Assembly: GCF_011065895.1 (NCBI RefSeq)
Contig: NZ_JAALCR010000005.1
Location: 62,001 to 126,000 of the forward strand
Source of the DNA: Paludisphaera rhizosphaerae
GTDB taxonomy: Bacteria > Planctomycetota > Planctomycetia > Isosphaerales > Isosphaeraceae
Length of the DNA: 64,000 nucleotides
Reading direction: 5' to 3'
Made by a program: the position numbers and the translations under genes
In this document: positions 1-64,000 of the stretch, in pieces
Numbering within the stretch: the first letter of the stretch is position 1
How the letters are laid out: the number at the start of each line of letters is the position of its first letter
The notes under the pieces: model-generated
Told to the model about the DNA's origin: nothing
Database searches by the model: none
The model's input: only the letters and a program-made list of their open reading frames with translations

Positions 1-586
1 GGCAGGCCGTGATGTGGCTGAACCCCACGCTCTGGGAGAACGTCGCGACGCCGTTTCGCGTCACGGCCTCGGCCGCCAGTTCCAGATGCTCGAGCGACGC
101 CTTGTTCTTCACGCCCCGGACCTGTTCGAGGTACGTGAGAACGCCACGGACGGCGACTGACGCCGTTTCGCTTTCCTGGACGACCCGCAACTCGTCGTGC
201 ACGCGACGGGCGTAGTGCGAGAGCGACGAATAGGTCTCACCGGCCAGCCGAGCGAGGAGGTCGCCGATCCGCGAGACGTGGATCCCGCGACGTTCGGCCG
301 CCAGGTCGACGAAGGTGTCGACGTCGCAGGAAAGGTCGACCGTCCCGGATCCGCCGAGAGGATCGGTCAGCCGCACCGGGATCGAGCTGCGGGTCAACCC
401 CATGCGCCGGATCTGCAACGGCAGTCGCGCGGCCTGGTTGGGGATGTCGTGGCCCCCGTCGTTCATCGCGGCGATCGTCTGCTCGGCCGTCCTCGCAAAG
501 GTCTGGTTGAAACCCCGACGAGATCGTTGGTGGCTGGGCGGCGACGCGCTCGAGAAAGGCTGGTCGGGGGTCGGCTGATCCGGCAT
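1..586 (-). CDS. folE2: GTP cyclohydrolase FolE2/MptA, 3' end outside the window
   Basis: The first 195 codons are visible, reading leftward from ATG at 586 (MPDQPTPDQ). The family converts GTP to a dihydroneopterin phosphate at the head of folate-type pterin synthesis and is the metal-dependent alternative to FolE. The diagnostic stretch RRGIHVSR near residue 90 corresponds to the family's RG-x-HMSR motif. The visible part ends in FSHITAC, exactly where relatives read TACPC with the metal-binding cysteine. Family members are usually about 260-310 residues, so roughly a third is missing. The N-terminal 25 residues are low-complexity and probably disordered. A 161-bp gap separates it from the small membrane protein gene to the right, so its place in that operon is uncertain. 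The family call is firm; which of the FolE2/MptA product chemistries applies cannot be judged. Confidence 0.85.
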   Translation of the reverse strand, partial: MPDQPTPDQPFSSASPPSHQRSRRGFNQTFARTAEQTIAAMNDGGHDIPNQAARLPLQIRRMGLTRSSIPVRLTDPLGGSGTVDLSCDVDTFVDLAAERRGIHVSRIGDLLARLAGETYSSLSHYARRVHDELRVVQESETASVAVRGVLTYLEQVRGVKNKASLEHLELAAEAVTRNGVATFSQSVGFSHITAC

Positions 587-747
587 GGTCACCGCGGGGT
601 CGAGATTCGGGGTGCGTCGTAAATCGGCCCTGGTCGAAGAGGTTCGCCGAGGCGTGCCGCTGGCTGACATTGTAGACGCGAAGGTCCTGGGGGTCCAACC
701 GACGAGAGGGTCGCGATCCAAGTCAGAGCCTCCGTCGATTGTCCGTC

Positions 748-1095
748 TCAAGGGTGGGGTGGATCGGGAGCAACGGGCGCACGGGGATGCAGGGCGGCCT
801 CGCGATACTTCTTCTTGACACTTTCAAACCACGGGATCATCCGACGAGTCCATTCGGGGTCGAGGAGGAAAGGGTTATCCATGGCTGCCTCGGCCTTATC
901 GGCTCGGATCGCGGGGTCCATCGCAACGATCTCGCGACAGCGACGTTCCATCCGCTCGGCCGAGTTCGCGCGCCGTCGGTACTCCGCGACCCGGATGCTC
1001 ATCCTCACGAAGTCGATCAATCCGAGCACCATCGCCGCGACGGCCACCAGCCCCATCATCTGCCGTACGGTCAACTTCACGCGGAGGCTTCGCAT
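748..1095 (-). CDS. small single-pass membrane protein, function unknown
   Basis: This is a 115-residue protein starting MRSLRVKLTV. One hydrophobic segment (about residues 13-30, MMGLVAVAAMVLGL) is followed by a charged region rich in Arg and Glu and a Pro-rich tail. The frame is open further upstream to 1188, but that longer form would overlap the 3' end of the preceding acetyltransferase gene by about 50 bp, so the internal ATG at 1095 is preferred. It is the last gene of the minus-strand operon starting at 4905, 43 bp after the acetyltransferase stop. Proteins of this shape are common in planctomycetes. I recognise no domain and assign no function. Confidence 0.6.
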   Translation of the reverse strand: MRSLRVKLTVRQMMGLVAVAAMVLGLIDFVRMSIRVAEYRRRANSAERMERRCREIVAMDPAIRADKAEAAMDNPFLLDPEWTRRMIPWFESVKKKYREAALHPRAPVAPDPPHP

Positions 1096-1138
1096 TCGTC
1101 GATCCTGGATGGGCTGACGACGACCGGAAGCTCCGCCC

Positions 1139-1951
1139 TCAGTCGTCGCTTCGGGGCTGCAGGATGTAGCCGCACCGGTTCTCATCATCCCGGACGAAGC
1201 CGGCGGCCTCGTAGCCGGCGGCGAAGGCCGAAGTCATGGCCTGTCGGACGGCCTTACGCCAGGCTTCGGCGGCCTGGTGATCGGTCTTGCGGAGGGCGGC
1301 GGCGTCGCGAGGAATCGGCAGCCAGAGGCGATCGCCGGCGGGCGCGGCGACGGCCTCGGGACGACCATCGCGGACGGCGATCAAACTCGGAGCGCCGCCC
1401 GGGTCGGCGATGGGTTTGAGATCCTCCTCCACCTCCCACTCGGCGATGACGCGGTCGGTGGGGACGCCGGCGTTGAGGGCGTCGGTGCGCGGGCCGTACA
1501 TGTCGTCGACGTACTTGCGGACCCTGGCCCCGAGCTTCGCCAGGTTGAACCGTGCGTTGCCGGACTGGAGCGGATCGAAGGCCCAGGCGATGACGGGGAT
1601 CCCCTCGGCTCGGGCGAAGTCGCGCTGGAGCAGCTTCACCTCGCGGCCCAGCCCCAGCGACTGCTTGCCGGGCACGACTCCCGTCAGTTGCGAGTACAGG
1701 CAGAGCCGCCCCTCGACCTTCCCCAGGAAAGCGAACGACATCGCCACGGCCGAGCCGTCCTCCTGAAAGGCTCCCAGCACCAGCCCGCCGTGCAGGTTGG
1801 CCCCGACCATCGTCGCGACCGGGATGACGTAACCGTCCTCGGTGATCCCCCACGCCTTGCGCTGGGCTTCCTGACAGGCGAAGTACTCGGCCGGGGTCTC
1901 CGCTCGACGGAGGACGACGCCGCCATCCAGGACGCGACAAAATTCGGACAT
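1139..1951 (-). CDS. COG3375-type GNAT acyltransferase, probable N-succinyltransferase for D-amino acids
   Basis: This is a 270-residue protein starting MSEFCRVLDG. It resembles the predicted GNAT family COG3375: a region around residues 25-60 (CQEAQRKAWGI, then VIPVATMVGAN), GGLVLGAF, and later WAFDPLQSGNARFNLAKLGA, which is typical of the group. The frame is open to 2224, but that extension is antisense to the neighbouring peptidase gene, so ATG 1951 is chosen. The gene lies 28 bp after the M20 peptidase and follows the enolase-superfamily racemase. In Geobacillus kaustophilus an equivalent GNAT enzyme succinylates D-amino acids with succinyl-CoA as step one of a D-to-L conversion route. 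Family assignment is from sequence; substrate is inferred from context. Confidence 0.75.
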   Translation of the reverse strand: MSEFCRVLDGGVVLRRAETPAEYFACQEAQRKAWGITEDGYVIPVATMVGANLHGGLVLGAFQEDGSAVAMSFAFLGKVEGRLCLYSQLTGVVPGKQSLGLGREVKLLQRDFARAEGIPVIAWAFDPLQSGNARFNLAKLGARVRKYVDDMYGPRTDALNAGVPTDRVIAEWEVEEDLKPIADPGGAPSLIAVRDGRPEAVAAPAGDRLWLPIPRDAAALRKTDHQAAEAWRKAVRQAMTSAFAAGYEAAGFVRDDENRCGYILQPRSDD

Positions 1952-1979
1952 ATCAGCGTTCTTTCGTAGTGGCTTGAAC

Positions 1980-3116
1980 TCAGACTTCCAGCAACAGCGC
2001 GGCCAGCAACGCCGCGCGTTCGGGGATCGTGTCGACGATGATGTGCTCGTTGTCGGCGTGGGCGCCGCCGCCGAGCGTCCCCAGGCCGTCGAGCGTCGGC
2101 GTCCCGGCGGCGGCGGTGAAGTTGCCGTCGCTGCCGCCTCCGGTCGAGCCTTCGGTGAGGGCCAGGCCGAGCTTCGTCCCGAGCGTGCGGGCCTGCTCGA
2201 AGAGCGCGACGACGCCCGGCCCACGTTCCATCGGCGGCCGGTTGAAGCCGCCGGAGATCGTCACCCGCGTCCCGGGCGTCACGGCCGTCAGCCCGGCCAT
2301 CGCCTTCTCCAGGGCCGCCGCGCCGGCGAGCGTCACCGCGCGGGCGTCGACCTCGGCCGAGGCATTCGCCGGAACCACGTTGGGGGTCGTCCCCCCTTGC
2401 ACCAGGCCGACGTTCACCGTCGTCCCGGACGCCCGGTCGTTGAACGTCTGGATCTTGAGAATCTGATGCGCCAACTCGACGATCGCGCTGGCCCCCTGCT
2501 CCGGCGCGACGCCCGCGTGAGCCGCCTTCCCCTCGATCGTCAGATGGAAACGGCCGACACCCTTCCGCGCCGTCTTGAGCGAGCCGTCAGCCAGCGGCGG
2601 TTCCAGGATCAGGGCGTGCGCGCTCTCGCGGGCGAGGTCTTCGATCAGGGCCCGGGAAGTCTTGCTCCCCACTTCCTCGTCCGACGTGAACAGCGCCGTG
2701 ATCGGCCGCCTCGGCTTCAGGCCCAGGGCCGCGAAGGCTTCCAGCACGGCGGCGACGAGGATCAGGCTGGTCTTCATGTCGTAGACGCCGGGCCCGTACA
2801 GCTTCCCGCCGTCGCGGCGGAACGGCAACCGGGCGAGCGTCCCCACCGGCCAGACGGTGTCGAAGTGGCCGACCACCAGCGCCGGCTTCTCGTGGATCGA
2901 GCCGAAGAAGCGGCCGACGAGGTGATCGCCCGTCGGGTTGGCTAGTTGATCGACCTCGCCGCCGAGCCCTCGCCAGCGATCGGCGATGCCCCCCGCCAGG
3001 GCGTCGAGCCGAGCCTTGTCGCCGCTGGGGGACTCGTGCTCGACGAGGCCCCGCAACTCCTCCAGGTATTTCTCCAGACGGTCGGCGACGAACGAGCGGA
3101 CGGCTTGCGGGTTCAT
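1980..3116 (-). CDS. M20 family metallopeptidase, probable N-succinyl-L-amino acid hydrolase
   Basis: This is a 378-residue protein of the glutamate carboxypeptidase/ArgE-like M20 family. Expected di-zinc ligands are visible: GHFDT with H84 and D86, D113 in VYDMK, the general base and ligand pair at E147-E148 in TSDEE, E172 in ILEP, and a C-terminal His in GGGAHADNEH. The dimerisation insert lies at about residues 185-300. Length is normal for the family. It sits 24 bp downstream of the racemase and 28 bp upstream of the GNAT gene. Within the N-succinyl-amino-acid pathway an M20 enzyme removes succinate from the L-form and so makes the overall flow irreversible. The enzyme class is secure; the substrate is inferred from neighbours, and a plain carboxypeptidase role remains possible. 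Confidence 0.85.
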   Translation of the reverse strand: MNPQAVRSFVADRLEKYLEELRGLVEHESPSGDKARLDALAGGIADRWRGLGGEVDQLANPTGDHLVGRFFGSIHEKPALVVGHFDTVWPVGTLARLPFRRDGGKLYGPGVYDMKTSLILVAAVLEAFAALGLKPRRPITALFTSDEEVGSKTSRALIEDLARESAHALILEPPLADGSLKTARKGVGRFHLTIEGKAAHAGVAPEQGASAIVELAHQILKIQTFNDRASGTTVNVGLVQGGTTPNVVPANASAEVDARAVTLAGAAALEKAMAGLTAVTPGTRVTISGGFNRPPMERGPGVVALFEQARTLGTKLGLALTEGSTGGGSDGNFTAAAGTPTLDGLGTLGGGAHADNEHIIVDTIPERAALLAALLLEV

Positions 3117-3140
3117 GGCGGGCTCGGATCGGAAACAGGG

Positions 3141-4253
3141 TCAGGCCCCGGCGCGGAGGGTCGCTGCGCGGAGGGTGTTCTTCTTGATGCGGTCGACGAC
3201 AGGCTCGACGCCCAGGCCCGGCCCTTCGAAGACGGCGATCGCACCGTTGGGGGCCAGGATCGTCGGCTCGACGACGTCCTCGCGATAGTACTTGTCCGAC
3301 CCGGAGACGTCGCCGGGGAGCGAGAACCCCCGCAGGCTGGCGACCGCCACATTCGCTGCGCGGCCAATTCCGAACTCGTGCATACCGCCGCACCAGACGG
3401 GGATGTCGTGCTCGCGGCAGACGTCGTGGATCCGCTTCGCCTCCAGCGGCCCGCCCACGCGACTCACCTTGATGTTGATGACGCGGCAGGCCTTCAGCTC
3501 GATCGCCTTGCGGGCGTCCTCGGCCGAGTGGATGCTCTCGTCCAGGCAGACGGGCGTTTTGAGCGCGGCCTGGAGCTTCACGTGGTCGATGATGTCGTCG
3601 TGAGCCAGAGGCTGCTCGATCAGGAGCAGATCGAAGTCATCCAGCTTCTTCAACAGGTCGACGTCCGCCAACGTGTAGGCCGAGTTGGCGTCAACCTGTA
3701 GCGGGATGTCGGGGTAGCGCTCGCGGACCTGGCGGACGACGTCGACGTCCCACCCCGGGGCGATCTTCAGCTTGATACGACGATAGCCCTCAGCGCGATA
3801 CTGGTCGATGTTTTCGAACACCGCGCCGATATCCGACTCAATGCCCAAACTCACTCCCGAGAGAACCTCGGTCCGCGTGCCGCCCAGCATGCGATGCAGA
3901 GGCAACCCCTGCGACCGCGCCAGGGCGTCCCAGCAGGCCATCTCCAGCCCGGCGCGGGCGAACCCGTTTCCCTTCACTTTCTTGTAGAAGGCCGTCAGCT
4001 CCTCGATCGTGTCCCAGGGCTTGCCCAGGGTCATGGGGGCGAGGAAGTCGTGAAGGATGTGCCAGCAGGTTTCGGTCGTCTCCGGGCAGTAGAACGGGTC
4101 GGACGGGCTGGCGCACTCTCCCCAGCCTTCGACGCCGTCGGCGACGACCCGCACGAGGATGTGGTCCAGGTGCGCCTTGCGGCTGGAGCTCGTCTGAAAC
4201 GGGCGGATGAGGGGGAGGCGGACAATGGCGAGGTCGATCTGTTCGATACGCAT
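3141..4253 (-). CDS. N-succinylamino acid racemase / o-succinylbenzoate synthase family enzyme
   Basis: This is a 370-residue enolase-superfamily protein starting MRIEQIDLAI. The acid-base and metal residues all fall where expected: K161 and K163 (KLK), metal ligands D188 (VDAN), E213 (IEQP) and D238 (LDES), and the second catalytic lysine K262 in INIKVSR. The Arg at 265, three residues after that lysine, is a feature I recall being tied to racemase activity in this promiscuous NSAR/OSBS subfamily. No other menaquinone genes are nearby, and a GNAT acyltransferase and an M20 hydrolase follow in the same operon, so the racemase role is favoured over MenC. ATG 4253 is used because upstream codons show no family similarity. 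Menaquinone synthesis as a second activity cannot be excluded. Confidence 0.85.
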   Translation of the reverse strand: MRIEQIDLAIVRLPLIRPFQTSSSRKAHLDHILVRVVADGVEGWGECASPSDPFYCPETTETCWHILHDFLAPMTLGKPWDTIEELTAFYKKVKGNGFARAGLEMACWDALARSQGLPLHRMLGGTRTEVLSGVSLGIESDIGAVFENIDQYRAEGYRRIKLKIAPGWDVDVVRQVRERYPDIPLQVDANSAYTLADVDLLKKLDDFDLLLIEQPLAHDDIIDHVKLQAALKTPVCLDESIHSAEDARKAIELKACRVINIKVSRVGGPLEAKRIHDVCREHDIPVWCGGMHEFGIGRAANVAVASLRGFSLPGDVSGSDKYYREDVVEPTILAPNGAIAVFEGPGLGVEPVVDRIKKNTLRAATLRAGA

Positions 4254-4284
4254 AATTTCAGCTTGGTTCTGCAGGCCGGGAATG

Positions 4285-4905
4285 TCAAGCAGAGGTGGAC
4301 GGTCGGAACATCTGGAACAGGTGATCGACCTCTGCGTAGTCGGCCTGGTAGCCGCAACGGGCAATCGTCCGGGCGAGGGTCATGTCGAACAGGCCGTCCT
4401 TCAGACAGGCCGTGTCGATGTGGACGCCGACGACTTGCCCCAGCACCAGATGGTTGGTCGTCTCGGCCCCGGCCAAATCCTTGATCGTGACGACCTGAAG
4501 AAGCTTGCACTCCAGGGCCGCCGGCGACTCGGCGACCTTCGGAACGTCGACCATCCGGCAAGGAGCCGCGGTCAGGCCGGCGAGCACCATCTCATCGACC
4601 TCCGGCGGGACCGCCGCCGAGGTGACGTTCATCGCCTCAGCGAGCGCCATCGTCGCCAGGTTGGCCACGAATTCCCCGGTCTCCTCGATGTTTCGCAGGC
4701 TGTCCTTGCGGCCGGTGCTGCTGAACCCCACCACGGGAGGCGCGTCGCAGAAGGCGTTGAAGAAGCTGTAGGGCGCGAGGTTCACCCGCCCCTGACGATC
4801 CCGCGACGAGATCCAGCCGATGGGGCGCGGGGCGACGATCGCCTTGAACGGGTCGTGCGGCAGGCCGTGGCCGCGTGCGGGCTCGTAGAAATAGACGTCG
4901 CTCAA
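4285..4905 (-). CDS. flavin reductase-like FMN-binding split-barrel protein (DIM6/NTAB type)
   Basis: This is a 206-residue protein. The best start is TTG at 4905, preceded by AAGGGGAG at a suitable distance; it gives [12 protein letters not shown]. Longer ATG starts read through unrelated, Arg-rich sequence. The core [12 protein letters not shown] followed by [11 protein letters not shown] is the signature of FMN-binding flavin reductase-like proteins that serve as the reductase part of two-component monooxygenases or as diflavin-type reductases. It is the first gene of the operon that continues with the racemase 31 bp later, but its role in amino-acid conversion is unknown. It may be an unrelated passenger or act on a substrate whose carbon enters the pathway. 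Confidence 0.8.
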
Positions 4906-5134
4906 GACCGCTCCCCTTCTCGTTCGTCGTCGCGTCCCGTCGAGCCTGGCGTGGGTCGACGATCGCATTATAGACGGAAGCACCTTCCGGGAAGGGCCAC
5001 GCCGACGACTCCCGTCGGCTCGCTCGTCAAAATCCTTCTCGCCGCGTCCCTCCTCGTTGCCGACGCCCCACCGGCCCGTTACGATCGTCGCTCCCAAGTC
5101 TCCAGCAGGTCGAATCAACAAGCGAGGGCCGCCC

Positions 5135-6385
5135 ATGAGCGCCGACCCTGGGGTCGTCACGGCCACGACGCCGACGTCGTCATCCCGAATCGTCTCGATG
5201 GACCAGTTTCGCGGCTACACGGTCGCGGGGATGTTCCTCGTGAACTTCGTGGGGGGGCTGAAGGCCTTCCCGGAGATCATCAAGCACCACGATTTCTACT
5301 TCAGCTACGCCGACACCATCATGCCGGCGTTCCTCTTCGCGGCCGGCTTCTCGTTCCGGCTCTCAGCGCTGAAGCGGCTGGAGAAGACCGGGTCGATTCC
5401 CTACCTCCATTTCATCTGGCGCAGTCTGGCGCTGATCCTGATCTCGCTGATCATGTACGGCGCGGAGGACATCGAGATCAAGAAATGGGATGAGCTGGCC
5501 AAGGCCCCCGGCCTCTACATCCTGGGGATCCTCAAGGCCGACCTCTGGGAGACGCTGGCGATCATCGGCGTGGCGCAGATCCTCGTGCTGCCGTGGATCG
5601 CGACGGCCTTCCGGGTCCGGCTGATCGCGGCGGTCGTCTACATGGCGGTCGCCCTGGCGCTGGCCTGGTCGTTCAACGTCTTCTTCATCTACGCTCAACC
5701 GAACTGGATGGACGACCTCTGGGGAACCGTCGGCAAGGGGGCCTGGGACGGCGGCTTCTTCGGGCCGATCAGTTGGGCCGTGCCCATGCTCTTCGGCACG
5801 CTCGTCTACGACGTGACGGCGAGCCATGCGCCCGGTGCGGCGTCGCGGAAGCTTCTGTTCTGGGGGCTCGTGCTGGCGGGGCTCGGCTACGGGCTCAACT
5901 GCCTGGCGACGCTCTACGACACGCGACACGGGCAGGTCGAGGTCGTCGGCAAGGACGTGGCCGCGTCGCCCGTCGTCCCGCCCTTCGGCAACGCCGGCGG
6001 TCGGCCGGTTAGTTCGCTGCTGGCGACGCCCCCGTTCATCGAGCCGCCGCCGAAGAGCGTGTTGCCGGTGAACTACTGGCAGATCAACAAGAAGCTGGTG
6101 AGCCTGCCGTTCGTCCTCTTCGCGTCGGGCTTCGCGATCGCGCTCTACGCTTTGTTCATCCCCGCGTGCGACGTCGCCGGCATGCGGCTGGGGCTCTTCC
6201 GCACGCTGGGCCAGAACCCGCTGGCGGCCTACGTCATCCATCACTACGTCGAAGGCGCCGTCCACGCCGCGACCCCCAAGGACTCGCCCCTCTGGTACGC
6301 GGCGACCGCCCTCGCGGTCTTTTTTGTGCTTTCATGGATGTTTATTCGTTCGCTCGAAAAGCGGGGCGTCCAGATCCGATTGTGA
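5135..6385 (+). CDS. polytopic membrane protein of the DUF5009/HGSNAT-like acyltransferase type
   Basis: This is a 416-residue protein starting [10 protein letters not shown], with GAGGG upstream of the ATG. The sequence [17 protein letters not shown] near residue 22, followed by an Asp-containing loop and about ten hydrophobic segments, resembles proteins annotated as DUF5009 or heparan-alpha-glucosaminide N-acetyltransferase-like, which pass an acetyl group across the membrane onto sugars. The loop at about residues 270-330 is large and Pro-rich. It is transcribed divergently from the flavin reductase operon with a 229-bp gap. The specific substrate is unknown, and the similarity is recalled from pattern rather than measured. 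Confidence 0.6.
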
Positions 6386-6778
6386 GAGAAATTAGATCTT
6401 GGGCCGACGCGCCGAAGTTCGACGCCGAGAGAAATCAAGGGACTTGGTCTGAAAAACAGTGAACCTCCGAGAATCCATTTTCGATTTTCCAAGGGGCGCG
6501 TTAGCATCCTCAACGCCTGCAGTCGCAGGCTCCGAAATACGGGTCGTTCCGCAGTGACCTTTCGCGGAACGGTTCCGATGTCCTGACGAAGTTTGCACCT
6601 GAGTTTCGCGTTCAAGATCGCACGAGGATCGCCGGTCGGAGCCGTCGTCGGAGGACGACCGACCTGCGATGAGTCTCCAGCACGGATCACGACGCGCCCC
6701 TCATCGCCGAGGCGGCTCGTCGAAGGTACGCGCTGGATTGCGTCGGCGATCACTCCCTCTCCCAGGAGCCAGGATCCG
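6386..6778. other. 393-bp non-coding stretch
   Basis: I see no plausible gene here: the open frames lack family features and usable start contexts. It is the space between the membrane acyltransferase-like gene and the small lipoprotein gene, and presumably holds the promoter of the latter. No clear hairpin terminator or operator was found. Confidence 0.5.
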
Positions 6779-7030
6779 ATGATACGCAGTCGCACATGGA
6801 TGTTGGCGGTGCCGGCGCTCGCCGGCTGCCTCGCATGGACGTCGCTGGGCTGTAGCGGGACTGAGCCAGCCTCGACACCCCAGCCGTCCACTCCCACCCC
6901 CACTCCCGCCCCGGCGGAACCGCCCAAGGTCGCCAAGGGGAAAAAGTCCAGGGATCCCAACCTGGATATGGGATTCAAGGAGCTTCGCGAACAGCGTCAG
7001 AAGGCGCAGGAAGCCGGGAAGACACCCTGA
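6779..7030 (+). CDS. small lipoprotein paired with a DUF1559 gene
   Basis: This is an 83-residue protein starting [16 protein letters not shown], with CAGGAGCC upstream of the ATG. The signal region contains two candidate lipoboxes, LAGC and SLGC, followed by a Ser/Thr/Pro-rich linker and a Lys-rich C-terminus ([13 protein letters not shown]). It lies 86 bp upstream of a DUF1559 prepilin-like gene. Similar small lipoproteins flank the other two DUF1559 genes in this window, so the pairing looks functional. The Pro-rich linker suggests an envelope-anchored protein; its role is unknown. Confidence 0.65.
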
Positions 7031-7116
7031 CCACCTTTGTTCCGATTCGGACCGCTATCCTCAGGTCTTCTCCTGCATCTCTCGTCGATGTACCTCATAC
7101 TCGGAAAGGACAATTC

Positions 7117-8229
7117 ATGCGACGTGCCTCCTCTGCGCCGAATCCAAGTCGCGGGTTCACTCTGATTGAATTGCTGGTCGTTATCGCCATCATCGCCGTG
7201 TTGATCGCCCTACTCCTACCGGCTGTTCAGGCCGCTCGCGAGGCTGCCCGCCGAGCGCAATGCACCAACAACCTGAAACAACTCGGGTTGGCGACCCACA
7301 ACTACGAAAGCAGCAACGGCTCATTCCCCTGCGGGGACAAGATCAACCGCACGATCGACGCAAAAGCGATGCGTCAGGACTACGGCCCGTTCGTCGCCCT
7401 GCTCGCCTACTACGAGGGCGGCACCGCCTGGAACGCGCTGAACACCAGCCTCACAAACTGGGTCGCCGCCAACAGCACCGTCACGGGGATCGGCATGAGC
7501 ACGCTCTGGTGCCCCAGTGACGACGTGGCGGGCATCCGTGCACCGTACATCGCGGGCGAGACCGACGGCTGGGACGACGTCTACCAACCGTTCACCTACA
7601 GCAGCTATGCCGCCAATATGGGGACGCTGGCCTATCGCTACGACGACACCAAGCTTCCGCAGTCCGACGGCATCTTCAACCACAACGCCGGCAAGGTCAC
7701 TGCCCCGAATCAGCCCGATGCATCCGGGTGGGGATATAACGCCAGCTTCCAGCCGGTGAAGATCTCTTCCATCACTGACGGCACCAGCAACACGATCCTC
7801 TACGGAGAGCACGCCCACAGCCGGCTCGTCCCAGCGGGTGCGGCAGATTATGTCAAGTACGGGACGAACATGTGGATCTCGGGCGATTGGGGCGACACGG
7901 CCTTCTCGACGTTCTTCCCGCCCAACTACTTCAAGGACAGTGCTCAGGCCGACCAGAGCAGGAACCCCGGCGCGCCCCCGAACAAATTCCCCCGTGGCAA
8001 CAACTTCAGCAACACGGCCGCCAGCAACCACTCCGGCGGGGCCAACTTCGCCTTCTGCGATGGCTCGGTCCGCTTCATCAAGAACTCGGTCTCCTCGTGG
8101 AACCCCGCCTCGGTGACCACCTCGGGCAGCAGCAGCAACTGGGTCTACACCACAACCTCTCAGATGGGCGTCTTCCAGGCGCTCGGCACGCGGGCCGGCG
8201 GCGAAATCGTCAGCGCCGACGCTTATTGA
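7117..8229 (+). CDS. DUF1559 protein with type II pseudopilin-like N-terminus (first of three)
   Basis: This is a 370-residue protein. The N-terminus has the prepilin cleavage pattern [16 protein letters not shown] (Gly before Phe, Glu at +5) followed by the planctomycete-typical [11 protein letters not shown] helix. The rest is the DUF1559 (SBP_bac_10) domain, ending in the family's [17 protein letters not shown] and TRAGGE motifs. AAAGGA precedes the ATG. Planctomycetes carry dozens to hundreds of these proteins; they are thought to be membrane- or surface-associated, but no molecular role is established. A perfect 15-bp hairpin follows the stop codon. Confidence 0.9.
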
Positions 8230-8245
8230 GCTCCCTGAGATTCAT

Positions 8246-8282
8246 CAGCCGGCCGGGGCGGCTTGTTCGCCCCGGCCGGCTG
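8246..8282. terminator. 15-bp perfect hairpin between convergent genes
   Basis: CAGCCGGCCGGGGCG is repeated in inverse orientation after a 7-nt loop. It lies 16 bp after the DUF1559 stop and 10 bp from the stop of the convergent lipoprotein gene, so it can terminate both. There is no long T-run on either side. Confidence 0.65.
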
Positions 8283-8292
8283 ACGTTTGCGC

Positions 8293-8769
8293 TCAGCGTC
8301 GGTTCGACGCGATCCGCTTCACCGCCGGTTGCGAGCCGGCCAATTCGTAGGTGAAGCGGTTGTCCGCCCCCTCCACAACCTCGGCGTGAAGCTCGGAGCG
8401 CTGGTTGTAGCGGACAGGGACGACTTCGACCTGCTCCCTGATCGGGTTCTCAGGGTCTTCCCGATTCTTCAAAACTTTGCCCGTCTCCTTCCGGGCCCGA
8501 ACCTCCACGCGATGAGCGCCGAGGCCCGGCCCCTCGTGCCGAGGCAGGTCGAAAGCGCCGTCCACGACCAGCCCGCTGACGATCAGGTCGCCGCCGGACG
8601 CGGGGATGAAGGTGATCAGCCCCTGATCCAGGGGCTTGCCGTCGAGCGTCACCACGCCGCTGACAGGCTCGCGAGCAGGGCCTTCCACTCCTCCACAGCC
8701 CGCCACAGCCACGGCGAAGAAGGCCGTTGAGAGCGTCGCCAGGGCGCGGAACGATCGGATGAGGGGCAC
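8293..8769 (-). CDS. carboxypeptidase-regulatory-like lipoprotein
   Basis: This is a 158-residue protein. The GTG at 8769 is chosen because GGAGG lies just upstream at the right distance; another GTG at 8784 sits on that ribosome site. The signal peptide ends in a lipobox (AVAGC, near residue 25). The mature part VSGVVTLDGKPLDQGLITFIP is the start of the small beta-sandwich domain abundant in planctomycete lipoproteins, which resembles carboxypeptidase regulatory domains. It lies 60 bp downstream of the second DUF1559 gene on the same strand, which is the usual arrangement. It is probably anchored in the envelope; its partner is unknown. Confidence 0.8.
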   Translation of the reverse strand: MPLIRSFRALATLSTAFFAVAVAGCGGVEGPAREPVSGVVTLDGKPLDQGLITFIPASGGDLIVSGLVVDGAFDLPRHEGPGLGAHRVEVRARKETGKVLKNREDPENPIREQVEVVPVRYNQRSELHAEVVEGADNRFTYELAGSQPAVKRIASNRR

Positions 8770-8829
8770 GATCTTGACCTCCACAAAGATTCGGATGGAT
8801 ATCCTGAAGGGGAACCGGCTCGACCGGGC

Positions 8830-9942
8830 TCAATACGAATCCGACGAGAGGATCTCACCGCCGGCGCGAGTGCCGAGAGCCCAGACAGGGGCCAGGTCGA
8901 CGCTGTCCTTCAGGAAACGGACCGATCCATCGCTCAGCAGGATGTTCGCCCCCCCGGGGTGCAGGCTGCTGAGGCTGAAGGCGCCTGGGCTCTGGAGTGT
9001 CCCCGTGCCGTTCACCGAGCAATTCGGGTATTTCGGGTTGGGACCGGTCAGGGTGTTGCCCATCGAATAGCCGATGAGGCCGATCGACCAGTTCTGGCCC
9101 AGCGTGTTCGACTTGCCGTAATACCCGCTCCGATCCCGAGCGGCTGCGGCGCAGAGCGAGAGCCAGGAGAGCAGCACCGGCCGAGAGAGGCTCGGCACGC
9201 TGAGCGAGCCGTCGTTGCGCTTGGTGCCAGTGGGAAACTGTCCGAGGAAGACGATGTCGGTGGGGATCGTCGTGACGCTGGAATTGCCGCTGCCCGTCCG
9301 CCATTCGCCGAAGGCGATCGTGTTGCTCGAGCCGTCGGTGATCTCATGGAGACCATGGGTCCGGCCAAGTTCGCCGACGTACTCGAAGACGCCGTTGGGA
9401 GGCCCACCGCTCTGCTGGCCGGCGAATTCCAGAGTCGCCCCCAGAGAGGCGTAGTAATTGCCCCCGGGCGCCCGGATCGTCCCCAGCAGGGCCCCGGAAC
9501 CCGAGTGGTTCCAGGAAGGCTCCGGCGACGAGGGGCAGAGCATCAACGAGAGCCGCGTCCCCGTCGTCGTCGTGTTGACGGCGATGCCATAGGCGTCGTT
9601 GAAGCAGGCGAGGTTGAAGTTCGCCGCGTTGTACAGCGCCGGCTGTTCCGTGAATCCCAGCAGCCGCACGTTCGCCGAGAAGTCGCCGTTGTTACGCGTC
9701 GTCCCATCGGCGTTGCGGCCGAACAGAGCCCCCGGCGGGAACGAATCGAAGACACTGTGATAATTGTGCAGGCCCAACCCAATCTGCTTGAGGTTGTTGG
9801 TGCACTGGGCGCGCCGCGCGGCCTCGCGGGCGGCCTGCACGGCCGGCAGAAGCAGGGCGATCAGGACCGCGATGATGGCAATGACGACCAGCAATTCAAT
9901 CAGCGTGAATCCGCCGCGACGCGGCGATGAGGGCGTACTCAT
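8830..9942 (-). CDS. DUF1559 protein with type II pseudopilin-like N-terminus (second of three)
   Basis: This is a 370-residue protein starting [11 protein letters not shown] at ATG 9942. It has the same architecture as the gene at 7117: a [10 protein letters not shown] prepilin-like helix, [11 protein letters not shown], the DUF1559 body and the C-terminal [16 protein letters not shown] and [13 protein letters not shown]. Its N-terminal 60 residues are nearly identical to those of the other two copies, whereas the bodies are strongly diverged. It is followed on the same strand by a lipoprotein gene. Upstream in-frame sequence to 10140 lacks the character of a coding region. Confidence 0.9.
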
Positions 9943-10270
9943 GGTACGAACCTTCTTCTCCCAGGCAGCGCCTCCATCGGTATGGTCGGCCGCTTGCGGG
10001 GTTGAGCGATCGAGCCTCTCGTGATCGAGTCGGCATGGCTCCACGACGGGAACCTTGGGGCCAGCGTGCCTTCGGCTCCGGCCCTGCAATCCAGCGAAGC
10101 GACTTCCCGACGCTTCACCCTCCTTCGAGGTCGCGCTCATTCATTCGCGACCGCCGATCGTTTCCTCATTGTGCTGACGATCGACGTGAGGGTCAACCGC
10201 AATCCAGTTAATTTCTATAGACCTACTATGAATTGAGGCCGACACGGCGATCCCAGCCCCCGACAGAGGC
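9943..10270. other. 328-bp intergenic region upstream of the second DUF1559 gene
   Basis: No gene is supported. An AT-richer patch around 10205-10230 may belong to the promoter region of the minus-strand DUF1559 gene, but I could not identify a convincing -35/-10 pair. Confidence 0.4.
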
Positions 10271-10858
10271 TCACTTGGGGGTGATCGCCAGCAGACAGGG
10301 CGCCTTGTGGGCGTTCAGAAACTGATAGAGGACGACAGTGGCCCGGAACGAGGGGATGGATCGCGCCCACACCAGAACGGCGTCCTGTTCGTCCTGGCCG
10401 CCGGCGTGGCCCGGATAGCAGACGACTGTGATGATCCCGCCGGGGGCGATCAGCTCGAACGCCGCGGCCAGCGCGGCGAGGGTGGTGTCGGCCTTGGTGG
10501 CGAACTCGCGATTGCCGCCGGGAAGGTAGCCGAGGTTGAACATCACCGCCCGCGGCCGTCGTCCCGGCGCTCTCTGCGCCAGCACTCCGGCCATCCCCTC
10601 GTGTCCCGTCTTCACGAGGATGACGCGGTCGGCCGTGCCCGGCGAGGTCAACCGGGCGCGGGCCGAATCGAGCGCCTCCTGCTGGAGGTCGAAGCCGATC
10701 ACCAGACCATGCGGCCCCACCCGTTCCGCCAGGATGGCGGTGTCGCGTCCATTGCCGAGCGTGGCGTCGATCGCCAGGTCGCCCGGCTTCAGGACTCGCT
10801 CGACCCACGCATGAGCCTGGTTGAGGATCGGGTGGAACACGCGGTTAGGATCCCACAC
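10271..10858 (-). CDS. mnmM: MnmM/YtqB-type class I SAM methyltransferase (tRNA wobble uridine)
   Basis: This is a 195-residue protein starting at GTG 10858, overlapping the upstream gene by 14 bp. It has the PF06962 pattern: DATLGNGRDTAIL (SAM-binding motif I), IGFDLQQEAL, and the NLGYLPGGN loop near residue 110, which in this family is the NxGYLPGGD/N active-site motif. Members methylate the 5-aminomethyl-2-thiouridine at tRNA position 34. The short length and lack of an extra domain fit the bacterial family. The overlap with the TIM-barrel gene suggests co-transcription, without an obvious functional link. Confidence 0.8.
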   Translation of the reverse strand: MWDPNRVFHPILNQAHAWVERVLKPGDLAIDATLGNGRDTAILAERVGPHGLVIGFDLQQEALDSARARLTSPGTADRVILVKTGHEGMAGVLAQRAPGRRPRAVMFNLGYLPGGNREFATKADTTLAALAAAFELIAPGGIITVVCYPGHAGGQDEQDAVLVWARSIPSFRATVVLYQFLNAHKAPCLLAITPK

Positions 10859-11837
10859 GCGCCGACGCTGGCACCGGCAGGGCGTCGACCAGCGCCTTCA
10901 TTTTCTGGAGGCCCGTCGCAGCCACGGCCGCGGGGTCCTCCGCCCAGTACTTCCGGTTGAAAAGCTCCAGCGAGAGCATCACGCGGAACCCGCCCGAAGC
11001 CAGCGTCTCCAGGATCGACTTGATCGGCGCCACGCCGTCGCCGGGGTAGACGCGGTCGGCGTCGGTGAGCTTGGTCCGGTCGGGAACGTCCGGGTAGTCG
11101 TTCATGTGCAGGACGGAGATCGACGCCGGCCCCAGCAGCTTCAGGCCCTCAAACTCCGAGCCGCCGCGGTGGAGGTGGTAGACGTCCGGCAGGATGCAGG
11201 CCCTGGGATGACCCGAGGCGATCGCCACATAGGCCGCCTCCGCCAGGTTCCCCAGCGTCTTCGACGGTCCCCAGACCTCAACCTCGGGAACGATCCCGAA
11301 CTCGTCCCCCAGTTCCAGGAGCGTCCGATACCGCTCGGCCAACCGGGGAAGCTCAACGGGCTTGTCCGTCGCCCCCGAGGCCGGCGCGGCGACGCGCTTC
11401 GCGCCGAGCTTCTGGAGAATCTCCAGCGAGCGTCGGGCGTTCTCCAGCCCCTTGCGGCGGCGTTCAGGGTCGTCGACGGACCATTCGAAGAAGTCGATGG
11501 CGCTCTCGATCGAGATGCCGGCGTCGCGGAACCGCTTGGCGAGGTCTTCCAGCGAGCCGCCGCCGTCCTTATACCTTCGGATCTCGTCGAGCCAGGGTTC
11601 CATCCCCTGATAGCCGGCCTTCGCGGCGATCTCCACGATCTCGACGATCCCCAGCTTCTGGCCCCGGATGGTCGACGTGTTGAGACCAAGGATGAACGGG
11701 CTGGCCCCCGGCGTCGGCCGATCGGCGGCGGCCCAACCCACGCGACCGCCCAGCAAGGTCGCCCCCGCAGCGGCGCCCAGCAGAGCGCGTCGGTTCATTG
11801 AGACGTTCCGGGTCGGCTGCGAATCGATCGAGGTCAT
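10845..11837 (-). CDS. secreted sugar-phosphate isomerase/epimerase-like TIM-barrel protein
   Basis: This is a 330-residue protein starting MTSIDSQPTR. An N-terminal region MNRRALLGAAAGATLLGG resembles a Tat-type or lipoprotein-like export signal with the RR pair. The body is an AP-endonuclease-2-like TIM barrel: LGLNTSTIRG, GYQGMEPWLDEI, PEVEVWGP, PDVYHLHRGG, VLHMNDYPD, LSLELFNRKYW. This family binds divalent metal through Glu, Asp, His and Glu at the barrel mouth, and the corresponding residues are seen. Planctomycetes have many exported paralogs, probably for sugar or cyclitol catabolism. The substrate is unknown. Confidence 0.75.
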   Translation of the reverse strand: MTSIDSQPTRNVSMNRRALLGAAAGATLLGGRVGWAAADRPTPGASPFILGLNTSTIRGQKLGIVEIVEIAAKAGYQGMEPWLDEIRRYKDGGGSLEDLAKRFRDAGISIESAIDFFEWSVDDPERRRKGLENARRSLEILQKLGAKRVAAPASGATDKPVELPRLAERYRTLLELGDEFGIVPEVEVWGPSKTLGNLAEAAYVAIASGHPRACILPDVYHLHRGGSEFEGLKLLGPASISVLHMNDYPDVPDRTKLTDADRVYPGDGVAPIKSILETLASGGFRVMLSLELFNRKYWAEDPAAVAATGLQKMKALVDALPVPASARVGS

Positions 11838-12365
11838 GGAAAGGATTCCGTGATGACGAAGTCCGGAGAGGATCGGACGTACGCCGGTCCTCACAGTCTC
11901 CGGAGAGGAGAGAGGGCCGGGGTTGGAGAGGGAGTGAGCGTCGGATTGTGCAGGAGGTCTTGCGAAGCCCCAACGGGCGACGGCCTCGCGGACCTTGGCG
12001 ATGGATTCTAATCCACGCCCACACAGACCACCAAAGGGAATTCCGCTACGACCGACCCTCCCCTTCGAAATTCAAACCACTCTCCTTCATCAGAAATCGC
12101 GAGTCCGGGACCACACTATGAGATGGAGGGATCTTCGTTTTTCAGGCTCATTGGCAATCCGACCTCGGTGCGACCGGCGACCGCCGGTTCATGGCCACCC
12201 AAGCGTGGCCACGGTACCCAGATTCGGCATTCCTGGGTGGTGTTGAGCGGGGAGCATCGAAAAAGCGCGCGAACGAAGCCACTGCGGATCCAAACCACAA
12301 CAAACGACCATAAAACAACTTACGCCGAACCCCGGCCTTGGCTTCGCTTGCAAACGAAGCCGTCG
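11838..12365. other. 528-bp intergenic region with a dispersed palindromic repeat
   Basis: No gene is supported. It contains one copy of the dispersed GGCCAC/GTGGCC repeat (12191-12221) and directly downstream a second small inverted pair, ACCCAG...CTGGGT. The rest looks like ordinary spacer between two minus-strand transcription units. Confidence 0.5.
12191..12221 (+). repeat. dispersed palindromic repeat, copy 1
   Basis: This is a 31-bp unit: ATGGCCAC, a 6-base loop, GTGGCCACGG, then TACCCAG. It matches copy 2 at 34807-34837 in 26 of 31 positions and shares its stem and ACCCAG tail with a copy near 54344. The shape is REP-like: a short hairpin in spacer DNA. Confidence 0.6.
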
Positions 12366-13103
12366 TCAGCCCCCCAGGTCGCGGGCGAGCCCCTGGCGGG
12401 CGATCTCGACGCACTCGGCGATGCGATCGTGGATCAGGGCGGTGACGGCGCGGGGGTCGAGGCCTTCCAGATCGGCCGGCATGATGGGGGGGCCGTAGTG
12501 AACGCGGATCGGGTGGGGGCGGGGGAAGAGTCGATGTCGGGGCCAGGCCCCGAAGGTCCCGGCGATTCCCGCCGGGACGACGGGGACGCCCGCTCGGGAA
12601 ACCAGCAGGGCGATCCCCGGCTTCAACTCGCCGAGCTCGCCGTCCTCGCTGCGGGTTCCTTCGGGAAAGAGGGTGACCACGCCGCCGTCGCGAAGGCGTC
12701 TGAGGGTCTCCTTCATCCCGGAGGCCCCCATCCCCTCGCGCTGGATGGGAAACCCGCCGACGGAGCGGATGAAGAACGCGAGCCCGGGGAGGAACAGAGT
12801 CGACCGGGCGACGTAATTGAGCGGCCGACGGACGCCCATTCCCAGGATGAAGACGTCCAGAAAGCTGAGGTGGTTGGAAACCAGCACCGCCCCGCCGGTC
12901 TCCGGCATGTTCCGCCAGCCCGTCGACCGCCAGCCGCCGAACGCGGCGAACCAGGTTGAGACCACGGCCTTCACAAACCGGTACCAGATTCGGGAGGCGA
13001 GCGGTCGATCGACCGTCGCGGCGGGCCGGCGTTCGCGGCGGGAAGGGGTCGACGCGGGGTCGGCTGGAGACGAGGCGGGTTCGGGGGCGGCGTCGGCGCT
13101 CAT
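12366..13103 (-). CDS. plsC: 1-acyl-sn-glycerol-3-phosphate acyltransferase
   Basis: This is a 245-residue protein. The catalytic HX4D motif is NHLSFLD (near residue 77), and the substrate-binding FPEGTRS motif is near residue 150. It makes phosphatidic acid at the inner membrane. The N-terminal 35 residues are an Ala/Pro/Arg-rich extension lacking in typical PlsC. Its ATG overlaps the stop codon of cmk by 4 bp (ATGA), so the two are translationally coupled; a cmk-plsC pair is seen in many bacteria. Confidence 0.9.
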   Translation of the reverse strand: MSADAAPEPASSPADPASTPSRRERRPAATVDRPLASRIWYRFVKAVVSTWFAAFGGWRSTGWRNMPETGGAVLVSNHLSFLDVFILGMGVRRPLNYVARSTLFLPGLAFFIRSVGGFPIQREGMGASGMKETLRRLRDGGVVTLFPEGTRSEDGELGELKPGIALLVSRAGVPVVPAGIAGTFGAWPRHRLFPRPHPIRVHYGPPIMPADLEGLDPRAVTALIHDRIAECVEIARQGLARDLGG

Positions 13104-13753
13104 GACGGGGGGAGGACTTTCCGGAGGAGGAGGTCGACCACCTCTTCGATGGTCATCCCGGTGGTGTCGATGGTCTCGGCGTCGTCGGCCGGCCGCATCG
13201 GTGCGATGGCGCGGGAGGCGTCGCGGGCGTCTCGGGCCTGCTGGTCGGCCAGGACGACCTCGAACGTGGTCTCGTCCCCCTTCGCCAGCAGTTCGGCGAG
13301 CCGGCGGCGGGCCCGCTCCTCTTCCGTCGCCGTGACGAAGAACTTGTGCGGGGCGTCCGGAAAGACGATGGTCCCCTGGTCGCGCCCCTCGGTGACGACG
13401 TCGGCCGCCTCGGCGAACGCCCGTTGCCAGGCGACCAGCCGTTCTCGAACCGCGGCGCAGTTGGCGATGAACCGCGACGCCCGCGTCACGGCCACGTCCC
13501 GAATCGCCTTCGAGACGTCCTCTCCCGCCAGCAGGGCTTGGCCCGGTGGGAACGCCGCGTCGAGCCCGGTCGCCAGGCGTTCAAGGGCGTCGGCGTCTTC
13601 CAGGTCGGTTTCCTCGCGGAGCGCGGCCAGGGTGACGACTCGGTACATCGCCCCGGTGTCCAGAAACCGCCAGCCCAATCGCTCGGCCAGAAGCCGGGCG
13701 ACGGTGCTCTTCCCGGCCCCGGCGGGGCCGTCGATAGTCACGACGCGATACAC
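13100..13753 (-). CDS. cmk: cytidylate kinase
   Basis: This is a 217-residue P-loop kinase: TIDGPAGAGKST at residues 6-17, then FLDTGAMYR (nucleotide-monophosphate binding) and the GRDQGTIVFPDA segment, which in the family usually reads GRDIGTVVFPDA. It phosphorylates CMP/dCMP. The length is normal (about 220). It is followed by plsC with a 4-bp overlap and is probably the first gene of this short operon. Confidence 0.95.
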   Translation of the reverse strand: MYRVVTIDGPAGAGKSTVARLLAERLGWRFLDTGAMYRVVTLAALREETDLEDADALERLATGLDAAFPPGQALLAGEDVSKAIRDVAVTRASRFIANCAAVRERLVAWQRAFAEAADVVTEGRDQGTIVFPDAPHKFFVTATEEERARRRLAELLAKGDETTFEVVLADQQARDARDASRAIAPMRPADDAETIDTTGMTIEEVVDLLLRKVLPPS

Positions 13754-13896
13754 GAGCGAAGTCCTGGAGGCGGAGGGGTCACGGTCGGCTCCGGCCCATT
13801 GTCCTCATCCGCCGGCCGACTTCAAGCACTCGCCCCGCGAAGCCGAGGGGCCGCGCGGGGCGAGAAGGGATGCCGATGAGTCCTGAGACGAGACCG

Positions 13897-14343
13897 TCAG
13901 ACGGCGGGGGCAGCGGGGTCGGAGATCTTCTGCCGGCCGGCGAAACCGGCCTCTCGCTCATGCCAGAAGGCCACCGAAGGCTCCCCCAGCCGCCAGCAGA
14001 GGTAGACCTCGCGACCGTCCATCAGGCTGGGGAAGTCGCACAGGCCGTCCATGTTCCGAAGCTCAACCCCAAGGGCCTGAAGCTCCTGGTGGAACGTATT
14101 CAGACGTTCCTCCTCAGCCTCAAGCTCGCTGCGAAACTGGGTCAGCTCCTCGGAGTAGGCGTCCTCGGAGTTCCGCTTGCGATCACGGCCGACGCGGGCG
14201 AGCCGCTGCTGAAGCTCTTCAACGACGGCGTTCTGACGGACGATGTCGGCGACGATGGCCCGGACGTACGGCAGCGCCCGGTTGGCTTCCTCGACCGAGT
14301 AGTATCTCACACGGGGTTCCCGAAGGGGTTTCGTCGCGGCCAT
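13897..14343 (-). CDS. DUF2203 family protein
   Basis: This is a 148-residue protein. The N-terminal YYSVEEANRALPYVRAIVADI is the typical DUF2203 opening, the middle is an acidic and basic coiled-coil-like helix (about residues 40-90), and the C-terminal part VYLCWRLGEPSVAFWHERE is the family's most conserved segment. The biochemical role is unknown. It is preceded by about 300 bp of non-coding sequence and followed by cmk, 143 bp away. Confidence 0.85.
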   Translation of the reverse strand: MAATKPLREPRVRYYSVEEANRALPYVRAIVADIVRQNAVVEELQQRLARVGRDRKRNSEDAYSEELTQFRSELEAEEERLNTFHQELQALGVELRNMDGLCDFPSLMDGREVYLCWRLGEPSVAFWHEREAGFAGRQKISDPAAPAV

Positions 14344-14642
14344 GGAAACGTCCTCGCAACTTTATGGATGAAGACGGAGGGAACCGAGGCCGGAAGGCCG
14401 GTGCGTCGTCGCGGGAAGAAAGCGAATCATGCGCCGGACGCCCTTCATGACGTAAGACGGACGGACCGGGCCTCCCTCTCCATGCTCACATCCCTTTCAC
14501 GCCGGCGGTTGAGGAGGATCAATGGAATCCCCCCACACCTCGCCAGCGGGAAAGGCCGTTCAAAAGTCCATCCCTGAGCATTCACCAAATCATTATAGGA
14601 CGTGGTCGAACCCCATCAAGACGACGTGGCCGCCAGTGAACG

Positions 14643-16397
14643 TCAGTCGCCTTTCCCCTTCAGGATCTCCAGCCGCCGCGCGACCTCAGCCAACGGCGCC
14701 GTGTTGAAGACGTCGTCGCGAGTGAGCCAGGCGCGGCGGGCGACTCCGACGCCGTAGCTCAGGTCCTTGAGACCGGCGACCGAGTGGGCGTCAGGATTGA
14801 TGACGATCGTCACCCCCTTCTTGCGAGCCCGTCGGCAGTGGACCGAGTCCATATCCAGCCGGTACGGACTGGCGTTGATCTCGATCATGGTCCGGTGCTT
14901 CGCGGCGGCCTCGATGACCGCGTCGAGGTCCACCTCGTAGGGCGCCCGCGAGAGCAGCAGCCGGCCCGTCGCGTGGCCGAGCATGGTGACGTGGGGGTTG
15001 GAGATCGCCCGGATGATCCGCGCGGTCATCTCGTCCCGAGACATCTTGAACCGCGAATGCACGCTCGCGACGACATAGTCGAAACCGGCCAGGACGTCGT
15101 CGGGGAAATCCAGCGAGCCGTCGCCGAGGATGTCGCACTCGGTCCCCTTGAACAGCCGGAATTGCCCGCCGAACTTCGCGTTGAGAGCGTCGATCTTGGC
15201 CCACTGGTCGTGGACGCGATCGATGGTCAGACCTCGGGCCATGGCCAGCGACCGTGAATGATCGCCAATCCCCAGATACTGCATGCCCAATTCGCGGGCG
15301 CCCTCGGCCATTTCTTCGAGCGTCGCCTCGCCGTCCGACCAGTCGGAATGGCAGTGGAAGGTGCCGGTCAGGTCGCTGTATTCAATGAGCTTGGGCAAGG
15401 ACCCGTTCTCGGCGGCCTCGAACTCCCCAGCGTCCTCACGAAGCTCCGGAGGGATGTACTCCAGACCCATCGCCTCGAACAGTTCGGCCTCGTCGCGGCA
15501 CGGGAGCGTCTTGGACTCGTCCTTGACCCCGGTCAGGGCGTACTCGTTGAGCGAGTACCCCCGCGCCAGGGCCCGCCTCCGCATGCCGATGTTGTGAGCC
15601 TTGGAGCCGGTGAAGTAGTGGAGCGCGAAGGCGAACTGGTCGTCGGCCACCCCCCGAAGGTCGCACTGGACGAACTGATCGGTCTTGAAGCCCGGCAAGA
15701 GGACGCTCGCCTTGGTCGTCCCGTGGCCGAGGACCTTGGCGACCTGCGGCAGCGTCACGAAGGCGTCGAAGACCGGCCCAGGCTCCTTCGAGCTGAACAG
15801 GACGTCCAGGTCGCCGATGGTCTCGGCCCGACGTCGCAGGCTGCCGCAGACCTCGGCGCGGATGACGCCCTTCTGGGCCCTGACGAATTCGAGGATCGGC
15901 GCGACCAGCGCCAGGGCCTCGTTCTGGAGGATCCGCCCGCCGGTGGTTTCCAGGAAGCCGATCCCTTCCAGGATGTTGGCCTCCGTCTTGGCTCCGAAGC
16001 CCTTCACCTTGGCGATTTGACCGGCCTGGGCGGCCGCGCGGAGGTCCGCGAGACTCTGGATGTCGAGCGCCTCGTGCAGGGCCTTGATCTTCTTGGGGCC
16101 AACGCCGGGGACCCGCAGCAGGGCCAGCAGACCTGGGGGGGTCTCGGCGCGGAGCTTCTCGTAGGCCGGCAGCCTCCCTGTGGTGGCCAGTTGGACGATC
16201 TTGGCGTAGAGGGTCTCGCCGATCCCCGGCACTTCGGTCAGGCTGCCGTCGGCGATCATCTCGGTCAGGTCCGAGGGAAGGCTCTGAAGCGCCTGGGCCG
16301 CATTATGGTAGGCGCGACAGCGGAACGGGTTCTCCCCCTGGACCTCCAGGATCGTCCCCATGTCGTCCAGGATCTGGGCTATCCGCGGCGTCTCCAT
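14643..16397 (-). CDS. polX: PolX-type DNA polymerase/3'-5' exonuclease
   Basis: This is a 584-residue protein of normal PolX length. Helix-hairpin-helix motifs lie near residues 50-145 (EVPGIGETLYAKI, VPGVGPKKIKAL). The nucleotidyltransferase core has CGSLRRRAETIGDLDVL (near residue 195) with the catalytic Asp pair. The C-terminal PHP domain starts at FHCHSDWSDG (near residue 348) and continues with GIGDHS and further His/Asp ligands for metal-dependent exonuclease activity. It works in base-excision-type gap filling. The gene lies between DUF2203 and the ABC-F gene on the same strand. Confidence 0.95.
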   Translation of the reverse strand: METPRIAQILDDMGTILEVQGENPFRCRAYHNAAQALQSLPSDLTEMIADGSLTEVPGIGETLYAKIVQLATTGRLPAYEKLRAETPPGLLALLRVPGVGPKKIKALHEALDIQSLADLRAAAQAGQIAKVKGFGAKTEANILEGIGFLETTGGRILQNEALALVAPILEFVRAQKGVIRAEVCGSLRRRAETIGDLDVLFSSKEPGPVFDAFVTLPQVAKVLGHGTTKASVLLPGFKTDQFVQCDLRGVADDQFAFALHYFTGSKAHNIGMRRRALARGYSLNEYALTGVKDESKTLPCRDEAELFEAMGLEYIPPELREDAGEFEAAENGSLPKLIEYSDLTGTFHCHSDWSDGEATLEEMAEGARELGMQYLGIGDHSRSLAMARGLTIDRVHDQWAKIDALNAKFGGQFRLFKGTECDILGDGSLDFPDDVLAGFDYVVASVHSRFKMSRDEMTARIIRAISNPHVTMLGHATGRLLLSRAPYEVDLDAVIEAAAKHRTMIEINASPYRLDMDSVHCRRARKKGVTIVINPDAHSVAGLKDLSYGVGVARRAWLTRDDVFNTAPLAEVARRLEILKGKGD

Positions 16398-16445
16398 CGA
16401 TTCGTCTCCTCGGCGACCGGCTTCCGATCCGCTCCGCTTGTACCC

Positions 16446-18233
16446 TCAGCCCCCGATCGCGTCGAGGGCCTCCCAGCGCTCGTAGGCGGCGGCGAGTTCG
16501 GTTTCCAGGGCCTGGAGCTTGGCGTTGGCCTGGGCGATGGCGTCGCGGTCCTGCTTGTAGAACGAGGGATCGGCCATCGATTCGTGGAGCGCGGCCAGGC
16601 TGGTCTCCAGCTTCTCGATCTTCCCCGGCAGGGTCGACAGCTCCTTACGCTCCAGGTTCGAGAGCTTGACCGACTTGGTCCGGGCAGGCTCGGCCGATGC
16701 GGGTTTGGACGGGGCGGCGGGTTTGGGCTCGGGAGGCTGTTCGACGGTGCGCTGGCGGAGGTAGTCGTCGTAGCCGCCCTCGTACTCCCTGACGCGGCCG
16801 TCGGGCTCGATCGTCAGGACGCTGGTGGAGACGTCGTTGAGGAAGGCTCGGTCGTGACTGACCAGCAGGACGGTCCCCTGATAGTCGACCAGCAGCGATT
16901 CCAGCAGCTCCAGCGTCTCCAGGTCGAGGTCGTTCGTCGGCTCGTCAAGGACAAGCACGTTCGAGGGCCTGGTGAAGAGCTTCGCCAGCAGGAGCCGGCT
17001 GCGTTCACCGCCGGAGAGGTACTTGACCAGCGTCCGGGCGCGGTCGGGGGAGAAGAGGAAGTCCTGCAAGTAGCCCAGCACATGGCGCTCGCGGCCGTCG
17101 ATCGTGACCGTCTCGTAGTCGGTGACGTTCTTCTGGACCGTCTTCTCGTCGTCGAGGGCCGACTTGAGCTGCTCGAAGTACGAGACCTCCAGGTTGGTCC
17201 CCTGTTTGATCGTCCCCTGGCGGGGGGAGAGCTTGCCCAGCAGCAGGTTGAGGAGCGTCGTCTTGCCCGCGCCGTTGGGACCGATGAGGCCGACCTTATC
17301 GCCGCGGATGATCGTCGTCGAGAGGTCGCGGATCACCGAGCGGTCGCCGTAGCCGAACTCGACGTCCTCGGCCTCGATCACGAGCATCCCCGACCGTTCA
17401 GCTTCCTGGGCCTGGAGCAGAGCCGTCCCCTGGCGTTCCCGGCGCTGTTGATGGGCCACTCGCATGGCCTTGAGGGCTCGGACGCGGCCCTCGTTGCGGG
17501 TGCGGCGGGCCTCGATCCCCTTGCGGATCCACTTCTCTTCCTCGGCCAGCTTCTTGTCGAAGAGGTCGCGCTCGCGGGCTTCGGCGGCGAGGAGCTGATC
17601 ACGACGGACGAGGAACGTGGGGTAGTCGCAGGCCCAGTCGGCCAGATGTCCGCGATCCAGCTCAACGATCCGCGTGGCCAGCTTCTGGAGGAAGACGCGG
17701 TCGTGGGTCACGAAGACGATCGTGCCGGAATACCGCAGGAGGAAGTTCTCCAGCCAGCCGATCGACTCGATGTCAAGGTGGTTCGTCGGCTCGTCGAGCA
17801 GCAAGACGTCGGGCTCGCCGACGATCGCCTGGGCCAGCAACACCCGACGCTTCATGCCGGAGGACAGCTCGGAGAATTTCGCGTCCGGGTCGAGCCCGAC
17901 CCGCGAGACGACGGCCTGAACGCGATGGTCGTCGCCGCCGAAGCCGTGGTCGTCGTGCGAGAGCCCGTCGGCGACCTCATCGGCGACGGTCCCGCCGTGG
18001 CCGGCCGGCACGTCCTGGAGCAGCCGAGCCACCCGCAGCCCCTGCTGGCGGAGGACGTCCCCTTCATCGGGCGAAAGCTCGCCGCTGATGATCTTCATCA
18101 GCGTGGACTTCCCCTCGCCGTTGCGGCCCAGCAAGCAGACCCGCTCGCCGGCCTCGATCGTCAGATCCACGCCGTCCAGCAACTTCGGCCCGCCGAACGA
18201 CAGGCTCACCCCGCGCAAGCTCAATAACGCCAT
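16446..18233 (-). CDS. uup: ABC-F ATPase, Uup-like
   Basis: This is a 595-residue protein with two nucleotide-binding domains and no transmembrane segments. Walker A motifs are GRNGEGKST (near residue 38) and GPNGAGKTT (near residue 340). Signature/Walker B pairs are LSSGMKRR...LLLDEPTNHLD and LSGGERSR...LVLDEPTNDLD. The C-terminal 80 residues after about 515 form the coiled-coil domain that distinguishes Uup from EttA and the resistance types. ABC-F proteins act on the ribosome. The first 15 codons are repeated, with one base change, about 2.5 kb to the right (20732-20777). Confidence 0.93.
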   Translation of the reverse strand: MALLSLRGVSLSFGGPKLLDGVDLTIEAGERVCLLGRNGEGKSTLMKIISGELSPDEGDVLRQQGLRVARLLQDVPAGHGGTVADEVADGLSHDDHGFGGDDHRVQAVVSRVGLDPDAKFSELSSGMKRRVLLAQAIVGEPDVLLLDEPTNHLDIESIGWLENFLLRYSGTIVFVTHDRVFLQKLATRIVELDRGHLADWACDYPTFLVRRDQLLAAEARERDLFDKKLAEEEKWIRKGIEARRTRNEGRVRALKAMRVAHQQRRERQGTALLQAQEAERSGMLVIEAEDVEFGYGDRSVIRDLSTTIIRGDKVGLIGPNGAGKTTLLNLLLGKLSPRQGTIKQGTNLEVSYFEQLKSALDDEKTVQKNVTDYETVTIDGRERHVLGYLQDFLFSPDRARTLVKYLSGGERSRLLLAKLFTRPSNVLVLDEPTNDLDLETLELLESLLVDYQGTVLLVSHDRAFLNDVSTSVLTIEPDGRVREYEGGYDDYLRQRTVEQPPEPKPAAPSKPASAEPARTKSVKLSNLERKELSTLPGKIEKLETSLAALHESMADPSFYKQDRDAIAQANAKLQALETELAAAYERWEALDAIGG

Positions 18234-18234
18234 G
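18189..18234 (-). repeat. 46-bp direct repeat, left copy, at the 5' end of the ABC-F gene
   Basis: The segment from CCCGCCGAACGACAGG to AACGCCATG covers the start codon and first 15 codons of the ABC-F gene. It recurs at 20732-20777 in the same orientation with 45 of 46 bases identical (A versus G at one site). The two copies enclose the IS630 element and the PEP-CTERM gene. Confidence 0.8.
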
Positions 18235-18652
18235 ATCTCGCTTCTGACCCGGACTTCCTGACGCGGACCCGACGCTCCCCGGGCCTCTGGGCGTCATTGT
18301 ACCGCATTCCCGGGATCGAAGACCCCAGGGTATGGAAGGTCCACGCCCCCACTCTCTTCGGACCGTGCGAAACCGTCCGAATCGATCCCTGTCCCGGACA
18401 ATCCCTTCCGCGCCGCCAAACTAAGTCGACCTGCTCTCTTCATTGCGACGGCAGCTTAATCAACCGCGAACAACGCTCAAGAAACGACGGCCGCGTTGTC
18501 TCTACGCATCACATGTTCAATCTGCTAACCGTAATGACACAGCTCACTTTTGCACGCGTTGAAATAACACTCAACGCCCTCGACCATGCACTACGTTACG
18601 GCGAAGACGAGAGATCCGACGACCTCAAGAAGCCGAAGAGTGCGTGAAACTA
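18235..18652. other. 418-bp AT-richer non-coding stretch left of the IS element
   Basis: Base composition here is visibly less GC-rich than that of surrounding genes. An open frame of about 116 codons exists on the plus strand but shows no family features or ribosome site. This stretch is probably what remains of the upstream region of the PEP-CTERM gene, now separated from it by the IS insertion. Confidence 0.4.
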
Positions 18653-19738
18653 GTGTCCTGAGTCGGAAGTCCGCTCGATAACCTTCTTGACGCGGTCGAG
18701 GATCAGGTCGGCGTCGGCGGTCCAGACGAACGGCTTGGGCGCGGCGTTGTGATGCTCCAGATACTCCCGGATCGCCGCCTCCAAGGCCGTCACGCTCCGG
18801 AAGGCTCCGCGGCGGATCCGCTTCTCGGTGATCTCGCCGAAGAACCGCTCCACCAGGTTCAGCCACGAGCCGCTGGTCGGCGTGAAGTGCAGATGGTATT
18901 CGGGGTGGCGGAGGAACCACCGCTTCACCGCCGCCGTCTTGTGCGTCCCGTAGTTGTCCAGGACCAGGTGGATCGCGACGCCGGGCTCGCGGACGAGCTT
19001 CGCGTCCAGCTCCTTGAGGAACTTGAGGAACTCCTGATGCCGGTGCCGTCGATGGCACTGGCCGATGACCTGGCCGGTGGCCACGTTCAGGGCCGCGAAC
19101 AGCGAGGTCGTGCCGTTGCGGACGTAGTCGTGGGTCGGCCGCTCGCCCGCGCCGGGCGTCATGGGCAGCAGCGGTTGCGTCCGGTCCAACGCCTGGACCT
19201 GGCTCTTCTCGTCGACGCACAGGACGATCGCCCGCTCCGGCGGGCTCATGTAGAGGCCGACGACGTCGCGGACCTTGTCGACGAAGTAGGGGTCGGTCGA
19301 CAGCTTGAACGACTCGGTGCGGTGCGGCTTCAGGCCGAAGGCCCGCCAGATCCGCCCGATCGACGATTGCGACAGCCCCTCGGCCCGGGCCATGCCGCGC
19401 GTGCTCCAGTGGGTGGCCGCCTTGGGCTTGGTCTCCAGCGTCTTGGTAACGACCCGCTCGACGTCGGCGTCGGTGATCGTCCGCGGGGAGCCCGGCCGGG
19501 GCTCATCGGCCAGGCCCTCCAGGCGGCGCGTAACAAACCGCTTCCTCCAGGTGCCGACGGTGGCCGCGCAGACGCCGAGCCTGGCGGCGACGGCCTTGTT
19601 GTCCAGGCCCTCGGCGCAGGCCAAGATGATGCGGGCGCGGGTGGCGAGGCGTTGAGTGCTCTTGGGTCGGCTCGCCCAGGTCTTCAGGGCCTGCCGCTCA
19701 TCGTCGCCGAGGATCAACTCGGCCGTCGGGCGTGCCAT
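18650..19738 (-). CDS. IS630 family transposase
   Basis: This is a 362-residue protein. An N-terminal helix-turn-helix domain (about residues 30-130; LGVCAATVGTWRKRFV) is followed by a DDE domain: CVDEKSQ (first Asp, near 190), LVLDNYGTHKT (second Asp, near 262) and WLNLVERFFGEI (Glu, near 297). The frame runs into the terminal inverted repeat, and its last residues TSDSGH are encoded there. The stop codon TAG is made of the TA target duplication plus one host base. The gene is intact with no frameshift. Confidence 0.95.
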   Translation of the reverse strand: MARPTAELILGDDERQALKTWASRPKSTQRLATRARIILACAEGLDNKAVAARLGVCAATVGTWRKRFVTRRLEGLADEPRPGSPRTITDADVERVVTKTLETKPKAATHWSTRGMARAEGLSQSSIGRIWRAFGLKPHRTESFKLSTDPYFVDKVRDVVGLYMSPPERAIVLCVDEKSQVQALDRTQPLLPMTPGAGERPTHDYVRNGTTSLFAALNVATGQVIGQCHRRHRHQEFLKFLKELDAKLVREPGVAIHLVLDNYGTHKTAAVKRWFLRHPEYHLHFTPTSGSWLNLVERFFGEITEKRIRRGAFRSVTALEAAIREYLEHHNAAPKPFVWTADADLILDRVKKVIERTSDSGH

Positions 19739-19819
19739 GCGTCGGTCTCCTTTGCCGAAACACTACCGGCCGATCGCTCCTGGCGCAAGATTATTCAACG
19801 GATTTCCGACTCAGGACAC
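18653..19819 (-). mobile_element. IS630-family insertion sequence, complete, about 1.17 kb
   Basis: Perfect 16-bp terminal inverted repeats GTGTCCTGAGTCGGAA lie at 18653-18668 and 19804-19819. Each is flanked by TA (18651-18652 and 19820-19821), the target duplication typical of IS630/Tc1-mariner elements. One intact transposase gene fills nearly the whole element. The insertion is 80 bp upstream of the PEP-CTERM start codon. The intact ends and gene indicate a recent or still mobile copy. Confidence 0.95.
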
Positions 19820-19902
19820 TAGGGGCTCTCTTCAAGTCGACGCTGTGGTCGCTTGGAACGTTCGACTCGTTCGCATCCCAGCTATCAGGAGCCTTCGCCA
19901 CA

Positions 19903-20595
19903 ATGATTCGTCACCTTCTTGCGTCGGCCGCTTTGCTCGTGTTGGCGGCAGCCGGATCGGCGCATGCCGCATCTTTCACCTACAGTCTGGACATTTCGGT
20001 CAACGGCGCAGCGCCGCTCGGCCTTGCAACCGCCACCATCGCCGACGCGGGCGCCAACACGGTCCAAATCACGATGGACCTCACCGGCATGCCCACTGGT
20101 CAGTTCGTCGACTCCTGGCTGTTCAACTTCGACGGCACCCAGTCCGCCCTGAACGCCCTGACGTTCACCTACAACGCCGGTCTCTCAACCGGCGCGAGCG
20201 CCGGCACCCCCGGCACGACCCTCAACGCCTACGGCAACAACAACACGTCCGGCTTCGGAAACAATTCGTCGGGGCTCATGGACATCTATTTCAACTTCCC
20301 CACCCCGCAAGGCAATCGGTTCAACGGCGGCGAGAAGGTTGTCTACGACGTCACCGGCACGGGCGTGACGGCTTCAATGTTCAACGTGACCAGCGCCCCG
20401 AACTACAACGCCAATGGTCCTTACTACACGGCTGCCCACATCGCGGGGATCGCTGACGGCTCCAGCACCACGAGCGGCGCCATCGGCGCCAATTCCGTCG
20501 GGTCCGTTCCCGAGCCGGCCTCGGTGGTTCTTGGCCTGATGGGGGCGATGGGCATCGGCGCCATCGCGTTCCGCCGGCGGCACGCGACCATCTGA
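19903..20595 (+). CDS. PEP-CTERM sorted exported protein
   Basis: This is a 230-residue protein starting MIRHLLASAALLVLAAAG (signal peptide, cleavage probably after SAHAA), with AGGAG upstream at about 11 nt. The mature part is rich in Asn, Gly, Ser and Thr, as is usual for this class. The C-terminus is a complete PEP-CTERM tag: VPEPASVV, a hydrophobic helix, then the basic RRR cluster. Such proteins are thought to be processed by an exosortase; none is encoded in this window. The IS630 element ends 83 bp before the start codon and may have removed the native promoter. A G-C rich hairpin follows the gene. Confidence 0.85.
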   Translation: MIRHLLASAALLVLAAAGSAHAASFTYSLDISVNGAAPLGLATATIADAGANTVQITMDLTGMPTGQFVDSWLFNFDGTQSALNALTFTYNAGLSTGASAGTPGTTLNAYGNNNTSGFGNNSSGLMDIYFNFPTPQGNRFNGGEKVVYDVTGTGVTASMFNVTSAPNYNANGPYYTAAHIAGIADGSSTTSGAIGANSVGSVPEPASVVLGLMGAMGIGAIAFRRRHATI

Positions 20596-20657
20596 TGGTC
20601 TTACCTCTGTGAAACCTCCCGCAGGCGATCACGGCTTCTCTGATCACTAGCAGGTCG

Positions 20658-20687
20658 GGGGCCGGTCAGCTCTGGCTGATCGGCCCC
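20658..20687 (+). terminator. intrinsic terminator-like hairpin after the PEP-CTERM gene
   Basis: GGGGCCGGTCAGC pairs with GCTGATCGGCCCC around a TCTG loop, with one G-T pair, followed by GCTTCATTTC. It lies 62 bp after the stop codon. Confidence 0.6.
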
Positions 20688-20731
20688 GCTTCATTTCGAA
20701 GCGTTTGTCGCGTGCCATGTCACAGCGTGAA

Positions 20732-20777
20732 CCCGCCGAACGACAGGCTCGCCCCGCGCAAGCTCAATAACGCCATG
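20732..20777 (-). pseudogene. 46-bp remnant of the ABC-F gene start (direct repeat, right copy)
   Basis: It repeats the start codon and first 15 codons of the ABC-F gene at 18189-18234, reading MALLSLRGASLSFGG with Val-9 changed to Ala. Beyond both edges of the 46 bp the sequences are unrelated. It cannot encode a functional protein. It is either a trace of a duplication or the far repeat left by insertion of the intervening islet. Confidence 0.75.
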
Positions 20778-20857
20778 TTTCGACTTCGAGTCGGACCACG
20801 AACCCGCCCCCGACCGGCGAACCGGACGCACCGAGACATCGTAACGAAAACGCGTCG

Positions 20858-21580
20858 TTACGGCCTCGGCATGGAGAACGCCAGGCCCATCGCGCAGTTT
20901 CTCCCGAACAGTATGGACGACCCAGCGTTCCCACAACTGGCGAACCAGTGTTGCAACGGAGTCTGCCCCTCAATCGCCTGGATGAACTGCTCCATGGTCA
21001 GTCGCTGGGAGGGAAACCTGACCAGTTGATCGTCGATCCGTCCTTGCGGGTCCTCACCGATCATGTAGATGAACGCGCTGCCCGAGCTGACGGGCGACGG
21101 CCGGTCGAGACCGAACTCCCACGGGCTTCGCAACTCGGCGACGGCCATCTCCAGCTTGGGCAGGGCGATGAGCTGGGCTTTCTTCCGTTCGATCGTCTTG
21201 ACGGGTGCGTAATACGCGGCGACCACGATCGCGGCTAGGACGACGGCCGGCGCGATCCGACCAATCCCGGCGCCCACCCTCAGTGGACGCGCCGCCAGCA
21301 AGGCCCCGCACGCCAGAAAGGCGAGGTGATAGGGTTTCGAGGCGACGACCGCGACCAGGCCGATCACCGCGGCGACCAGAACGCCCTGGGTCGTGGAGAG
21401 GGTGGCCCTCGCGGGATGACCGAGTGAATCGATGTGGCCGCCTCGGTCTGACCACCAAAGCGCCAGAAGCACGCCGACGACGAGGAGAACCAGAGGGTAT
21501 TCCAGCGCCGCCACAACGACCAACACGGTAATCGCCGCGGCGTCCAGGGCACGCAACAAGGTCGTCAAGGACTTCGCCAT
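20858..21580 (-). CDS. membrane protein of unknown function
   Basis: This is a 240-residue protein starting MAKSLTTLLRALD. About four to five hydrophobic segments occupy the first 125 residues (AAAITVLVVVAALEYPLVLLV and following). The C-terminal 110 residues are soluble, with MEQFIQAIEGQTPLQHW and two Cys (ASCGNAG, GRNCAMG). I recognise no family. It is transcribed away from the acidic small protein at 21709 across a 128-bp shared spacer. Confidence 0.6.
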   Translation of the reverse strand: MAKSLTTLLRALDAAAITVLVVVAALEYPLVLLVVGVLLALWWSDRGGHIDSLGHPARATLSTTQGVLVAAVIGLVAVVASKPYHLAFLACGALLAARPLRVGAGIGRIAPAVVLAAIVVAAYYAPVKTIERKKAQLIALPKLEMAVAELRSPWEFGLDRPSPVSSGSAFIYMIGEDPQGRIDDQLVRFPSQRLTMEQFIQAIEGQTPLQHWFASCGNAGSSILFGRNCAMGLAFSMPRP

Positions 21581-21650
21581 AACGCCTCCGGGAACCGGAA
21601 CACGATCCTTGGCCTGGAAATTCGGCTCAACGTCCGGTTGAACTTTCGTC

Positions 21651-21656
21651 TATAAT
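21651..21656 (+). promoter_or_regulatory. candidate -10 element TATAAT
   Basis: A perfect TATAAT stands out in this GC-rich spacer 53 bp upstream of the small gene at 21709. No good -35 hexamer is found at 16-18 bp, so this is a weak call. Confidence 0.3.
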
Positions 21657-21708
21657 CATTGTACCTCGCCTCCCAAACCGCCTCCAAAGCCAGGTTGTAC
21701 TTCGTTCC

Positions 21709-22080
21709 ATGCTCGCCCCGCTCCTCTGCCTGCTCGGTCTGACGCTCATCAGCCAGGACGGTTCCTCCGTCTCGGTCGGAGCCGTCGTCCGCGCGCCTGA
21801 GGTTCGGTCCATCGAGCGGACGGAGGTCGCAACCGGGTCGACGACCTCCACCCCCCTCGACGACGAGGTGGAGGACTACCCCGAAGAGCCCGAGGGTGAG
21901 GACGACGAGGACCCGGGCGATGCCGTGGACCACACCAAGGGACGCTCGGCGACGGCGGCCCTGATCGCAGCGCCGGTGCTTCTCGGATTCATCGCCGCCT
22001 CCCCTCCCCTTTCCTTCCGCGAGACCTCCGCACACCCCAGGGGCGTGCCGCTGAGCCTCCTCTGCCGGCTCCTGTTCTGA
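21709..22080 (+). CDS. small acidic protein with hydrophobic ends, function unknown
   Basis: This is a 123-residue open frame starting MLAPLLCLLGLTLIS, which could be a signal peptide. The middle (about residues 50-75) is strongly acidic (DDEVEDYPEEPEGEDDEDPGD), and a second hydrophobic stretch follows (TAALIAAPVLLGFIAA). No family is recognised. It lies 234 bp upstream of czcA with a dispersed repeat in between, so co-transcription is uncertain. The acidic stretch could bind metal cations, which would suit the neighbour, but this is speculation. It may not be a real gene. Confidence 0.4.
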   Translation: MLAPLLCLLGLTLISQDGSSVSVGAVVRAPEVRSIERTEVATGSTTSTPLDDEVEDYPEEPEGEDDEDPGDAVDHTKGRSATAALIAAPVLLGFIAASPPLSFRETSAHPRGVPLSLLCRLLF

Positions 22081-22163
22081 GACGAGACGGCGAAATCGTC
22101 TGCGCGGGCCCTCCTCTTCGGCGCCTGTACATCCGCCGCAGCGATTTCGACGCAAAGCCGATT

Positions 22164-22209
22164 CCCCCTCATCCGGCCTTCGGCCACCTTCCCCCGCGAG
22201 GGGTGAAGG
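22164..22209. repeat. dispersed CCCCCTCATCCGGCC-type repeat, copy 1
   Basis: The sequence CCCCCTCATCCGGCCTTCGG continues with CCACCTTCCCCC and a short inverted GGGGTGAAGG. Related copies lie at 61979-62131. Motifs of this kind occur in spacers of many high-GC genomes. It sits between the acidic small gene and czcA. Confidence 0.6.
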
Positions 22210-22314
22210 CCGATATGGTCTCGGATCCTGGATGTTGAAGGCTTCCGGCCGCCCTATCTCCGCGCGCGGCCAGCGTTCCTCACGTCTCATCTCCCACGGA
22301 GTCTTCGCCGAGTC

Positions 22315-25300
22315 ATGTTCGATCGTCTCATCAACGGCGCCTTGAACAACCGATCGCTGGTCGTCCTGGCCCTGGCCGCTCTGATCGCGGTGGGGGCGAA
22401 TTCGCTCCTGAACCTGCCGATCGACGCGGTCCCCGACATCACCAACGTCCAGGTGATGGCCCTCACCAACGCCCCGGCTCTAGGGCCGGAGGAAGTGGAG
22501 CAGTTCATCACGGTTCCCGTCGAGAACGAGATGAACGGCATCCCCTACGTTCAGGAGGTGCGGTCGTTCTCGCAGCTAGGCATCTCGGGCGTGACCGTCG
22601 TGTTCGAGGAAGGGACCGACATCTACTGGGCCCGCCAGCAGGTCAATGAACGGCTGGGGCAGATCACCGCCGACATCCCGCCGGACTTCGGCCGCCCTGA
22701 AATCGGCCCCGTCGCCACCGGCCTCGGCGAGATCTTCCAGTTCGAGGTCCGCAACGCCCCCGACGCCGAGCACCCCCGCTCGCTGATGGAACTGCGGACG
22801 ATCCTGGACTGGGAGGTCGCCCGGCCGTTGAAGACGGTCCCCGGCGTCGTCGAGGTCAACCCGTTCGGCGGCGAGTTGAAGACCTACGAGGTCACCATCG
22901 ACCCCATGCGGCTCACCGCCCGCAACATCTCGATGGACAAGGTCTTCGACGCCATCCGCCGCAACAACGCCAACACCGGCGGCGGCTACATCGAGCGCAG
23001 CGGCCAGCAGCGCGTGATCCGGATGGTCGGACTGATCGGCGACCTGGAGGCGCTCAACGACGTCGTCGTCGATACCAGCGTGAGCGGAACGCCGATCCTG
23101 GTCCGCGACGTCGGCGAAGCTCGTTACGCTCCCATGATCCGCACGGGCGCCGTCACTCGTGACGGTCGCGGCGAGGCCGCGACGGCCACCGTGCTGATGC
23201 TCTCCGGCCAGAACTCGCGCGTGGTCGTCGACCGGATCAAGGCGAAGATCGCCGAGATCCAGGAGACTCTCCCCCCGGGCGTGATCGTCGAGCCCTTCTA
23301 CGACCGTGCGTCGCTCATCGAGCGGACCATCGCCACCGTCGCCCGCAACCTGACCGAGGGCGGCGTGCTGGTCGTCGCGGTGCTCCTGATCCTGCTGGGC
23401 AACCTGACCGCCGGTCTGATCGTGGCCTCGGCGATCCCGCTCTCGATGCTCTTCGCGGGGAACCTGATGCTGGCCTCGGGGATCGCCGGCAGTTTGATGA
23501 GCCTGGGCGCGCTCGACTTCGGCTTGATCGTCGACAGCGCCGTGATCGTCATCGAGAACTGCGTGAGTCGACTGGCCCACGCGAGCCCCCGCGAGAACGC
23601 CGTGGAGGTCGTCCGCCGCGCGACGCTGGAGGTCCGCAAGCCGGTGGTTTTCGGCGTGGCGATCATCACGATGGTCCACCTGCCGATTCTGGCGCTGGAG
23701 GGTGTCGAGGGGAAGATGTTCCGGCCGATGGCATTGACGGTCGTCTTCGCCCTCATCGGCTCGCTGCTGCTCTCGCTGACGGCCACGCCCGTCCTGGCGT
23801 CGTTCTTCCTCAAGCCGGGAACGGCCGAACGCGACACGCTCCCGATCCGGATCGCCAAACGGTTGTACAAGCCGACGCTCAACTGGGCCGTGAATCGGCC
23901 GTACGTCGTGGCGATCTCGGCGGCCCTGGCGCTGGCGGCCGCCGTCCCCTTCGGGATGCAGCTCGGCGGCGAGTTCATCCCCCAGCTCGACGAGGGAGAC
24001 CTCGTCGTCGTCCTGATTCGTCCGCCGGATGCCTCGCTTTCCGAGGGCCTTGAGGGAACCACCCGGTTCGAGAAGGCGCTCCATGAGAAGCTGCCGGACG
24101 TCATCCGCACCGTCGTCAGCCGCACTGGCCGACCAGAGATCGGCATCGATCCGGCGGGCGTGAACCTCACCGACGTCTTCGTCCTGCTGAAGCCCTCCGA
24201 CGACTGGCACTCGGTCCACTCGAAGGATGAGCTGATCGACCGGATCAATGAGATCGCCGCCGATGTCTTGCCCGGAACGTTCCTCAGCTTCACACAGCCG
24301 ATCCAACTTCGGTTCAACGACCTACTCGCTGGCGTCCGGGCCGACGTCGGCATCAGCCTGTTCGGCGACGACCTGGACGTGCTCCAGGAGAAGGCCGACG
24401 CCATCGCCGCCGTGCTCCAGAAGATCCCCGGCGCGACCGACGTGAAGGCCCAGGAACTCGGCGGCCTGCCGTTCCTGAAAATCACGATCGACCGCGATCG
24501 GATCGCTCGCTACGGCATCGACGCGGCCGACGTGCTCGACGTCGGCACGGCGCTTGGCGGCAAGATCGTCGGCCAGGTCGTCGAGGGCCAGCGACGGTTC
24601 GACCTGGTCGTCCGCGTCTCGCCGGAGATGCGCAAGGACGCCCAGGCCATCGGCCAACTCCGCATCCGAGACGCTCAGAACCGCCTGATCCCGCTCCAGG
24701 ACGTGGCCGACGTCGAGAACGTCGACGGCGTCTACGAAATCTGGCGGAAGGACCGTAGACGTCGCGTGATGATCCAGGCCAACGTCCGCGGCCGCGACCT
24801 GGCCAGCTTCGTCAACGAGGCCCAGGAGAAGGTGAAGGAGCAGATCTCCCTGCCGAGATCCTACGTGCTTCAGTGGGGTGGTACGTTCGAGAACCTCCAG
24901 TCAGCCACCCAGCGGCTGACGATCGTCGTGCCGGTGGCACTGCTGGGGATTTTCCTGCTCCTCTATGCGACGTTCCAGTCGATCGGCCTGGGCCTGTTGA
25001 TCTTCCTCTCCGTGCCGCTGGGGGCGATCGGTGGGGTGATGGCGCTCTGGCTGCGGGACTTGAACTTCAGCATTTCGGCGGGCGTCGGCTTCATCGCGCT
25101 CTCGGGCGTGGCGGTGCTCGACGGCCTGGTGCTGGTCTCGGCGATCCGTCAGCTCATCGAGGACGGCGAACCCACTCGCGAGGCCGTTCGAAACGCCTCG
25201 ATGTCTCGTCTAAGGCCGATCCTGATGACGGGCCTGGTCGCCAGTCTGGGGTTCGTCCCGATGGCCTTCTCCCACGGCTCCGGCGCCGAGGTCCAGCGCC

Positions 25301-25464
25301 CGCTGGCGACAGTCGTCATCGGCGGCATCCTCACCAGCACCCTGCTGAAACTGATCGTCATCCCGGCCATCTACCCGTGGTTCGACCCGGGCGTCCCCAA
25401 GCCGCAGGAGTCTTCCGCAGAAGACGACCTCCTGGCCGCGGGCGGCACGAGCGGCGGACACTGA
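22315..25464 (+). CDS. czcA: CzcA/CusA-type heavy-metal RND efflux pump
   Basis: This is a 1049-residue inner-membrane RND transporter of normal length. The N-terminus (NRSLVVLALAALIAVG, LPIDAVPDITNVQV) is characteristic of the HME subfamily. The proton-relay motif DFGLIVDSAVIVIEN lies in TM4 (near residue 400). Twelve membrane segments with two large periplasmic loops are evident. Such pumps work with a periplasmic adaptor (CzcB) and an outer-membrane channel (CzcC), neither of which is encoded within this window. Substrate could be Co/Zn/Cd/Ni or Cu/Ag; I cannot decide. A very strong hairpin follows 20 bp after the stop codon. Confidence 0.93.
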   Translation: MFDRLINGALNNRSLVVLALAALIAVGANSLLNLPIDAVPDITNVQVMALTNAPALGPEEVEQFITVPVENEMNGIPYVQEVRSFSQLGISGVTVVFEEGTDIYWARQQVNERLGQITADIPPDFGRPEIGPVATGLGEIFQFEVRNAPDAEHPRSLMELRTILDWEVARPLKTVPGVVEVNPFGGELKTYEVTIDPMRLTARNISMDKVFDAIRRNNANTGGGYIERSGQQRVIRMVGLIGDLEALNDVVVDTSVSGTPILVRDVGEARYAPMIRTGAVTRDGRGEAATATVLMLSGQNSRVVVDRIKAKIAEIQETLPPGVIVEPFYDRASLIERTIATVARNLTEGGVLVVAVLLILLGNLTAGLIVASAIPLSMLFAGNLMLASGIAGSLMSLGALDFGLIVDSAVIVIENCVSRLAHASPRENAVEVVRRATLEVRKPVVFGVAIITMVHLPILALEGVEGKMFRPMALTVVFALIGSLLLSLTATPVLASFFLKPGTAERDTLPIRIAKRLYKPTLNWAVNRPYVVAISAALALAAAVPFGMQLGGEFIPQLDEGDLVVVLIRPPDASLSEGLEGTTRFEKALHEKLPDVIRTVVSRTGRPEIGIDPAGVNLTDVFVLLKPSDDWHSVHSKDELIDRINEIAADVLPGTFLSFTQPIQLRFNDLLAGVRADVGISLFGDDLDVLQEKADAIAAVLQKIPGATDVKAQELGGLPFLKITIDRDRIARYGIDAADVLDVGTALGGKIVGQVVEGQRRFDLVVRVSPEMRKDAQAIGQLRIRDAQNRLIPLQDVADVENVDGVYEIWRKDRRRRVMIQANVRGRDLASFVNEAQEKVKEQISLPRSYVLQWGGTFENLQSATQRLTIVVPVALLGIFLLLYATFQSIGLGLLIFLSVPLGAIGGVMALWLRDLNFSISAGVGFIALSGVAVLDGLVLVSAIRQLIEDGEPTREAVRNASMSRLRPILMTGLVASLGFVPMAFSHGSGAEVQRPLATVVIGGILTSTLLKLIVIPAIYPWFDPGVPKPQESSAEDDLLAAGGTSGGH

Positions 25465-25484
25465 CGCGGCAAGGTTGGCGATCG

Positions 25485-25524
25485 GCGGCTGGCCTCGGGA
25501 ACTCTCGTTCCCGAGGCCAGCCGC
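25485..25524. terminator. 18-bp perfect hairpin between czcA and the convergent DUF1569 gene
   Basis: GCGGCTGGCCTCGGGAAC is inversely repeated after a TCTC loop with no mismatch. It lies 20 bp after the czcA stop and 23 bp from the stop of the opposite gene, so it is suitable as a shared terminator. There is no U-tract. Confidence 0.65.
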
Positions 25525-25547
25525 GCTGATTGCAGCGATACCTCGCG

Positions 25548-26012
25548 TCAGGAAGCCTCGTCGATCGTCGGAATCGCGAAGCTCAGATGGTGGGCGCAAT
25601 GGACGCAGACGAGGCGGTTCCACTGGTCTCTGGACAGTGTTCCGAACAGTCGATGCGGCGCGAATGGGCCGGGGGCCGCGGCGAAATCCGCGAGCGTCTG
25701 GCGCAGGAACCTCGCCGCCTCGCGAGCGTCCATGTCTTCCGGAGGTGCAAGCCCGCCGGGGAGCGAGATCCCTTCGGGAAGGACGCCCGTTGAGAGCACG
25801 CGGTCGCGCTGCTCCTCGCTGACGCGCAGGGAGGTGTCGTGAGGACCGTTGACGGGTGCGTTCAGAATCCGTCGGGTCACGGTCGCCAGGTGGTTGCAGA
25901 TCTGCCCCAGCGTCCACGAGCCGACCGTGGAACAGCCTTCAAGCAGGCGGGCGACCTCGTCGTTGATCTCGTCGAAGTTGCGGAATTGCAGGGAGCGTCG
26001 TCCAGAGGTCAT
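25548..26012 (-). CDS. DUF1569 (DinB-like) family protein
   Basis: This is a 154-residue protein. The pattern WTLGQICNHLATVTRRIL near residue 33 and the C-terminal DQWNRLVCVHCAHHLSF match DUF1569, a four-helix DinB/YfiT-like fold with His ligands (H42, H138 and H141 by my count) that may bind a metal. The enzymatic role is unknown; other branches of this fold are thiol-dependent transferases. It is a stand-alone gene, convergent with czcA. Confidence 0.8.
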   Translation of the reverse strand: MTSGRRSLQFRNFDEINDEVARLLEGCSTVGSWTLGQICNHLATVTRRILNAPVNGPHDTSLRVSEEQRDRVLSTGVLPEGISLPGGLAPPEDMDAREAARFLRQTLADFAAAPGPFAPHRLFGTLSRDQWNRLVCVHCAHHLSFAIPTIDEAS

Positions 26013-26112
26013 GGGTCGTCCTCGGCTCGTTCGGGTTCCAGGCCCAGATCGACGCCCATGCTAACGATTCGCCGACGCCCCGCCAGCCCCGGAACGTTCA
26101 GACCTCAAACGC

Positions 26113-26146
26113 GAAGCCGACCGGTCAGCTTCGACCGGTCGGCTTC
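26113..26146 (-). terminator. 14-bp perfect hairpin after the LEPR-XLL gene
   Basis: GAAGCCGACCGGTC pairs with GACCGGTCGGCTTC around a 6-nt loop. On the minus strand it lies 64 bp after the stop of the gene ending at 26210 and is followed by GCGTTTGAGG. Confidence 0.6.
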
Positions 26147-26209
26147 TCCCCAACGCCGGCGTCGGCGGGGTTGAGTCGAACGTTCCGAGTTGGTCCCCGA
26201 CGGCCCGGA

Positions 26210-26986
26210 TCAGCAGGAACCGCGAGGGCCGCCGCCCCCAGGCCCGCCGCCGAACCCGGGGCCGCCGAGGATCAGGTCGAGATTCTGCGGCGGCGTCGCC
26301 GTGAGGTTCAACCTCGTGTAATCGGCGGCGATCGCCGCGCGGGCCGTCGCAAGAGCCGACAGCTCGGTCGAGTCGACGCTCAGGCCCTCGGCGACCGCGA
26401 CGAAGGCGTCGAACGCCGTGTTCACCAACTTCGTCTCGTCGTCGGTCAGGGTCTTGTCCGTGTCCGTGGAAGACGTCGCACCGGAGAACGCGGCGAGGAA
26501 ATCGGCGCGGGAGGTTTCAGGGGTCGTCGAGGAATCGGAGTCGGCCAGCGAAGCCAGGACAGTGTCGGCCACGGCTGCCAGCTTGGTCGGATCATAGGTT
26601 ACGCCGGCCTGCTTCACGGCGCTGAACGCGTCGCGAAGCGCCAGACGTTGGGCGTCGGTGACGCTCGACCCCTGGTACACCGAATTCACAGTCGTCTGAT
26701 AGGTTTTCAGGTCGGCGGCCAGCTGCGTATCCTTAACGCCGCCCATTCCCCCTGGTCCCCCTCCGTGCAGATGGGAGGTCGTTGATCCACCACCGGCGGC
26801 CTTCGCGAAAATCGCCGCGCGTGAGGCCATCGAAGGAGCGGAAAGCGCTCCTAACCGAGAGAGGACCAGCCGCGCCTCCAGGTTATCCACGGAAGGCTGC
26901 ATGCCTTTCGACCGACGCGGCGGAGTGTCGTCACGGCGCTTCCAGACGGGAACCAACCGGCGCAGCATCTCCCTGGAACGACTCAT
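26210..26986 (-). CDS. LEPR-XLL-type protein with Gly-rich tail
   Basis: This is a 258-residue protein starting MSRSREMLRRLVPVW, with AAGGA upstream. Residues 40-49 (NLEARLVLS) fit the planctomycete LEPR-XLL motif placed after a basic N-terminus. A Ser/Thr/Asp-rich, mostly helical middle contains repeats of the type DAFSAVKQAG / TAFDAFVAVAEG. The end is a low-complexity Gly-Pro tail finishing in Cys (GGGPRGSC). LEPR-XLL proteins are probably exported by a route still to be defined. It is divergent from a second LEPR-XLL gene 307 bp away. Confidence 0.7.
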   Translation of the reverse strand: MSRSREMLRRLVPVWKRRDDTPPRRSKGMQPSVDNLEARLVLSRLGALSAPSMASRAAIFAKAAGGGSTTSHLHGGGPGGMGGVKDTQLAADLKTYQTTVNSVYQGSSVTDAQRLALRDAFSAVKQAGVTYDPTKLAAVADTVLASLADSDSSTTPETSRADFLAAFSGATSSTDTDKTLTDDETKLVNTAFDAFVAVAEGLSVDSTELSALATARAAIAADYTRLNLTATPPQNLDLILGGPGFGGGPGGGGPRGSC

Positions 26987-27293
26987 GATGCGTTTCCTTG
27001 GCGAGTGGACCATCTTGTCGGGAAGATCGAGAGGCCGGCGGTCCTCTTGCCGATAGAAATCCACAGGAAGCGATCGAAGCGCGCGCGGCGATCGCAGGGG
27101 ATTTAAGGAATTGGCCTCCGCGTGCGGAAGATGATGTCGTAAAGTAGATGGCGAGGGGTATCTTCGTAACAGGGTCCGAGATTCTTCGTATTCGAAATCG
27201 CGAGACCACGTCAGTTTCCGGGTCGCCCGATCACATCAAGCAGCCCACCCAGCCGTGCCCCGGAACTCGTCGTCCGTGAGGGAGAAGCCGTCG
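26987..27293. other. 307-bp divergent promoter region between two LEPR-XLL genes
   Basis: No gene is supported. The region around 27135-27200 is AT-richer than its surroundings (GTAAAGTAGATGGCG, GTATTCGAAATCGC) and probably holds divergent promoters, but no consensus element can be assigned. Confidence 0.4.
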
Positions 27294-28544
27294 ATGCGGA
27301 GTGCTCCTCGTGCAGCCGGCCGGTTCGCGCCGACCCTCCAACCGCTTGAGGGGAGGATGCTGCTCAGCCAGGCGCAAGGCCTGGTGACGACCGCCCCCAT
27401 TACGCCAGTCGTCGTCCTGATCGACCCGGCGCCCTGGGGCGTTGGGGGGATCCAAAAGGGCTGGGGCGCGAGTTCGAGTCGCGACTTCGGGCCGCAATCC
27501 GACTTCCACTTCGGCTACAACAGCGTCGGCCCGTGGGGACGACCGCAGGGCGGAGGTTGGCAGGACGGACAGAACGCATGGTCGCAGACAAATTCGAACA
27601 GCGATGCGACGAACAGCGCGTCGACGTCGATGGCGACGCCCCCCGGCGGCTTCGGGACGACCTTCGGCGGAGTCGGGCCGAATGCAGCGCCGACAGGCCT
27701 CGCACCGATGACGGCGACCCCTCCAGGCTCCCCGGACCCGTCGGCCTCGGCCTCGGGTCCCGCCGCGGCGGACGGCAACGCCGTAGCGACAGGTCGCGGA
27801 CCTGTCGGGCCGACCGGCCCCATGTTCGTCCGCCCCAGGGAATTCGCGGCGGCGTCGCTCGCCGCCTTGCCGATGGGGGCGGCGCCTTCCACGCCGGCGC
27901 CGACGAGTAACCCGCAGGCGATGGGGAATCTCGCCGCGACGCCAGGGCCGAATCCGGGCGATCCGCCCCCGCCGCCTGGACCGAACCCCGCCGCGATGGC
28001 CGCCGGCGCTGGGGCTCCGTCCACAGCACAGCCGCTGGCCGAACCCGGCGGCGCATGGACCGCCACGGCGACCGTCAGCGTCGTCGGATCGCCAGGACCG
28101 GCGACGGTCACGCAGACGTCCGTGAACACGCACGACGCGACGAAAGCCCTCGTGGCCGGTGTGCCGAATTCCACTCCCGCAACGATCGCGATCCAGGCTG
28201 GGATCGGAATGCCGGCTGGGACGACCGACGGTCGAGGCGAAGCCGGCGACTCGCAAACGGCTCCGAACCTGGAGGCCGCCGCGCCTCAGGCCGCAGGCGT
28301 GCTGACGGCGTTCATGCCCCTGGACCCGAAGACGATCGAGGCTTCCCTGGAGAAGCTCCTGGAACGGATCGACGCCCTGGGGGCGCCGATCGCCGGCTCG
28401 CAGGACCGGCTGCCGATCATCGTCCCGGTCGCCGTCGCCCTGGCGGCCATGGAAACAGCCCGTCGACGCCTGGGGAAGACCTCGACGCCGGGCCCGGTCG
28501 TCGGTCGCGGTTCGCGGCTCTCCTCGCTCCGGGGCCTCTCCTGA
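27294..28544 (+). CDS. LEPR-XLL-type low-complexity protein
   Basis: This is a 416-residue protein starting MRSAPRAAGRFAP at ATG 27294, chosen because GGGAG precedes it; a GTG at 27255 would add 13 residues. LQPLEGRMLLSQAQG matches LEPR-XLL. The body is Ala/Pro/Gly/Thr-rich without recognisable domains. The C-terminal 100 residues include a helical segment (ASLEKLLERIDALGA) and a hydrophobic stretch (PIIVPVAVALAAM) followed by basic residues, which may be a membrane anchor. It is followed 43 bp later by an ECF sigma gene and a kinase gene on the same strand, so the three may form one unit. Confidence 0.65.
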   Translation: MRSAPRAAGRFAPTLQPLEGRMLLSQAQGLVTTAPITPVVVLIDPAPWGVGGIQKGWGASSSRDFGPQSDFHFGYNSVGPWGRPQGGGWQDGQNAWSQTNSNSDATNSASTSMATPPGGFGTTFGGVGPNAAPTGLAPMTATPPGSPDPSASASGPAAADGNAVATGRGPVGPTGPMFVRPREFAAASLAALPMGAAPSTPAPTSNPQAMGNLAATPGPNPGDPPPPPGPNPAAMAAGAGAPSTAQPLAEPGGAWTATATVSVVGSPGPATVTQTSVNTHDATKALVAGVPNSTPATIAIQAGIGMPAGTTDGRGEAGDSQTAPNLEAAAPQAAGVLTAFMPLDPKTIEASLEKLLERIDALGAPIAGSQDRLPIIVPVAVALAAMETARRRLGKTSTPGPVVGRGSRLSSLRGLS

Positions 28545-28587
28545 AGCGAGCATCCCTCCGTCGCCCTCCAGGACGAGAACGGACGCC

Positions 28588-29175
28588 ATGAGCGAAGAAT
28601 CCCTGGATCGCTGGATCGAGCGTCTGAACGACGGCGACGACGCAGCCGTCGAGCGCGTCTTCCTGGCCTACGAACCCTACCTCCGGATCATCGTCCGCCG
28701 CCGGCTCAGTCGAGGGCTGCGGACCAAGGTGGATTCCGGCGACATCGTCCAGTCGGTCTTCGTGGACTTCGTGGCCGGCGTCCGCGACGGCGGCTGGCGG
28801 TTCGCGGGACGGGCGCAGCTCCTGGCGTTCCTGCGGCGGATCGCCGCCCGGCGGATCGCCGACCGCTGCCGCAAGCATCGTCACTCCATGGGCCGCGAGC
28901 AGTCGCTCGACGAGACCGAGCCCGGCGAGCATCCCAGTTCCCCCCTGCCCCGGCCTAGCCAGGAGGCCCAGGGGCACGAGTTCTGGGACCGCCTCCTCCA
29001 GGCCTGCCCGCCGGGGCATCGCGAGATCGTTCGGCTCCGCCGCGACGGCCTCCGCCTGGCGGAAATCGCCGCCGCCACCGGCCTGCACGAGGGGAGCGTC
29101 CGCCGGGTCCTCTACGACCTGGCCCGACGGCTCTCGGTCGCCCGCCGGACCATCTCCCGCGGCGACGAGGACTGA
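28588..29175 (+). CDS. ECF-type RNA polymerase sigma factor (planctomycete kinase-linked type)
   Basis: This is a 195-residue sigma factor. Region 2 spans about residues 12-95 (DIVQSVFVDFVAG, LLAFLRRIAARRIADRCRKH), and region 4 spans about 130-185 (LAEIAAATGLHEGSVRRVLYDLARR) with the HTH. There is no anti-sigma gene. Instead a Ser/Thr kinase gene follows after 24 bp, as in many planctomycete ECF-kinase pairs in which phosphorylation is thought to replace anti-sigma control. The linkage to the kinase is seen; the mechanism is inferred. Confidence 0.9.
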   Translation: MSEESLDRWIERLNDGDDAAVERVFLAYEPYLRIIVRRRLSRGLRTKVDSGDIVQSVFVDFVAGVRDGGWRFAGRAQLLAFLRRIAARRIADRCRKHRHSMGREQSLDETEPGEHPSSPLPRPSQEAQGHEFWDRLLQACPPGHREIVRLRRDGLRLAEIAAATGLHEGSVRRVLYDLARRLSVARRTISRGDED

Positions 29176-29199
29176 TCGACGAGACCTGGGAGCGCGGGG

Positions 29200-31641
29200 A
29201 TGGCCGAAGGAGCGAGCGAGGGGGAATGGGTCTCGGACGAGGTCGCGGGGATGGTCGCCGCCTGGGATCGCGGCGAGCCCGTCACCGCCCTCGACGTCCT
29301 GGGCCGCCATCCCGACGCCGACCCTGAATCCGCCATCCGTCTCATCTACGAGGAAGCCTGCCTCCGCCGCGAAGCCGGCGAAAACGTCGACACGTCCGAG
29401 GTCGTCCGTCGCCACCCCCGCTGGAGCGAGGAGCTGCGCGACCTCTTCGCCTGCGACCGCCTGATCCGGCCTTCGACGGCCGTCGCCGACTTCCCTGACG
29501 CCGGCGAGACGCTGGACTCGTTCGTCCTGCTGGAGGAACTCGGCCGGGGCGCCTCGGGACGGACCTTCCTGGCCACCGACCCGACGCTCGCCGACCGCCC
29601 CGTGGTGGTCAAGGTCGTCTCCGACGAGCAGGACGAGCACCTGGCGCTGGCCCCGTTGCGCCACACCTACATCGTCCCGCTCTTCTCCGAGCACACGATC
29701 CCCGAACGCGGCCTGCGAGTCCTCTGCATGCCCTACCTCGGCGGCGCGACGCTGGCCGAGGTGCTCCAGGACCTGGCCTACCTCCCGGTGGCGACGCGTT
29801 CGGGAGCGGCGATCGTCGACGTTCTGGAACGTCGAGGCCGACCGATCCCAGGAGCGCCGAAGGTCGCCGGGCCGTTCCGTCGCGGCCTGGAAGAGGCGTC
29901 GTACGTCGACGCCGTCTGCTGGATCGCCGCCTGCCTGGCCGAGGCCCTCCACCACGCCCACCTGCGTGGAATCGTCCATATGGACCTGAAGCCGTCGAAC
30001 GTGCTGATCACGGCCGACGGCCAGCCGATGCTGCTGGACTTCCACCTGGCTCGCCCGCCGATCCAGGCCGGCGAGAGTCCCGCGGGCCGCCTGGGGGGAA
30101 CTCAGGGCTGGATGGCGCCGGAGCAGGAAGCGGCGATGCGAGCCGTCTCCGACGGCCTGCCCGCGCCGGCGGATGTCGACGGTCGGGCTGACGTCTTCGC
30201 CCTCGGGCTGCTCCTCCGAGACGCTCTGGGGATCGCCGGGAAGGGATCGGAGCCTGTGACCTCCCGTTCCCGACTGCCGGCCGGCGTGGGGGTCGCCCTG
30301 GCGGACGTCGTGCGGAAGTGCCTGGCCCCGCAGCCGCGCCACCGCTACGCCGACGCCGCGGCCGTCTCAGAGGACCTCCGCCGCCATCTCAACGCGCTCC
30401 CCCTGCGGGGCGTTCGCAACCGCGACCCGATCGAACTCTGGGAGAAATGGCGGCGGCGGCACCCCGGCGCGTTCGCCTGGGGGATCGCCGCGATGGCCGC
30501 TCTAACAGCGCTGACGGCGGCCGTCGCCTTCTGGTACATCGACCGCGTCAAACGCGTCGAACACGTCCAGACCACGCTGGCCGACGCTCGCCGCGATCTG
30601 GCCGTCGGTCGCTTCGACGCCGCCCTGCAGCTCCTGGCGTCCGGCCTGGAGGAAGCCCGCTCACTGCCCGCCGTCGGCCGGCTCCGCGCCGAGATGGAGG
30701 CCGAAGTCCGTCTGGCCAAACGCAGCGCGACGGCCGCCGAGCTTCATGCCCTGGCCGACCAGATCCGCTACCAGCACGGCGTTGATCTTCCGGCCGACGA
30801 GGAGGCTCGGTCGCTAGCCCACGCCTGTCAGGCGGTCTGGGACAACAGCGGCTGGCGGACCGCCTCCGATTCCCCCAGCCTCGACCCCGAAGCGGAAGCC
30901 CAGCTCAAGACAGACCTGATCGAACTGGCCGCCGTCCGCGTCGACCTGCTCACCCGCTCCGGCGACGGGAAGGACCGCCAGGAAGCGCTGAAGCTCCTCA
31001 ACGAAGCCGAGGAGGCGTTCGGCCCCACCTACGCTCTCGACGTCCGCCGGACCCGACTCGCCGGCTCGAACCAGGATCCTCCCTTGCCGAAGACGGCCTG
31101 GGAACACGACGACCGAGGCCGCTTTCTCCTCCGCTCAGGCCGCGTCCGCGAGGCCGCCGAGGAATTCGCCCACGCGCTCGACATCCTCCCTCAGAGCTTC
31201 TGGCCCAACTTCTACGCGGGCTTCTGCGCTCTTCGGCTGAAGGAGTATCAGGCCGCCGCCGCGGCCTTCCACACCTGCGAGGCGATCAATCTGAAGGCGG
31301 CCCTCTGCCCGTACAATCTGGGCGTCGCCCATGAGGCCCTCGGCCTCGTGGAGAAGGCCCAGTCCGATTACTCGCGGGCCCTGGAACGAGACCCTGACTT
31401 CGCTCCCGCCCGGCTCAACCGCGGCCTGCTCGCCTTCAAGGTCGGCCGCCTCGATGAAGCCGCCGCCGACCTCGACCGCGGCGCCCTTTCGCATCCCGAC
31501 CGCGAGACGCTCGGCAAGATCCGCTACGCTCTGGCGTTGACGCGACGCGCGCAGGGAAACCCGGACGCCGCCCGGACCGAGGCCGAAGCCGCCCTGCGCC
31601 TGGGCGTCAAGGAAGCTCGATCGCTCCTCGACGCGAGGTGA
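29200..31641 (+). CDS. membrane Ser/Thr protein kinase with C-terminal TPR repeats
   Basis: This is an 813-residue protein. Residues 1-105 form a helical N-terminal region shared by sigma-linked planctomycete kinases. The kinase domain (about 107-405) has GRGASGRTF (Gly loop), VVVKVV (ATP lysine), HMDLKPSN at about 259 where HRD is usual, and LLDFHLA at about 278 where DFG is usual. The catalytic and metal-binding Asp are both kept. A membrane helix (about 427-447, IAAMAALTALTAAVAFWYI) leads to an outer region with tetratricopeptide repeats (about 630-810). It is likely co-transcribed with the ECF gene. The variant HMD/DFH motifs suggest modified regulation, but the enzyme is probably active. 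Confidence 0.9.
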   Translation: MAEGASEGEWVSDEVAGMVAAWDRGEPVTALDVLGRHPDADPESAIRLIYEEACLRREAGENVDTSEVVRRHPRWSEELRDLFACDRLIRPSTAVADFPDAGETLDSFVLLEELGRGASGRTFLATDPTLADRPVVVKVVSDEQDEHLALAPLRHTYIVPLFSEHTIPERGLRVLCMPYLGGATLAEVLQDLAYLPVATRSGAAIVDVLERRGRPIPGAPKVAGPFRRGLEEASYVDAVCWIAACLAEALHHAHLRGIVHMDLKPSNVLITADGQPMLLDFHLARPPIQAGESPAGRLGGTQGWMAPEQEAAMRAVSDGLPAPADVDGRADVFALGLLLRDALGIAGKGSEPVTSRSRLPAGVGVALADVVRKCLAPQPRHRYADAAAVSEDLRRHLNALPLRGVRNRDPIELWEKWRRRHPGAFAWGIAAMAALTALTAAVAFWYIDRVKRVEHVQTTLADARRDLAVGRFDAALQLLASGLEEARSLPAVGRLRAEMEAEVRLAKRSATAAELHALADQIRYQHGVDLPADEEARSLAHACQAVWDNSGWRTASDSPSLDPEAEAQLKTDLIELAAVRVDLLTRSGDGKDRQEALKLLNEAEEAFGPTYALDVRRTRLAGSNQDPPLPKTAWEHDDRGRFLLRSGRVREAAEEFAHALDILPQSFWPNFYAGFCALRLKEYQAAAAAFHTCEAINLKAALCPYNLGVAHEALGLVEKAQSDYSRALERDPDFAPARLNRGLLAFKVGRLDEAAADLDRGALSHPDRETLGKIRYALALTRRAQGNPDAARTEAEAALRLGVKEARSLLDAR

Positions 31642-31659
31642 ACGAGCCGAGCCGATTTC

Positions 31660-33012
31660 TTATCCTCGGATCGGCTCCGCCCCGGTGGTGGAAGGAAGCC
31701 GGTCCTCGGTCAACCCTTGCACGAGGGGCCCGTCAGCCCGGCCCGTGATGAGACGCGCGCCTCGGTCGTACGTTACATAGGACCAGGCCCACTGGAGGAC
31801 CACGAGGAGTCGGTTCCGAAACCCGACCAGAAAGAAAACATGCACGAACATCCACATCATCCAGGCGATGAAGCCGGAGACCTTGAACCGACCCACCTGG
31901 GCGACCGCCGCCCCCCGGCCGATGGTCGCCATCGAGCCCTTGTCCTTGTAGTGGAACGGCAGCAGCGGCTTGCCCGCCATGGCGCGCAGGATGTTCTGAG
32001 CCGCGTGCGATCCCATCTGGGCGGCGGCCGGAGCCACCCCCGGCACCGGCTTGCCGTCTTGTTCCAGGTGAGCGAGATCGCCGATGACGTAAACCTCGGG
32101 TCGGCCGGGGATCGTTAAGTCCGGCTGGATCGGCACCCTACCCGCTCGATCGACGGCAACGCCCAGCGTCTTCCCCAACGGCGACGCCGCCACGCCGGCC
32201 GCCCAGAGGACGGTCCGAGCGGCGATGCGTTCGTCGTTGATGCACACCCCCTGAGCGTCGATGTGCGTCACGTGGAGCCCCGACCGAACCTCCACGCCCA
32301 GGGCCTGTAGCTGTCGCTTGGCGCTCTCTTGAAGCTCGGATGCGTAGGGGGGCAGAACATGGGGCGATCCCTCGATCAGAATCACCTTCGCCGTCGACGG
32401 GTCGATGTGGGTAAAGTCCTTCGCGAGCGTCATCCGCGCCACGTCGCGGAGCGTGCCCGCCAGTTCCACGCCGGTCGGCCCGCCGCCGACGACCACGAAC
32501 GTCAACCACTCTCGCTGGACTTCCGGATCTGGCTCGCGCTCGGCGATCTCGAACGCGAGGAGCATACGGCGGCGGATCTCCAGGGCGTCCTCGATCGACT
32601 TCAACCCCGGCGCGTGTTCCTCCCACTCGGGATGGCCGAAGTAGGAATGCGTCGCTCCCGCGGCCAGCACCAGCGAATCATAGGGGACCTCTCCGTCGGC
32701 CAGTTGAACGACGCGACGGTCCATATCGACGCCCGTCACGTCGGCCAAAATGACCTCGGTGTTCTTCCAACCGCGAACCACGCGACGGATCGGTGCGGCG
32801 ATGTCGCTGGGATTCAGCGCGGCCGTCGCCACCTGATACAACAGCGGCTGAAACAGGTGGAAATTCTGGCGGTCGATGACCGTGACCGAGGCCTTCGACC
32901 GCCGTAGCCCCTGAATCGCCGCAAGCCCCCCAAACCCCGCCCCGACCACAACGACTCGATGAGGTCCTTTCGCCCGGCTCGACACGTTCGCAAACCTCCT
33001 ACGATCGGTCAT
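31660..33012 (-). CDS. ndh: type II NADH:quinone oxidoreductase (NDH-2)
   Basis: This is a 450-residue flavoprotein. The FAD-binding GAGFGGLAA is near residue 25 and the NAD-binding VVVGGGPTGVELAGTL near residue 175, with QPLLYQVATAAL and the C-terminal WAAGVAASPLGKTLGV and YVIGDLAHLEQDG typical of NDH-2. A C-terminal hydrophobic segment (about 385-415, FIAWMMWMFVHVFFLVGF) anchors it to the membrane. It oxidises NADH and reduces quinone without proton pumping. It lies 36 bp after yqgE on the same strand and is convergent with the kinase gene. Confidence 0.92.
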   Translation of the reverse strand: MTDRRRFANVSSRAKGPHRVVVVGAGFGGLAAIQGLRRSKASVTVIDRQNFHLFQPLLYQVATAALNPSDIAAPIRRVVRGWKNTEVILADVTGVDMDRRVVQLADGEVPYDSLVLAAGATHSYFGHPEWEEHAPGLKSIEDALEIRRRMLLAFEIAEREPDPEVQREWLTFVVVGGGPTGVELAGTLRDVARMTLAKDFTHIDPSTAKVILIEGSPHVLPPYASELQESAKRQLQALGVEVRSGLHVTHIDAQGVCINDERIAARTVLWAAGVAASPLGKTLGVAVDRAGRVPIQPDLTIPGRPEVYVIGDLAHLEQDGKPVPGVAPAAAQMGSHAAQNILRAMAGKPLLPFHYKDKGSMATIGRGAAVAQVGRFKVSGFIAWMMWMFVHVFFLVGFRNRLLVVLQWAWSYVTYDRGARLITGRADGPLVQGLTEDRLPSTTGAEPIRG

Positions 33013-33048
33013 GAAGGCCGGGCGACTCCCGGCGGAAAAGCAGTGCTG

Positions 33049-33612
33049 CTAGTTCACGGACGGGTCGGTGGGGATCGATCGCAATCGCAGGATGTCGCGC
33101 ATCGTATTCACTCGAAGATCGCGCATCGTCGTCCACCAAAGATCCTGGTCGACTCCCCTGAAGATGCGCTGGGCGTCCATCGGGGCGACGGTCCAAACTC
33201 CCTCCTCCACCTCCTTTTCGAGCTGCCCCGGAGACCAGCCCGAGAAGTTGGCGACGACCAGCGAGGGCTCGATCTCCTGAGTGATGAGGTGCTGCGACTT
33301 GGTTGCATCGAGCGCCACGTACAGGCCGGAGGCGACCTCGAGATCTGCCATCTTCGGCCGGGTGTGCAGCACCAGCAAGGGTCCAGCCACCGGACCGCCC
33401 AGGTGGAGCGGTTTATCCCAGGCGAAGTCCTCGTCGAACAACTTGCCGGCGAGGTCGGTCATCGTGGCGCTCGTCGGCAGGTTGAGGATGATCCCCTTGG
33501 CCCCTTGCTCCTCGCCATGTTCCAGAACGAGCACCACGGCCCGCGCGAAAATGGGGGAATCGACCTGCGGCGAGGCGATCAGCAGTCGTCCCTTCAGCGA
33601 TGGTTGAGTCAT
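33049..33612 (-). CDS. yqgE: YqgE/AlgH family protein
   Basis: This is a 187-residue protein starting MTQPSLKGRLLIASPQ. The family motifs are present: IASPQVDSPIFARAVVLVLEH at the N-terminus, GIILNLPTS, LGGPVAGPLLVLH in the middle and the C-terminal VEEGVWTVAPMD. AlgH/YqgE proteins have a conserved fold with no settled biochemical function. The next gene 36 bp downstream is NDH-2. Confidence 0.9.
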   Translation of the reverse strand: MTQPSLKGRLLIASPQVDSPIFARAVVLVLEHGEEQGAKGIILNLPTSATMTDLAGKLFDEDFAWDKPLHLGGPVAGPLLVLHTRPKMADLEVASGLYVALDATKSQHLITQEIEPSLVVANFSGWSPGQLEKEVEEGVWTVAPMDAQRIFRGVDQDLWWTTMRDLRVNTMRDILRLRSIPTDPSVN

Positions 33613-33700
33613 CTTGAGTACCGCCCGTCGTTTCGAGTGGGGAGGCTCCACGATATTCTACGCTGCAATTTCAGAACCGGGCCTCCCGTTCACGCGATCG

Positions 33701-34732
33701 TCAGGCGAACATGCTGCCGTGGGGGCGGTTGCAGATGACGAAGGTGGTGCATTTGGAGAGGTCCTTGAGCCGCGTCGCGCCCACATAAGCGCACGCGCTG
33801 CGGATGCCGCCGGTGATCTCCTGCATGGTCTCCAGGACGGGCCCCTTGTAAGGGACGGAGACGGAACGGCCCTCGCAGGCGCGGTAGTCGCGACGACCGC
33901 CGGCGTACTTGTCGAGAGCCTCGCGGCTGGACATTCCGTAGAAGGTCAACGCCACGCGCCGGCCGTTCTCCTCGACCCATTCCCCTTCGCATTCGTCGTG
34001 CCCGGCGAGCATACCGCCGAGCATCACGAAGTCAGCCCCGGCGGCGAACGCCTTGACGACGTCGCCAGGGAATCGGCAGCCGCCGTCGGCGCAGACGTGC
34101 CCGCGAAGTCCGTGGGCGGCGTCGGCGCATTCGATGATCGCCGAGAGCTGGGGATAGCCGACGCCCGTCGTCCGCCGGGTCGTGCAAACGCTCCCCGGCC
34201 CGATCCCGATCTTCACCACGTCGGCTGCACCAGATATCAGCAACTCCTGGACCATGTCGCCGGTGGCGACGTTGCCGGCCATGATCGTCAGCGCCGGGAA
34301 CGTGTCGCGGATTCGCTTCACGCGCTCGACGAAATACTTGGTGTAGCCGTTGGCCGCGTCGACGCAGACCATCTTCACGTCGGCCTTCTTCTTCACCGCG
34401 ACGAGCTTATCGAACTCGTCGTCCTTCAGGCCGAGCGTAAAGAAGGTGGAGCTTGCGCGGGCCTCGTCGCGGAAGAAGTCGACGAGGGCCTCCTCGGGAT
34501 AGTACTTGTGCAGACAGGTGAGCATCGGCGGGCCGATGGCCTTCGCCATGGCGAAGGTCCCGACCGTATCCATGTTCGCCGCGACGATCGGCACCCCGCG
34601 CCACACGCCGCCGCCGTTGAGAAAGCGATATTCCTGCTCCAGCTCGACCGTCGCCCGGCTGGGCGCCTCGGACCGCTTGGGGCGGATCAGCACGTCGTCG
34701 AAATCCAGCTTCGGGTCGTTGTCGATGCGCAT
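33701..34732 (-). CDS. guaC: GMP reductase
   Basis: This is a 343-residue IMPDH/GMPR-type barrel without the CBS insert. FDDVLIRPKRS and MDTVGTFAMAKA (near 55) precede the catalytic cysteine loop GIGPGSVCTTRRTTGVGYPQ (near 180). The C-terminal EGRSVSVPYKGPV and GGIRSACAYVGA are characteristic of GuaC. The TFAMAKA stretch and length favour reductase over dehydrogenase. It reduces GMP to IMP with NADPH for purine recycling. Confidence 0.92.
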   Translation of the reverse strand: MRIDNDPKLDFDDVLIRPKRSEAPSRATVELEQEYRFLNGGGVWRGVPIVAANMDTVGTFAMAKAIGPPMLTCLHKYYPEEALVDFFRDEARASSTFFTLGLKDDEFDKLVAVKKKADVKMVCVDAANGYTKYFVERVKRIRDTFPALTIMAGNVATGDMVQELLISGAADVVKIGIGPGSVCTTRRTTGVGYPQLSAIIECADAAHGLRGHVCADGGCRFPGDVVKAFAAGADFVMLGGMLAGHDECEGEWVEENGRRVALTFYGMSSREALDKYAGGRRDYRACEGRSVSVPYKGPVLETMQEITGGIRSACAYVGATRLKDLSKCTTFVICNRPHGSMFA

Positions 34733-34806
34733 GGGATGTCAGTCGTCTCCGGTAAGGGTAGAGTCCTGCGCCGGCATGGAGTGGCTGCGAGACCTTCGCC
34801 GATCTC

Positions 34807-34837
34807 ATGGCCTCGCAAACGTGGCCATGGCACCCAG
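34807..34837 (+). repeat. dispersed palindromic repeat, copy 2
   Basis: This 31-bp unit, ATGGCCTCGCAAACGTGGCC then ATGGCACCCAG, matches 26 of 31 positions with copy 1 at 12191-12221. The stem is weaker here (GGCCTC against GTGGCC). It lies in the spacer between guaC and the GH9 gene. Confidence 0.55.
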
Positions 34838-34880
34838 GTTCGTCTTCAGAGCCTTGCTTGGAGTTATGTTAGAGTCTCGC

Positions 34881-36524
34881 TCACTTCCATACACCCAGCA
34901 TCAGCAAGAGTGAGACCGTACCGTCGATGATCGGCTCGTTGGTGGAGAAGTCGGCGAAGTCGTCGTGGAAGACGGCGAAGTCGGACTGGAACGGCGCGAG
35001 CGGGTCGTCGGCGAACGGGGAGAACTTCAAAGAGTCGTTGATCGCCTTCGTCACCGGCCCGTCGACCAGGCCTCCGACCGGCGCGCGGCCGGCGAGCTTG
35101 TAGAACATGTGGTGCGGCCGGCTCGACGCCACGCCCGCCTCAGGGACGCCGATGACGAACGAGACGCCCCACGGGTTCCGGCCGAAGATCCAGTCGCGAG
35201 CCTCGGCGGCCAAGGTGCGGAACTGGTCGTCGCCGGTCATCGCCTCGTACAACCGACCCTGGGTCGCAAATGCGATCACGTCGTTCGTCGAGCACCAGAC
35301 GACCGGCGTGCCGATGCGGTACGGGTTCTTCATCGCCCGGTCGCGGATCCGTTCCAGGCCCGAGCGATAGTAGCCCGCCACCCTCGCCTGCACGTCGGGC
35401 GCGACGAGGTCGTGGAGCCGCCAGTGGGCCAGGTTGACGTAAGGGAAGAACTCGTAATGTCCGTGGGCGTCGCGGCCCATCCAGACGTTGTCGCCGGCCT
35501 GATCGGCGAAGGCGACGGCGTCAGCCAGGAAGGCGGACTCGTTGGTGGCTCGGTAGAGTTCGACGGCCCCCCATTCGAGGTCGTCCTTGTCGGTGCTCTC
35601 GCCGTAGTAGTGGGGCGCGAGCACCGGGACCGACATAGCCACGCCGGGGCTCGCCTTCGCCAGCCGGTACATTGACCGCGCCGTCTCCACGTTGCCGTTC
35701 AGGGCCATCGCCGCGGCGCATCGGGCGGCGAGACTGGCCTTGCCGGTGGAGGCGTTCTTGTACTTCGGCCCCTCGGGCTTCCCTGTCGCCGGCCAGGCGG
35801 AACGCGGGCCGCCGAGACCGTGGCCGTAGTCGGACTGGTCGTCGTGCCAGAGCGTCTGCGGCGGCCGATGATCGCGGTCGTCGCCGATCTGGACGTAGAT
35901 CACATCAGGCTTGGGATGCAGCTTCTTGATCAAGGGAGCGCCATGGCGAGCCTCGGCCTGGGCCCCGTCGTCCTGAACGAGCTTCAACGCCGCGACGCAG
36001 TACGAGGTCGTGATCATGTGCTTGAGCCGATCGGCCGCGTCATGCCAGCCGCCGACGAGATCGACCTTCTCGTTCGTTTCGACGTCAATCGCGTCTTGAA
36101 GGTGGCACTTCGGTTGGCCGGCGATTGGGTCGTCTCCGCAGCGCTGGATCTGCATGAAATGGATGAGCGCCTTCGGGACCTCGGCATAGGCGTCTGGACC
36201 GATCGCGAACTCCGGCGACGAGGTCGCGCCGAACTCCACGCGATACCGCCCCGGCGTCTTCACGGCCGAGAAATCCAGCCGATAGTTGTGGGCGAACGGC
36301 CCCCACGCCCCCTGGTCCGGGCCAATGGAGGCTTCAAGGCTCCCGACGCGAAACGTCCCCGAGAGAGCGATCGGTCCCGAAAGGACGGCGACCTTCGGGT
36401 CGCCCGACAGGTAACCCACCTGATTGACGCGGATCCACGGACCCGGACCGGCTGGCGGCGGTACGGCGACGACCGGGGATATCAGGCCCAGGGCCACGAT
36501 CAAAAGCGCGATGATCCTCTTCAT
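34881..36524 (-). CDS. secreted glycoside hydrolase family 9 protein
   Basis: This is a 547-residue protein starting MKRIIALLIVALGLISP (signal peptide). An N-terminal Ig-like CelD_N domain (about residues 25-110; IRVNQVGYL) precedes the GH9 (alpha/alpha)6 barrel. The catalytic base pair is in LVGGWHDAADRLKH (near 165), and the proton donor Glu is in TNEPIIDGTVSLLL at the C-terminus, with SRPHHMFY before it. The family cleaves beta-1,4-glucans and related polymers. The frame is open further upstream, but the signal peptide fixes the start. Lifestyle inference: degradation of plant or microbial polysaccharide. Confidence 0.88.
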   Translation of the reverse strand: MKRIIALLIVALGLISPVVAVPPPAGPGPWIRVNQVGYLSGDPKVAVLSGPIALSGTFRVGSLEASIGPDQGAWGPFAHNYRLDFSAVKTPGRYRVEFGATSSPEFAIGPDAYAEVPKALIHFMQIQRCGDDPIAGQPKCHLQDAIDVETNEKVDLVGGWHDAADRLKHMITTSYCVAALKLVQDDGAQAEARHGAPLIKKLHPKPDVIYVQIGDDRDHRPPQTLWHDDQSDYGHGLGGPRSAWPATGKPEGPKYKNASTGKASLAARCAAAMALNGNVETARSMYRLAKASPGVAMSVPVLAPHYYGESTDKDDLEWGAVELYRATNESAFLADAVAFADQAGDNVWMGRDAHGHYEFFPYVNLAHWRLHDLVAPDVQARVAGYYRSGLERIRDRAMKNPYRIGTPVVWCSTNDVIAFATQGRLYEAMTGDDQFRTLAAEARDWIFGRNPWGVSFVIGVPEAGVASSRPHHMFYKLAGRAPVGGLVDGPVTKAINDSLKFSPFADDPLAPFQSDFAVFHDDFADFSTNEPIIDGTVSLLLMLGVWK

Positions 36525-36636
36525 GACCCGAGGATACCACGCCGCCCCACGCGGGCGAATCGCCTTGTGCGTCAGGCCGTCGCGGGCGATCATCGGGGCG
36601 TCGACCCTTGAGGAAAGCCCGGGAGGAATGCGTCCG

Positions 36637-37167
36637 ATGCCCGTATTGAGACAGATCGCGTTGCTGGGCCATCCGGTACTGCGGACGCCCGCCGAGCCCG
36701 TCGCGTTCCCGCTATCGGACGAGATCCGCGCCCTGGTCGACGACATGCTGGCGACGATGCGCGAGGCCGACGGCGTGGGGATCGCCGCGCCCCAGGTCTA
36801 CCAGTCGCTGGCGATCTTCATCGTCGCCCCCCGTCCCAACCCGCGCTACCCAGACGCCGTGGAAGAGCCGCCGATCGTCGTGATCAACCCCGAGATGATC
36901 GAGCGCTCGGCCGAAATGGAGCGCGGCTGGGAGGGCTGCCTGAGCATCCCCGGCATCCGCGCCGAAGTCCCTCGCCACCGCCGAATCGTGGCGAGCTACC
37001 AGGACGTCCAGGGCGCCCGCATCGTCCGCGAGTTCGAAGGATTCCCCGCCCGCATCTTCCAGCACGAGGACGACCACCTTCACAGCCTGGTCTTCCTCGA
37101 CCGCCTGGAAAGCCCCCGCGACGTCGTCGCCGAGCGCGAATATCAGAAGCGACTCGCGCGCGGCTGA
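36637..37167 (+). CDS. def: peptide deformylase
   Basis: This is a 176-residue metalloenzyme that removes the N-terminal formyl group from nascent proteins. All three family motifs are present: GVGIAAPQ (46-53), EGCLS (99-103) and HEDDH (143-147). The ATG at 36637 is preferred because GGAGG lies about 10 bp upstream; an ATG at 36628 sits directly on that site. It is convergent with the cupin gene, with only 16 bp between the stop codons. Confidence 0.95.
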   Translation: MPVLRQIALLGHPVLRTPAEPVAFPLSDEIRALVDDMLATMREADGVGIAAPQVYQSLAIFIVAPRPNPRYPDAVEEPPIVVINPEMIERSAEMERGWEGCLSIPGIRAEVPRHRRIVASYQDVQGARIVREFEGFPARIFQHEDDHLHSLVFLDRLESPRDVVAEREYQKRLARG

Positions 37168-37183
37168 CAACACGTCGTAGCAA

Positions 37184-37516
37184 TCACCTCGGCGCGAGCT
37201 TGGTGACCAGGACGACCGAGTCCTCAACTCCGGCAAGGGCGTGTGGCTCGCGCGCCGCGAGGTGCAACAGGCTGCCGGCTCGCAGGTCGTGAACGACGCC
37301 GCCGGCCCTGAAGGCGATCCGACCCGAGAGACACTGCACGGTGATCGGCCCTGGGGCGTGGTGCTCGGGGATCTCCACCCCCTTCGCCAGCAGGAGCCGC
37401 TTCAGCTCGAATGCGTCGGTCTTCACCAGCGTTTCGATCTTTCGGCCGCCGACCGGGATCTCCACGCCCTTCAGGAGTTCGATCGCTTCCACGGAAGCGG
37501 TTTGAGGCTCGGACAT
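37184..37516 (-). CDS. small cupin-domain protein
   Basis: This is a 110-residue single cupin. Motif 1 region is VEIPEHHAPGPITVQCLSGRIAF (about residues 47-69), and motif 2 region is LRAGSLLHLAAREPHAL (about 78-95). His residues at the first motif (EHH) could bind metal. It may be a small redox or sensor cupin. Upstream is an intergenic gap of 69 bp to norB, which lies to its right and is transcribed in the same direction, so this gene could be a distal member of the NO operon. Confidence 0.8.
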   Translation of the reverse strand: MSEPQTASVEAIELLKGVEIPVGGRKIETLVKTDAFELKRLLLAKGVEIPEHHAPGPITVQCLSGRIAFRAGGVVHDLRAGSLLHLAAREPHALAGVEDSVVLVTKLAPR

Positions 37517-37585
37517 CGCAACGTCCCTTCGTGATGACGCCTTCCCCCTTCGAGGGAGATGGTCGTTAAGATTCGGACTCTCAAC

Positions 37586-39889
37586 TCAATGGGCCGACGC
37601 CGGTTCGACGGAGAAACTGCGGGCGACGGCGTCGGGCTCGGGATCGAGCGACCAGCCGCCTTTCAGACCCAGGACGAACCAGCCCAGGGCCAGAATGCCG
37701 ATCGCGAAGATGGTGTCGCCGATGATCCGCATCCAGTGCAGGCGCTGGATCGTCGGGCTTTGCATGAAGTCGGCCGAGCGCGCGTACCACATGCCGTGCT
37801 CGACGCTGGCCCAGGTCTGGAGCAAGCCCACCGGCAGCAGGCTGAGCAGAACCATCAGAACCAGACCCAGGTTGATCGACCAGAAGGCGAATGTCAGAAC
37901 GCCCGTCTTCCAGGTCCGCCGGACCGTCAGACCCTTCAGGCAGAAGAGCGCCAGGCCAAAGCCCAGCATGCCGTAGACCCCGAAAAGCGCCGTGTGGCCG
38001 TGCACGGGCGTCGTGTTCAACCCCTGCATGTAGTAGAGGGCGATCGGCGGGTTGATGAAGAACCCGAACAACCCCGCGCCGACGAGGTTCCAGAAGGCCA
38101 CGGAGACGAAAAAGAGGATCGGCAACCGATAGGCGTCGACCCACGGCCGCGCCCGGCTGAGCGTCAGGTTTTCATACGCCTCAAAGCCGATCAGGACCAG
38201 CGGCACGACCTCCAGGGCGCTGAAGACCGCTCCCAACGAGGTGACGACCGTCGGCGTCCCCGTGAAATACAGGTGATGGAACGTGCCGATGATCCCTCCC
38301 GAGAGGAAGATCGTCGTCGAGAACAACACGGCCGCCGCCGCACTCGACGTCTTCAAGAGACCCATCCGAGTGAAGAGGAACGCGATGACCACCGTGGCGA
38401 AGACCTCGAAGAAGCCCTCGACCCACAGATGGACCACCCACCACCGCCAGTATTCGGCGATGGCCAGGTTCGTGTGGCGATGCCACATCAAGCCGGGCGT
38501 GTAGAACAGCGGGATCGCCGCCGAGGCCAGCAGGAAGAGGCCCAGCAGATGCCGGTTCGTCTCCGGACGACGGAACGCCGGCCAGATCGCCCGGACCATC
38601 AGGCCCAGCCAGAGGAACAACCCGACGGCCAGAAAGAGCTGCCAGAACCGGCCCAGGTCGACGTACTCGTACCCCTGATGGCCGAACCAGAAGTTGGCGA
38701 CGTTCCCCAGCCTCTGCTGCACCGCTAGCCACTGGCCGAACATCGAGCCGACCACGATGACCAGCACGCAGACGAACAGGAAGTCGACGCCCGCTTTCTG
38801 GAACTTCGGCTCGTGGCCCGAAACCGCCGGCGCGATGAACAGGCCGGTTGCCAGCCAGGCGGTCGCGATCCAGAAAATGCCCAACTGCGTGTGCCAGGTC
38901 CGCACCACGCTGTACGGCAAGACCTTCGCGAGTGGAATCCCGTAAAAGCCCGACCCCTCGACGCCGTAGTGCGCCGTCACCGCCCCCAGGCCGACCTGTA
39001 CGACGGCCAGGGCGATCACGACCCAGAAATACTTGAGCGTCGCCCGCATTGAGGGCGTCGGATCGAGCGCCAGCAGCGGGTCGCGCTCCGGAGGCTCATG
39101 GTGCTGGGTTTCCCTCTCCTCGCGGCCGCGTTGAACGGCGAAGACCCAGGTCAACGCTCCAACGCCCGCCAGCAGCGAGACGAAACTGACGACCGACCAG
39201 ACGACGACTTGGCCTGACGGTCGGTTCTCAATCAACTCCTCCGCCGGCCAGTTGTTGGTGTACGTGATCGTCGAGCCTGGCCGATCCGTCGAGCACGCCC
39301 ACGAGGCCCAGAAGAAGAACGCGGCGATCTGCGCCCGGCGCTCCGGAGTCTTGATCGTGTCGGTCGGAATGGCGTAAGCGTCGCGCAGGCCGCTCAACTG
39401 CGGGTCATCGCCGAAGAGGGAATCGTAGTGTCCGGCGACGGCCGTGATCGCCTCTCCCCGAACGGGAGAGACGGTCAAGTCGCCGGTCGCCGGGTCGTAG
39501 GTGTTGTGACGGATCTCGTTCTTCAGACGCTCACGCAGCGCGGCGCGGGATTCGGCGTCGAGCGTCTCGTAGTTCGCGCCGCCCTTTTGGACCGCCCAGC
39601 GATCGAGGATCCAGGTCAATTCGCGGTGGAGATAGTCGGCCGACCAGTCGGGCGCCACATACGCGCCGTGCCCCCAGATCGAGCCCACCTCCTGACCTCC
39701 CATCGACTGCCAGACGTTCTGGCCCTCGCGGACGTCGTCTCCCGTGAAAAGCACCTTGCCGTCGGTCGTCACGACTCGCGAGGGGATCGGAGGCGCCATC
39801 CGGTACAGCTCCGTCCCGTAATAGATCAGGACCGTGAACGAGCCGACCAGGACCGCCGCCAGCCCCAGCCACAACCTCCCATAGCGCAT
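37586..39889 (-). CDS. norB: quinol-dependent nitric oxide reductase (qNOR)
   Basis: This is a 767-residue membrane protein that reduces 2 NO to N2O using quinol. Its length fits the fused qNOR form. An N-terminal hydrophilic domain (about residues 35-220; GQEVGSIWGHGAYVAPDWS, cytochrome-c-like fold without a CxxCH heme site) precedes about 13 membrane helices with the expected His ligands: VVRTWHTQLG, WWVVHLWVEGFFEV (with conserved Glu), and GGIIGTFHHLYF. It is 84 bp downstream of the truncated haemoglobin gene on the same strand, and both face nsrR. It probably detoxifies NO rather than denitrifies, because no nitrite reductase is nearby. Confidence 0.93.
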   Translation of the reverse strand: MRYGRLWLGLAAVLVGSFTVLIYYGTELYRMAPPIPSRVVTTDGKVLFTGDDVREGQNVWQSMGGQEVGSIWGHGAYVAPDWSADYLHRELTWILDRWAVQKGGANYETLDAESRAALRERLKNEIRHNTYDPATGDLTVSPVRGEAITAVAGHYDSLFGDDPQLSGLRDAYAIPTDTIKTPERRAQIAAFFFWASWACSTDRPGSTITYTNNWPAEELIENRPSGQVVVWSVVSFVSLLAGVGALTWVFAVQRGREERETQHHEPPERDPLLALDPTPSMRATLKYFWVVIALAVVQVGLGAVTAHYGVEGSGFYGIPLAKVLPYSVVRTWHTQLGIFWIATAWLATGLFIAPAVSGHEPKFQKAGVDFLFVCVLVIVVGSMFGQWLAVQQRLGNVANFWFGHQGYEYVDLGRFWQLFLAVGLFLWLGLMVRAIWPAFRRPETNRHLLGLFLLASAAIPLFYTPGLMWHRHTNLAIAEYWRWWVVHLWVEGFFEVFATVVIAFLFTRMGLLKTSSAAAAVLFSTTIFLSGGIIGTFHHLYFTGTPTVVTSLGAVFSALEVVPLVLIGFEAYENLTLSRARPWVDAYRLPILFFVSVAFWNLVGAGLFGFFINPPIALYYMQGLNTTPVHGHTALFGVYGMLGFGLALFCLKGLTVRRTWKTGVLTFAFWSINLGLVLMVLLSLLPVGLLQTWASVEHGMWYARSADFMQSPTIQRLHWMRIIGDTIFAIGILALGWFVLGLKGGWSLDPEPDAVARSFSVEPASAH

Positions 39890-39973
39890 GGAGTCACCCT
39901 CCCCAACACGTCGCGAAGGACGCGTCGAAGTCTCATGAAGTGTTCGGTCATCGAACCAACCGACGCAGGCCGC

Positions 39974-40381
39974 TCAGCCCGCCGTCAGGCCAAGCACCTT
40001 GACCATTCCCTCGCGCATCCGACGCGCCCGACCCAGGAACGCTTCGGCTTCTTCCGGCGTGCAGACCTCGCGGACCGTCGCCTCGAACAGCTCCAACCAG
40101 CGATCGAAATGGCCAGCGGCCATCCCCTCAATCCCACGATGCACCTCCACCGGGCGGCCCTGATACCGCCCCGTGCCGTTCATCGCCGTGGACCAAAAGT
40201 CCGCCATCCGATCCAGATGCCGATCCCAGTCGAGAATCCGACGAGCGAAGATCGGCCCCAACCAATCGTCGCTCGCAACCCGGCGGTAAAACTCCACCAC
40301 CAGTTCACGGATCCGCCCCTCGGACACGGCCGGCCCCTCGGACCACCGCGTCCCCAACCCGGGCGTGTAAGATGTCGACAT
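39974..40381 (-). CDS. group III truncated haemoglobin
   Basis: This is a 135-residue globin. IRELVVEFYRRVASDDWLGPIF is the usual trHb3 N-terminal helix pattern, DRHLDRMADFWSTAMNGTG contains the distal region, and GRPVEVHRGI contains the proximal His (near residue 81). Group III proteins are linked to NO and oxygen chemistry. It lies immediately downstream of the NsrR operator and upstream of norB with the same direction, so it is the first gene of an NO-response operon. Confidence 0.85.
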   Translation of the reverse strand: MSTSYTPGLGTRWSEGPAVSEGRIRELVVEFYRRVASDDWLGPIFARRILDWDRHLDRMADFWSTAMNGTGRYQGRPVEVHRGIEGMAAGHFDRWLELFEATVREVCTPEEAEAFLGRARRMREGMVKVLGLTAG

Positions 40382-40423
40382 GCCCGCGCCTCATCACCAT
40401 CCCGACCAGGCGGCCGGGCTTTT

Positions 40424-40446
40424 AATCTGCATTCCAAATGCATATT
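40424..40446. promoter_or_regulatory. NsrR operator between the NO operon and nsrR
   Basis: This is a 23-bp palindrome with halves AATCTGCATTC and AAATGCATATT around one centre base. By my count it matches 18 of 22 defined positions of the NsrR consensus AAGATGCATTT-N-AAATGCATCTT. It lies 43 bp upstream of the haemoglobin start and 68 bp upstream of nsrR. It also overlaps a plausible plus-strand promoter (TTTTAA, 17 bp, TATTAT at 40443-40448), so NsrR would repress itself and the NO genes. Confidence 0.75.
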
Positions 40447-40513
40447 ATTCTTGGAGACGGGTCCTGTCAATCGGTCAAGGAACTCCTGAGCGGAGGAAAG
40501 GCGGCAGGCGACG

Positions 40514-40981
40514 ATGCAGTTGACGCAGTTCTCCGACTATGCCTTGCGCACGGCGATCTATTTGGGAACACGCGAGGATCGATCGGCGACCGTCGATGAG
40601 ATCAGCCGGGCGTACGGGATCTCGCGGCATCACCTGGTTCGGGTCGTGCAGACACTGACCGAACTGGGCGTGGTGGCCTCTCGGCGAGGGCGCGGCGGCG
40701 GGATACGACTCGCGATGGAGCTGTCTGCGATCAACGTCGGATGGTTGATCCGCCGGACCGAGCCTCATTTCGACGTGGTGGAGTGCTTCCGGCCCGAGAC
40801 CAACACCTGCCCGATCGCCCCGGCCTGTGGCCTGAAGGGGGCCCTTTATCGAGCTCGCGAGGCGTTTCTCGCCGTGCTGGACGAGTACACGCTGGACCAA
40901 CTCCTGACGCGCAAGGGGGAGTTGGTCCAGCTCCTGGATGCGTCTCTGTTGAGGAATTCCAAGTCCAGCGAAGCGGATTGA
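40514..40981 (+). CDS. nsrR: NsrR-type Rrf2 family NO-sensing repressor
   Basis: This is a 155-residue protein. The N-terminal MQLTQFSDYALRTAIYLG is the Rrf2 signature, and the winged helix spans about residues 25-70 (RHHLVRVVQTLTELGVVASRRGRGGG). The three cluster cysteines are C91, C99 and C105 (ECFRPETNTCPIAPACGLK), the NsrR spacing for a NO-sensitive [Fe-S] cluster. It is divergent from the haemoglobin-norB operon. GGAGG is seen upstream of the ATG. Confidence 0.92.
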   Translation: MQLTQFSDYALRTAIYLGTREDRSATVDEISRAYGISRHHLVRVVQTLTELGVVASRRGRGGGIRLAMELSAINVGWLIRRTEPHFDVVECFRPETNTCPIAPACGLKGALYRAREAFLAVLDEYTLDQLLTRKGELVQLLDASLLRNSKSSEAD

Positions 40982-40988
40982 GTCGAGT

Positions 40989-41705
40989 TCAATCCTCGCC
41001 GGCCTGACGACGGCAGGTCTGAACGCGGTCGACGTCGCCGACAGCCAGGAAGATCGTCGTCATCCGCCGCAGACAGCAGCGGCAAGAGACGCCGTCGAGA
41101 TCCACGCCGCGAAGCAGCTCGTAGGCCTCCTCGCGACGCCCGGCGTGATCCAGGAGCGTCGCCAGCGAGATCCGGTACAACTCCGCATCCGGCGCCAGAG
41201 CGTGCGCCTTGGCGACGTAAGAGAGCGCCGTCTCCAACGGCCGCCCGAGCCGCCGCAGGTAGAAGGCCGCCCCGAAATAGGCCTCCGCATGGTCCGGTCG
41301 GCGGCGGATCAGTTCCACGCAGACGTCCAGCGCCTGTTCGAACTCGCCGAGGTATCCGAGGCCCGCCGCAATCGCCGGCATCAATCGCTCCGGACAACGG
41401 CCGTCAGACGCCAGCGCCTGATAAACCGCGCAAGCCGGCGCTGAACGCCCCGTCCGCGCCAGGCTCTCGGCCAGCGCGCAGGTCGCCGTGGGATCGAAGG
41501 GGACCAGCGCCTGCGCCGTTTCCAACGCATCCCGAGCCCCCGTGTAATCCCCCGAACGATGCCGCAATAACCCCACGAACCGCCAGAGCGGTCCGTTGTC
41601 CCCTTCTTCCTCCAGCGCCAGCTCCGCCAGGTCCCCGGCCGCATCGAGGTCCCCAGCCCCCGCCAGCTCGAAGCAACGGCTCAGGATGTCTCCGCCCTGA
41701 CTCAT
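40989..41705 (-). CDS. TPR protein with C-terminal Cys cluster, probably Fur-regulated
   Basis: This is a 238-residue protein with several tetratricopeptide-like repeats across about residues 1-190 (AGDLAELALEEEGDNGPLW, DYTGARDALETAQALVPFDP, FEQALDVCVELIRRRPDH). The C-terminus has a Cys cluster (GVSCRCC, then VQTCRRQ). No enzymatic domain is seen. The start at 41705 is preceded 41 bp upstream by a 31-bp palindrome with Fur-box character. It is convergent with nsrR (7 bp between stops), so it is regulated separately. Cys cluster plus Fur-like site suggest a role in iron or redox handling, as inference. Confidence 0.7.
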   Translation of the reverse strand: MSQGGDILSRCFELAGAGDLDAAGDLAELALEEEGDNGPLWRFVGLLRHRSGDYTGARDALETAQALVPFDPTATCALAESLARTGRSAPACAVYQALASDGRCPERLMPAIAAGLGYLGEFEQALDVCVELIRRRPDHAEAYFGAAFYLRRLGRPLETALSYVAKAHALAPDAELYRISLATLLDHAGRREEAYELLRGVDLDGVSCRCCLRRMTTIFLAVGDVDRVQTCRRQAGED

Positions 41706-41745
41706 GGCGCGCGCCTCCGCATCCCCGTTCCAGGATCGCCGACGA

Positions 41746-41776
41746 ATTGCAATTGAGATTCAGTCTCAATTGCAAT
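41746..41776. promoter_or_regulatory. Fur-type palindromic operator upstream of the TPR gene
   Basis: This is a perfect 13-bp inverted repeat (ATTGCAATTGAGA / TCTCAATTGCAAT) with a 5-base centre TTCAG. The core TGAGATT-C-AGTCTCA fits the 7-1-7 arrangement of Fur boxes such as TGAGAAT-N-ATTCTCA with two mismatches. It is AT-rich within a GC-rich genome and 41 bp from the start codon, a typical repressor position. Another Fur-family or unrelated dimeric regulator is possible. Confidence 0.65.
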
Positions 41777-41839
41777 GTAATTATCATCCCCTGTGGGAGG
41801 GACGGCTGTCAAGCCGGTAGCTTCATGGAGAGGCGGTCG

Positions 41840-42463
41840 TCAGAGTTCCTCGTGAACGCGAACGCCGTTGCGTCGGACGATGTAGGCGGGGACGCCGACG
41901 ACGGTGACGTCGGGTGGGACGTCCTTGACGACGACGGCGTTGGCGCCGATCCGGGCGCGATCGCCGACGACGACGCCGCCGAGGACCTTCGCCCCTGCGC
42001 CGACGCCCACCTCATCGCCCAGGGTTGGGAAACCAGGCTTCGGACCGACGCCCAGGGTCACCTGCTGGTTGATCCAGCATCCCGATCCGATCTTGTCGGC
42101 CACGATGACCGCCCCGATCCCGTGCTGAAGGACCAGGCCGGGCCCAATGCTCCCGGCGTGCAGCAACATGCACTGCAACGGCGGACAGAGGAACCAGAAC
42201 GGCCGCGCGATCCCGCCGACGCGATAGTAATAGAGCGACCGATATTCAGGAAACACGCTCATGAGCGTCAGGAAGTCCTGAAGCAGGGACGGAGCCCCTG
42301 AAGCGCGACCGAGAAACGCTTCTCCCCAACGGCAAACGTCCTGGTCGATCAGCCCTCGGTTGGCGCTGAATCGCCACAGGACCAGAAACGGACTCAGGCG
42401 GACGAGGTTGAACCAGTAACCGACGACGCGATGAGACGCCCGGAACGCCGGATGCTTAATCAT
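41840..42463 (-). CDS. hexapeptide-repeat acyltransferase, serine O-acetyltransferase-like
   Basis: This is a 207-residue protein starting MIKHPAFRASHRVVG. A helical N-terminal half is followed by a left-handed beta-helix (about residues 110-200; IGPGLVLQHGIGAVIVADKIG, LGDEVGVGAGAKVLGGVVVGDRARIGANAVVVKDVP). The His of LQHG at the coil start corresponds to the catalytic His of CysE-like enzymes. Shorter than CysE (about 270) and without its normal N-terminus, so it may acetylate a sugar or surface polymer rather than serine. Confidence 0.75.
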   Translation of the reverse strand: MIKHPAFRASHRVVGYWFNLVRLSPFLVLWRFSANRGLIDQDVCRWGEAFLGRASGAPSLLQDFLTLMSVFPEYRSLYYYRVGGIARPFWFLCPPLQCMLLHAGSIGPGLVLQHGIGAVIVADKIGSGCWINQQVTLGVGPKPGFPTLGDEVGVGAGAKVLGGVVVGDRARIGANAVVVKDVPPDVTVVGVPAYIVRRNGVRVHEEL

Positions 42464-43223
42464 GGATGTTGGGGATCCCGACTCGATCGCCGGCGAAGCG
42501 TTCGCGCCTCCCGGCCGATGGCAGCCGCCCGGCGACGCCTCATCGCGGACTGGATTGCTTCGCCATTCTATAAATAACTCCCACAAGGAGCAAACAGAGG
42601 GGCGTCGACCGCATCAAGTCACCAAATCACACATCAACACGCGTTCACCAACGGCCCCCCGATCGGCGGCGTCCGACTGTTTTCGGATTAAGCACGACCG
42701 CGCGCAACAGGCGCGGACGGCGAAGGACCGTCCTCAACGATTCCACCCCCGCGCGGATCGTTGCAACCGCAAGATCATCGCCAAACTCGATTTACATTGC
42801 ATTTCATTAGAATCCATCGATCCCGGCACGCCCGTTGCCTTACGGGCTGACCGCTCCATTCGCCAAAGCGAGCGTCCGCACCCTCCAGCCGGCAACGGCC
42901 TTGGAAAACAAGACTGCGAACACGCTGTCATGAAACCTGTGGAGCTCCCCAGCAACGATTGCCTGGTCCTCATTCTCAGAAAATCCTCGGGTTCGACCGA
43001 CATTTTCTGCTTGCCTTGATTCACCCCGCGGTTTATCTCAGACTGTCACCTATAAGAGCTTTTTTTGGCCGCACGCCTCCCTTTCGACGTCTCGTCTTGA
43101 GAGCTCGACGATTCTCTATTTCAGCCGCCCTGAACGGTCTGGCGAGATGATGGTCTCGTGCGCGTTCGCGGTGCGTTTTGCATCACTGGCAGGCTCGCAT
43201 CGTCAACACAGGAGCGCTAGTTC
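42464..43223. other. 760-bp gene-free, comparatively AT-rich region
   Basis: This is the longest stretch without a credible gene in the window. One plus-strand open frame (42462-43019) lacks domain features and ribosome site. Several AT-rich tracts occur (TTTATAAATAACTCC reversed near 42570, ACCTATAAGAGCTTTTTTT near 43050-43070). It precedes the third DUF1559 gene, and the 43050 area could be its promoter with a leader of about 160 bp. I found no RNA structure strong enough to name. Confidence 0.45.
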
Positions 43224-44249
43224 ATGACGTCTCTTCCGTGTCGCCCCCGACGAGCTCGATCGGGTTTCACACTGATCGAGTTGCTCGTCGTCATCGCCAT
43301 CATCGCCGTTTTGATCGCACTGCTTTTGCCGGCCGTGCAGTCGGCCCGCGAGGCGGCGCGTCGCGCCCAGTGCGTCAACAACCTCAAGCAGATCGGTCTG
43401 GGTCTGCACAACTACCACGATACCTGGGGGGTCTTCCCTCCGGGCGAAGGCTTCGGCGCGACGTCGGTCAACGTGGCGATGCTCCCCTATGTGGAGCAGC
43501 AGATGCTCTGGGCGTCGTTCAACTCGTCGCTCAACCAGCGCTGGCTCTGGACCCAGCCGGAGAACACGACGGTCCTCCAGGCCCGGGTAGGCGCCTACAC
43601 CTGCCCGTCCGAGGTCAACACCGGCCGCTCCAGCGACGGCTGGAACACCTACGCGGTCAACTACGCCTGGAACTCGGGCACCTGGTGGCCGCTGACCCAG
43701 AGCTGGAACGGCGTTTTCGGCCGGACCTACGACGACGACGCCACCGTTCAGCCTTTCAGCCGCACGAGCATCACCTTCGCCTCCTTGCCGGACGGTTCCA
43801 GCAACACGCTGCTCTCCGCCGAGGTCGCCAACGGCCCGCTGAGCACCGGCGCCGGCCGGACCCGCGTCTCCGACTGCTATGAGGTTCGCGGCCTCTCCAA
43901 GTCGTCCACCCTGGCGCAGGTCAACGCCGCGCTCGCCGGACTCAACTGGTCCACCGGCCCGATCCCCTGGAGCGGCGGCTGGCGGTACAAGGGCTACCCC
44001 TGGGTCGAGGGAAGCATGTGGCGGAGCTGGTTCAACACCATCCAGACGCCGAACAAGATTTGCGCCAGCGAGGACGACGTCTCCTGGTGGTACATCATCA
44101 AGCCGGCCTCGTCGTACCACCCCGGCGTGGTCAACGCCGCCCTCTGCGACGGCAGCGTCAAGGCGTTCAAGGAATCGGTCTCCCAGCAGGTCTGGATGGC
44201 GCTCAGCACCCGAGCGGGCGGCGAGGTCATCTCGTCCGACTCGTACTGA
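43224..44249 (+). CDS. DUF1559 protein with type II pseudopilin-like N-terminus (third of three)
   Basis: This is a 341-residue protein with the same plan as those at 7117 and 8830: [17 protein letters not shown] prepilin-like helix, [14 protein letters not shown]1559 body, and the C-terminal [16 protein letters not shown] and [13 protein letters not shown]. It is the shortest of the three. A TTG-started lipoprotein gene follows 49 bp later, and a strong terminator comes after that, so the two form a two-gene unit. Confidence 0.9.
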
Positions 44250-44298
44250 TCGCCCCATGACGCCTTCGATCCATCCCGACCCATTCAGGAGCCTTGCC

Positions 44299-44490
44299 TT
44301 GAAGAGCCGCTCGCTGTCACTCTTCGTCTCCCTGGTGTCTCTCGTGATGCTTCTTCCTCTGGCCCCCGGCTGCGACGGCGAATCCGCGCCGACGCCGACC
44401 GACAAGAAGCCCGAGGAACTTCAGAAGGAACAGCAAGACATCATGCGGAAGGAATACGGCCCCGGCGTCGACAAGGCCAAGAAGCGCTGA
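44299..44490 (+). CDS. small lipoprotein following the third DUF1559 gene
   Basis: This is a 63-residue protein. TTG at 44299 is preferred because AGGAG lies 7 bp upstream; an ATG at 44257 would add 14 residues. The signal is LSLFVSLVSLVMLLPLAPGC with lipobox APGC, then Pro/Thr and a charged tail (KKPEELQKEQQDIMRKE). The tail composition resembles that of the lipoprotein at 6779, in keeping with a repeated DUF1559-lipoprotein arrangement. Confidence 0.65.
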   Translation: MKSRSLSLFVSLVSLVMLLPLAPGCDGESAPTPTDKKPEELQKEQQDIMRKEYGPGVDKAKKR

Positions 44491-44510
44491 GCCGTCCGCT
44501 GCCAAACGCG

Positions 44511-44541
44511 ACGCCCCGCGGGAATTTCCGCGGGGCGTTTT
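44511..44541 (+). terminator. intrinsic terminator after the third DUF1559/lipoprotein pair
   Basis: ACGCCCCGCGG pairs with CCGCGGGGCGT around a short AT loop and is followed directly by TTTTC. It lies 20 bp after the lipoprotein stop codon. Confidence 0.85.
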
Positions 44542-44571
44542 CGCGCGCGGAGTCGGCTCAGGCGATGATCG

Positions 44572-45060
44572 TCAATCCGACGCCCTCCCCGCCCCGACGG
44601 CCTCGGTTGAGACGGGCGGCTTGTACGAACCTGGCGGAACTCGAAACGAGATCGCCAGCCGATTCCAGCCGTTGATCAGGACGACGGCCCAGGTCAGGTC
44701 GGCCAGCTCCTGCTCGGTGAAGTGCTCGCGAGCCTGTTCGAAGACGGCGTCGGAGACCCCCTCGGAGATCCGGGTGACGGCCTCGGTCCAGGCGAGCGCC
44801 GCACGTTCGCGGTCGCTGAAGAACGGCGTCTCTCGCCAGGCGGTCAGAGTGTAGATGCGCTGTTCGGTCTCGCCGTGGGCGCGGGCGTCCTTCGTGTGCA
44901 TGTCCAGGCAGAAGGCGCAGCCGTTGATCTGCGAGGCGCGGATCTTCACCAGCTCCAGCAACGAGTGCTCCAGCCCGCAGCGGGCGAGGTAGCCGTTGAC
45001 CGCGTACATCGCCTTGATCGGTTCGTGCGACAGGTTCGCGTAATTCAGCCGGGCTTCCAT
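44572..45060 (-). CDS. carboxymuconolactone decarboxylase / AhpD-like protein, ECF41 partner
   Basis: This is a 162-residue protein with the redox CxxC of the AhpD-type subfamily: NGCAFCLDMHTKDAR (near residue 50), followed by ETEQRIYTLTAWRETPFFSDRERAAL. It resembles peroxidase-like carboxymuconolactone decarboxylase proteins. Its start overlaps the end of the ECF41 sigma gene by 16 bp. ECF41 sigma factors are characteristically adjacent to carboxymuconolactone decarboxylases, oxidoreductases or epimerases, and this gene is the likely target of the sigma factor. Confidence 0.88.
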   Translation of the reverse strand: MEARLNYANLSHEPIKAMYAVNGYLARCGLEHSLLELVKIRASQINGCAFCLDMHTKDARAHGETEQRIYTLTAWRETPFFSDRERAALAWTEAVTRISEGVSDAVFEQAREHFTEQELADLTWAVVLINGWNRLAISFRVPPGSYKPPVSTEAVGAGRASD

Positions 45061-45950
45061 GGATTGACTCCTTTGGGGCTCTCCGGATCGGTCGACCAGA
45101 GGGCCAGCTTGTCGGGGTTCAGGACGGCGAAGACGGCGGCGACCGATTCACCGCTCGGATCGAGGGCGACGGTGGCGACCTCGAACGGTTGGCCGCCGAC
45201 CGTCAGGGCGACGCCCGATCGACCGTTAACGACCGTGAGCGCGATCTCGCCGACGGCCTGGAACTTCCGGAAGGCGACGGTCAACAGCCGGGCCACCTTG
45301 TGGACGCCGACCACCGGCCGGGGCGCGGCGAACGCCTTGCCCCCGCCGTCGGACGTGAGCACGACGTCGGCGGCGAGCATCGACTCCACGGCCTTCACGT
45401 CGCCGTCTCGGCAAGCGGCGAAGAACCGTTCCGCCAGCGCATCCGCCTGGGCGGGGTCGGGACGGAACCGGGGCTCGCGAGCTTCCAGCCGCTTCCTCGC
45501 CCGCGAGGCGATCTGACGGACGTTCTCCGGCGTCTTGTCGATCAGCTCGGCAACCTGCTCGAAGGAGTAGCCGAACACCTCCCGAAGCAGATGCACGGCG
45601 CGCTCAGCCGGAGACAGAGTCTCCAGCAGAACGAGGAACGCCATCGACAGCGATTCCGCCATCTCGGCGCGGTCGGGGGTCGCCCCGGCCCACGAGGAAG
45701 GGACCGGCTCCGGCAGCCACGGCCCAACATACGTCTCGCGACGAACTTTCGCCCGTCGCAATCGGTCGATGCAGATCCGCGTCGCCGCCTTCACCAGCCA
45801 GGGCTCGGGGTCGAGGACCTCGGACTCGTGCTGTTGAAACCGCAGGTAGGCGTCCTGCACCACGTCCTCGGCTTCGGCGGCGTCCCCTAGCATCCGGTAC
45901 GCCACCGCCAGCAGTTTCGGCCGCAGCCGTTCCACGTCCGCTTCGCCCAT
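45045..45950 (-). CDS. ECF41-type sigma factor with fused C-terminal SnoaL-like regulatory domain
   Basis: This is a 301-residue protein starting MGEADVERLRPK; GGAGAAGAG lies just upstream of ATG. Sigma regions 2 and 4 occupy about residues 5-160 (DVVQDAYLRFQQHE, YSFEQVAELIDKTPENVRQIASRARKRL). The ECF41 hallmarks are all visible: WLPEP in the linker (near 89), DGGGK in the C-terminal domain (near 204), and NPDKL near the end. The C-terminal extension, of SnoaL-like fold, replaces the anti-sigma factor and both activates and inhibits the sigma domain. An ECF41-like promoter lies upstream (45984-46010), so it probably drives its own transcription. Confidence 0.93.
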   Translation of the reverse strand: MGEADVERLRPKLLAVAYRMLGDAAEAEDVVQDAYLRFQQHESEVLDPEPWLVKAATRICIDRLRRAKVRRETYVGPWLPEPVPSSWAGATPDRAEMAESLSMAFLVLLETLSPAERAVHLLREVFGYSFEQVAELIDKTPENVRQIASRARKRLEAREPRFRPDPAQADALAERFFAACRDGDVKAVESMLAADVVLTSDGGGKAFAAPRPVVGVHKVARLLTVAFRKFQAVGEIALTVVNGRSGVALTVGGQPFEVATVALDPSGESVAAVFAVLNPDKLALWSTDPESPKGVNPWKPG

Positions 45951-45983
45951 CACTCTTCTCCAATCTCCTCGATCAGCCTCAAG

Positions 45984-46010
45984 GACGAAGTGGTCCTCCC
46001 AACAGTGACA
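45984..46010 (-). promoter_or_regulatory. ECF41-type autoregulatory promoter
   Basis: Reading on the minus strand, TGTCACT (-35) at 46010-46004 is followed after exactly 16 bases by CGTC (-10) at 45987-45984. Published ECF41 target promoters have TGTCACA in the -35 and CGTC in the -10 region. Transcription would start about 25-30 bp upstream of the sigma gene start. Confidence 0.7.
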
Positions 46011-46180
46011 GCCCCCGTGATTTTCTCCGGAGGCCACCGGCGAGTTCTCAAAAATACCTCGCAAAGGCGGCGCGGTTTTCGAGCGTTTTGCGTGTTCGCC
46101 GATGAACGGCGGCTCCCTTCCAACCGCAAGCCGGCGGCTTCCCGTCGGCGCGGGGCGTCGCCGACGAGAAGGGGTGGACC

Positions 46181-49100
46181 ATGCGCGACTCGCATTCGAA
46201 TCGTAGGCGGCGAGTGAAGGAGTTCCGCCGAGGCCGGCGTCGGCTCATGGCCTGGCCCGAGGTCCTGGAAGTGCGCCGACTGCCGGCGACGATCACGGTC
46301 AATTCGGCGGTCGACGACGCACCGGCGCGCGACGGTTCGATCACGCTCCGCGAGGCGATTCTGATCGCGGACGGCTCGCTCGCCGTCGCCTCGCTCTCGG
46401 CGGCCGAACAGGCCCTGGTCTCCGGGACGGTGAATTCGGGCGGGACGAATCGGGACAAGATCCAGTTCGCCATCCCGGGCTCCGGCGTGCATACGATCGC
46501 GCTCGTCGCCCCCCTTCCTTCGATCAGCGACCCCGTCGAGATCGACGGCTACTCGCAGTCAGGCGCGAAGGCGAACTCTCAACGCTACGGCTCGGACGCG
46601 ACGATCCTGATCCAGATCAGCGCGGGGGGAAGCTCGACGGTCCTGCAGCTCGACGGCGGCGGCTCGCTAGTCCGAGGGCTCGCGATCGGCGGCGGCGACG
46701 TCGGCGTGGTGATCCGCTCCGACGGGAACGTGGTGGAGGGCTGCTACCTTGGCGTCAGCGCGAGCGGCGACGCCCTCGCCGCGAGCTTCTCCAGCCAGGT
46801 CTGGGTCGTCACCGGGACGGGCAACCTGATCGGCGGAGCCACGCCGGCGGCGCGGAACGTGATCGCCGGCGGTTCGAGCAATGGGGCCGTCGGAATGGTC
46901 ACCGTCGGCAACACGTTCGATTCTCTCCCCGCCCCCGTCGACACCCGCATCTGGGGGAATGACCTCGGCCTGAACGCCGCCGGTACCGCTGCACTGGGCG
47001 GCACGACGGGGATCGCCGTCGCGGAAGGGATGAACACGCGGATCGGAGCCGATGACAGCGGCGACGGCGCGACGGACGACACGGCGAGCGCCGGGAACGT
47101 CATTTCGGGCGTCGGCGGCCCGGGGATTCTCGTCCAGGGTCCCGGCTCGGCGGACGTCTTCGACGGCCTGACCATCCAGGGCAACCGCCTCGGGACGGAT
47201 CCCCGGGGCCAATCCGCCATCCCCAACAGCGGCGTCGGGATTCAGTTCTCCAGCAGCACTCCCCTGCAACACGTCCGCATCGGCGGCTCGACCAACAGGG
47301 CCGGCAACGTGATCTCCGGCAGCGGCGTCGACGGGATCCAGCTTGGCCTCGGCGACTTCACAATCCAGGGCAACCTCATCGGCACTGACGTCTCCGGCAG
47401 CCGCGCACTGCCCAATACGGGCTACGGCATCGCCGTCTCAGGGGACGGCAATCCGGGGTCGATCCTCATCGGCGGGACCGCCCCCAACGCCGGCAACCTG
47501 ATCTCCGGCAACGGGACCGCTGGCATCGGCATCACGGCTGCGGGGATCCACAGCCTGGACATCCAGGGAAACAAGATCGGGACCAACGCTTCAGGAAACC
47601 TCCCGATCCCGAACGGGACCGACGGCATCACGGCCTACGACGGACCGTCGCGGATCGGCGGGACCGCCGCAGGAGCGGGAAACGTGATCGCCTTCAACAC
47701 GCGGGCGGGGATCGCCGCGGGCGAGTCCCCGGCCGGGGTGGGCCGGACCTACGTCGCCACGATCCTGGGGAACAGCATCTTCGGCAACGGGACGCTCGGC
47801 ATCGACCTGGGCGGGGTCTTCATCGCCGGCGGCGGCGCCACGGCCAACGACCCCACCGACTCCGACGTCGGCCCCAACGACTACCAAAACTTCCCCGTCA
47901 TGACGAGCGTCACGCGCGTCTCCGGAGGCACGAGGATCATCGGCTCGCTCCAGAGTCTTCCGAACAAGACGTACACGATCCAGATCTTCGGCAATGACGC
48001 CGTCGAAGCCTCGGGCCACGTCCAGGGCAAGACGTTGCTGAGCACCTTCGCCGTGACGACGGACTCGTCGGGAGCGGCGAGCTTCGATCGAATCGTCGCC
48101 GATTCCTCCTCGGTCGCCTTCGGCGCAACGGCCACCGACGACGCGGGGAAGACCTCCGAGTTCGGCGGCGTGACCGCTCCGCCCCCGGCCGCTTCGGCCG
48201 ACGTCTCGGTTTCGGCCTCGGCGAGCGTCTCCTCGGCCAGGCCCGGCGACCAGATCACCTATCGATTCGTCGTCACGGTGCCGTCCGGCGGACCGAGCCC
48301 GACCAATCCCTCGCTCACGATCCCGATCCCCGCTGGGACGCACCTCGTCGGGTTCGCCGTCCCCAACAGTTGGACCAGCCTCGGAAGCGACGCGATGGCG
48401 AAAGCCACGGCGACCCAGGCGGGCGCCGGTTCTTCTCTGACGTTCAGCCTGGTCGTCCAGGTCGATTCCGGGATCGCCGACGGCCGAGCCCTCGTCGCGC
48501 GGGGGGCGTTCGCCAGCGGCACGCCCGACCCGAACGCCGCCAACGATTCCGCCTCGGCGAGGGTCGTCGCCTCAAACCCGACCTCGCCGCCGACGCCGGA
48601 GACTCCGTCGGCCTCGATCGGCTCGGCCGCTTACAGCCAGGCCGAGGGGAATTCCGGGACGCGGTTCGTCGAAATCCCCGTCGCACTCTCATCGGCCCCG
48701 ACGTCGAACGTGACGCTACGTTTCCAGGTGGTCGGCGGTTCCGCCGCGGCGGGTTCGGACTTCCTGATCCCCGACGACCTCACGTTGAGCTTCACACCCG
48801 GCGGCCCGCTCACGCAGGTCATCCGGGTCGCCGTCATCGGCGATGCGACGGTCGAACCCGACGAGACGTTCCAGGTCGCCCTTGTCGCCGGCGACGGATA
48901 CACCCTGGGGGGGCTGACCTCCACGACCGTCACCATCGTCAACGACGACGTCGCCCCAATTCCTCCCCCGCCGTCGGAGCCCTCGCCGCCGCCCGCCGAC
49001 GTCGTCGCGCCCAGCATCGTGGCGGTGAGACGATACGGCATCCACCACCAGCCGACCACGCTGACCGTGACGTTCACCGAGCCCGTCGCCGGGGCGACCA

Positions 49101-49483
49101 ACCCGACGCTCTACCGGATCGTCGACCCAGGGCGGGATCGGCGGTTCGGGACTCGCGACGATTCCACCTTCACGGCCTCGAACGTCGATCTCGACGCCGC
49201 CGGCGCGACGGCCACCCTTCACCTGGCGCGGCAGTTGAACCTCCACCTCGTCTACCGCCTGAACGTCGGCGCGGGGATCGCAGACGCCTCAGGCAACGCA
49301 CTCGCCGGCGACTCGTCGTTCAGGATCGACGCCTCGAACCTCGGCGTCGCCACCCGAAGGTCGCGAGGGACGATCCGTCCCCTCCAAGCCCCGGCCGTCC
49401 CCCGTGCGGCGCACAAGCCGATCGCCGCCCACATGCTCCTCCAACGGAGACCATCCGCCGCGCACCCAATCGCCTCGTCCTGA
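46181..49483 (+). CDS. large exported beta-helix protein with CSLREA-like, DUF11-like, Calx-beta and Ig-like parts
   Basis: This is a 1100-residue protein. AAGGGG precedes the ATG. The basic N-terminus (residues 1-35: NRRRRVKEFRRGRRR, then VLEVRRLPATITV) resembles a LEPR-XLL leader rather than a classical signal peptide. TVNSAVDDAPARDGSITLREA (about 38-58) is CSLREA-like. About residues 150-560 are a parallel beta-helix of repeats of the form GNxIGTDxxG / GNVISGNG. A DUF11-like domain (about 670-800), a Calx-beta domain (about 805-920, QVALVAGDGYTLGG) and an Ig-like domain (about 935-1050) follow. It has no catalytic residues that I recognise; a surface adhesin or matrix role is likely. Confidence 0.85.
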   Translation: MRDSHSNRRRRVKEFRRGRRRLMAWPEVLEVRRLPATITVNSAVDDAPARDGSITLREAILIADGSLAVASLSAAEQALVSGTVNSGGTNRDKIQFAIPGSGVHTIALVAPLPSISDPVEIDGYSQSGAKANSQRYGSDATILIQISAGGSSTVLQLDGGGSLVRGLAIGGGDVGVVIRSDGNVVEGCYLGVSASGDALAASFSSQVWVVTGTGNLIGGATPAARNVIAGGSSNGAVGMVTVGNTFDSLPAPVDTRIWGNDLGLNAAGTAALGGTTGIAVAEGMNTRIGADDSGDGATDDTASAGNVISGVGGPGILVQGPGSADVFDGLTIQGNRLGTDPRGQSAIPNSGVGIQFSSSTPLQHVRIGGSTNRAGNVISGSGVDGIQLGLGDFTIQGNLIGTDVSGSRALPNTGYGIAVSGDGNPGSILIGGTAPNAGNLISGNGTAGIGITAAGIHSLDIQGNKIGTNASGNLPIPNGTDGITAYDGPSRIGGTAAGAGNVIAFNTRAGIAAGESPAGVGRTYVATILGNSIFGNGTLGIDLGGVFIAGGGATANDPTDSDVGPNDYQNFPVMTSVTRVSGGTRIIGSLQSLPNKTYTIQIFGNDAVEASGHVQGKTLLSTFAVTTDSSGAASFDRIVADSSSVAFGATATDDAGKTSEFGGVTAPPPAASADVSVSASASVSSARPGDQITYRFVVTVPSGGPSPTNPSLTIPIPAGTHLVGFAVPNSWTSLGSDAMAKATATQAGAGSSLTFSLVVQVDSGIADGRALVARGAFASGTPDPNAANDSASARVVASNPTSPPTPETPSASIGSAAYSQAEGNSGTRFVEIPVALSSAPTSNVTLRFQVVGGSAAAGSDFLIPDDLTLSFTPGGPLTQVIRVAVIGDATVEPDETFQVALVAGDGYTLGGLTSTTVTIVNDDVAPIPPPPSEPSPPPADVVAPSIVAVRRYGIHHQPTTLTVTFTEPVAGATNPTLYRIVDPGRDRRFGTRDDSTFTASNVDLDAAGATATLHLARQLNLHLVYRLNVGAGIADASGNALAGDSSFRIDASNLGVATRRSRGTIRPLQAPAVPRAAHKPIAAHMLLQRRPSAAHPIASS

Positions 49484-49576
49484 CGCTTTCGGAGATCAAC
49501 CGGGCGACCCGAACGATGTAGGGCGGGAGTCCTCGAGGAGAAAGGCCACGCCGGTCTCGGTTCTGAGCCCGACAGC

Positions 49577-50338
49577 TCAGGGCCGAGAGCCGGGACCTTG
49601 GCTCGTCTCTTCAACGTCGCTCGTCCTCGCAGGCTTCACGGCGCCCAGGAGCGAAGCGAACCGAGCCAACCCCGGTTTCAGTCGTTGCATGGCGCCGTCG
49701 AAGAGGACGTCTCGCTCCTCGGGTCCAGCGCGAAGCCCCTCTTCGATGTTGCTGTAGCCGCGCACGATCAGATAGACGCCGGCGGTCAGCAGAATCAGAT
49801 AGATGTCGCCCCGGCTATAGTTTCGCTCCATGGCGTCGGAGAAGATCCGCGAGGTCGCGGCGTAGATCCCGGCGGCCACCTCAGTCATTCCGTAGACGAC
49901 CTTCGCCTTCTTGCGAAACAGGTAGAACGCCCCGCCGATGATCGGCAGAACGAGACACATCGAGACCTGACCGACGGTCGGATTGGCGAACGAGTACCTC
50001 AGGTACCAGTCGGCGACGTCGCCGGTCGATGCCGCGAGGAAATAGAACAACGCCCCACAGACGGCCGCAAGCACCGTGGCCCCGACGCTGCAGATCAGCC
50101 GTGCGGGAAGGCCGTCGCCGAAGGAAGGAACGCGCCAACGATTCAACGCGCGGTGCAAGACCAACTGAAAGACGACGAGGAACGGCACGGCGTCGGCGGC
50201 CGACCGAATCAAGCAATCGTAAAGGCTTCTCGTCCGGGCGACGTGATAGATCGAAACCAGCCCGATCAGCGGGACGCCCAACTCGATGAGACCCCAAAGC
50301 CTCTGCGATCGTCCGCCGACCTTCTCCGCTGCCGCCAT
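49577..50338 (-). CDS. membrane protein of unknown function
   Basis: This is a 253-residue protein with about five to six membrane segments (for example LIELGVPLIGLVSIYHV, AVPFLVVFQLVLHRAL, LICSVGATVLAAVCGALFYFL, VSMCLVLPIIGGAFYLF, IYLILLTAGVYLIVRGY). The C-terminal 50 residues are soluble. No family is recognised. It is a single gene convergent with the large beta-helix gene. Confidence 0.6.
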   Translation of the reverse strand: MAAAEKVGGRSQRLWGLIELGVPLIGLVSIYHVARTRSLYDCLIRSAADAVPFLVVFQLVLHRALNRWRVPSFGDGLPARLICSVGATVLAAVCGALFYFLAASTGDVADWYLRYSFANPTVGQVSMCLVLPIIGGAFYLFRKKAKVVYGMTEVAAGIYAATSRIFSDAMERNYSRGDIYLILLTAGVYLIVRGYSNIEEGLRAGPEERDVLFDGAMQRLKPGLARFASLLGAVKPARTSDVEETSQGPGSRP

Positions 50339-50587
50339 GAACGTCCCCTCGCCTCCCCGGCCAAACGCTCCAGAAATCGCATTCTGGTCGTAAGATCTCT
50401 GAAGAAGGAGTCACCGTGAAAGTCACCCTGATCAAGACCTCACGCCGATGCTGCGAACCTCCACCAAACGTCGAAACGCGGCCGAACGAAGCCAGCGAGT
50501 CAACCGCGCAAGCTTAATTCACACAACAACTTAACAACAATAACACCGCACCGTCCAAACGACAATCAAAGCCAATCGAAGCCGCCG

Positions 50588-51073
50588 TCAGCGGGGAATG
50601 GTCAGCGATCGGTAGTCGTCGGAGTCAAGGTCGAGAAGGCCGACGGTGAACTCGGACGCGCGGTAGAGGGCGCCGGGGTTGATGAAACGGGTCGGGCCCT
50701 GACGCTCGTCGCGGCGGAGGTGGGTGTGGCCGGAAAAGAAGTAGTCGGGAGCTTCGGCGGTGAGGCGGTCGATCTCGCGGCGCGAGTCGCCGTGGGTTAC
50801 GGCGATCCGCCGGCCCCCCAGTTCGATCAGGCCCCCCTGCTCCAGGCAAGTCGCTCCAGTTCGACGCATGGCCAGGCGGAGGTCGTCTGGGTAATAGTCG
50901 CAGTTCCCAAAGACGATGTAGGCCGGAGCGCCGACGATCTCCTCAACCACGTCGGGGATGGTAAGGTCGCCGCAATGGATCAAGGCCTCGGCCCCGCCGG
51001 CCAGCAGCGAGGCCACGGCGCGTCGGGCGCGCTCCACCTGGTCGTGCGTGTCGGAAAGAATGCCGATGCGCAT
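50588..51073 (-). CDS. YfcE-type metallophosphoesterase
   Basis: This is a 161-residue protein starting MRIGILSDTHDQ. All five metal-binding motifs of the calcineurin-like fold are visible: SDTHD, HCGDL (near 51), GNCD (near 77), THGD (near 112) and SGHTH (near 131). Its length is typical of the YfcE/MJ0936 group, which hydrolyses phosphodiesters in vitro with unclear cellular substrates. A longer frame starting at 51115 lacks support. Confidence 0.9.
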   Translation of the reverse strand: MRIGILSDTHDQVERARRAVASLLAGGAEALIHCGDLTIPDVVEEIVGAPAYIVFGNCDYYPDDLRLAMRRTGATCLEQGGLIELGGRRIAVTHGDSRREIDRLTAEAPDYFFSGHTHLRRDERQGPTRFINPGALYRASEFTVGLLDLDSDDYRSLTIPR

Positions 51074-51449
51074 GGATCGATCGTCCCAAAGCCGAGGCAG
51101 GTTTTGAAGCCGCATTCATGTTGCATGGTCGCACCATCCTGGATCATGAGCAAGGGTCGTTCAGCGCGATTTTGCAGGTCCAGGACTGGCGTGAGCGTGC
51201 ACCGGCGGGTACACTTCAAGTGGAGTCACAGCCTCGCCGCGAGGCCCGCTCGGTCCCATCTTCACTTCGGGGCCGTTCGAGACCATTCGGGGGCTTGGGC
51301 TCTGCGTCCACCCCGTCGGTGGATGTGCGACCGACCTGAAGGAAAGGGACGGTCGCGGGGAGCGCGAACCTGGCCCGGGATCTTTCGGTCCCTTGAGGGG
51401 TCGGGCTGGCGTCCCCAGGGTTTTCCCGCGCCGCGCGGGGAGGTGTCCC
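51074..51449. other. 376-bp non-coding stretch
   Basis: Nothing recognisable: short frames on both strands lack domain features. It presumably holds divergent promoters for the phosphoesterase and the small protein gene at 51450. Confidence 0.4.
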
Positions 51450-51719
51450 ATGTCGATCGGAATGAAGTCGCGTACGAAGACCAAGTCCAAGAAGGCCCAG
51501 GCGTCCAAGGCGTTGCGTCCTGTGACCCAGGAGCCGTCCTTCGATCTCGAGAAGACGGCCGTCCACGTCGTGGGCAAGCCGGCCGAGGTCGAACCCCAGG
51601 AATACTCCGCCCTTCCGGCCGAAGAGCCCGAAGCGGCCGTTCAAAGCGCCGAGGCTCCCGACGCCGGCTACGGCCGTTGCACCGAGTCGTCGGATTGGGA
51701 GAATCGCGGTCGCAGCTGA
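51450..51719 (+). CDS. small hypothetical protein
   Basis: This is an 89-residue protein starting MSIGMKSRTKTKSKK, with GGGGAGG 6 bp upstream of ATG, which is the main reason to believe in it. The N-terminal third is Lys/Arg/Thr-rich, the rest is acidic (EEPEAAVQSAEAPDAG) and ends in RGRS. There is no known family and it is probably disordered. A hairpin at 51838-51868 could end its transcript. Confidence 0.5.
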   Translation: MSIGMKSRTKTKSKKAQASKALRPVTQEPSFDLEKTAVHVVGKPAEVEPQEYSALPAEEPEAAVQSAEAPDAGYGRCTESSDWENRGRS

Positions 51720-51837
51720 CGAAGGAGCGGAGCGGTCGGGCCAGGACGTCCTGGTTCGCCCGAAGGCCCCACCGCACCGTCCCACCGGCGTCCTTAGAGC
51801 CGGTCGAGCGACGTCCCCGAGGATCCTCTCCTACCGG

Positions 51838-51868
51838 AACGGCCGAGCGCCCAACGCCCTCGGCCGTT
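51838..51868. terminator. 10-bp perfect hairpin, candidate shared terminator
   Basis: AACGGCCGAG is inversely repeated as CTCGGCCGTT after an 11-nt loop, followed by CGGCGTTTCG. It is 119 bp beyond the small plus-strand gene and 28 bp from the stop of the convergent DtxR-type gene. Confidence 0.5.
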
Positions 51869-51895
51869 CGGCGTTTCGAAGGCTGCCCTCGTTTC

Positions 51896-52606
51896 TCAGC
51901 GAGGCTCGACGAGCACCTTTTCAGCGGCCGCCAGACCCAGGGCCACGTCGCGGTCGCCGATCCGGCAGACCACTGCGCCGGCCTCGGGCCGGTTCTCGCG
52001 AAGCTGCCCGAGCGCGTTGAGATCGAGGCCGCACTCGGTCAGATACCGCAGGAACGCCGGGTCCTGATCCATGACCCGGACGACGCGGAATCCCGCCCCG
52101 GCCCGACACCGCGCCAGGGGGATTCCCTTGGGCTCATTGAGCGAGCCGTCGGCGGCGGGAATGGGATCGCCGTGGGGGTCGACGGCCGGATGGCCCAGGA
52201 ACCGCTCGATGCGGTCGATGAGCCGTTCGGAAACGGCGTGCTCCATGTGCTCGGCTTCCTCGTGGACCTCGTCCCAGGACATGTCCAGGGTCTTGGCGAG
52301 GAACAGCTCCAGCAGCCGGTGGCGGCGGATGACCATCAGGGCCAGGCGGTTGCCGGCCTCGGTCAGCCGGGCGCCTTCATAGGGGGTGTACGTCGCCAGC
52401 GACGCCTCGGAGAGCGTCTTGAGCATCCCCGTCACGGTCCCCGGCGACACCCCCATCGCCTGGGCGAGTTCTCCGGTGGCGACGGCCGCCCCGGCCGGGC
52501 TGCGGTCGGCGATCAGGGCGATCGTCTTGACGTAGTTCTCAACGGTCAGGCTGGCCACGGCGGTCGTCTCGGCTTCGAGGTCGTCGGAGAGGGGGTCGAA
52601 CAGCAA
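51896..52606 (-). CDS. DtxR/MntR-type metal-dependent transcriptional regulator with FeoA-like domain
   Basis: This is a 236-residue protein. The winged helix (about 15-75) has VENYVKTIALI and MGVSPGTVTGMLKTL. The metal-binding and dimerisation region (about 80-150) has RRHRLLELFLAKTL, DEVHEEAEHMEHAVS and HPAVDPHGDPIP with the usual Glu and His ligands. The C-terminal 70 residues form an SH3/FeoA-like domain. The frame begins with TTG 52606; a GTG at 52558 (VASLTVENY) is an alternative that matches family starts better. It lies 12 bp after the methyltransferase gene. It controls metal uptake genes, but no target is seen nearby. Confidence 0.88.
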   Translation of the reverse strand: MLFDPLSDDLEAETTAVASLTVENYVKTIALIADRSPAGAAVATGELAQAMGVSPGTVTGMLKTLSEASLATYTPYEGARLTEAGNRLALMVIRRHRLLELFLAKTLDMSWDEVHEEAEHMEHAVSERLIDRIERFLGHPAVDPHGDPIPAADGSLNEPKGIPLARCRAGAGFRVVRVMDQDPAFLRYLTECGLDLNALGQLRENRPEAGAVVCRIGDRDVALGLAAAEKVLVEPR

Positions 52607-52618
52607 GGTCGGGCCGTG

Positions 52619-53926
52619 TCAGGCTTCGGGAGCCGAAGACGCCCCGATCGGTTCGGGGAGTCGCTCGCCGACGCGCAGCCAGGCCGCTTTCAGGTAGGCG
52701 CCTTCGGGAGCGTCAAGGGCCACGGGATGGTCGGCCGAGGCCCCGGTCATGGCCAGAAGCTGCACGCTCCGGTTGGCCTTGCGCGAGGCCGCCTTGAGCA
52801 GCCCCTGGAACTCGGCCGGGTCCAGCAGGCCGGAGCACGAGCAGGTCAGCAGCAGGCCGCCGGGCTCCACCAGGCCCATCCCCAGGACGTTCAGGTCGAA
52901 GTACTTCCGCTTGCCGGCCGAGACCTCCTCGCGGTCGGGGATCAGCTTGGGGGGATCCAGCACGACCACCCCGTATTCGCGGCCGTTGACCCCCATCTGC
53001 CGCATGTAGCCGAAGGCGTCGGCGTGGACCGCGTCCAGCCGGACGTTGTTGGCGTTGCCGTTCTCCTTGGCGAGCGCAACGGCCTTCTCGTCCAGGTCGA
53101 CGCAAGTGACCTCGCGAGCCTCGCCGCGAAGCAGCGCGTTCAGGCCGAAACCGCCCGTGTAGCAGCAGGCGTCCAGCACGGCGCGACCCTTGCAGAACTT
53201 CGCCAGTTCCCGGCGGTTGTCCCGCTGGTCACAGAAGAAGCCCGTCTTGTGGCCCTCGGCGAAGTGGATCCGGTAGCGGACTCCGTGCTCCTGGATCGTC
53301 ACCCGAGGCGGCAGCCCGGGGCTGGCGAGAGGCCGGCCGGCGAAGTCCTCCTGCAGGGCCACCCGCTCGTCGACCCGGACGCGGAAGTGCTTCGTCCCCA
53401 TCCGCTTCGCCAGGACGTCCAGGATCGGGCCGATCCGCTGGTACATCCCCAGGCTGAAGATCTCGACGGAGAGGACGTCGTCGAAGCGGTCGACGATCAG
53501 GCCGGAGAGGCCGTCCCCCTCGGCGTGAATCAGGCGGTAGGCGTTGGACTCGCGCTCGACGCCCAGCATGTCCAGCCGGAGCGCAGCGGCCTCGTCGACC
53601 TTCCGGGTCCAGAAGTCGACGCCCGGCGCCTGGGGCTCGCGCGAGAGCATTCGCAGGCTGATCTGCGACCGGGGGTTCCACAGCCCGTAGCCGAGCGGGT
53701 TGCCGTCGCGGTCGAGGACCTGGACGAGGTCGCCGGGGCGGGCCATGAGCGGACCTTTCACCCCTTCGATCATCTTGCGGAAGATGAACGGGTGGTTCCC
53801 CGGCGATCGGATGGCGACGGTCGGCAGCGGGACCTCAGGCTCCAGCGCGCGGTCAGGCACTGGCGCGGGGGGCTCGACCGGCCGTGCGGCGGGCTTCGAC
53901 TTCGGCCGAGGGCGCGGCTGGCTCAT
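52619..53926 (-). CDS. rlmI: RlmI-like class I SAM rRNA methyltransferase with PUA domain
   Basis: This is a 435-residue protein. A Pro/Arg-rich N-terminal extension (1-40) is followed by a PUA domain (about 45-110), an EEHEE-type middle (about 115-235) and a Rossmann methyltransferase: VLDACCYTGGFGLNAL (motif I near 262), VTCVDLDEKAVALA, and VVLDPPKLIPDREEV with the DPP motif (near 335). The family methylates C5 of a cytosine in 23S rRNA. It is coupled to the downstream-facing hypothetical gene through a 4-bp ATGA overlap. Confidence 0.85.
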   Translation of the reverse strand: MSQPRPRPKSKPAARPVEPPAPVPDRALEPEVPLPTVAIRSPGNHPFIFRKMIEGVKGPLMARPGDLVQVLDRDGNPLGYGLWNPRSQISLRMLSREPQAPGVDFWTRKVDEAAALRLDMLGVERESNAYRLIHAEGDGLSGLIVDRFDDVLSVEIFSLGMYQRIGPILDVLAKRMGTKHFRVRVDERVALQEDFAGRPLASPGLPPRVTIQEHGVRYRIHFAEGHKTGFFCDQRDNRRELAKFCKGRAVLDACCYTGGFGLNALLRGEAREVTCVDLDEKAVALAKENGNANNVRLDAVHADAFGYMRQMGVNGREYGVVVLDPPKLIPDREEVSAGKRKYFDLNVLGMGLVEPGGLLLTCSCSGLLDPAEFQGLLKAASRKANRSVQLLAMTGASADHPVALDAPEGAYLKAAWLRVGERLPEPIGASSAPEA

Positions 53927-54255
53927 TCGTCGTCGTCCCCTTCGTCGTCAACGTCGTCGCCGACTTCACCCTTGCGGAGGAGCCGACGGAGCCGGACCAG
54001 GAGCGAGGTCGCGTATCGTTGGACGGAAAGCTGCTGCGTCAGCACGTCCTCGTCCACGGCCGACCGCGGCACGGCGGCCATCAGGGCGTGGGCCTGCATC
54101 AGGGCGTCCCAGCCGGCGTCGAGCGCCTTGGGACCGAACGCCGGATTCTCCCGCGCCATCCGCAGGGCTTGTCGGGCTTTTTTGAGGGTCGCGTGCGCCT
54201 GCTTAAGTTGCCTGAGCGCTGCGCCCGGGGTCATCTCCGCCATAACCAAACTCAT
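53923..54255 (-). CDS. small helical hypothetical protein coupled to rlmI
   Basis: This is a 110-residue protein starting MSLVMAEMTPG (an alternative ATG four codons later). It has a mostly helical body with coiled-coil-like character (AALRQLKQAHATLKKARQALRMAR) and a very acidic C-terminus. Its stop overlaps the rlmI start by 4 bp (ATGA), which supports real translation. No family is recognised. Confidence 0.55.
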   Translation of the reverse strand: MSLVMAEMTPGAALRQLKQAHATLKKARQALRMARENPAFGPKALDAGWDALMQAHALMAAVPRSAVDEDVLTQQLSVQRYATSLLVRLRRLLRKGEVGDDVDDEGDDDE

Positions 54256-54282
54256 TTCCAGACGAGGGGTTGGATCGGCGCC

Positions 54283-54374
54283 CTGGCCACGGTTGCGTGG
54301 CCAGGAACCGGCATGGGAGGGTTGCTCGATCGTCGCCGATCGCACGGCCACACTTGCGTGGCTATGGGACCCAG
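54283..54374 (+). repeat. dispersed palindromic repeat, two close copies
   Basis: The first copy (54283-54304) is a perfect hairpin CTGGCCAC / GTGGCCAG with a 6-nt loop. The second (54344-54374) has GGCCACACTTGCGTGGC then TATGGGACCCAG and shares stem, spacing and ACCCAG tail with copies at 12191 and 34807. They are 39 bp apart, in the spacer upstream of clpS. Confidence 0.6.
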
Positions 54375-54500
54375 GCCGGGCCGTCATCCAGTCGTGTCGT
54401 GTGAGAAGTCTCGCGCATTTTCTCGGTTTCAAACTCGCGAACAAAGAGTATAACCAAATCTCTGAAAACGGTGCGCGAAAGCCTTCAGGAGCCCATCACG

Positions 54501-54860
54501 ATGTCGGACGAGCAGGGAGCGGCCAGCGTGGCCGCCGAGCCGGAAACTTCCGTCGCCGTCGCCGAGGAGCAGGAGACGCGGACGAAGAAGCTCCCTCCCT
54601 ACAACGTGATCATCCTCAACGACGAGGAGCACACGTTCGAGTACGTGATCGAGCTGCTCACGAAGCTGTTCGCCCACTCCCTGCCGGTCGCCGAGTCCCT
54701 CACCTGGCAAATCCACAACCGGGGCCGCGCCGTGGTCTACACCACCCACAAGGAGAAGGCCGAGCTCAAGCGCGAGCAGGTCGTCTCCTACGGCGCCGAC
54801 CCTCGCATGAAGGAATCCAAGGGACCTCTGGGATGCTACATCGAGCCGGCCGAGGGCTGA
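54501..54860 (+). CDS. clpS: ClpS family Clp protease adaptor
   Basis: This is a 119-residue protein starting MSDEQGAASV. The first 40 residues are acidic and disordered. The ClpS core YNVIILNDEEHTFEYVIELLTKLF and HNRGRAVVYTTHKEKAELK have the N-degron pocket pattern, and the EEHTFEYV form is common in planctomycetes. ClpS delivers N-end-rule substrates to ClpAP. No clpA gene is within the window. It is convergent with the phytochrome gene. Confidence 0.88.
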   Translation: MSDEQGAASVAAEPETSVAVAEEQETRTKKLPPYNVIILNDEEHTFEYVIELLTKLFAHSLPVAESLTWQIHNRGRAVVYTTHKEKAELKREQVVSYGADPRMKESKGPLGCYIEPAEG

Positions 54861-54865
54861 TGTGG

Positions 54866-54951
54866 GGTTCTCAGTGGCTTGTTGTCGGTTCTCAGCAGCA
54901 GAGACCGCAGTCGCGATCGCTCCTGACAACCGTCAACCGAGAACTGACAAC
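54866..54951. repeat. repeats of GGTTCTCAG and TGACAAC between convergent genes
   Basis: GGTTCTCAG occurs at 54866-54874 and 54887-54895; CTGACAAC occurs at 54923-54930 and 54944-54951. TTGTCGGTTCTC (54882-54893) pairs with GAGAACTGACAA (54939-54950) with one mismatch. This may form the terminator structure for both clpS and the phytochrome gene. Confidence 0.45.
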
Positions 54952-54958
54952 GATCCTA

Positions 54959-57688
54959 TCAGGTTTTTCCGACCAGGCTGGCGATCACCGCGATGATCTC
55001 CCCCGGCTCGACGGGCTTGGCGACGTGCGACTGATAGCCGGCCATGAGAGCCTTGCGACGGTCCTCCGGACGGGCGTAGGCGGTCAGGGCGACGGCCGGG
55101 CGACGCGGGAGGCCCGTGGAGGTCTCCAGCGCACGGAGCCGGCGGATGAACTCGTGACCGTCGACGGTGGGCATGCCGACGTCGCTGATGATCGCGTCGA
55201 AGCCCCCGCCGCGGTAGTGCTCCAGCGCCTCCTCGGCCGATCCAGCAGCCGTTACGACCGCGCCGCGGTCTTCCAGCAGGCGTCGGACCAGGTCGCGGGC
55301 GTCCTGCTCGTCGTCGAGGACGAGGATGCGGGCGCCGCCCAGGTCGAGCGAGGTCTCTTCGACCGCCTCGGCTTCATCGACCTCCCGCACGTTGCGGCGG
55401 CGGCCGCGCGAGGCCACCGCGCGGAGCGGCAGCGAGACGACGAACTCGGCGCCGGTCCCCTCCCCCTCGCTGCGGGCGTAGATGGCCCCGCCATGCAGCT
55501 CCACCAGATGCCGGACGATGGAGAGCCCCAGGCCCAGGCCGCCGTGCTGGCGGTTGGCGTCGGCGTCCTGCTGGCGGAAGCGATCGAAGACGTGCGGCAG
55601 GAAGGCCGGGTCGATGCCCTGGCCGCTGTCGGACACGACGACCTCCACGTGCGAGTCCACCCGCTCCAGAACCACCTGCACACGCCCGCCGCGAGGGGTG
55701 AACTTCACGGCGTTGGAGAGCAGATTCCAGAAGATCTGCTGCAGCCGGGTCGGGTCGCCTGTGACATAAGCGTCCTCCTGTGCGTTGATGACCCGAACGA
55801 GCTTCACCCCCTTCGCCTGGGCTGTGGGAGCGATGGAGTCGACGGCCGCAGCCACGGCAGTGGCCACGTCGGTCGGTTGCATGTCCATCCGCAGCTTGCC
55901 CGAGGTGATACGGCTGACGTCCAGCAGGTCGTCGATCATCGTCACCTGCGCCCGAGCGTTGCGGTCGATGACCTCGCAGGCGGCTTTGAGAGTCGCCTCG
56001 TCAGCGCCGCGGCGGATGATGTGAGTCCACCCCAGGATCGCGGCCAGAGGCGTCCGCAGCTCGTGCGAGAGCGTCGCCACGAACTCGTCCTTCATCCGGC
56101 TGAGTCGCTCGGCCTCGCCGCGAGCGGCGCGCTCGCTGGCCAGCATCTCCTCTTTCGCGCGGTTCTGATGGGCGAGTTCCCCCGCGCGGCCGGCGAGGAT
56201 CTCGGCCAGATCCTGACGCAGGTCGAGCGCCGCGCCGATCTCCGCCGGATGCCACGGACGGGAACGCCCCCGGACGACCTGCTTCCACAATGCGAACGAT
56301 CCCCGGGGACTCAATCGCGCCGCGCCGTCCCCTTTCTGGATCGACTTCGACGGGTCGCCCGCCCAGTCGACCTCGCGGACCTCCTCGGGGCGGAACCACA
56401 TCAGGCGGTCACGGCCGTCGCCGGCGATCGGGACCGAGAGCAGTCCAGCAGCCACAGCGCCGACCGCGTCCAGGTTCAACTCAGCCCCGAGACGCTCAGT
56501 CGCAAAGACGTCGGCCGGGCCGCGAGCCGCGATTCGATCCGCGATCTCCACCAGGTCTTCAGGGTTGGGAGTCAGGCCGATTCGAACGACCTCGCCGCCA
56601 ATCACGACCGCCGCGCCGGTCGCCTCCATGAACTCCAGCAGCGAGGGCTCGACCTCGGTCAAGGCCAGGCCCACGTCCTCGATCTGCCGCAGCCGAGTCG
56701 CCAACGCCGCGCGGACGGACTGCATCCGGGCCCCATACCGCGCCTGCTCTTGCTCCTCGCGCGAGGCCAACTGCATCGACATGATCTGCCCCAGCAGCTC
56801 ACAGGCGGCGCGGACGTCATACGGCACGAACCGGGGCGAGTAGTGGTGGCAGGCCACCAACCCCCAGAGTTGATCGTCCTTCAGGAGCGAGATCGACATC
56901 GACGCGCCGACCCCCATGTTCCGCAGGTATTGCAGGTGGATGGGCGAAACGCTGCGCAGCACCGCCTGACTCAGATCCAGGGGCGCCGCCGAGGCCGGCC
57001 CGCATTCGGGGACGATCGGCTGGGGGGTGTAGTCGCGGTCGGCGATGAACCGGAGCCAGTTGCGCACGTACAACTCGCGCGCCTGGGCGGGGATGTCGGA
57101 GGCCGGATAATGCAGGCCGAGGAACGGCTCCAGGTCGTCGCGTCGGGCCTCGGCGACGACCTGCCCGTTCCAGTCGGCGTCAAACCGGTAGACCATCACG
57201 CGGTCAAACCCCGCGATCTGGCGGACGCGATCAGCGCAGACGTCGTACATCTGATCCAGCGAGGGAGCCTTGCGAAGCTCCGAGACGGCGTCGCGCGTGG
57301 CGCGGGCGAGATCGGCGGACGACGCATCCTCGGAATTCAACGCGGGCTCGAACTCCACAATGACCCGATCGCCCGCGCGATGGGCGATGGCCTCGCAGAC
57401 GCGGCCGTTCAGACGGACCGTGAACAGAGCGGAGCCCGAGCCGTCCTCCAGTCGGGCCATCCCCTTTGCCACCCGCTCCGAATCGGGCGCAGGGATCAAA
57501 TCCGCCAGCCGACGGCCGATCGCCTCCGTCGCCGAGATCCCGAAGAAGTCGGCCAGGTTCGCGCTCGCGTGCGAGACGACCCCATCCCGGGCCGATACCG
57601 CCGCCAGCACGCCGTGCGGCTGGATCGCTCCGGGGATACGAATCGGCTCGTCTTCGCAGTTCGTTAGGTCAGTCGCGGGAATACCCAT
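54959..57688 (-). CDS. bacteriophytochrome hybrid histidine kinase (PAS-GAF-PHY-HK-REC)
   Basis: This is a 909-residue protein. The biliverdin-binding cysteine is C11 (NCEDEPIRIPGAIQPHG, the usual phytochrome knot region). The GAF domain holds YPASDIPAQARELY (PASDIP) and CHHYSPRFVPYD; the PHY domain holds PRGSFALWKQ (PRxSF tongue). A histidine-kinase core follows: LSHELRTPLAAILG (phospho-His), then HATPase_c with NLLSNAVKFTP and GLGLGLSIV. A receiver domain ends the protein (from about 785; DDEQD, IISDVGMP with the phospho-Asp, KP). It should sense red/far-red light with biliverdin, but no heme oxygenase is nearby. Confidence 0.93.
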   Translation of the reverse strand: MGIPATDLTNCEDEPIRIPGAIQPHGVLAAVSARDGVVSHASANLADFFGISATEAIGRRLADLIPAPDSERVAKGMARLEDGSGSALFTVRLNGRVCEAIAHRAGDRVIVEFEPALNSEDASSADLARATRDAVSELRKAPSLDQMYDVCADRVRQIAGFDRVMVYRFDADWNGQVVAEARRDDLEPFLGLHYPASDIPAQARELYVRNWLRFIADRDYTPQPIVPECGPASAAPLDLSQAVLRSVSPIHLQYLRNMGVGASMSISLLKDDQLWGLVACHHYSPRFVPYDVRAACELLGQIMSMQLASREEQEQARYGARMQSVRAALATRLRQIEDVGLALTEVEPSLLEFMEATGAAVVIGGEVVRIGLTPNPEDLVEIADRIAARGPADVFATERLGAELNLDAVGAVAAGLLSVPIAGDGRDRLMWFRPEEVREVDWAGDPSKSIQKGDGAARLSPRGSFALWKQVVRGRSRPWHPAEIGAALDLRQDLAEILAGRAGELAHQNRAKEEMLASERAARGEAERLSRMKDEFVATLSHELRTPLAAILGWTHIIRRGADEATLKAACEVIDRNARAQVTMIDDLLDVSRITSGKLRMDMQPTDVATAVAAAVDSIAPTAQAKGVKLVRVINAQEDAYVTGDPTRLQQIFWNLLSNAVKFTPRGGRVQVVLERVDSHVEVVVSDSGQGIDPAFLPHVFDRFRQQDADANRQHGGLGLGLSIVRHLVELHGGAIYARSEGEGTGAEFVVSLPLRAVASRGRRRNVREVDEAEAVEETSLDLGGARILVLDDEQDARDLVRRLLEDRGAVVTAAGSAEEALEHYRGGGFDAIISDVGMPTVDGHEFIRRLRALETSTGLPRRPAVALTAYARPEDRRKALMAGYQSHVAKPVEPGEIIAVIASLVGKT

Positions 57689-57819
57689 AGAAGACTCTCA
57701 AGGACTTAACAGCGGTCCTGGAGATGAAAGAGATCCAAATCGCATGCCAAGGCCCGACTTAATCGTGAGCAATACGAGGACAGGCGTCCAGACCCATCCC
57801 CCAGTCCGGGCATTTTCGA

Positions 57820-58680
57820 TCAGGACTCCATGAGCGCCGCGGGCACCCCCATGGTCACGTCCGGATACCGCAAAGCCAGCCCCAGTTCGTCCTTGATGCG
57901 ATGGTTGCTGATTCGGCGGTCGACGACGTCGCGGGCCGCTTCGGGGGAGCCGGGGACGGGCGGAACGTACGTCGGCACGGGGGCGTTCAGGCAGTCGGCG
58001 ACGACGCGGTAGTATTCCCGGCGGGGAAGCGGGCGGTCGTCGCTGGCCAGATACAACGGGCCTGGCGAGGGGGCGTCGAGCGCCGCGGCCGAGGCGCGAG
58101 CGGCGTCGTCGATGTGGATCAGGCTGAGGGTCCGCTCCGGGTCGCCGGGGATCGGCTCGCCGCGGGCGATCAGAGTCCGGCGGATGATCCGGCCCGGCCC
58201 ATACAGCCCCGAGCATCGCACGACGACCGTCGACACGCCCGAGCGCCCGGCCCACTCAGTCAGGGCGTGTTCGGCGTCCAGGCAGATGCGGCCGGCCTCG
58301 GTGATGGGAACGGCGGGGGTCTCCTCGTCGACCCAGCCGCCGTCGTCGTTGCCGTAGACGCTCGTCGAGCTGATGTAGACCAGCCGCGAGACGCCCTGCG
58401 GAAGCCGCTCCAGCACGTTTCGCAGGCCGTCGACGTACACTGACCGCTTGGACGGGCCGGCGTCACGGTCGTAGCCCACGCAGTAGAGGACGCGGTCGAC
58501 GGAGGGGAGGACGAGCGATGGATCGAGCACATCCCCGACCACCGGCCGGACGCCGATCGCCTCCAGCGAAGAGGCCCCCTCGGCCGATCGCGTCGTCCCG
58601 AAGACGGTCTCGCCGCGATCGACGTACATCCGGGCGACCCGGCGGCCCAGGTAGCCGCAGCCGACGACAAGCAGGCTCAC
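57820..58680 (-). CDS. NAD-dependent epimerase/dehydratase family protein
   Basis: This is a 286-residue short-chain reductase-like protein from GTG 58680 (VSLLVVGCGYLGRRVARMY, Rossmann Gly motif). YISSTSVYG is the usual catalytic Ser/Tyr region (near 104), although the YxxxK pair is not obvious. It resembles the SDR family proteins sometimes called YeeZ-like. Its start codon overlaps the ruvX stop by 4 bp (GTGA), so translation is coupled. A longer frame upstream is antisense-type sequence and is rejected. Substrate unknown. Confidence 0.8.
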   Translation of the reverse strand: MSLLVVGCGYLGRRVARMYVDRGETVFGTTRSAEGASSLEAIGVRPVVGDVLDPSLVLPSVDRVLYCVGYDRDAGPSKRSVYVDGLRNVLERLPQGVSRLVYISSTSVYGNDDGGWVDEETPAVPITEAGRICLDAEHALTEWAGRSGVSTVVVRCSGLYGPGRIIRRTLIARGEPIPGDPERTLSLIHIDDAARASAAALDAPSPGPLYLASDDRPLPRREYYRVVADCLNAPVPTYVPPVPGSPEAARDVVDRRISNHRIKDELGLALRYPDVTMGVPAALMES

Positions 58681-59156
58681 GAGCCGCCTCCCTCGTCGTC
58701 GGTGAGCGACTCCGGCTTCGCCAGCGTCTCCGGGCAGCCGGCGTCGAGGTAGTTCTGCAGCAGGATCCGGGCGGCGAGCATGTCGCGCATCCCCTTGCGC
58801 TTCTGCCGCGAGAAGCCGACCTCGATCAGGACGTCCTCGGCCAGGACGGTCGTGTAACGCTCGTCGTAGTAGAACACGGGGAGGCCGGTGACTTCGGCCA
58901 GCCACGAGCCCCAGGCGCGGGCCTTGGCGGCCGATTCACCCTCGCGGCCGGTGGTGTGAACGGGGAGCCCGATGACGATCCGATCGATCTCGTCCTCCTC
59001 GACCAGCTTCTTGTAATGCCGGGCGTCCTGGGCCGGGTCTCGGCGTTCGTAGACCTCCAGCGGGGTCGCGATCGACCTCCCCGGGTCGCTGACCGCCGCC
59101 CCCACGCGCCTCACGCCGAAATCAATCCCCAGCACCCGGCCCATTGGCGACGGCAC
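58677..59156 (-). CDS. ruvX: RuvX/YqgF pre-16S rRNA nuclease family protein
   Basis: This is a 159-residue RNase H-like protein: GIDFGVRRVGAAVSD (first Asp), VIGLPVHTTGREG, and YYDERYTT with the Glu, the family form usually being xDERxTT/S. Members process the 5' end of 16S rRNA or act as Holliday-junction resolvase. The first four residues (MPSP) may be non-native; an ATG at 59144 is an alternative. It is co-transcribed with the epimerase-like gene and follows the guanylyltransferase by 12 bp. Confidence 0.88.
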   Translation of the reverse strand: MPSPMGRVLGIDFGVRRVGAAVSDPGRSIATPLEVYERRDPAQDARHYKKLVEEDEIDRIVIGLPVHTTGREGESAAKARAWGSWLAEVTGLPVFYYDERYTTVLAEDVLIEVGFSRQKRKGMRDMLAARILLQNYLDAGCPETLAKPESLTDDEGGGS

Positions 59157-59168
59157 TCCCGCTTTGGA

Positions 59169-60248
59169 TCACAGATACGACGCGTGCCGCCCGTCCTTGA
59201 GGCTCTCGACGAGCCCCTTGAGCTTGTCGAGCTGGTCGCGACGGGCGACGAGGGTTGCGCCGCCGGATTGAATGACGACCACGTCGTCGAGGCCGATGGT
59301 CGCGATCAGGCCGCCGTCGTCGGAGATCAGGATCGAGTCCTTGGTGTCGACGGCGACGACCTCGCCCTGAACGGCGTTTCCATGGTCGTCGACGGGGAGA
59401 AGCGGCCGAAGGGCCCGCCAGTCGCCGACGTCGTTCCAGTCGTAGACGACCTCCAGCACCTTGACGGAGTCGGCCTTCTCCATGACGGCCTTGTCGATCG
59501 GGGTGCGTTCCATGTTGGGGAACTCGGCGGCGAGGACCTCGGGGCCGGCGGAGGTTCCCCAGGCGTTGCCGACGCGGTCGAGCGCCGCCCCCAGCAGGGG
59601 CTTGTGGCGGTTGATCTCGTGGAGGATCGTCCGGGCCCGCCAGACGAAGATGCCCGCGTTCCAGGCGAAGTTCCCGGCGGCCAGGAACTGCTGTGCGGTC
59701 TCAAGGTCGGGCTTCTCGCGGAACTGGACGACCTTGTTCACGGCCACGCCGTCGCGAGACTCCAGCGCCTCGCCGCGCTGGATGTAGCCGTAGCCGGTCT
59801 CGGGCCGGGTCGGCTTGACGCCGAAGGTGACCAGCGAGGCGGGATCGGCGTCGACGACGGCCACGGCCGCCTTGACGGCCTTGAGGAAGACCGCCTCCGG
59901 CTGGATGACGTGGTCGGCCGGCATGACGATCATGGTGCCTTCCGGATCCTGGGCGGCGACGATCTCAGCCGCCAGCCCGACGCAGGGCGCCGTGTCGCGC
60001 GGGCAGGGCTCGGCGATGACGTTGGACGCCGGCAGTTCCGGGAGTTGCTCGCGGGTGGCTTCGGCCTGGTCGGCGCCGGTGATGATCAGGATCCGTTCGG
60101 GAGGGACCAGCGGGGCGATCCGGGCCACGGTCTGCTGGAGCATCGTGGCGTCGCCGTGGAGGTTCAGGAGCTGTTTCGGCCGATTGCGGCGGCTCTTGGG
60201 CCAGAACCTCGTCCCGCTGCCGCCCGCCATGATGATCGCAAAAAGCAT
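59169..60248 (-). CDS. manC: mannose-1-phosphate guanylyltransferase
   Basis: This is a 359-residue nucleotidyltransferase without the isomerase domain. The GMP-binding MAGGSGTRFWPKSRRNRPKQ lies at residues 8-27, MPADHVI near 110, and GYGYIQRGEAL, VVQFREKPD (near 175) and FAWNAGIFVW (near 195) are the usual substrate motifs. It makes GDP-mannose for glycoprotein or surface-polysaccharide synthesis. It is 12 bp before ruvX. Confidence 0.93.
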   Translation of the reverse strand: MLFAIIMAGGSGTRFWPKSRRNRPKQLLNLHGDATMLQQTVARIAPLVPPERILIITGADQAEATREQLPELPASNVIAEPCPRDTAPCVGLAAEIVAAQDPEGTMIVMPADHVIQPEAVFLKAVKAAVAVVDADPASLVTFGVKPTRPETGYGYIQRGEALESRDGVAVNKVVQFREKPDLETAQQFLAAGNFAWNAGIFVWRARTILHEINRHKPLLGAALDRVGNAWGTSAGPEVLAAEFPNMERTPIDKAVMEKADSVKVLEVVYDWNDVGDWRALRPLLPVDDHGNAVQGEVVAVDTKDSILISDDGGLIATIGLDDVVVIQSGGATLVARRDQLDKLKGLVESLKDGRHASYL

Positions 60249-60383
60249 GTCTCACCCCGCCGGAACGCCCAGGCCCTCGCGCGAGGGCCATCGTCCTCGA
60301 TCAGGGCGGTCCGTCTACGAATCGGTCCCACGAATCATAACGATTCGCCGGGCCTTCCGGTAAGAGGAGGACGCCAGGGCGTC

Positions 60384-60749
60384 TCAGCGGAAGCTCTTCA
60401 GCGCCGAGGCCTGGTCGGGGTGGATATCGAAGAGGGAGTCGAACCGGCCGATGTGGAAGGTGTCCTGGAGAACGGGGCCCAGGCCGCACATCTTGAGTTG
60501 CCCCTTCGCCGCGCGGACCTCCTTCTCCAGGTGCGCAAGCTGAGCCAGCATCGTGCTGGAGAGGTACTGGACCTTGTCGAAGTCCAGCAGGATCTTGGTC
60601 TTGTGCAGGTCCTTCACGACCGCCCGCAACTCGGCTCCGATGTCGAGGACGAGGTCGGTGGCGTACATCAGGCCCGAATTGACGAAGCCGACGACCGCGA
60701 CGTCGCCGACGTCCCGCAGGTTGAGGTGTTTGAGATCCGCGGCGGACAT
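60384..60749 (-). CDS. STAS-domain anti-sigma-factor antagonist-like protein
   Basis: This is a 121-residue protein starting MSAADLKHLNL (a GTG three codons earlier is possible). It has the STAS fold: VAVVGFVNSGLM, LLDFDKVQYLSSTMLAQLAHL with the Ser in DxxYLSST (the usual phosphorylation site, about residue 65), and KMCGLGPVLQDTF. Such proteins bind anti-sigma kinases and couple phosphorylation to gene expression. No kinase or sigma partner lies next to it; the ECF-kinase pair at 28.5-31.6 kb is far away. Confidence 0.85.
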   Translation of the reverse strand: MSAADLKHLNLRDVGDVAVVGFVNSGLMYATDLVLDIGAELRAVVKDLHKTKILLDFDKVQYLSSTMLAQLAHLEKEVRAAKGQLKMCGLGPVLQDTFHIGRFDSLFDIHPDQASALKSFR

Positions 60750-60839
60750 GGCGTTCACTCGCTTGATGCGAACTCCAGGAAGGGGGAATACCCGGGATCA
60801 TAGCCGTGCCCACCGGCGCATGCAACGATCCGATTTCGG

Positions 60840-61919
60840 CTATCGGCCGGCCTGGATCCAGTCCTCGTCGAATACGGCTCGATTGACCACCGACCGGCGT
60901 TCCGAGGTGAAGACGACGTGGATCGAGCCGTCGCGGGCCTGAAGGGCCATCGGGTAGCCGAAGTCGCCGTCACCCGCGACGATGTCCCGCTTGACCGGCC
61001 AGGATCGGTCGAGGTCCGGGGAGAGGGCGACGGTCAAAGGCGTGCGGCGGTTCATGCTGTCGTTGAAGACCAGCAGCAGGTTCCCCTTGCGAGTCTTCAG
61101 CAGGTCGACGGCCGCGTTGGGGTTCGGAAAGGCCGAATCGCGTCCCTCGGTCCACGTCCGACCGCCGTCGGACGACTCCGCCCGGACGATGTGGCCGATG
61201 GTCTCCGGCCGGTAGTCGCCGCCGCGACGGCAATAAGCGACGAGCTTCCCCGGCGAGAGTTCCACCGGCGCGGGCTGGATGTTCCCCCGGGGCGAGACGA
61301 TCGGCCCCGTGGTCGACCAGGCCTTCGCCTTCGGGTCGTATCGGAGGAAGAACGATTGGGAGTCCGGCCCGGTGGCCTCAGTATCGGCGCCCGTCTCGCG
61401 ATAGAGCGGCAACAGGTACGCGCCGTCGCTCAGCACGATCGGCCGGTTGCGGACGAGGGTGCCTTCCTCCAGCACCAGCAGCGAAGCGTCCGACCACGTC
61501 TCGCAGGCGTCCTTCGAGACCTTGGCCGCGACTCGCGAGGTCGACCAGACGTCGCCGTAGCGGACCACGTAGAAGAGCCAGACCAGACCGTCCGGAGCCT
61601 GCCAGACGACCGCGTTGCCGACCGAGTGAAACGGGTCGTGCGCGATCCGTGTCGGCGCGCTCCACTCAGTCTCCCCTTTCCGCAGCCGCGAGCCGAAGAC
61701 GCCCGTGTCGGTGGCGTACTCCCCCTCACCGCCGTAATAGACGAGGTAGAAGTCGCCGTTGGACAGTTCCTCAAGAGCTGCGGGGTGCTTGTACGGCCCC
61801 GTCTTGATCTCGGGCCCGAAGATCCGCTCGATTCGCAGGTCTCCGGCCGAGGCGACCCCGGCGAAGACGAGCCCCAACGCCGCGCCGAGCATGATCCGGA
61901 TCGTCGTCGATCGTCGCAT
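60840..61919 (-). CDS. secreted sialidase-like BNR-repeat beta-propeller protein
   Basis: This is a 359-residue protein starting MRRSTTIRIMLGAALGLV (signal peptide), with GGGGAGAGG upstream of the ATG. At least one clear Asp-box (SSDGGRTWTEG, near 265) and a degenerate one (DACETWSDAS) are seen in a six-bladed propeller. Planctomycetes encode many such exo-alpha-sialidase-like proteins, of which several probably act on other polysaccharides. The catalytic Arg triad could not be verified from the sequence alone. Confidence 0.8.
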   Translation of the reverse strand: MRRSTTIRIMLGAALGLVFAGVASAGDLRIERIFGPEIKTGPYKHPAALEELSNGDFYLVYYGGEGEYATDTGVFGSRLRKGETEWSAPTRIAHDPFHSVGNAVVWQAPDGLVWLFYVVRYGDVWSTSRVAAKVSKDACETWSDASLLVLEEGTLVRNRPIVLSDGAYLLPLYRETGADTEATGPDSQSFFLRYDPKAKAWSTTGPIVSPRGNIQPAPVELSPGKLVAYCRRGGDYRPETIGHIVRAESSDGGRTWTEGRDSAFPNPNAAVDLLKTRKGNLLLVFNDSMNRRTPLTVALSPDLDRSWPVKRDIVAGDGDFGYPMALQARDGSIHVVFTSERRSVVNRAVFDEDWIQAGR

Positions 61920-61978
61920 GAGCCCTCTCCCCTGCATCTGACGAGCCGACACTATTTCAGGAGTAGCGACCATAACGG

Positions 61979-62131
61979 CCTTCCCCCCTGGAGGGGGAAG
62001 GTGGCCCGTAGGGCCGGATGAGGGGGACGACCGGCGTCGGACGTGGAGCCGACGGGTCACTCTCGATCCCGCGGCGGTCGTCCCCCTCATCTGACCGCTT
62101 TGCGGTCCGTCTTCCCCCTCCAGGGGGGAAG
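61979..62131. repeat. long inverted pair of the CCCCCTCATCCGG-type repeat
   Basis: A copy at 61979-62032 (CCTTCCCCCCTGGAGGGGGA, GGCCGGATGAGGGGGACGAC) and an inverted copy at 62076-62131 (GGTCGTCCCCCTCAT, CTTCCCCCTCCAGGGGGG) enclose a 43-bp unrelated spacer. Together they form a long imperfect palindrome between the sialidase-like gene and the glycosidase gene, which are divergent. It is related to the copy at 22164-22209. Confidence 0.7.
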
Positions 62132-62325
62132 ATGTCTTGATCGCCGCGGCCGAACATGTGTCAGGTCGTCAGCCCCTGCATCGGGTTGACATCCGCGAAC
62201 ATGGTGGCAGGACGGCCCTCGCGACGCAAGCGCCTGCCCGTCGCCCGCTGGCGAAGGCCGGCGAGGCGTGTTATACCGAAACCCCCGGCGCGTCCCCCCT
62301 CTTCCACCCGCCCGAGACGAACCGC

Positions 62326-64000
62326 ATGAACCGCCCTCGCCTGCTCGCGATCGTCCTGCTCTCCAACCTCGCCGCGACGGCCCTCGGCCAGCCTGCCTCC
62401 CCGGCGGACGGCTTCCCAGTCTTCAACGTCCCCGGCCAGGAAGCCGCGATGGGACGGCTCGGCGAGCTGTACCGGCTGCACCACGACAGGGCGAAGACCA
62501 ACTGCACGCTCTGGGACGCCTGGCTCCCGCACGGGACGCTCTGGGCCGCCGTCGACCCTCGCGACGGCGCGAAGGCCGCCCGCGACTACTACCGAGACGT
62601 CTTTCTCTCGCGGCGGATCGACGACGAGGGGTACGTCGCCATGCAGCAGCACCGCGGCCTGGCGCACAGCGACGGTTGGCCCTTCCCGACTCTCCAGCAG
62701 GCCGGCGGCCGCGGCTGGTACTTCTCGACGTCGGGTGAACATTACCTGATGGACTACTTCCCCACCCAGGCGTTGACGAACGTCGACGGCTGGGAGATCC
62801 GCGGCGCGACGGTCGAGGGGTTCGACCCCGTTCTCGGTTTGAAGCTCCGCATCGACGACGACGCAGCTTCCATCGCCACGCCGGCCTTCGCCTGCAAGAC
62901 GATCGTCGCCCCGTTCATTCGGCTCGAATGGGGGGCGAAGGAGCTGAAGCCCGACGCCAGGGCCTCGCTCTCGTGGAGCCTCCAGGGCGAGGCCGGGGAC
63001 CATCCCGACCGCCGGTCGCCCATGGCCCTCCCCCCCGCGACGGGCGCCCAGGCGTTCTCGAACGTCCCCCTGCACCGCCAGCCGGGTTACAACGACGGCA
63101 CGCTGACGCAGATCCGGTTCCACCTCGACGGCGCGAAGGGGGCTTCGGTCACGCTCAAGTCGATCATCACGGCGATCGACACCCGGCACCCGATCACCAA
63201 CTTCAACTTCGTCCGGGGCTCCGCCGAGTACTTCAACTGGACGGCCGACCTGCCGTTCCTGCGGGCTAACATCGGCCGGATTCGTGGAGCGATGCGCTAC
63301 GCCCTTCGCGAGTTCGGCGTCGAGGAGCATCACCTCGTCCGCGTCCCCTGGGTGGGGCACGACGGCCGGACGGGCCTGTCGTTCGGGCCGGACGGCAAGA
63401 AGACGCTGCTGCACGGCGAAGGGGTCGGCAACAACTACTGGGACCTCCTCCCCTTCGGCGGCGACGACGGCCTGGCGACCATCTACCTGTATGACGCGCT
63501 CCTCAAGCTGGCCGACCTCGAAGCGGCGATCGCCGCCCATCCTGATTGGGCGATCCCGGCCGAGCCGCAGCCTTTCCGACCCGACGACCTCCGCGCCCTG
63601 GCGGCGAAGGTCAAAACGAAGTTCGACGCCACGTTCTGGCTCCCCGAGACCGGCCGCTTCGCCGGCTGGCGCGACCGCGACGGCAAGGCCCCCGACTACG
63701 GCTTCGCTTTCGTCAACACGGAGGCGATCGCCTATGGAATCGCGACCGACGAGCGGGCGAAGGCCGTCTACGACTGGCTCGACGGCCGCCGGATCATCGC
63801 CGGCGACACCTCCCAGGGCGCTGACATCTATCACTGGCGGTTCGCCCCCCGTTCCACCACCCGGCGCAACGTCGAGACCTATACCTGGGTCTGGTCGGGC
63901 CCCGAGAACATCCCCTGGGGCGGGCAGGTCCAGGACGGCGGCGCGGTGATGGGCTTCTCCTACTTCGACCTGCTCGCAAGGCTCCGCACCAACGGCCCTG
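62326..64000 (+). CDS. secreted six-hairpin-type glycosidase-like protein, 3' end outside the window
   Basis: There are 558 visible codons from ATG 62326 (MNRPRLLAIVLLSN, signal peptide). The first 250 residues are a beta-rich domain (FSTSGEHYLMDYFPT, VTLKSIITAID); from about 310 an (alpha/alpha)6 barrel follows: HHLVRVPWVGHDGRTGLSF, NNYWDLLPFGGDDGLATIYLYDALLKLADLEAAI, FAFVNTEAIAYGIA, WSGPENIPWGGQVQDGG. This resembles proteins of the glycogen-debranching/rhamnosidase-like barrel group. The NYWDLLPFGGDD region is the likely active-site segment. The window ends in the barrel, so the true length is unknown and the family number cannot be fixed. Confidence 0.7.
   Translation, partial: MNRPRLLAIVLLSNLAATALGQPASPADGFPVFNVPGQEAAMGRLGELYRLHHDRAKTNCTLWDAWLPHGTLWAAVDPRDGAKAARDYYRDVFLSRRIDDEGYVAMQQHRGLAHSDGWPFPTLQQAGGRGWYFSTSGEHYLMDYFPTQALTNVDGWEIRGATVEGFDPVLGLKLRIDDDAASIATPAFACKTIVAPFIRLEWGAKELKPDARASLSWSLQGEAGDHPDRRSPMALPPATGAQAFSNVPLHRQPGYNDGTLTQIRFHLDGAKGASVTLKSIITAIDTRHPITNFNFVRGSAEYFNWTADLPFLRANIGRIRGAMRYALREFGVEEHHLVRVPWVGHDGRTGLSFGPDGKKTLLHGEGVGNNYWDLLPFGGDDGLATIYLYDALLKLADLEAAIAAHPDWAIPAEPQPFRPDDLRALAAKVKTKFDATFWLPETGRFAGWRDRDGKAPDYGFAFVNTEAIAYGIATDERAKAVYDWLDGRRIIAGDTSQGADIYHWRFAPRSTTRRNVETYTWVWSGPENIPWGGQVQDGGAVMGFSYFDLLARLRTNGP

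Follow-up and report, generated by a model that had tools for sequence, protein, structure and literature searches.

A predicted NsrR operator and promoter between divergent nsrR and truncated haemoglobin-nitric oxide reductase genes of a planctomycete

Genes of the locus and identity of the regulator

The window analysed here is a 64-kb stretch of contig 5 in the 8.05-Mb genome of Paludisphaera (G000). The locus comprises a leftward run of three genes, spaced 84 and 69 bp apart and encoding a truncated haemoglobin (trHb), a quinol-type nitric oxide reductase (qNOR) and a small cupin, and a divergent gene for an Rrf2-family protein (Table 1). The trHb and Rrf2 genes are separated by a spacer of exactly 132 bp (40382-40513), whose GC content is below that of its surroundings. 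The initial annotation had described qNOR and a group III trHb in one direction, NsrR in the other and a 132-bp space between the trHb and NsrR genes, and matches to Pfam, NCBIfam and solved structures bear out this layout. The cupin gene was missing from its gene list; it is probably the last gene of the trHb-qNOR operon.

Table 1. Positions of genes and predicted regulatory elements in the window
Feature	Position	Strand	Description and evidence
Small cupin gene	37184..37516	-	open reading frame and Pfam; gene order matched in G030 and G031
Quinol-type nitric oxide reductase (qNOR) gene	37586..39889	-	767 aa; PF22085 and COX1 (PF00115)
Group III truncated haemoglobin (trHb) gene	39974..40381	-	135 aa; Pfam Bac_globin
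Predicted NsrR operator, 23-bp imperfect palindrome AATCTGCATTCCAAATGCATATT	40424..40446	.	sole strict match in the window's genome; conservation
Predicted -10 TAATAT of the trHb-qNOR promoter, overlapping the operator	40442..40447	-	promoter scan; 10/12 consensus positions
Possible nsrR -10 TATTAT	40443..40448	+	sequence read; weak -35 TTTTAA at 40420-40425
Predicted -35 TTGACA of the trHb-qNOR promoter	40465..40470	-	promoter scan; exact at offset 17-18 in 14/17 loci
Rrf2-family NsrR gene	40514..40981	+	Pfam, NCBIfam, solved structures; Asp8, Cys91, Cys99, Cys105

The best solved relative of the trHb is 2ig3, 'Group III truncated haemoglobin' (E=1.7e-12; runner-up 4.6e-6), which we take to be Ctb of Campylobacter. 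Tyr B10, His E7, His F8 and Trp G8 are identical in the alignment to 2ig3, showing that the protein belongs to group III (trHb3); by position, these are presumably the residue set of Ctb. The qNOR matches a solved NorB chain over nearly its full length (E=2.4e-257), and it carries in one chain the NorB catalytic domain (PF00115) and the N-terminal NorB cytochrome-c-like domain (PF22085), which identifies it as a quinol-type enzyme.

The protein encoded at 40514-40981 contains the Rrf2 winged-helix domain PF02082 (E=4.8e-33), has NsrR 5n07 as its best solved relative (E=3e-23) and shares 41.5% identity with an E. coli NsrR over 91% of length. Its Asp8 and three cysteines align with an equal set in the NsrR proteins of S. 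coelicolor and E. coli and are invariant across 15 aligned rows; we take them to have the role of the ligand set of S. coelicolor NsrR. The NCBIfam NsrR model PRK11014 scores the protein at 123.4 bits, below a cut-off of 182 that is a naming threshold and no defining property of NsrR. The same model gives 292.8 for E. coli NsrR, 129.4 for an hmp-linked Rrf2 protein of Paracoccus aminovorans and 151 for one of Bacillus litorisediminis, and the RirA and IscR models give the window protein 117.7 and 43.4, respectively. In a tree of 73 rows, with no labelled RirA row and with locus L083 excluded for a stop inside the frame, the 16 nsrR rows of the family form one clade (support 100/98); the deep forks are poorly resolved, and a supported join of this clade with E. 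coli or S. coelicolor NsrR is absent. Together with the linkage to the NO-metabolism genes trHb3 and qNOR and the NsrR-type operator at the target genes described below, the ligand residues give sequence support to the initial naming of this neighbour as NsrR.

A second NsrR-like clade was also observed (L052-L058, L099-L104). Four of its loci in the family adjoin Tll0287-like genes, and in other families AACATGCAT-type sites lie just upstream of its members (L099, L101-L103), with a divergent qNOR at L101.

Operator and promoter in the divergent spacer

The spacer contains a 23-bp imperfect palindrome in which 9 of 11 arm positions pair. The initial annotation had counted 18 matches at the 22 defined positions of its NsrR consensus, AAGATGCATTTNAAATGCATCTT; a recount by hand gave the same number, with mismatches at positions 3, 4, 11 and 21. 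When ambiguous positions are omitted, the operator matches the consensus at 17 of 20 positions, and it matches the consensus printed by Rodionov 2005 at 11 of 14. In 20,000 dinucleotide shuffles of the spacer, 17/20 was never reached (maximum, 16/20), and the next-best place in the whole 64-kb window reaches 13/20. When the window's site is left out of the scoring matrix, the matrix gives that site 38.7 of 43.8 and the next-best place in the window 9.8. The looser 14-position consensus is matched at 11 or more positions by 228 of the 20,000 shuffles (~1%), so that the strength of the operator lies in its full 23 bp and in its conservation.

A promoter scan of 40340-40540 found a single promoter, on the minus strand, in which TTGACA and TAATAT are 17 bp apart (shuffles average 0.1). 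Its -10 element overlaps the right arm of the operator, and the predicted start lies near the operator centre. The overlap of the palindrome with the rightward TATTAT, pointed out in the initial annotation, stands, but the reading of TATTAT as part of a promoter does not fare as well: its -35, TTTTAA, matches at 3 of 6 positions by eye, and the scan of this interval found no plus-strand promoter for nsrR. An arrangement of the overlapping divergent -10 elements as one symmetric promoter was considered and is not claimed.

The promoter elements recur across an alignment of 17 loci. An exact TTGACA, 16 to 17 bp from the -10, is found in 14 of them, including the window (the exceptions being G023, G026 and G028), and all 17 have ATATTA, which reads TAATAT in the leftward direction; the six bases before the operator show a mean column agreement of 0.82. 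The gene behind this conserved promoter varies, being trHb-qNOR in the window, G030 and G031, a cupin in G028, and a protein with a CxxCH motif in ten family genomes. Judging by these alignments, promoter and operator seem to move together as one cassette.

Outside the spacer, positions 41746-41776 (core 41753-41769) form a perfect inverted repeat, ATTGCAATTGAGA-TTCAG-TCTCAATTGCAAT, before a TPR gene (40989-41705, minus strand). This repeat presumably resembles the box of the iron regulator Fur, and TTGAGATTCAGTCTCAA also precedes the TPR gene in G028, G030 and G031; with two mismatches allowed, the pattern count by itself does not exceed chance.

Distribution of the site and candidate targets in the family

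The strict pattern AANNTGNATNNNNNATNCANNTT was scanned in 45 family genomes, with the reversed pattern as control; it has 22 forward places in 17 genomes, and the control has none. Close relatives of this nsrR (61-100% identity) occur in 16 of the 45 genomes, including the window's, and a strict site is found in 15 of these 16 compared with 2 of the 29 lacking nsrR (Fisher p=6e-9, kinship ignored). A strict site precedes nsrR in 14 of the 16 genomes, and a degenerate one does so in G023 and G026, where 13/20 versions lie at a similar distance from the gene; the strict site of G023 is upstream of trHb. Among orthologous nsrR loci with flanks, 13 of 15 carry an upstream site of at least 14/20. 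Across 17 site-anchored loci, column agreement is 0.86 in the operator, compared with 0.43 for the flank upstream and 0.53 for the one downstream. The outer pair differs from the consensus of Proteobacteria, with T at position 3 in 13 of 17 and A at position 21 (of 23) in all 17. The strict pattern becomes rarer beyond the family: it is found at 5 of 28 nsrR-like loci (1.5-kb flanks) in the same phylum and, elsewhere, at 4 of 60 nsrR-like loci (those other than L162-L175) when the 350 bp on the upstream side are considered.

Of the 22 strict places, 14 lie before nsrR and 3 before targets elsewhere. The five unexplained places (G004, G020:C253, G031:C1:6360245, G033 and G037:C1:5523838) are probable false hits; tblastn found no module proteins at L062, L074 and L075, which represent three of them. 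The genome-wide search for further regulon members that had been proposed in the initial annotation returned the window site as the only good one. With up to three mismatches allowed, the pattern finds the operator and four places at three mismatches, against two for the control, and these four were dropped as members: the best scores 18.2 by the matrix, compared with 38.7 for the operator, and lies inside an open frame resembling a dehydrogenase by eye, and the other three score 5.4 to 11.6. Having one good site, this genome probably has a regulon that consists of the trHb-qNOR/nsrR locus alone.

Sites at unlinked targets in four other genomes argue for control in trans. In G028, nsrR and its site face a cupin gene, and the same contig has, 1.28 Mb from there, a second site with TTGACA before a CxxCH protein-trHb-qNOR run. 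G038 has a second site before trHb-qNOR beside an nsrR remnant, with an intact nsrR elsewhere. The G023 site before trHb and a cupin lies on a contig other than that of nsrR, and G022 has a site outside the matrix training set, scoring 30.2, at 286 bp before a qNOR match. The G038 remnant (L076:1607-1852) lacks its middle and adjoins a well-kept operator and trHb-qNOR.

This trHb (E<=1e-8) is present in 10 of the 45 family genomes, all of which have nsrR (hypergeometric p=2.5e-6, kinship ignored). Nine of these ten have a qNOR gene directly downstream of it, which is incomplete in G020; no qNOR is found beside the G023 trHb. Paludisphaera soli JC670 carries the operon as in the window. This adjacency and the co-occurrence of site and nsrR are sequence evidence in favour of the earlier proposal that one regulator links trHb3 to NO reductase. 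In G003 and G026, no known target adjoins nsrR. One run observed in G009 (L041, 1-6456) is longer: by eye, the genes for a CxxCH protein, trHb and qNOR are followed in one direction by those for a small protein, two cupins and a membrane protein. In G016, an NsrR-like site with an upstream TTGACA (L044:259-281) scores 28.5 and stands outside the matrix; the HlyD-type efflux genes about 700 bp downstream of it are not claimed as members.

Matrix scoring covered each of 27 qNOR loci. Seven qNOR loci with at least 57% identity come from genomes that lack this nsrR, and the best score among them is 8.0. Ten loci carry a qNOR type of 39-42% identity, with a best score of -0.2; seven of the ten are in nsrR genomes, with no operator in the examined flanks of these seven genes, which places this type outside the regulon. 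At L108, L109, L110, L117 and L121, all from nsrR genomes, the operator falls outside the flank, as CxxCH or trHb genes intervene or the contig ends. The qNOR genes at G001:C1:3757560, G024:C115:147653 and G025:C48:2520, which belong to three of the seven genomes without the window-type nsrR, adjoin a different Rrf2 gene (about 29% identical), and therefore another regulator may serve there.

The CxxCH protein (at least 60% identity) occurs in 11 of the 45 family genomes, all 11 with this nsrR (p=4e-7). Its gene lies behind an NsrR-type site in 11 of the 16 nsrR genomes and is the first gene of the trHb3-qNOR operon in G009, G018 and G028. The protein has about 450 residues, with an N-terminal signal-like stretch and one CxxCH by eye, and is apparently secreted. 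In a tree, 8 of the 11 rows form one clade (support 100/100), and the included next matches (56% and less) fall outside it. Two more distant members, at 50% and 36%, are present in the window's own genome, and relatives lie beside nsrR-like genes in another family (G165; G383, locus L104). The protein has no match to a Pfam family, an NCBIfam family or a PDB sequence. Its AlphaFold model has a mean pLDDT of 81.3 and a pTM of 0.83; Foldseek against the PDB retrieved nothing at E<=0.001 (best, 0.23), and VIA-align on the Foldseek candidates gave a best Z of 5.5 over 116 residues with exportin chains, within the usual background. These comparisons of the whole-chain model fall short of indicating a new fold. 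Singulisphaera acidiphila DSM 18658, whose genome is complete, has nsrR and its site, with the CxxCH gene as the only target seen beside the site; neither this trHb nor qNOR has a match there, so that the CxxCH protein may remove or sense NO by itself. The suggestion that it represents a novel type of extracytoplasmic haem protein devoted to NO is tentative and somewhat on the doubtful side.

A proposed NO-responsive regulon

The explanation that we consider very probable as a whole is that the Rrf2 protein is NsrR, that it binds 40424-40446 and represses the leftward operon, and that it is released by NO. A chance palindrome in an AT-rich patch would be helped by the lower GC content of the spacer and by the roughly 1% of shuffles that reach the 14-position consensus, but it is hardly credible given the outcome of the 20,000 shuffles at 17/20, the conservation over genera and the empty control in 45 genomes. 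The palindrome might instead belong to another regulator, such as the second NsrR-like clade, with nsrR adjacent to it incidentally. Such a clade is indeed present in the family, but its family members are 38-43% identical to the window protein, the next-best protein in the window's genome reaches 31% (E=5.8e-8), and the sites track the window's own nsrR clade, which makes this reading very improbable.

The Rrf2 protein could also bind the palindrome and report iron or redox state in the manner of RirA or IscR, in which case the operon would answer to iron or oxidants. We regard this as improbable: the RirA model scores almost as high as the NsrR model, and the iron-box-like repeat at 41746-41776 lies nearby, but Asp8 and the three cysteines are those of S. 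coelicolor and E. coli NsrR, the operator is of the NsrR type, the IscR score is low (43.4), and the neighbouring and co-occurring genes are NO genes. A further alternative, unlikely but a serious contender, concerns only the regulator's own gene, in that the site would serve the leftward operon and nsrR would be constitutive from a promoter within the 67 bp after it. This would agree with the poor rightward -35 and with the scan result for the plus strand, whereas the strong conservation of the shared ATATTA and of the bases preceding the operator speaks against it, and divergent Rrf2 genes commonly self-regulate.

If the protein acts as NsrR, by analogy with its characterized relatives, a dimer with an intact iron-sulphur cluster would bind 40424-40446 and cover the -10 and the start of the leftward trHb3-qNOR-cupin promoter, and probably also the weaker rightward promoter of nsrR. 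Self-repression of nsrR would follow from the latter; it is the leftward promoter, reading into trHb, that has support. NO would destroy the cluster, NsrR would leave the DNA, and the operon would be expressed. From the known chemistry of their families, qNOR would then convert NO to N2O at the membrane with electrons from quinol and trHb3 would handle NO in the cytoplasm, with the cupin in a putative helper role. A search for the copper nitrite reductase family found nothing above the cut-off in the 45 genomes and nothing even below it in the window's genome, which makes defence against outside NO likelier than denitrification.

As described by Rodionov et al. 2005 (PMC1274295), NsrR regulons cover beta- and gammaproteobacteria, Bacillus and Streptomyces, with the palindrome gATGyAT-N5-ATrCATc, and norB is under NsrR in Neisseria, Polaromonas and others. 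The system proposed here resembles those regulons in its Rrf2 repressor, palindrome and NO-detoxification targets, but its operator mostly has T:A in place of the outer G:C pair, no hmp is present at the locus, and trHb3 and the CxxCH protein appear as targets. The terms 'planctom' and 'Rhodopirellula' are absent from the main text of that paper, and literature judged by title and abstract opening yielded no description of an NsrR regulon in Planctomycetota; a mat survey reports nsrR as confined, within its community, to two candidate phyla (PMC10866078). Plasmid pPZ02 of Paracoccus zhejiangensis likewise has an Rrf2 gene transcribed away from a gene annotated as group III truncated haemoglobin, and NnrS and NnrU follow at a greater distance, but the Rrf2 protein is 38% identical and no NO reductase is annotated in 8.4 kb. 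Together with NsrR-like genes that tblastn located beside trHb in Bradyrhizobium, Thiomonas and Acidocella loci, this places the adjacency of NsrR-like and trHb genes beyond planctomycetes as well. The Campylobacter NssR regulon (Cgb and the trHb Ctb) similarly includes a truncated haemoglobin induced by NO, although its regulator is of the Crp-Fnr family and not Rrf2, and the Legionella GlbN-ferredoxin reductase operon, as described in the same source, has a truncated haemoglobin under NsrR, but one of cyanoglobin type with a reductase as its partner (PMC3820574).

The regulon is thus, as far as sequence can tell, of a known kind, in a new phylum and with one uncharacterised member, the CxxCH protein, which is the least expected part of it. 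The NsrR regulon, with its operator and promoter architecture and a defined 23-bp site, would thereby be extended to Planctomycetota. The tie of trHb3 to qNOR in 9 of the 10 trHb genomes provides a lead on the function of group III truncated haemoglobins, and through its regulation an uncharacterised family of haem-type proteins comes into view, with members in cultured strains, S. acidiphila DSM 18658 among them.
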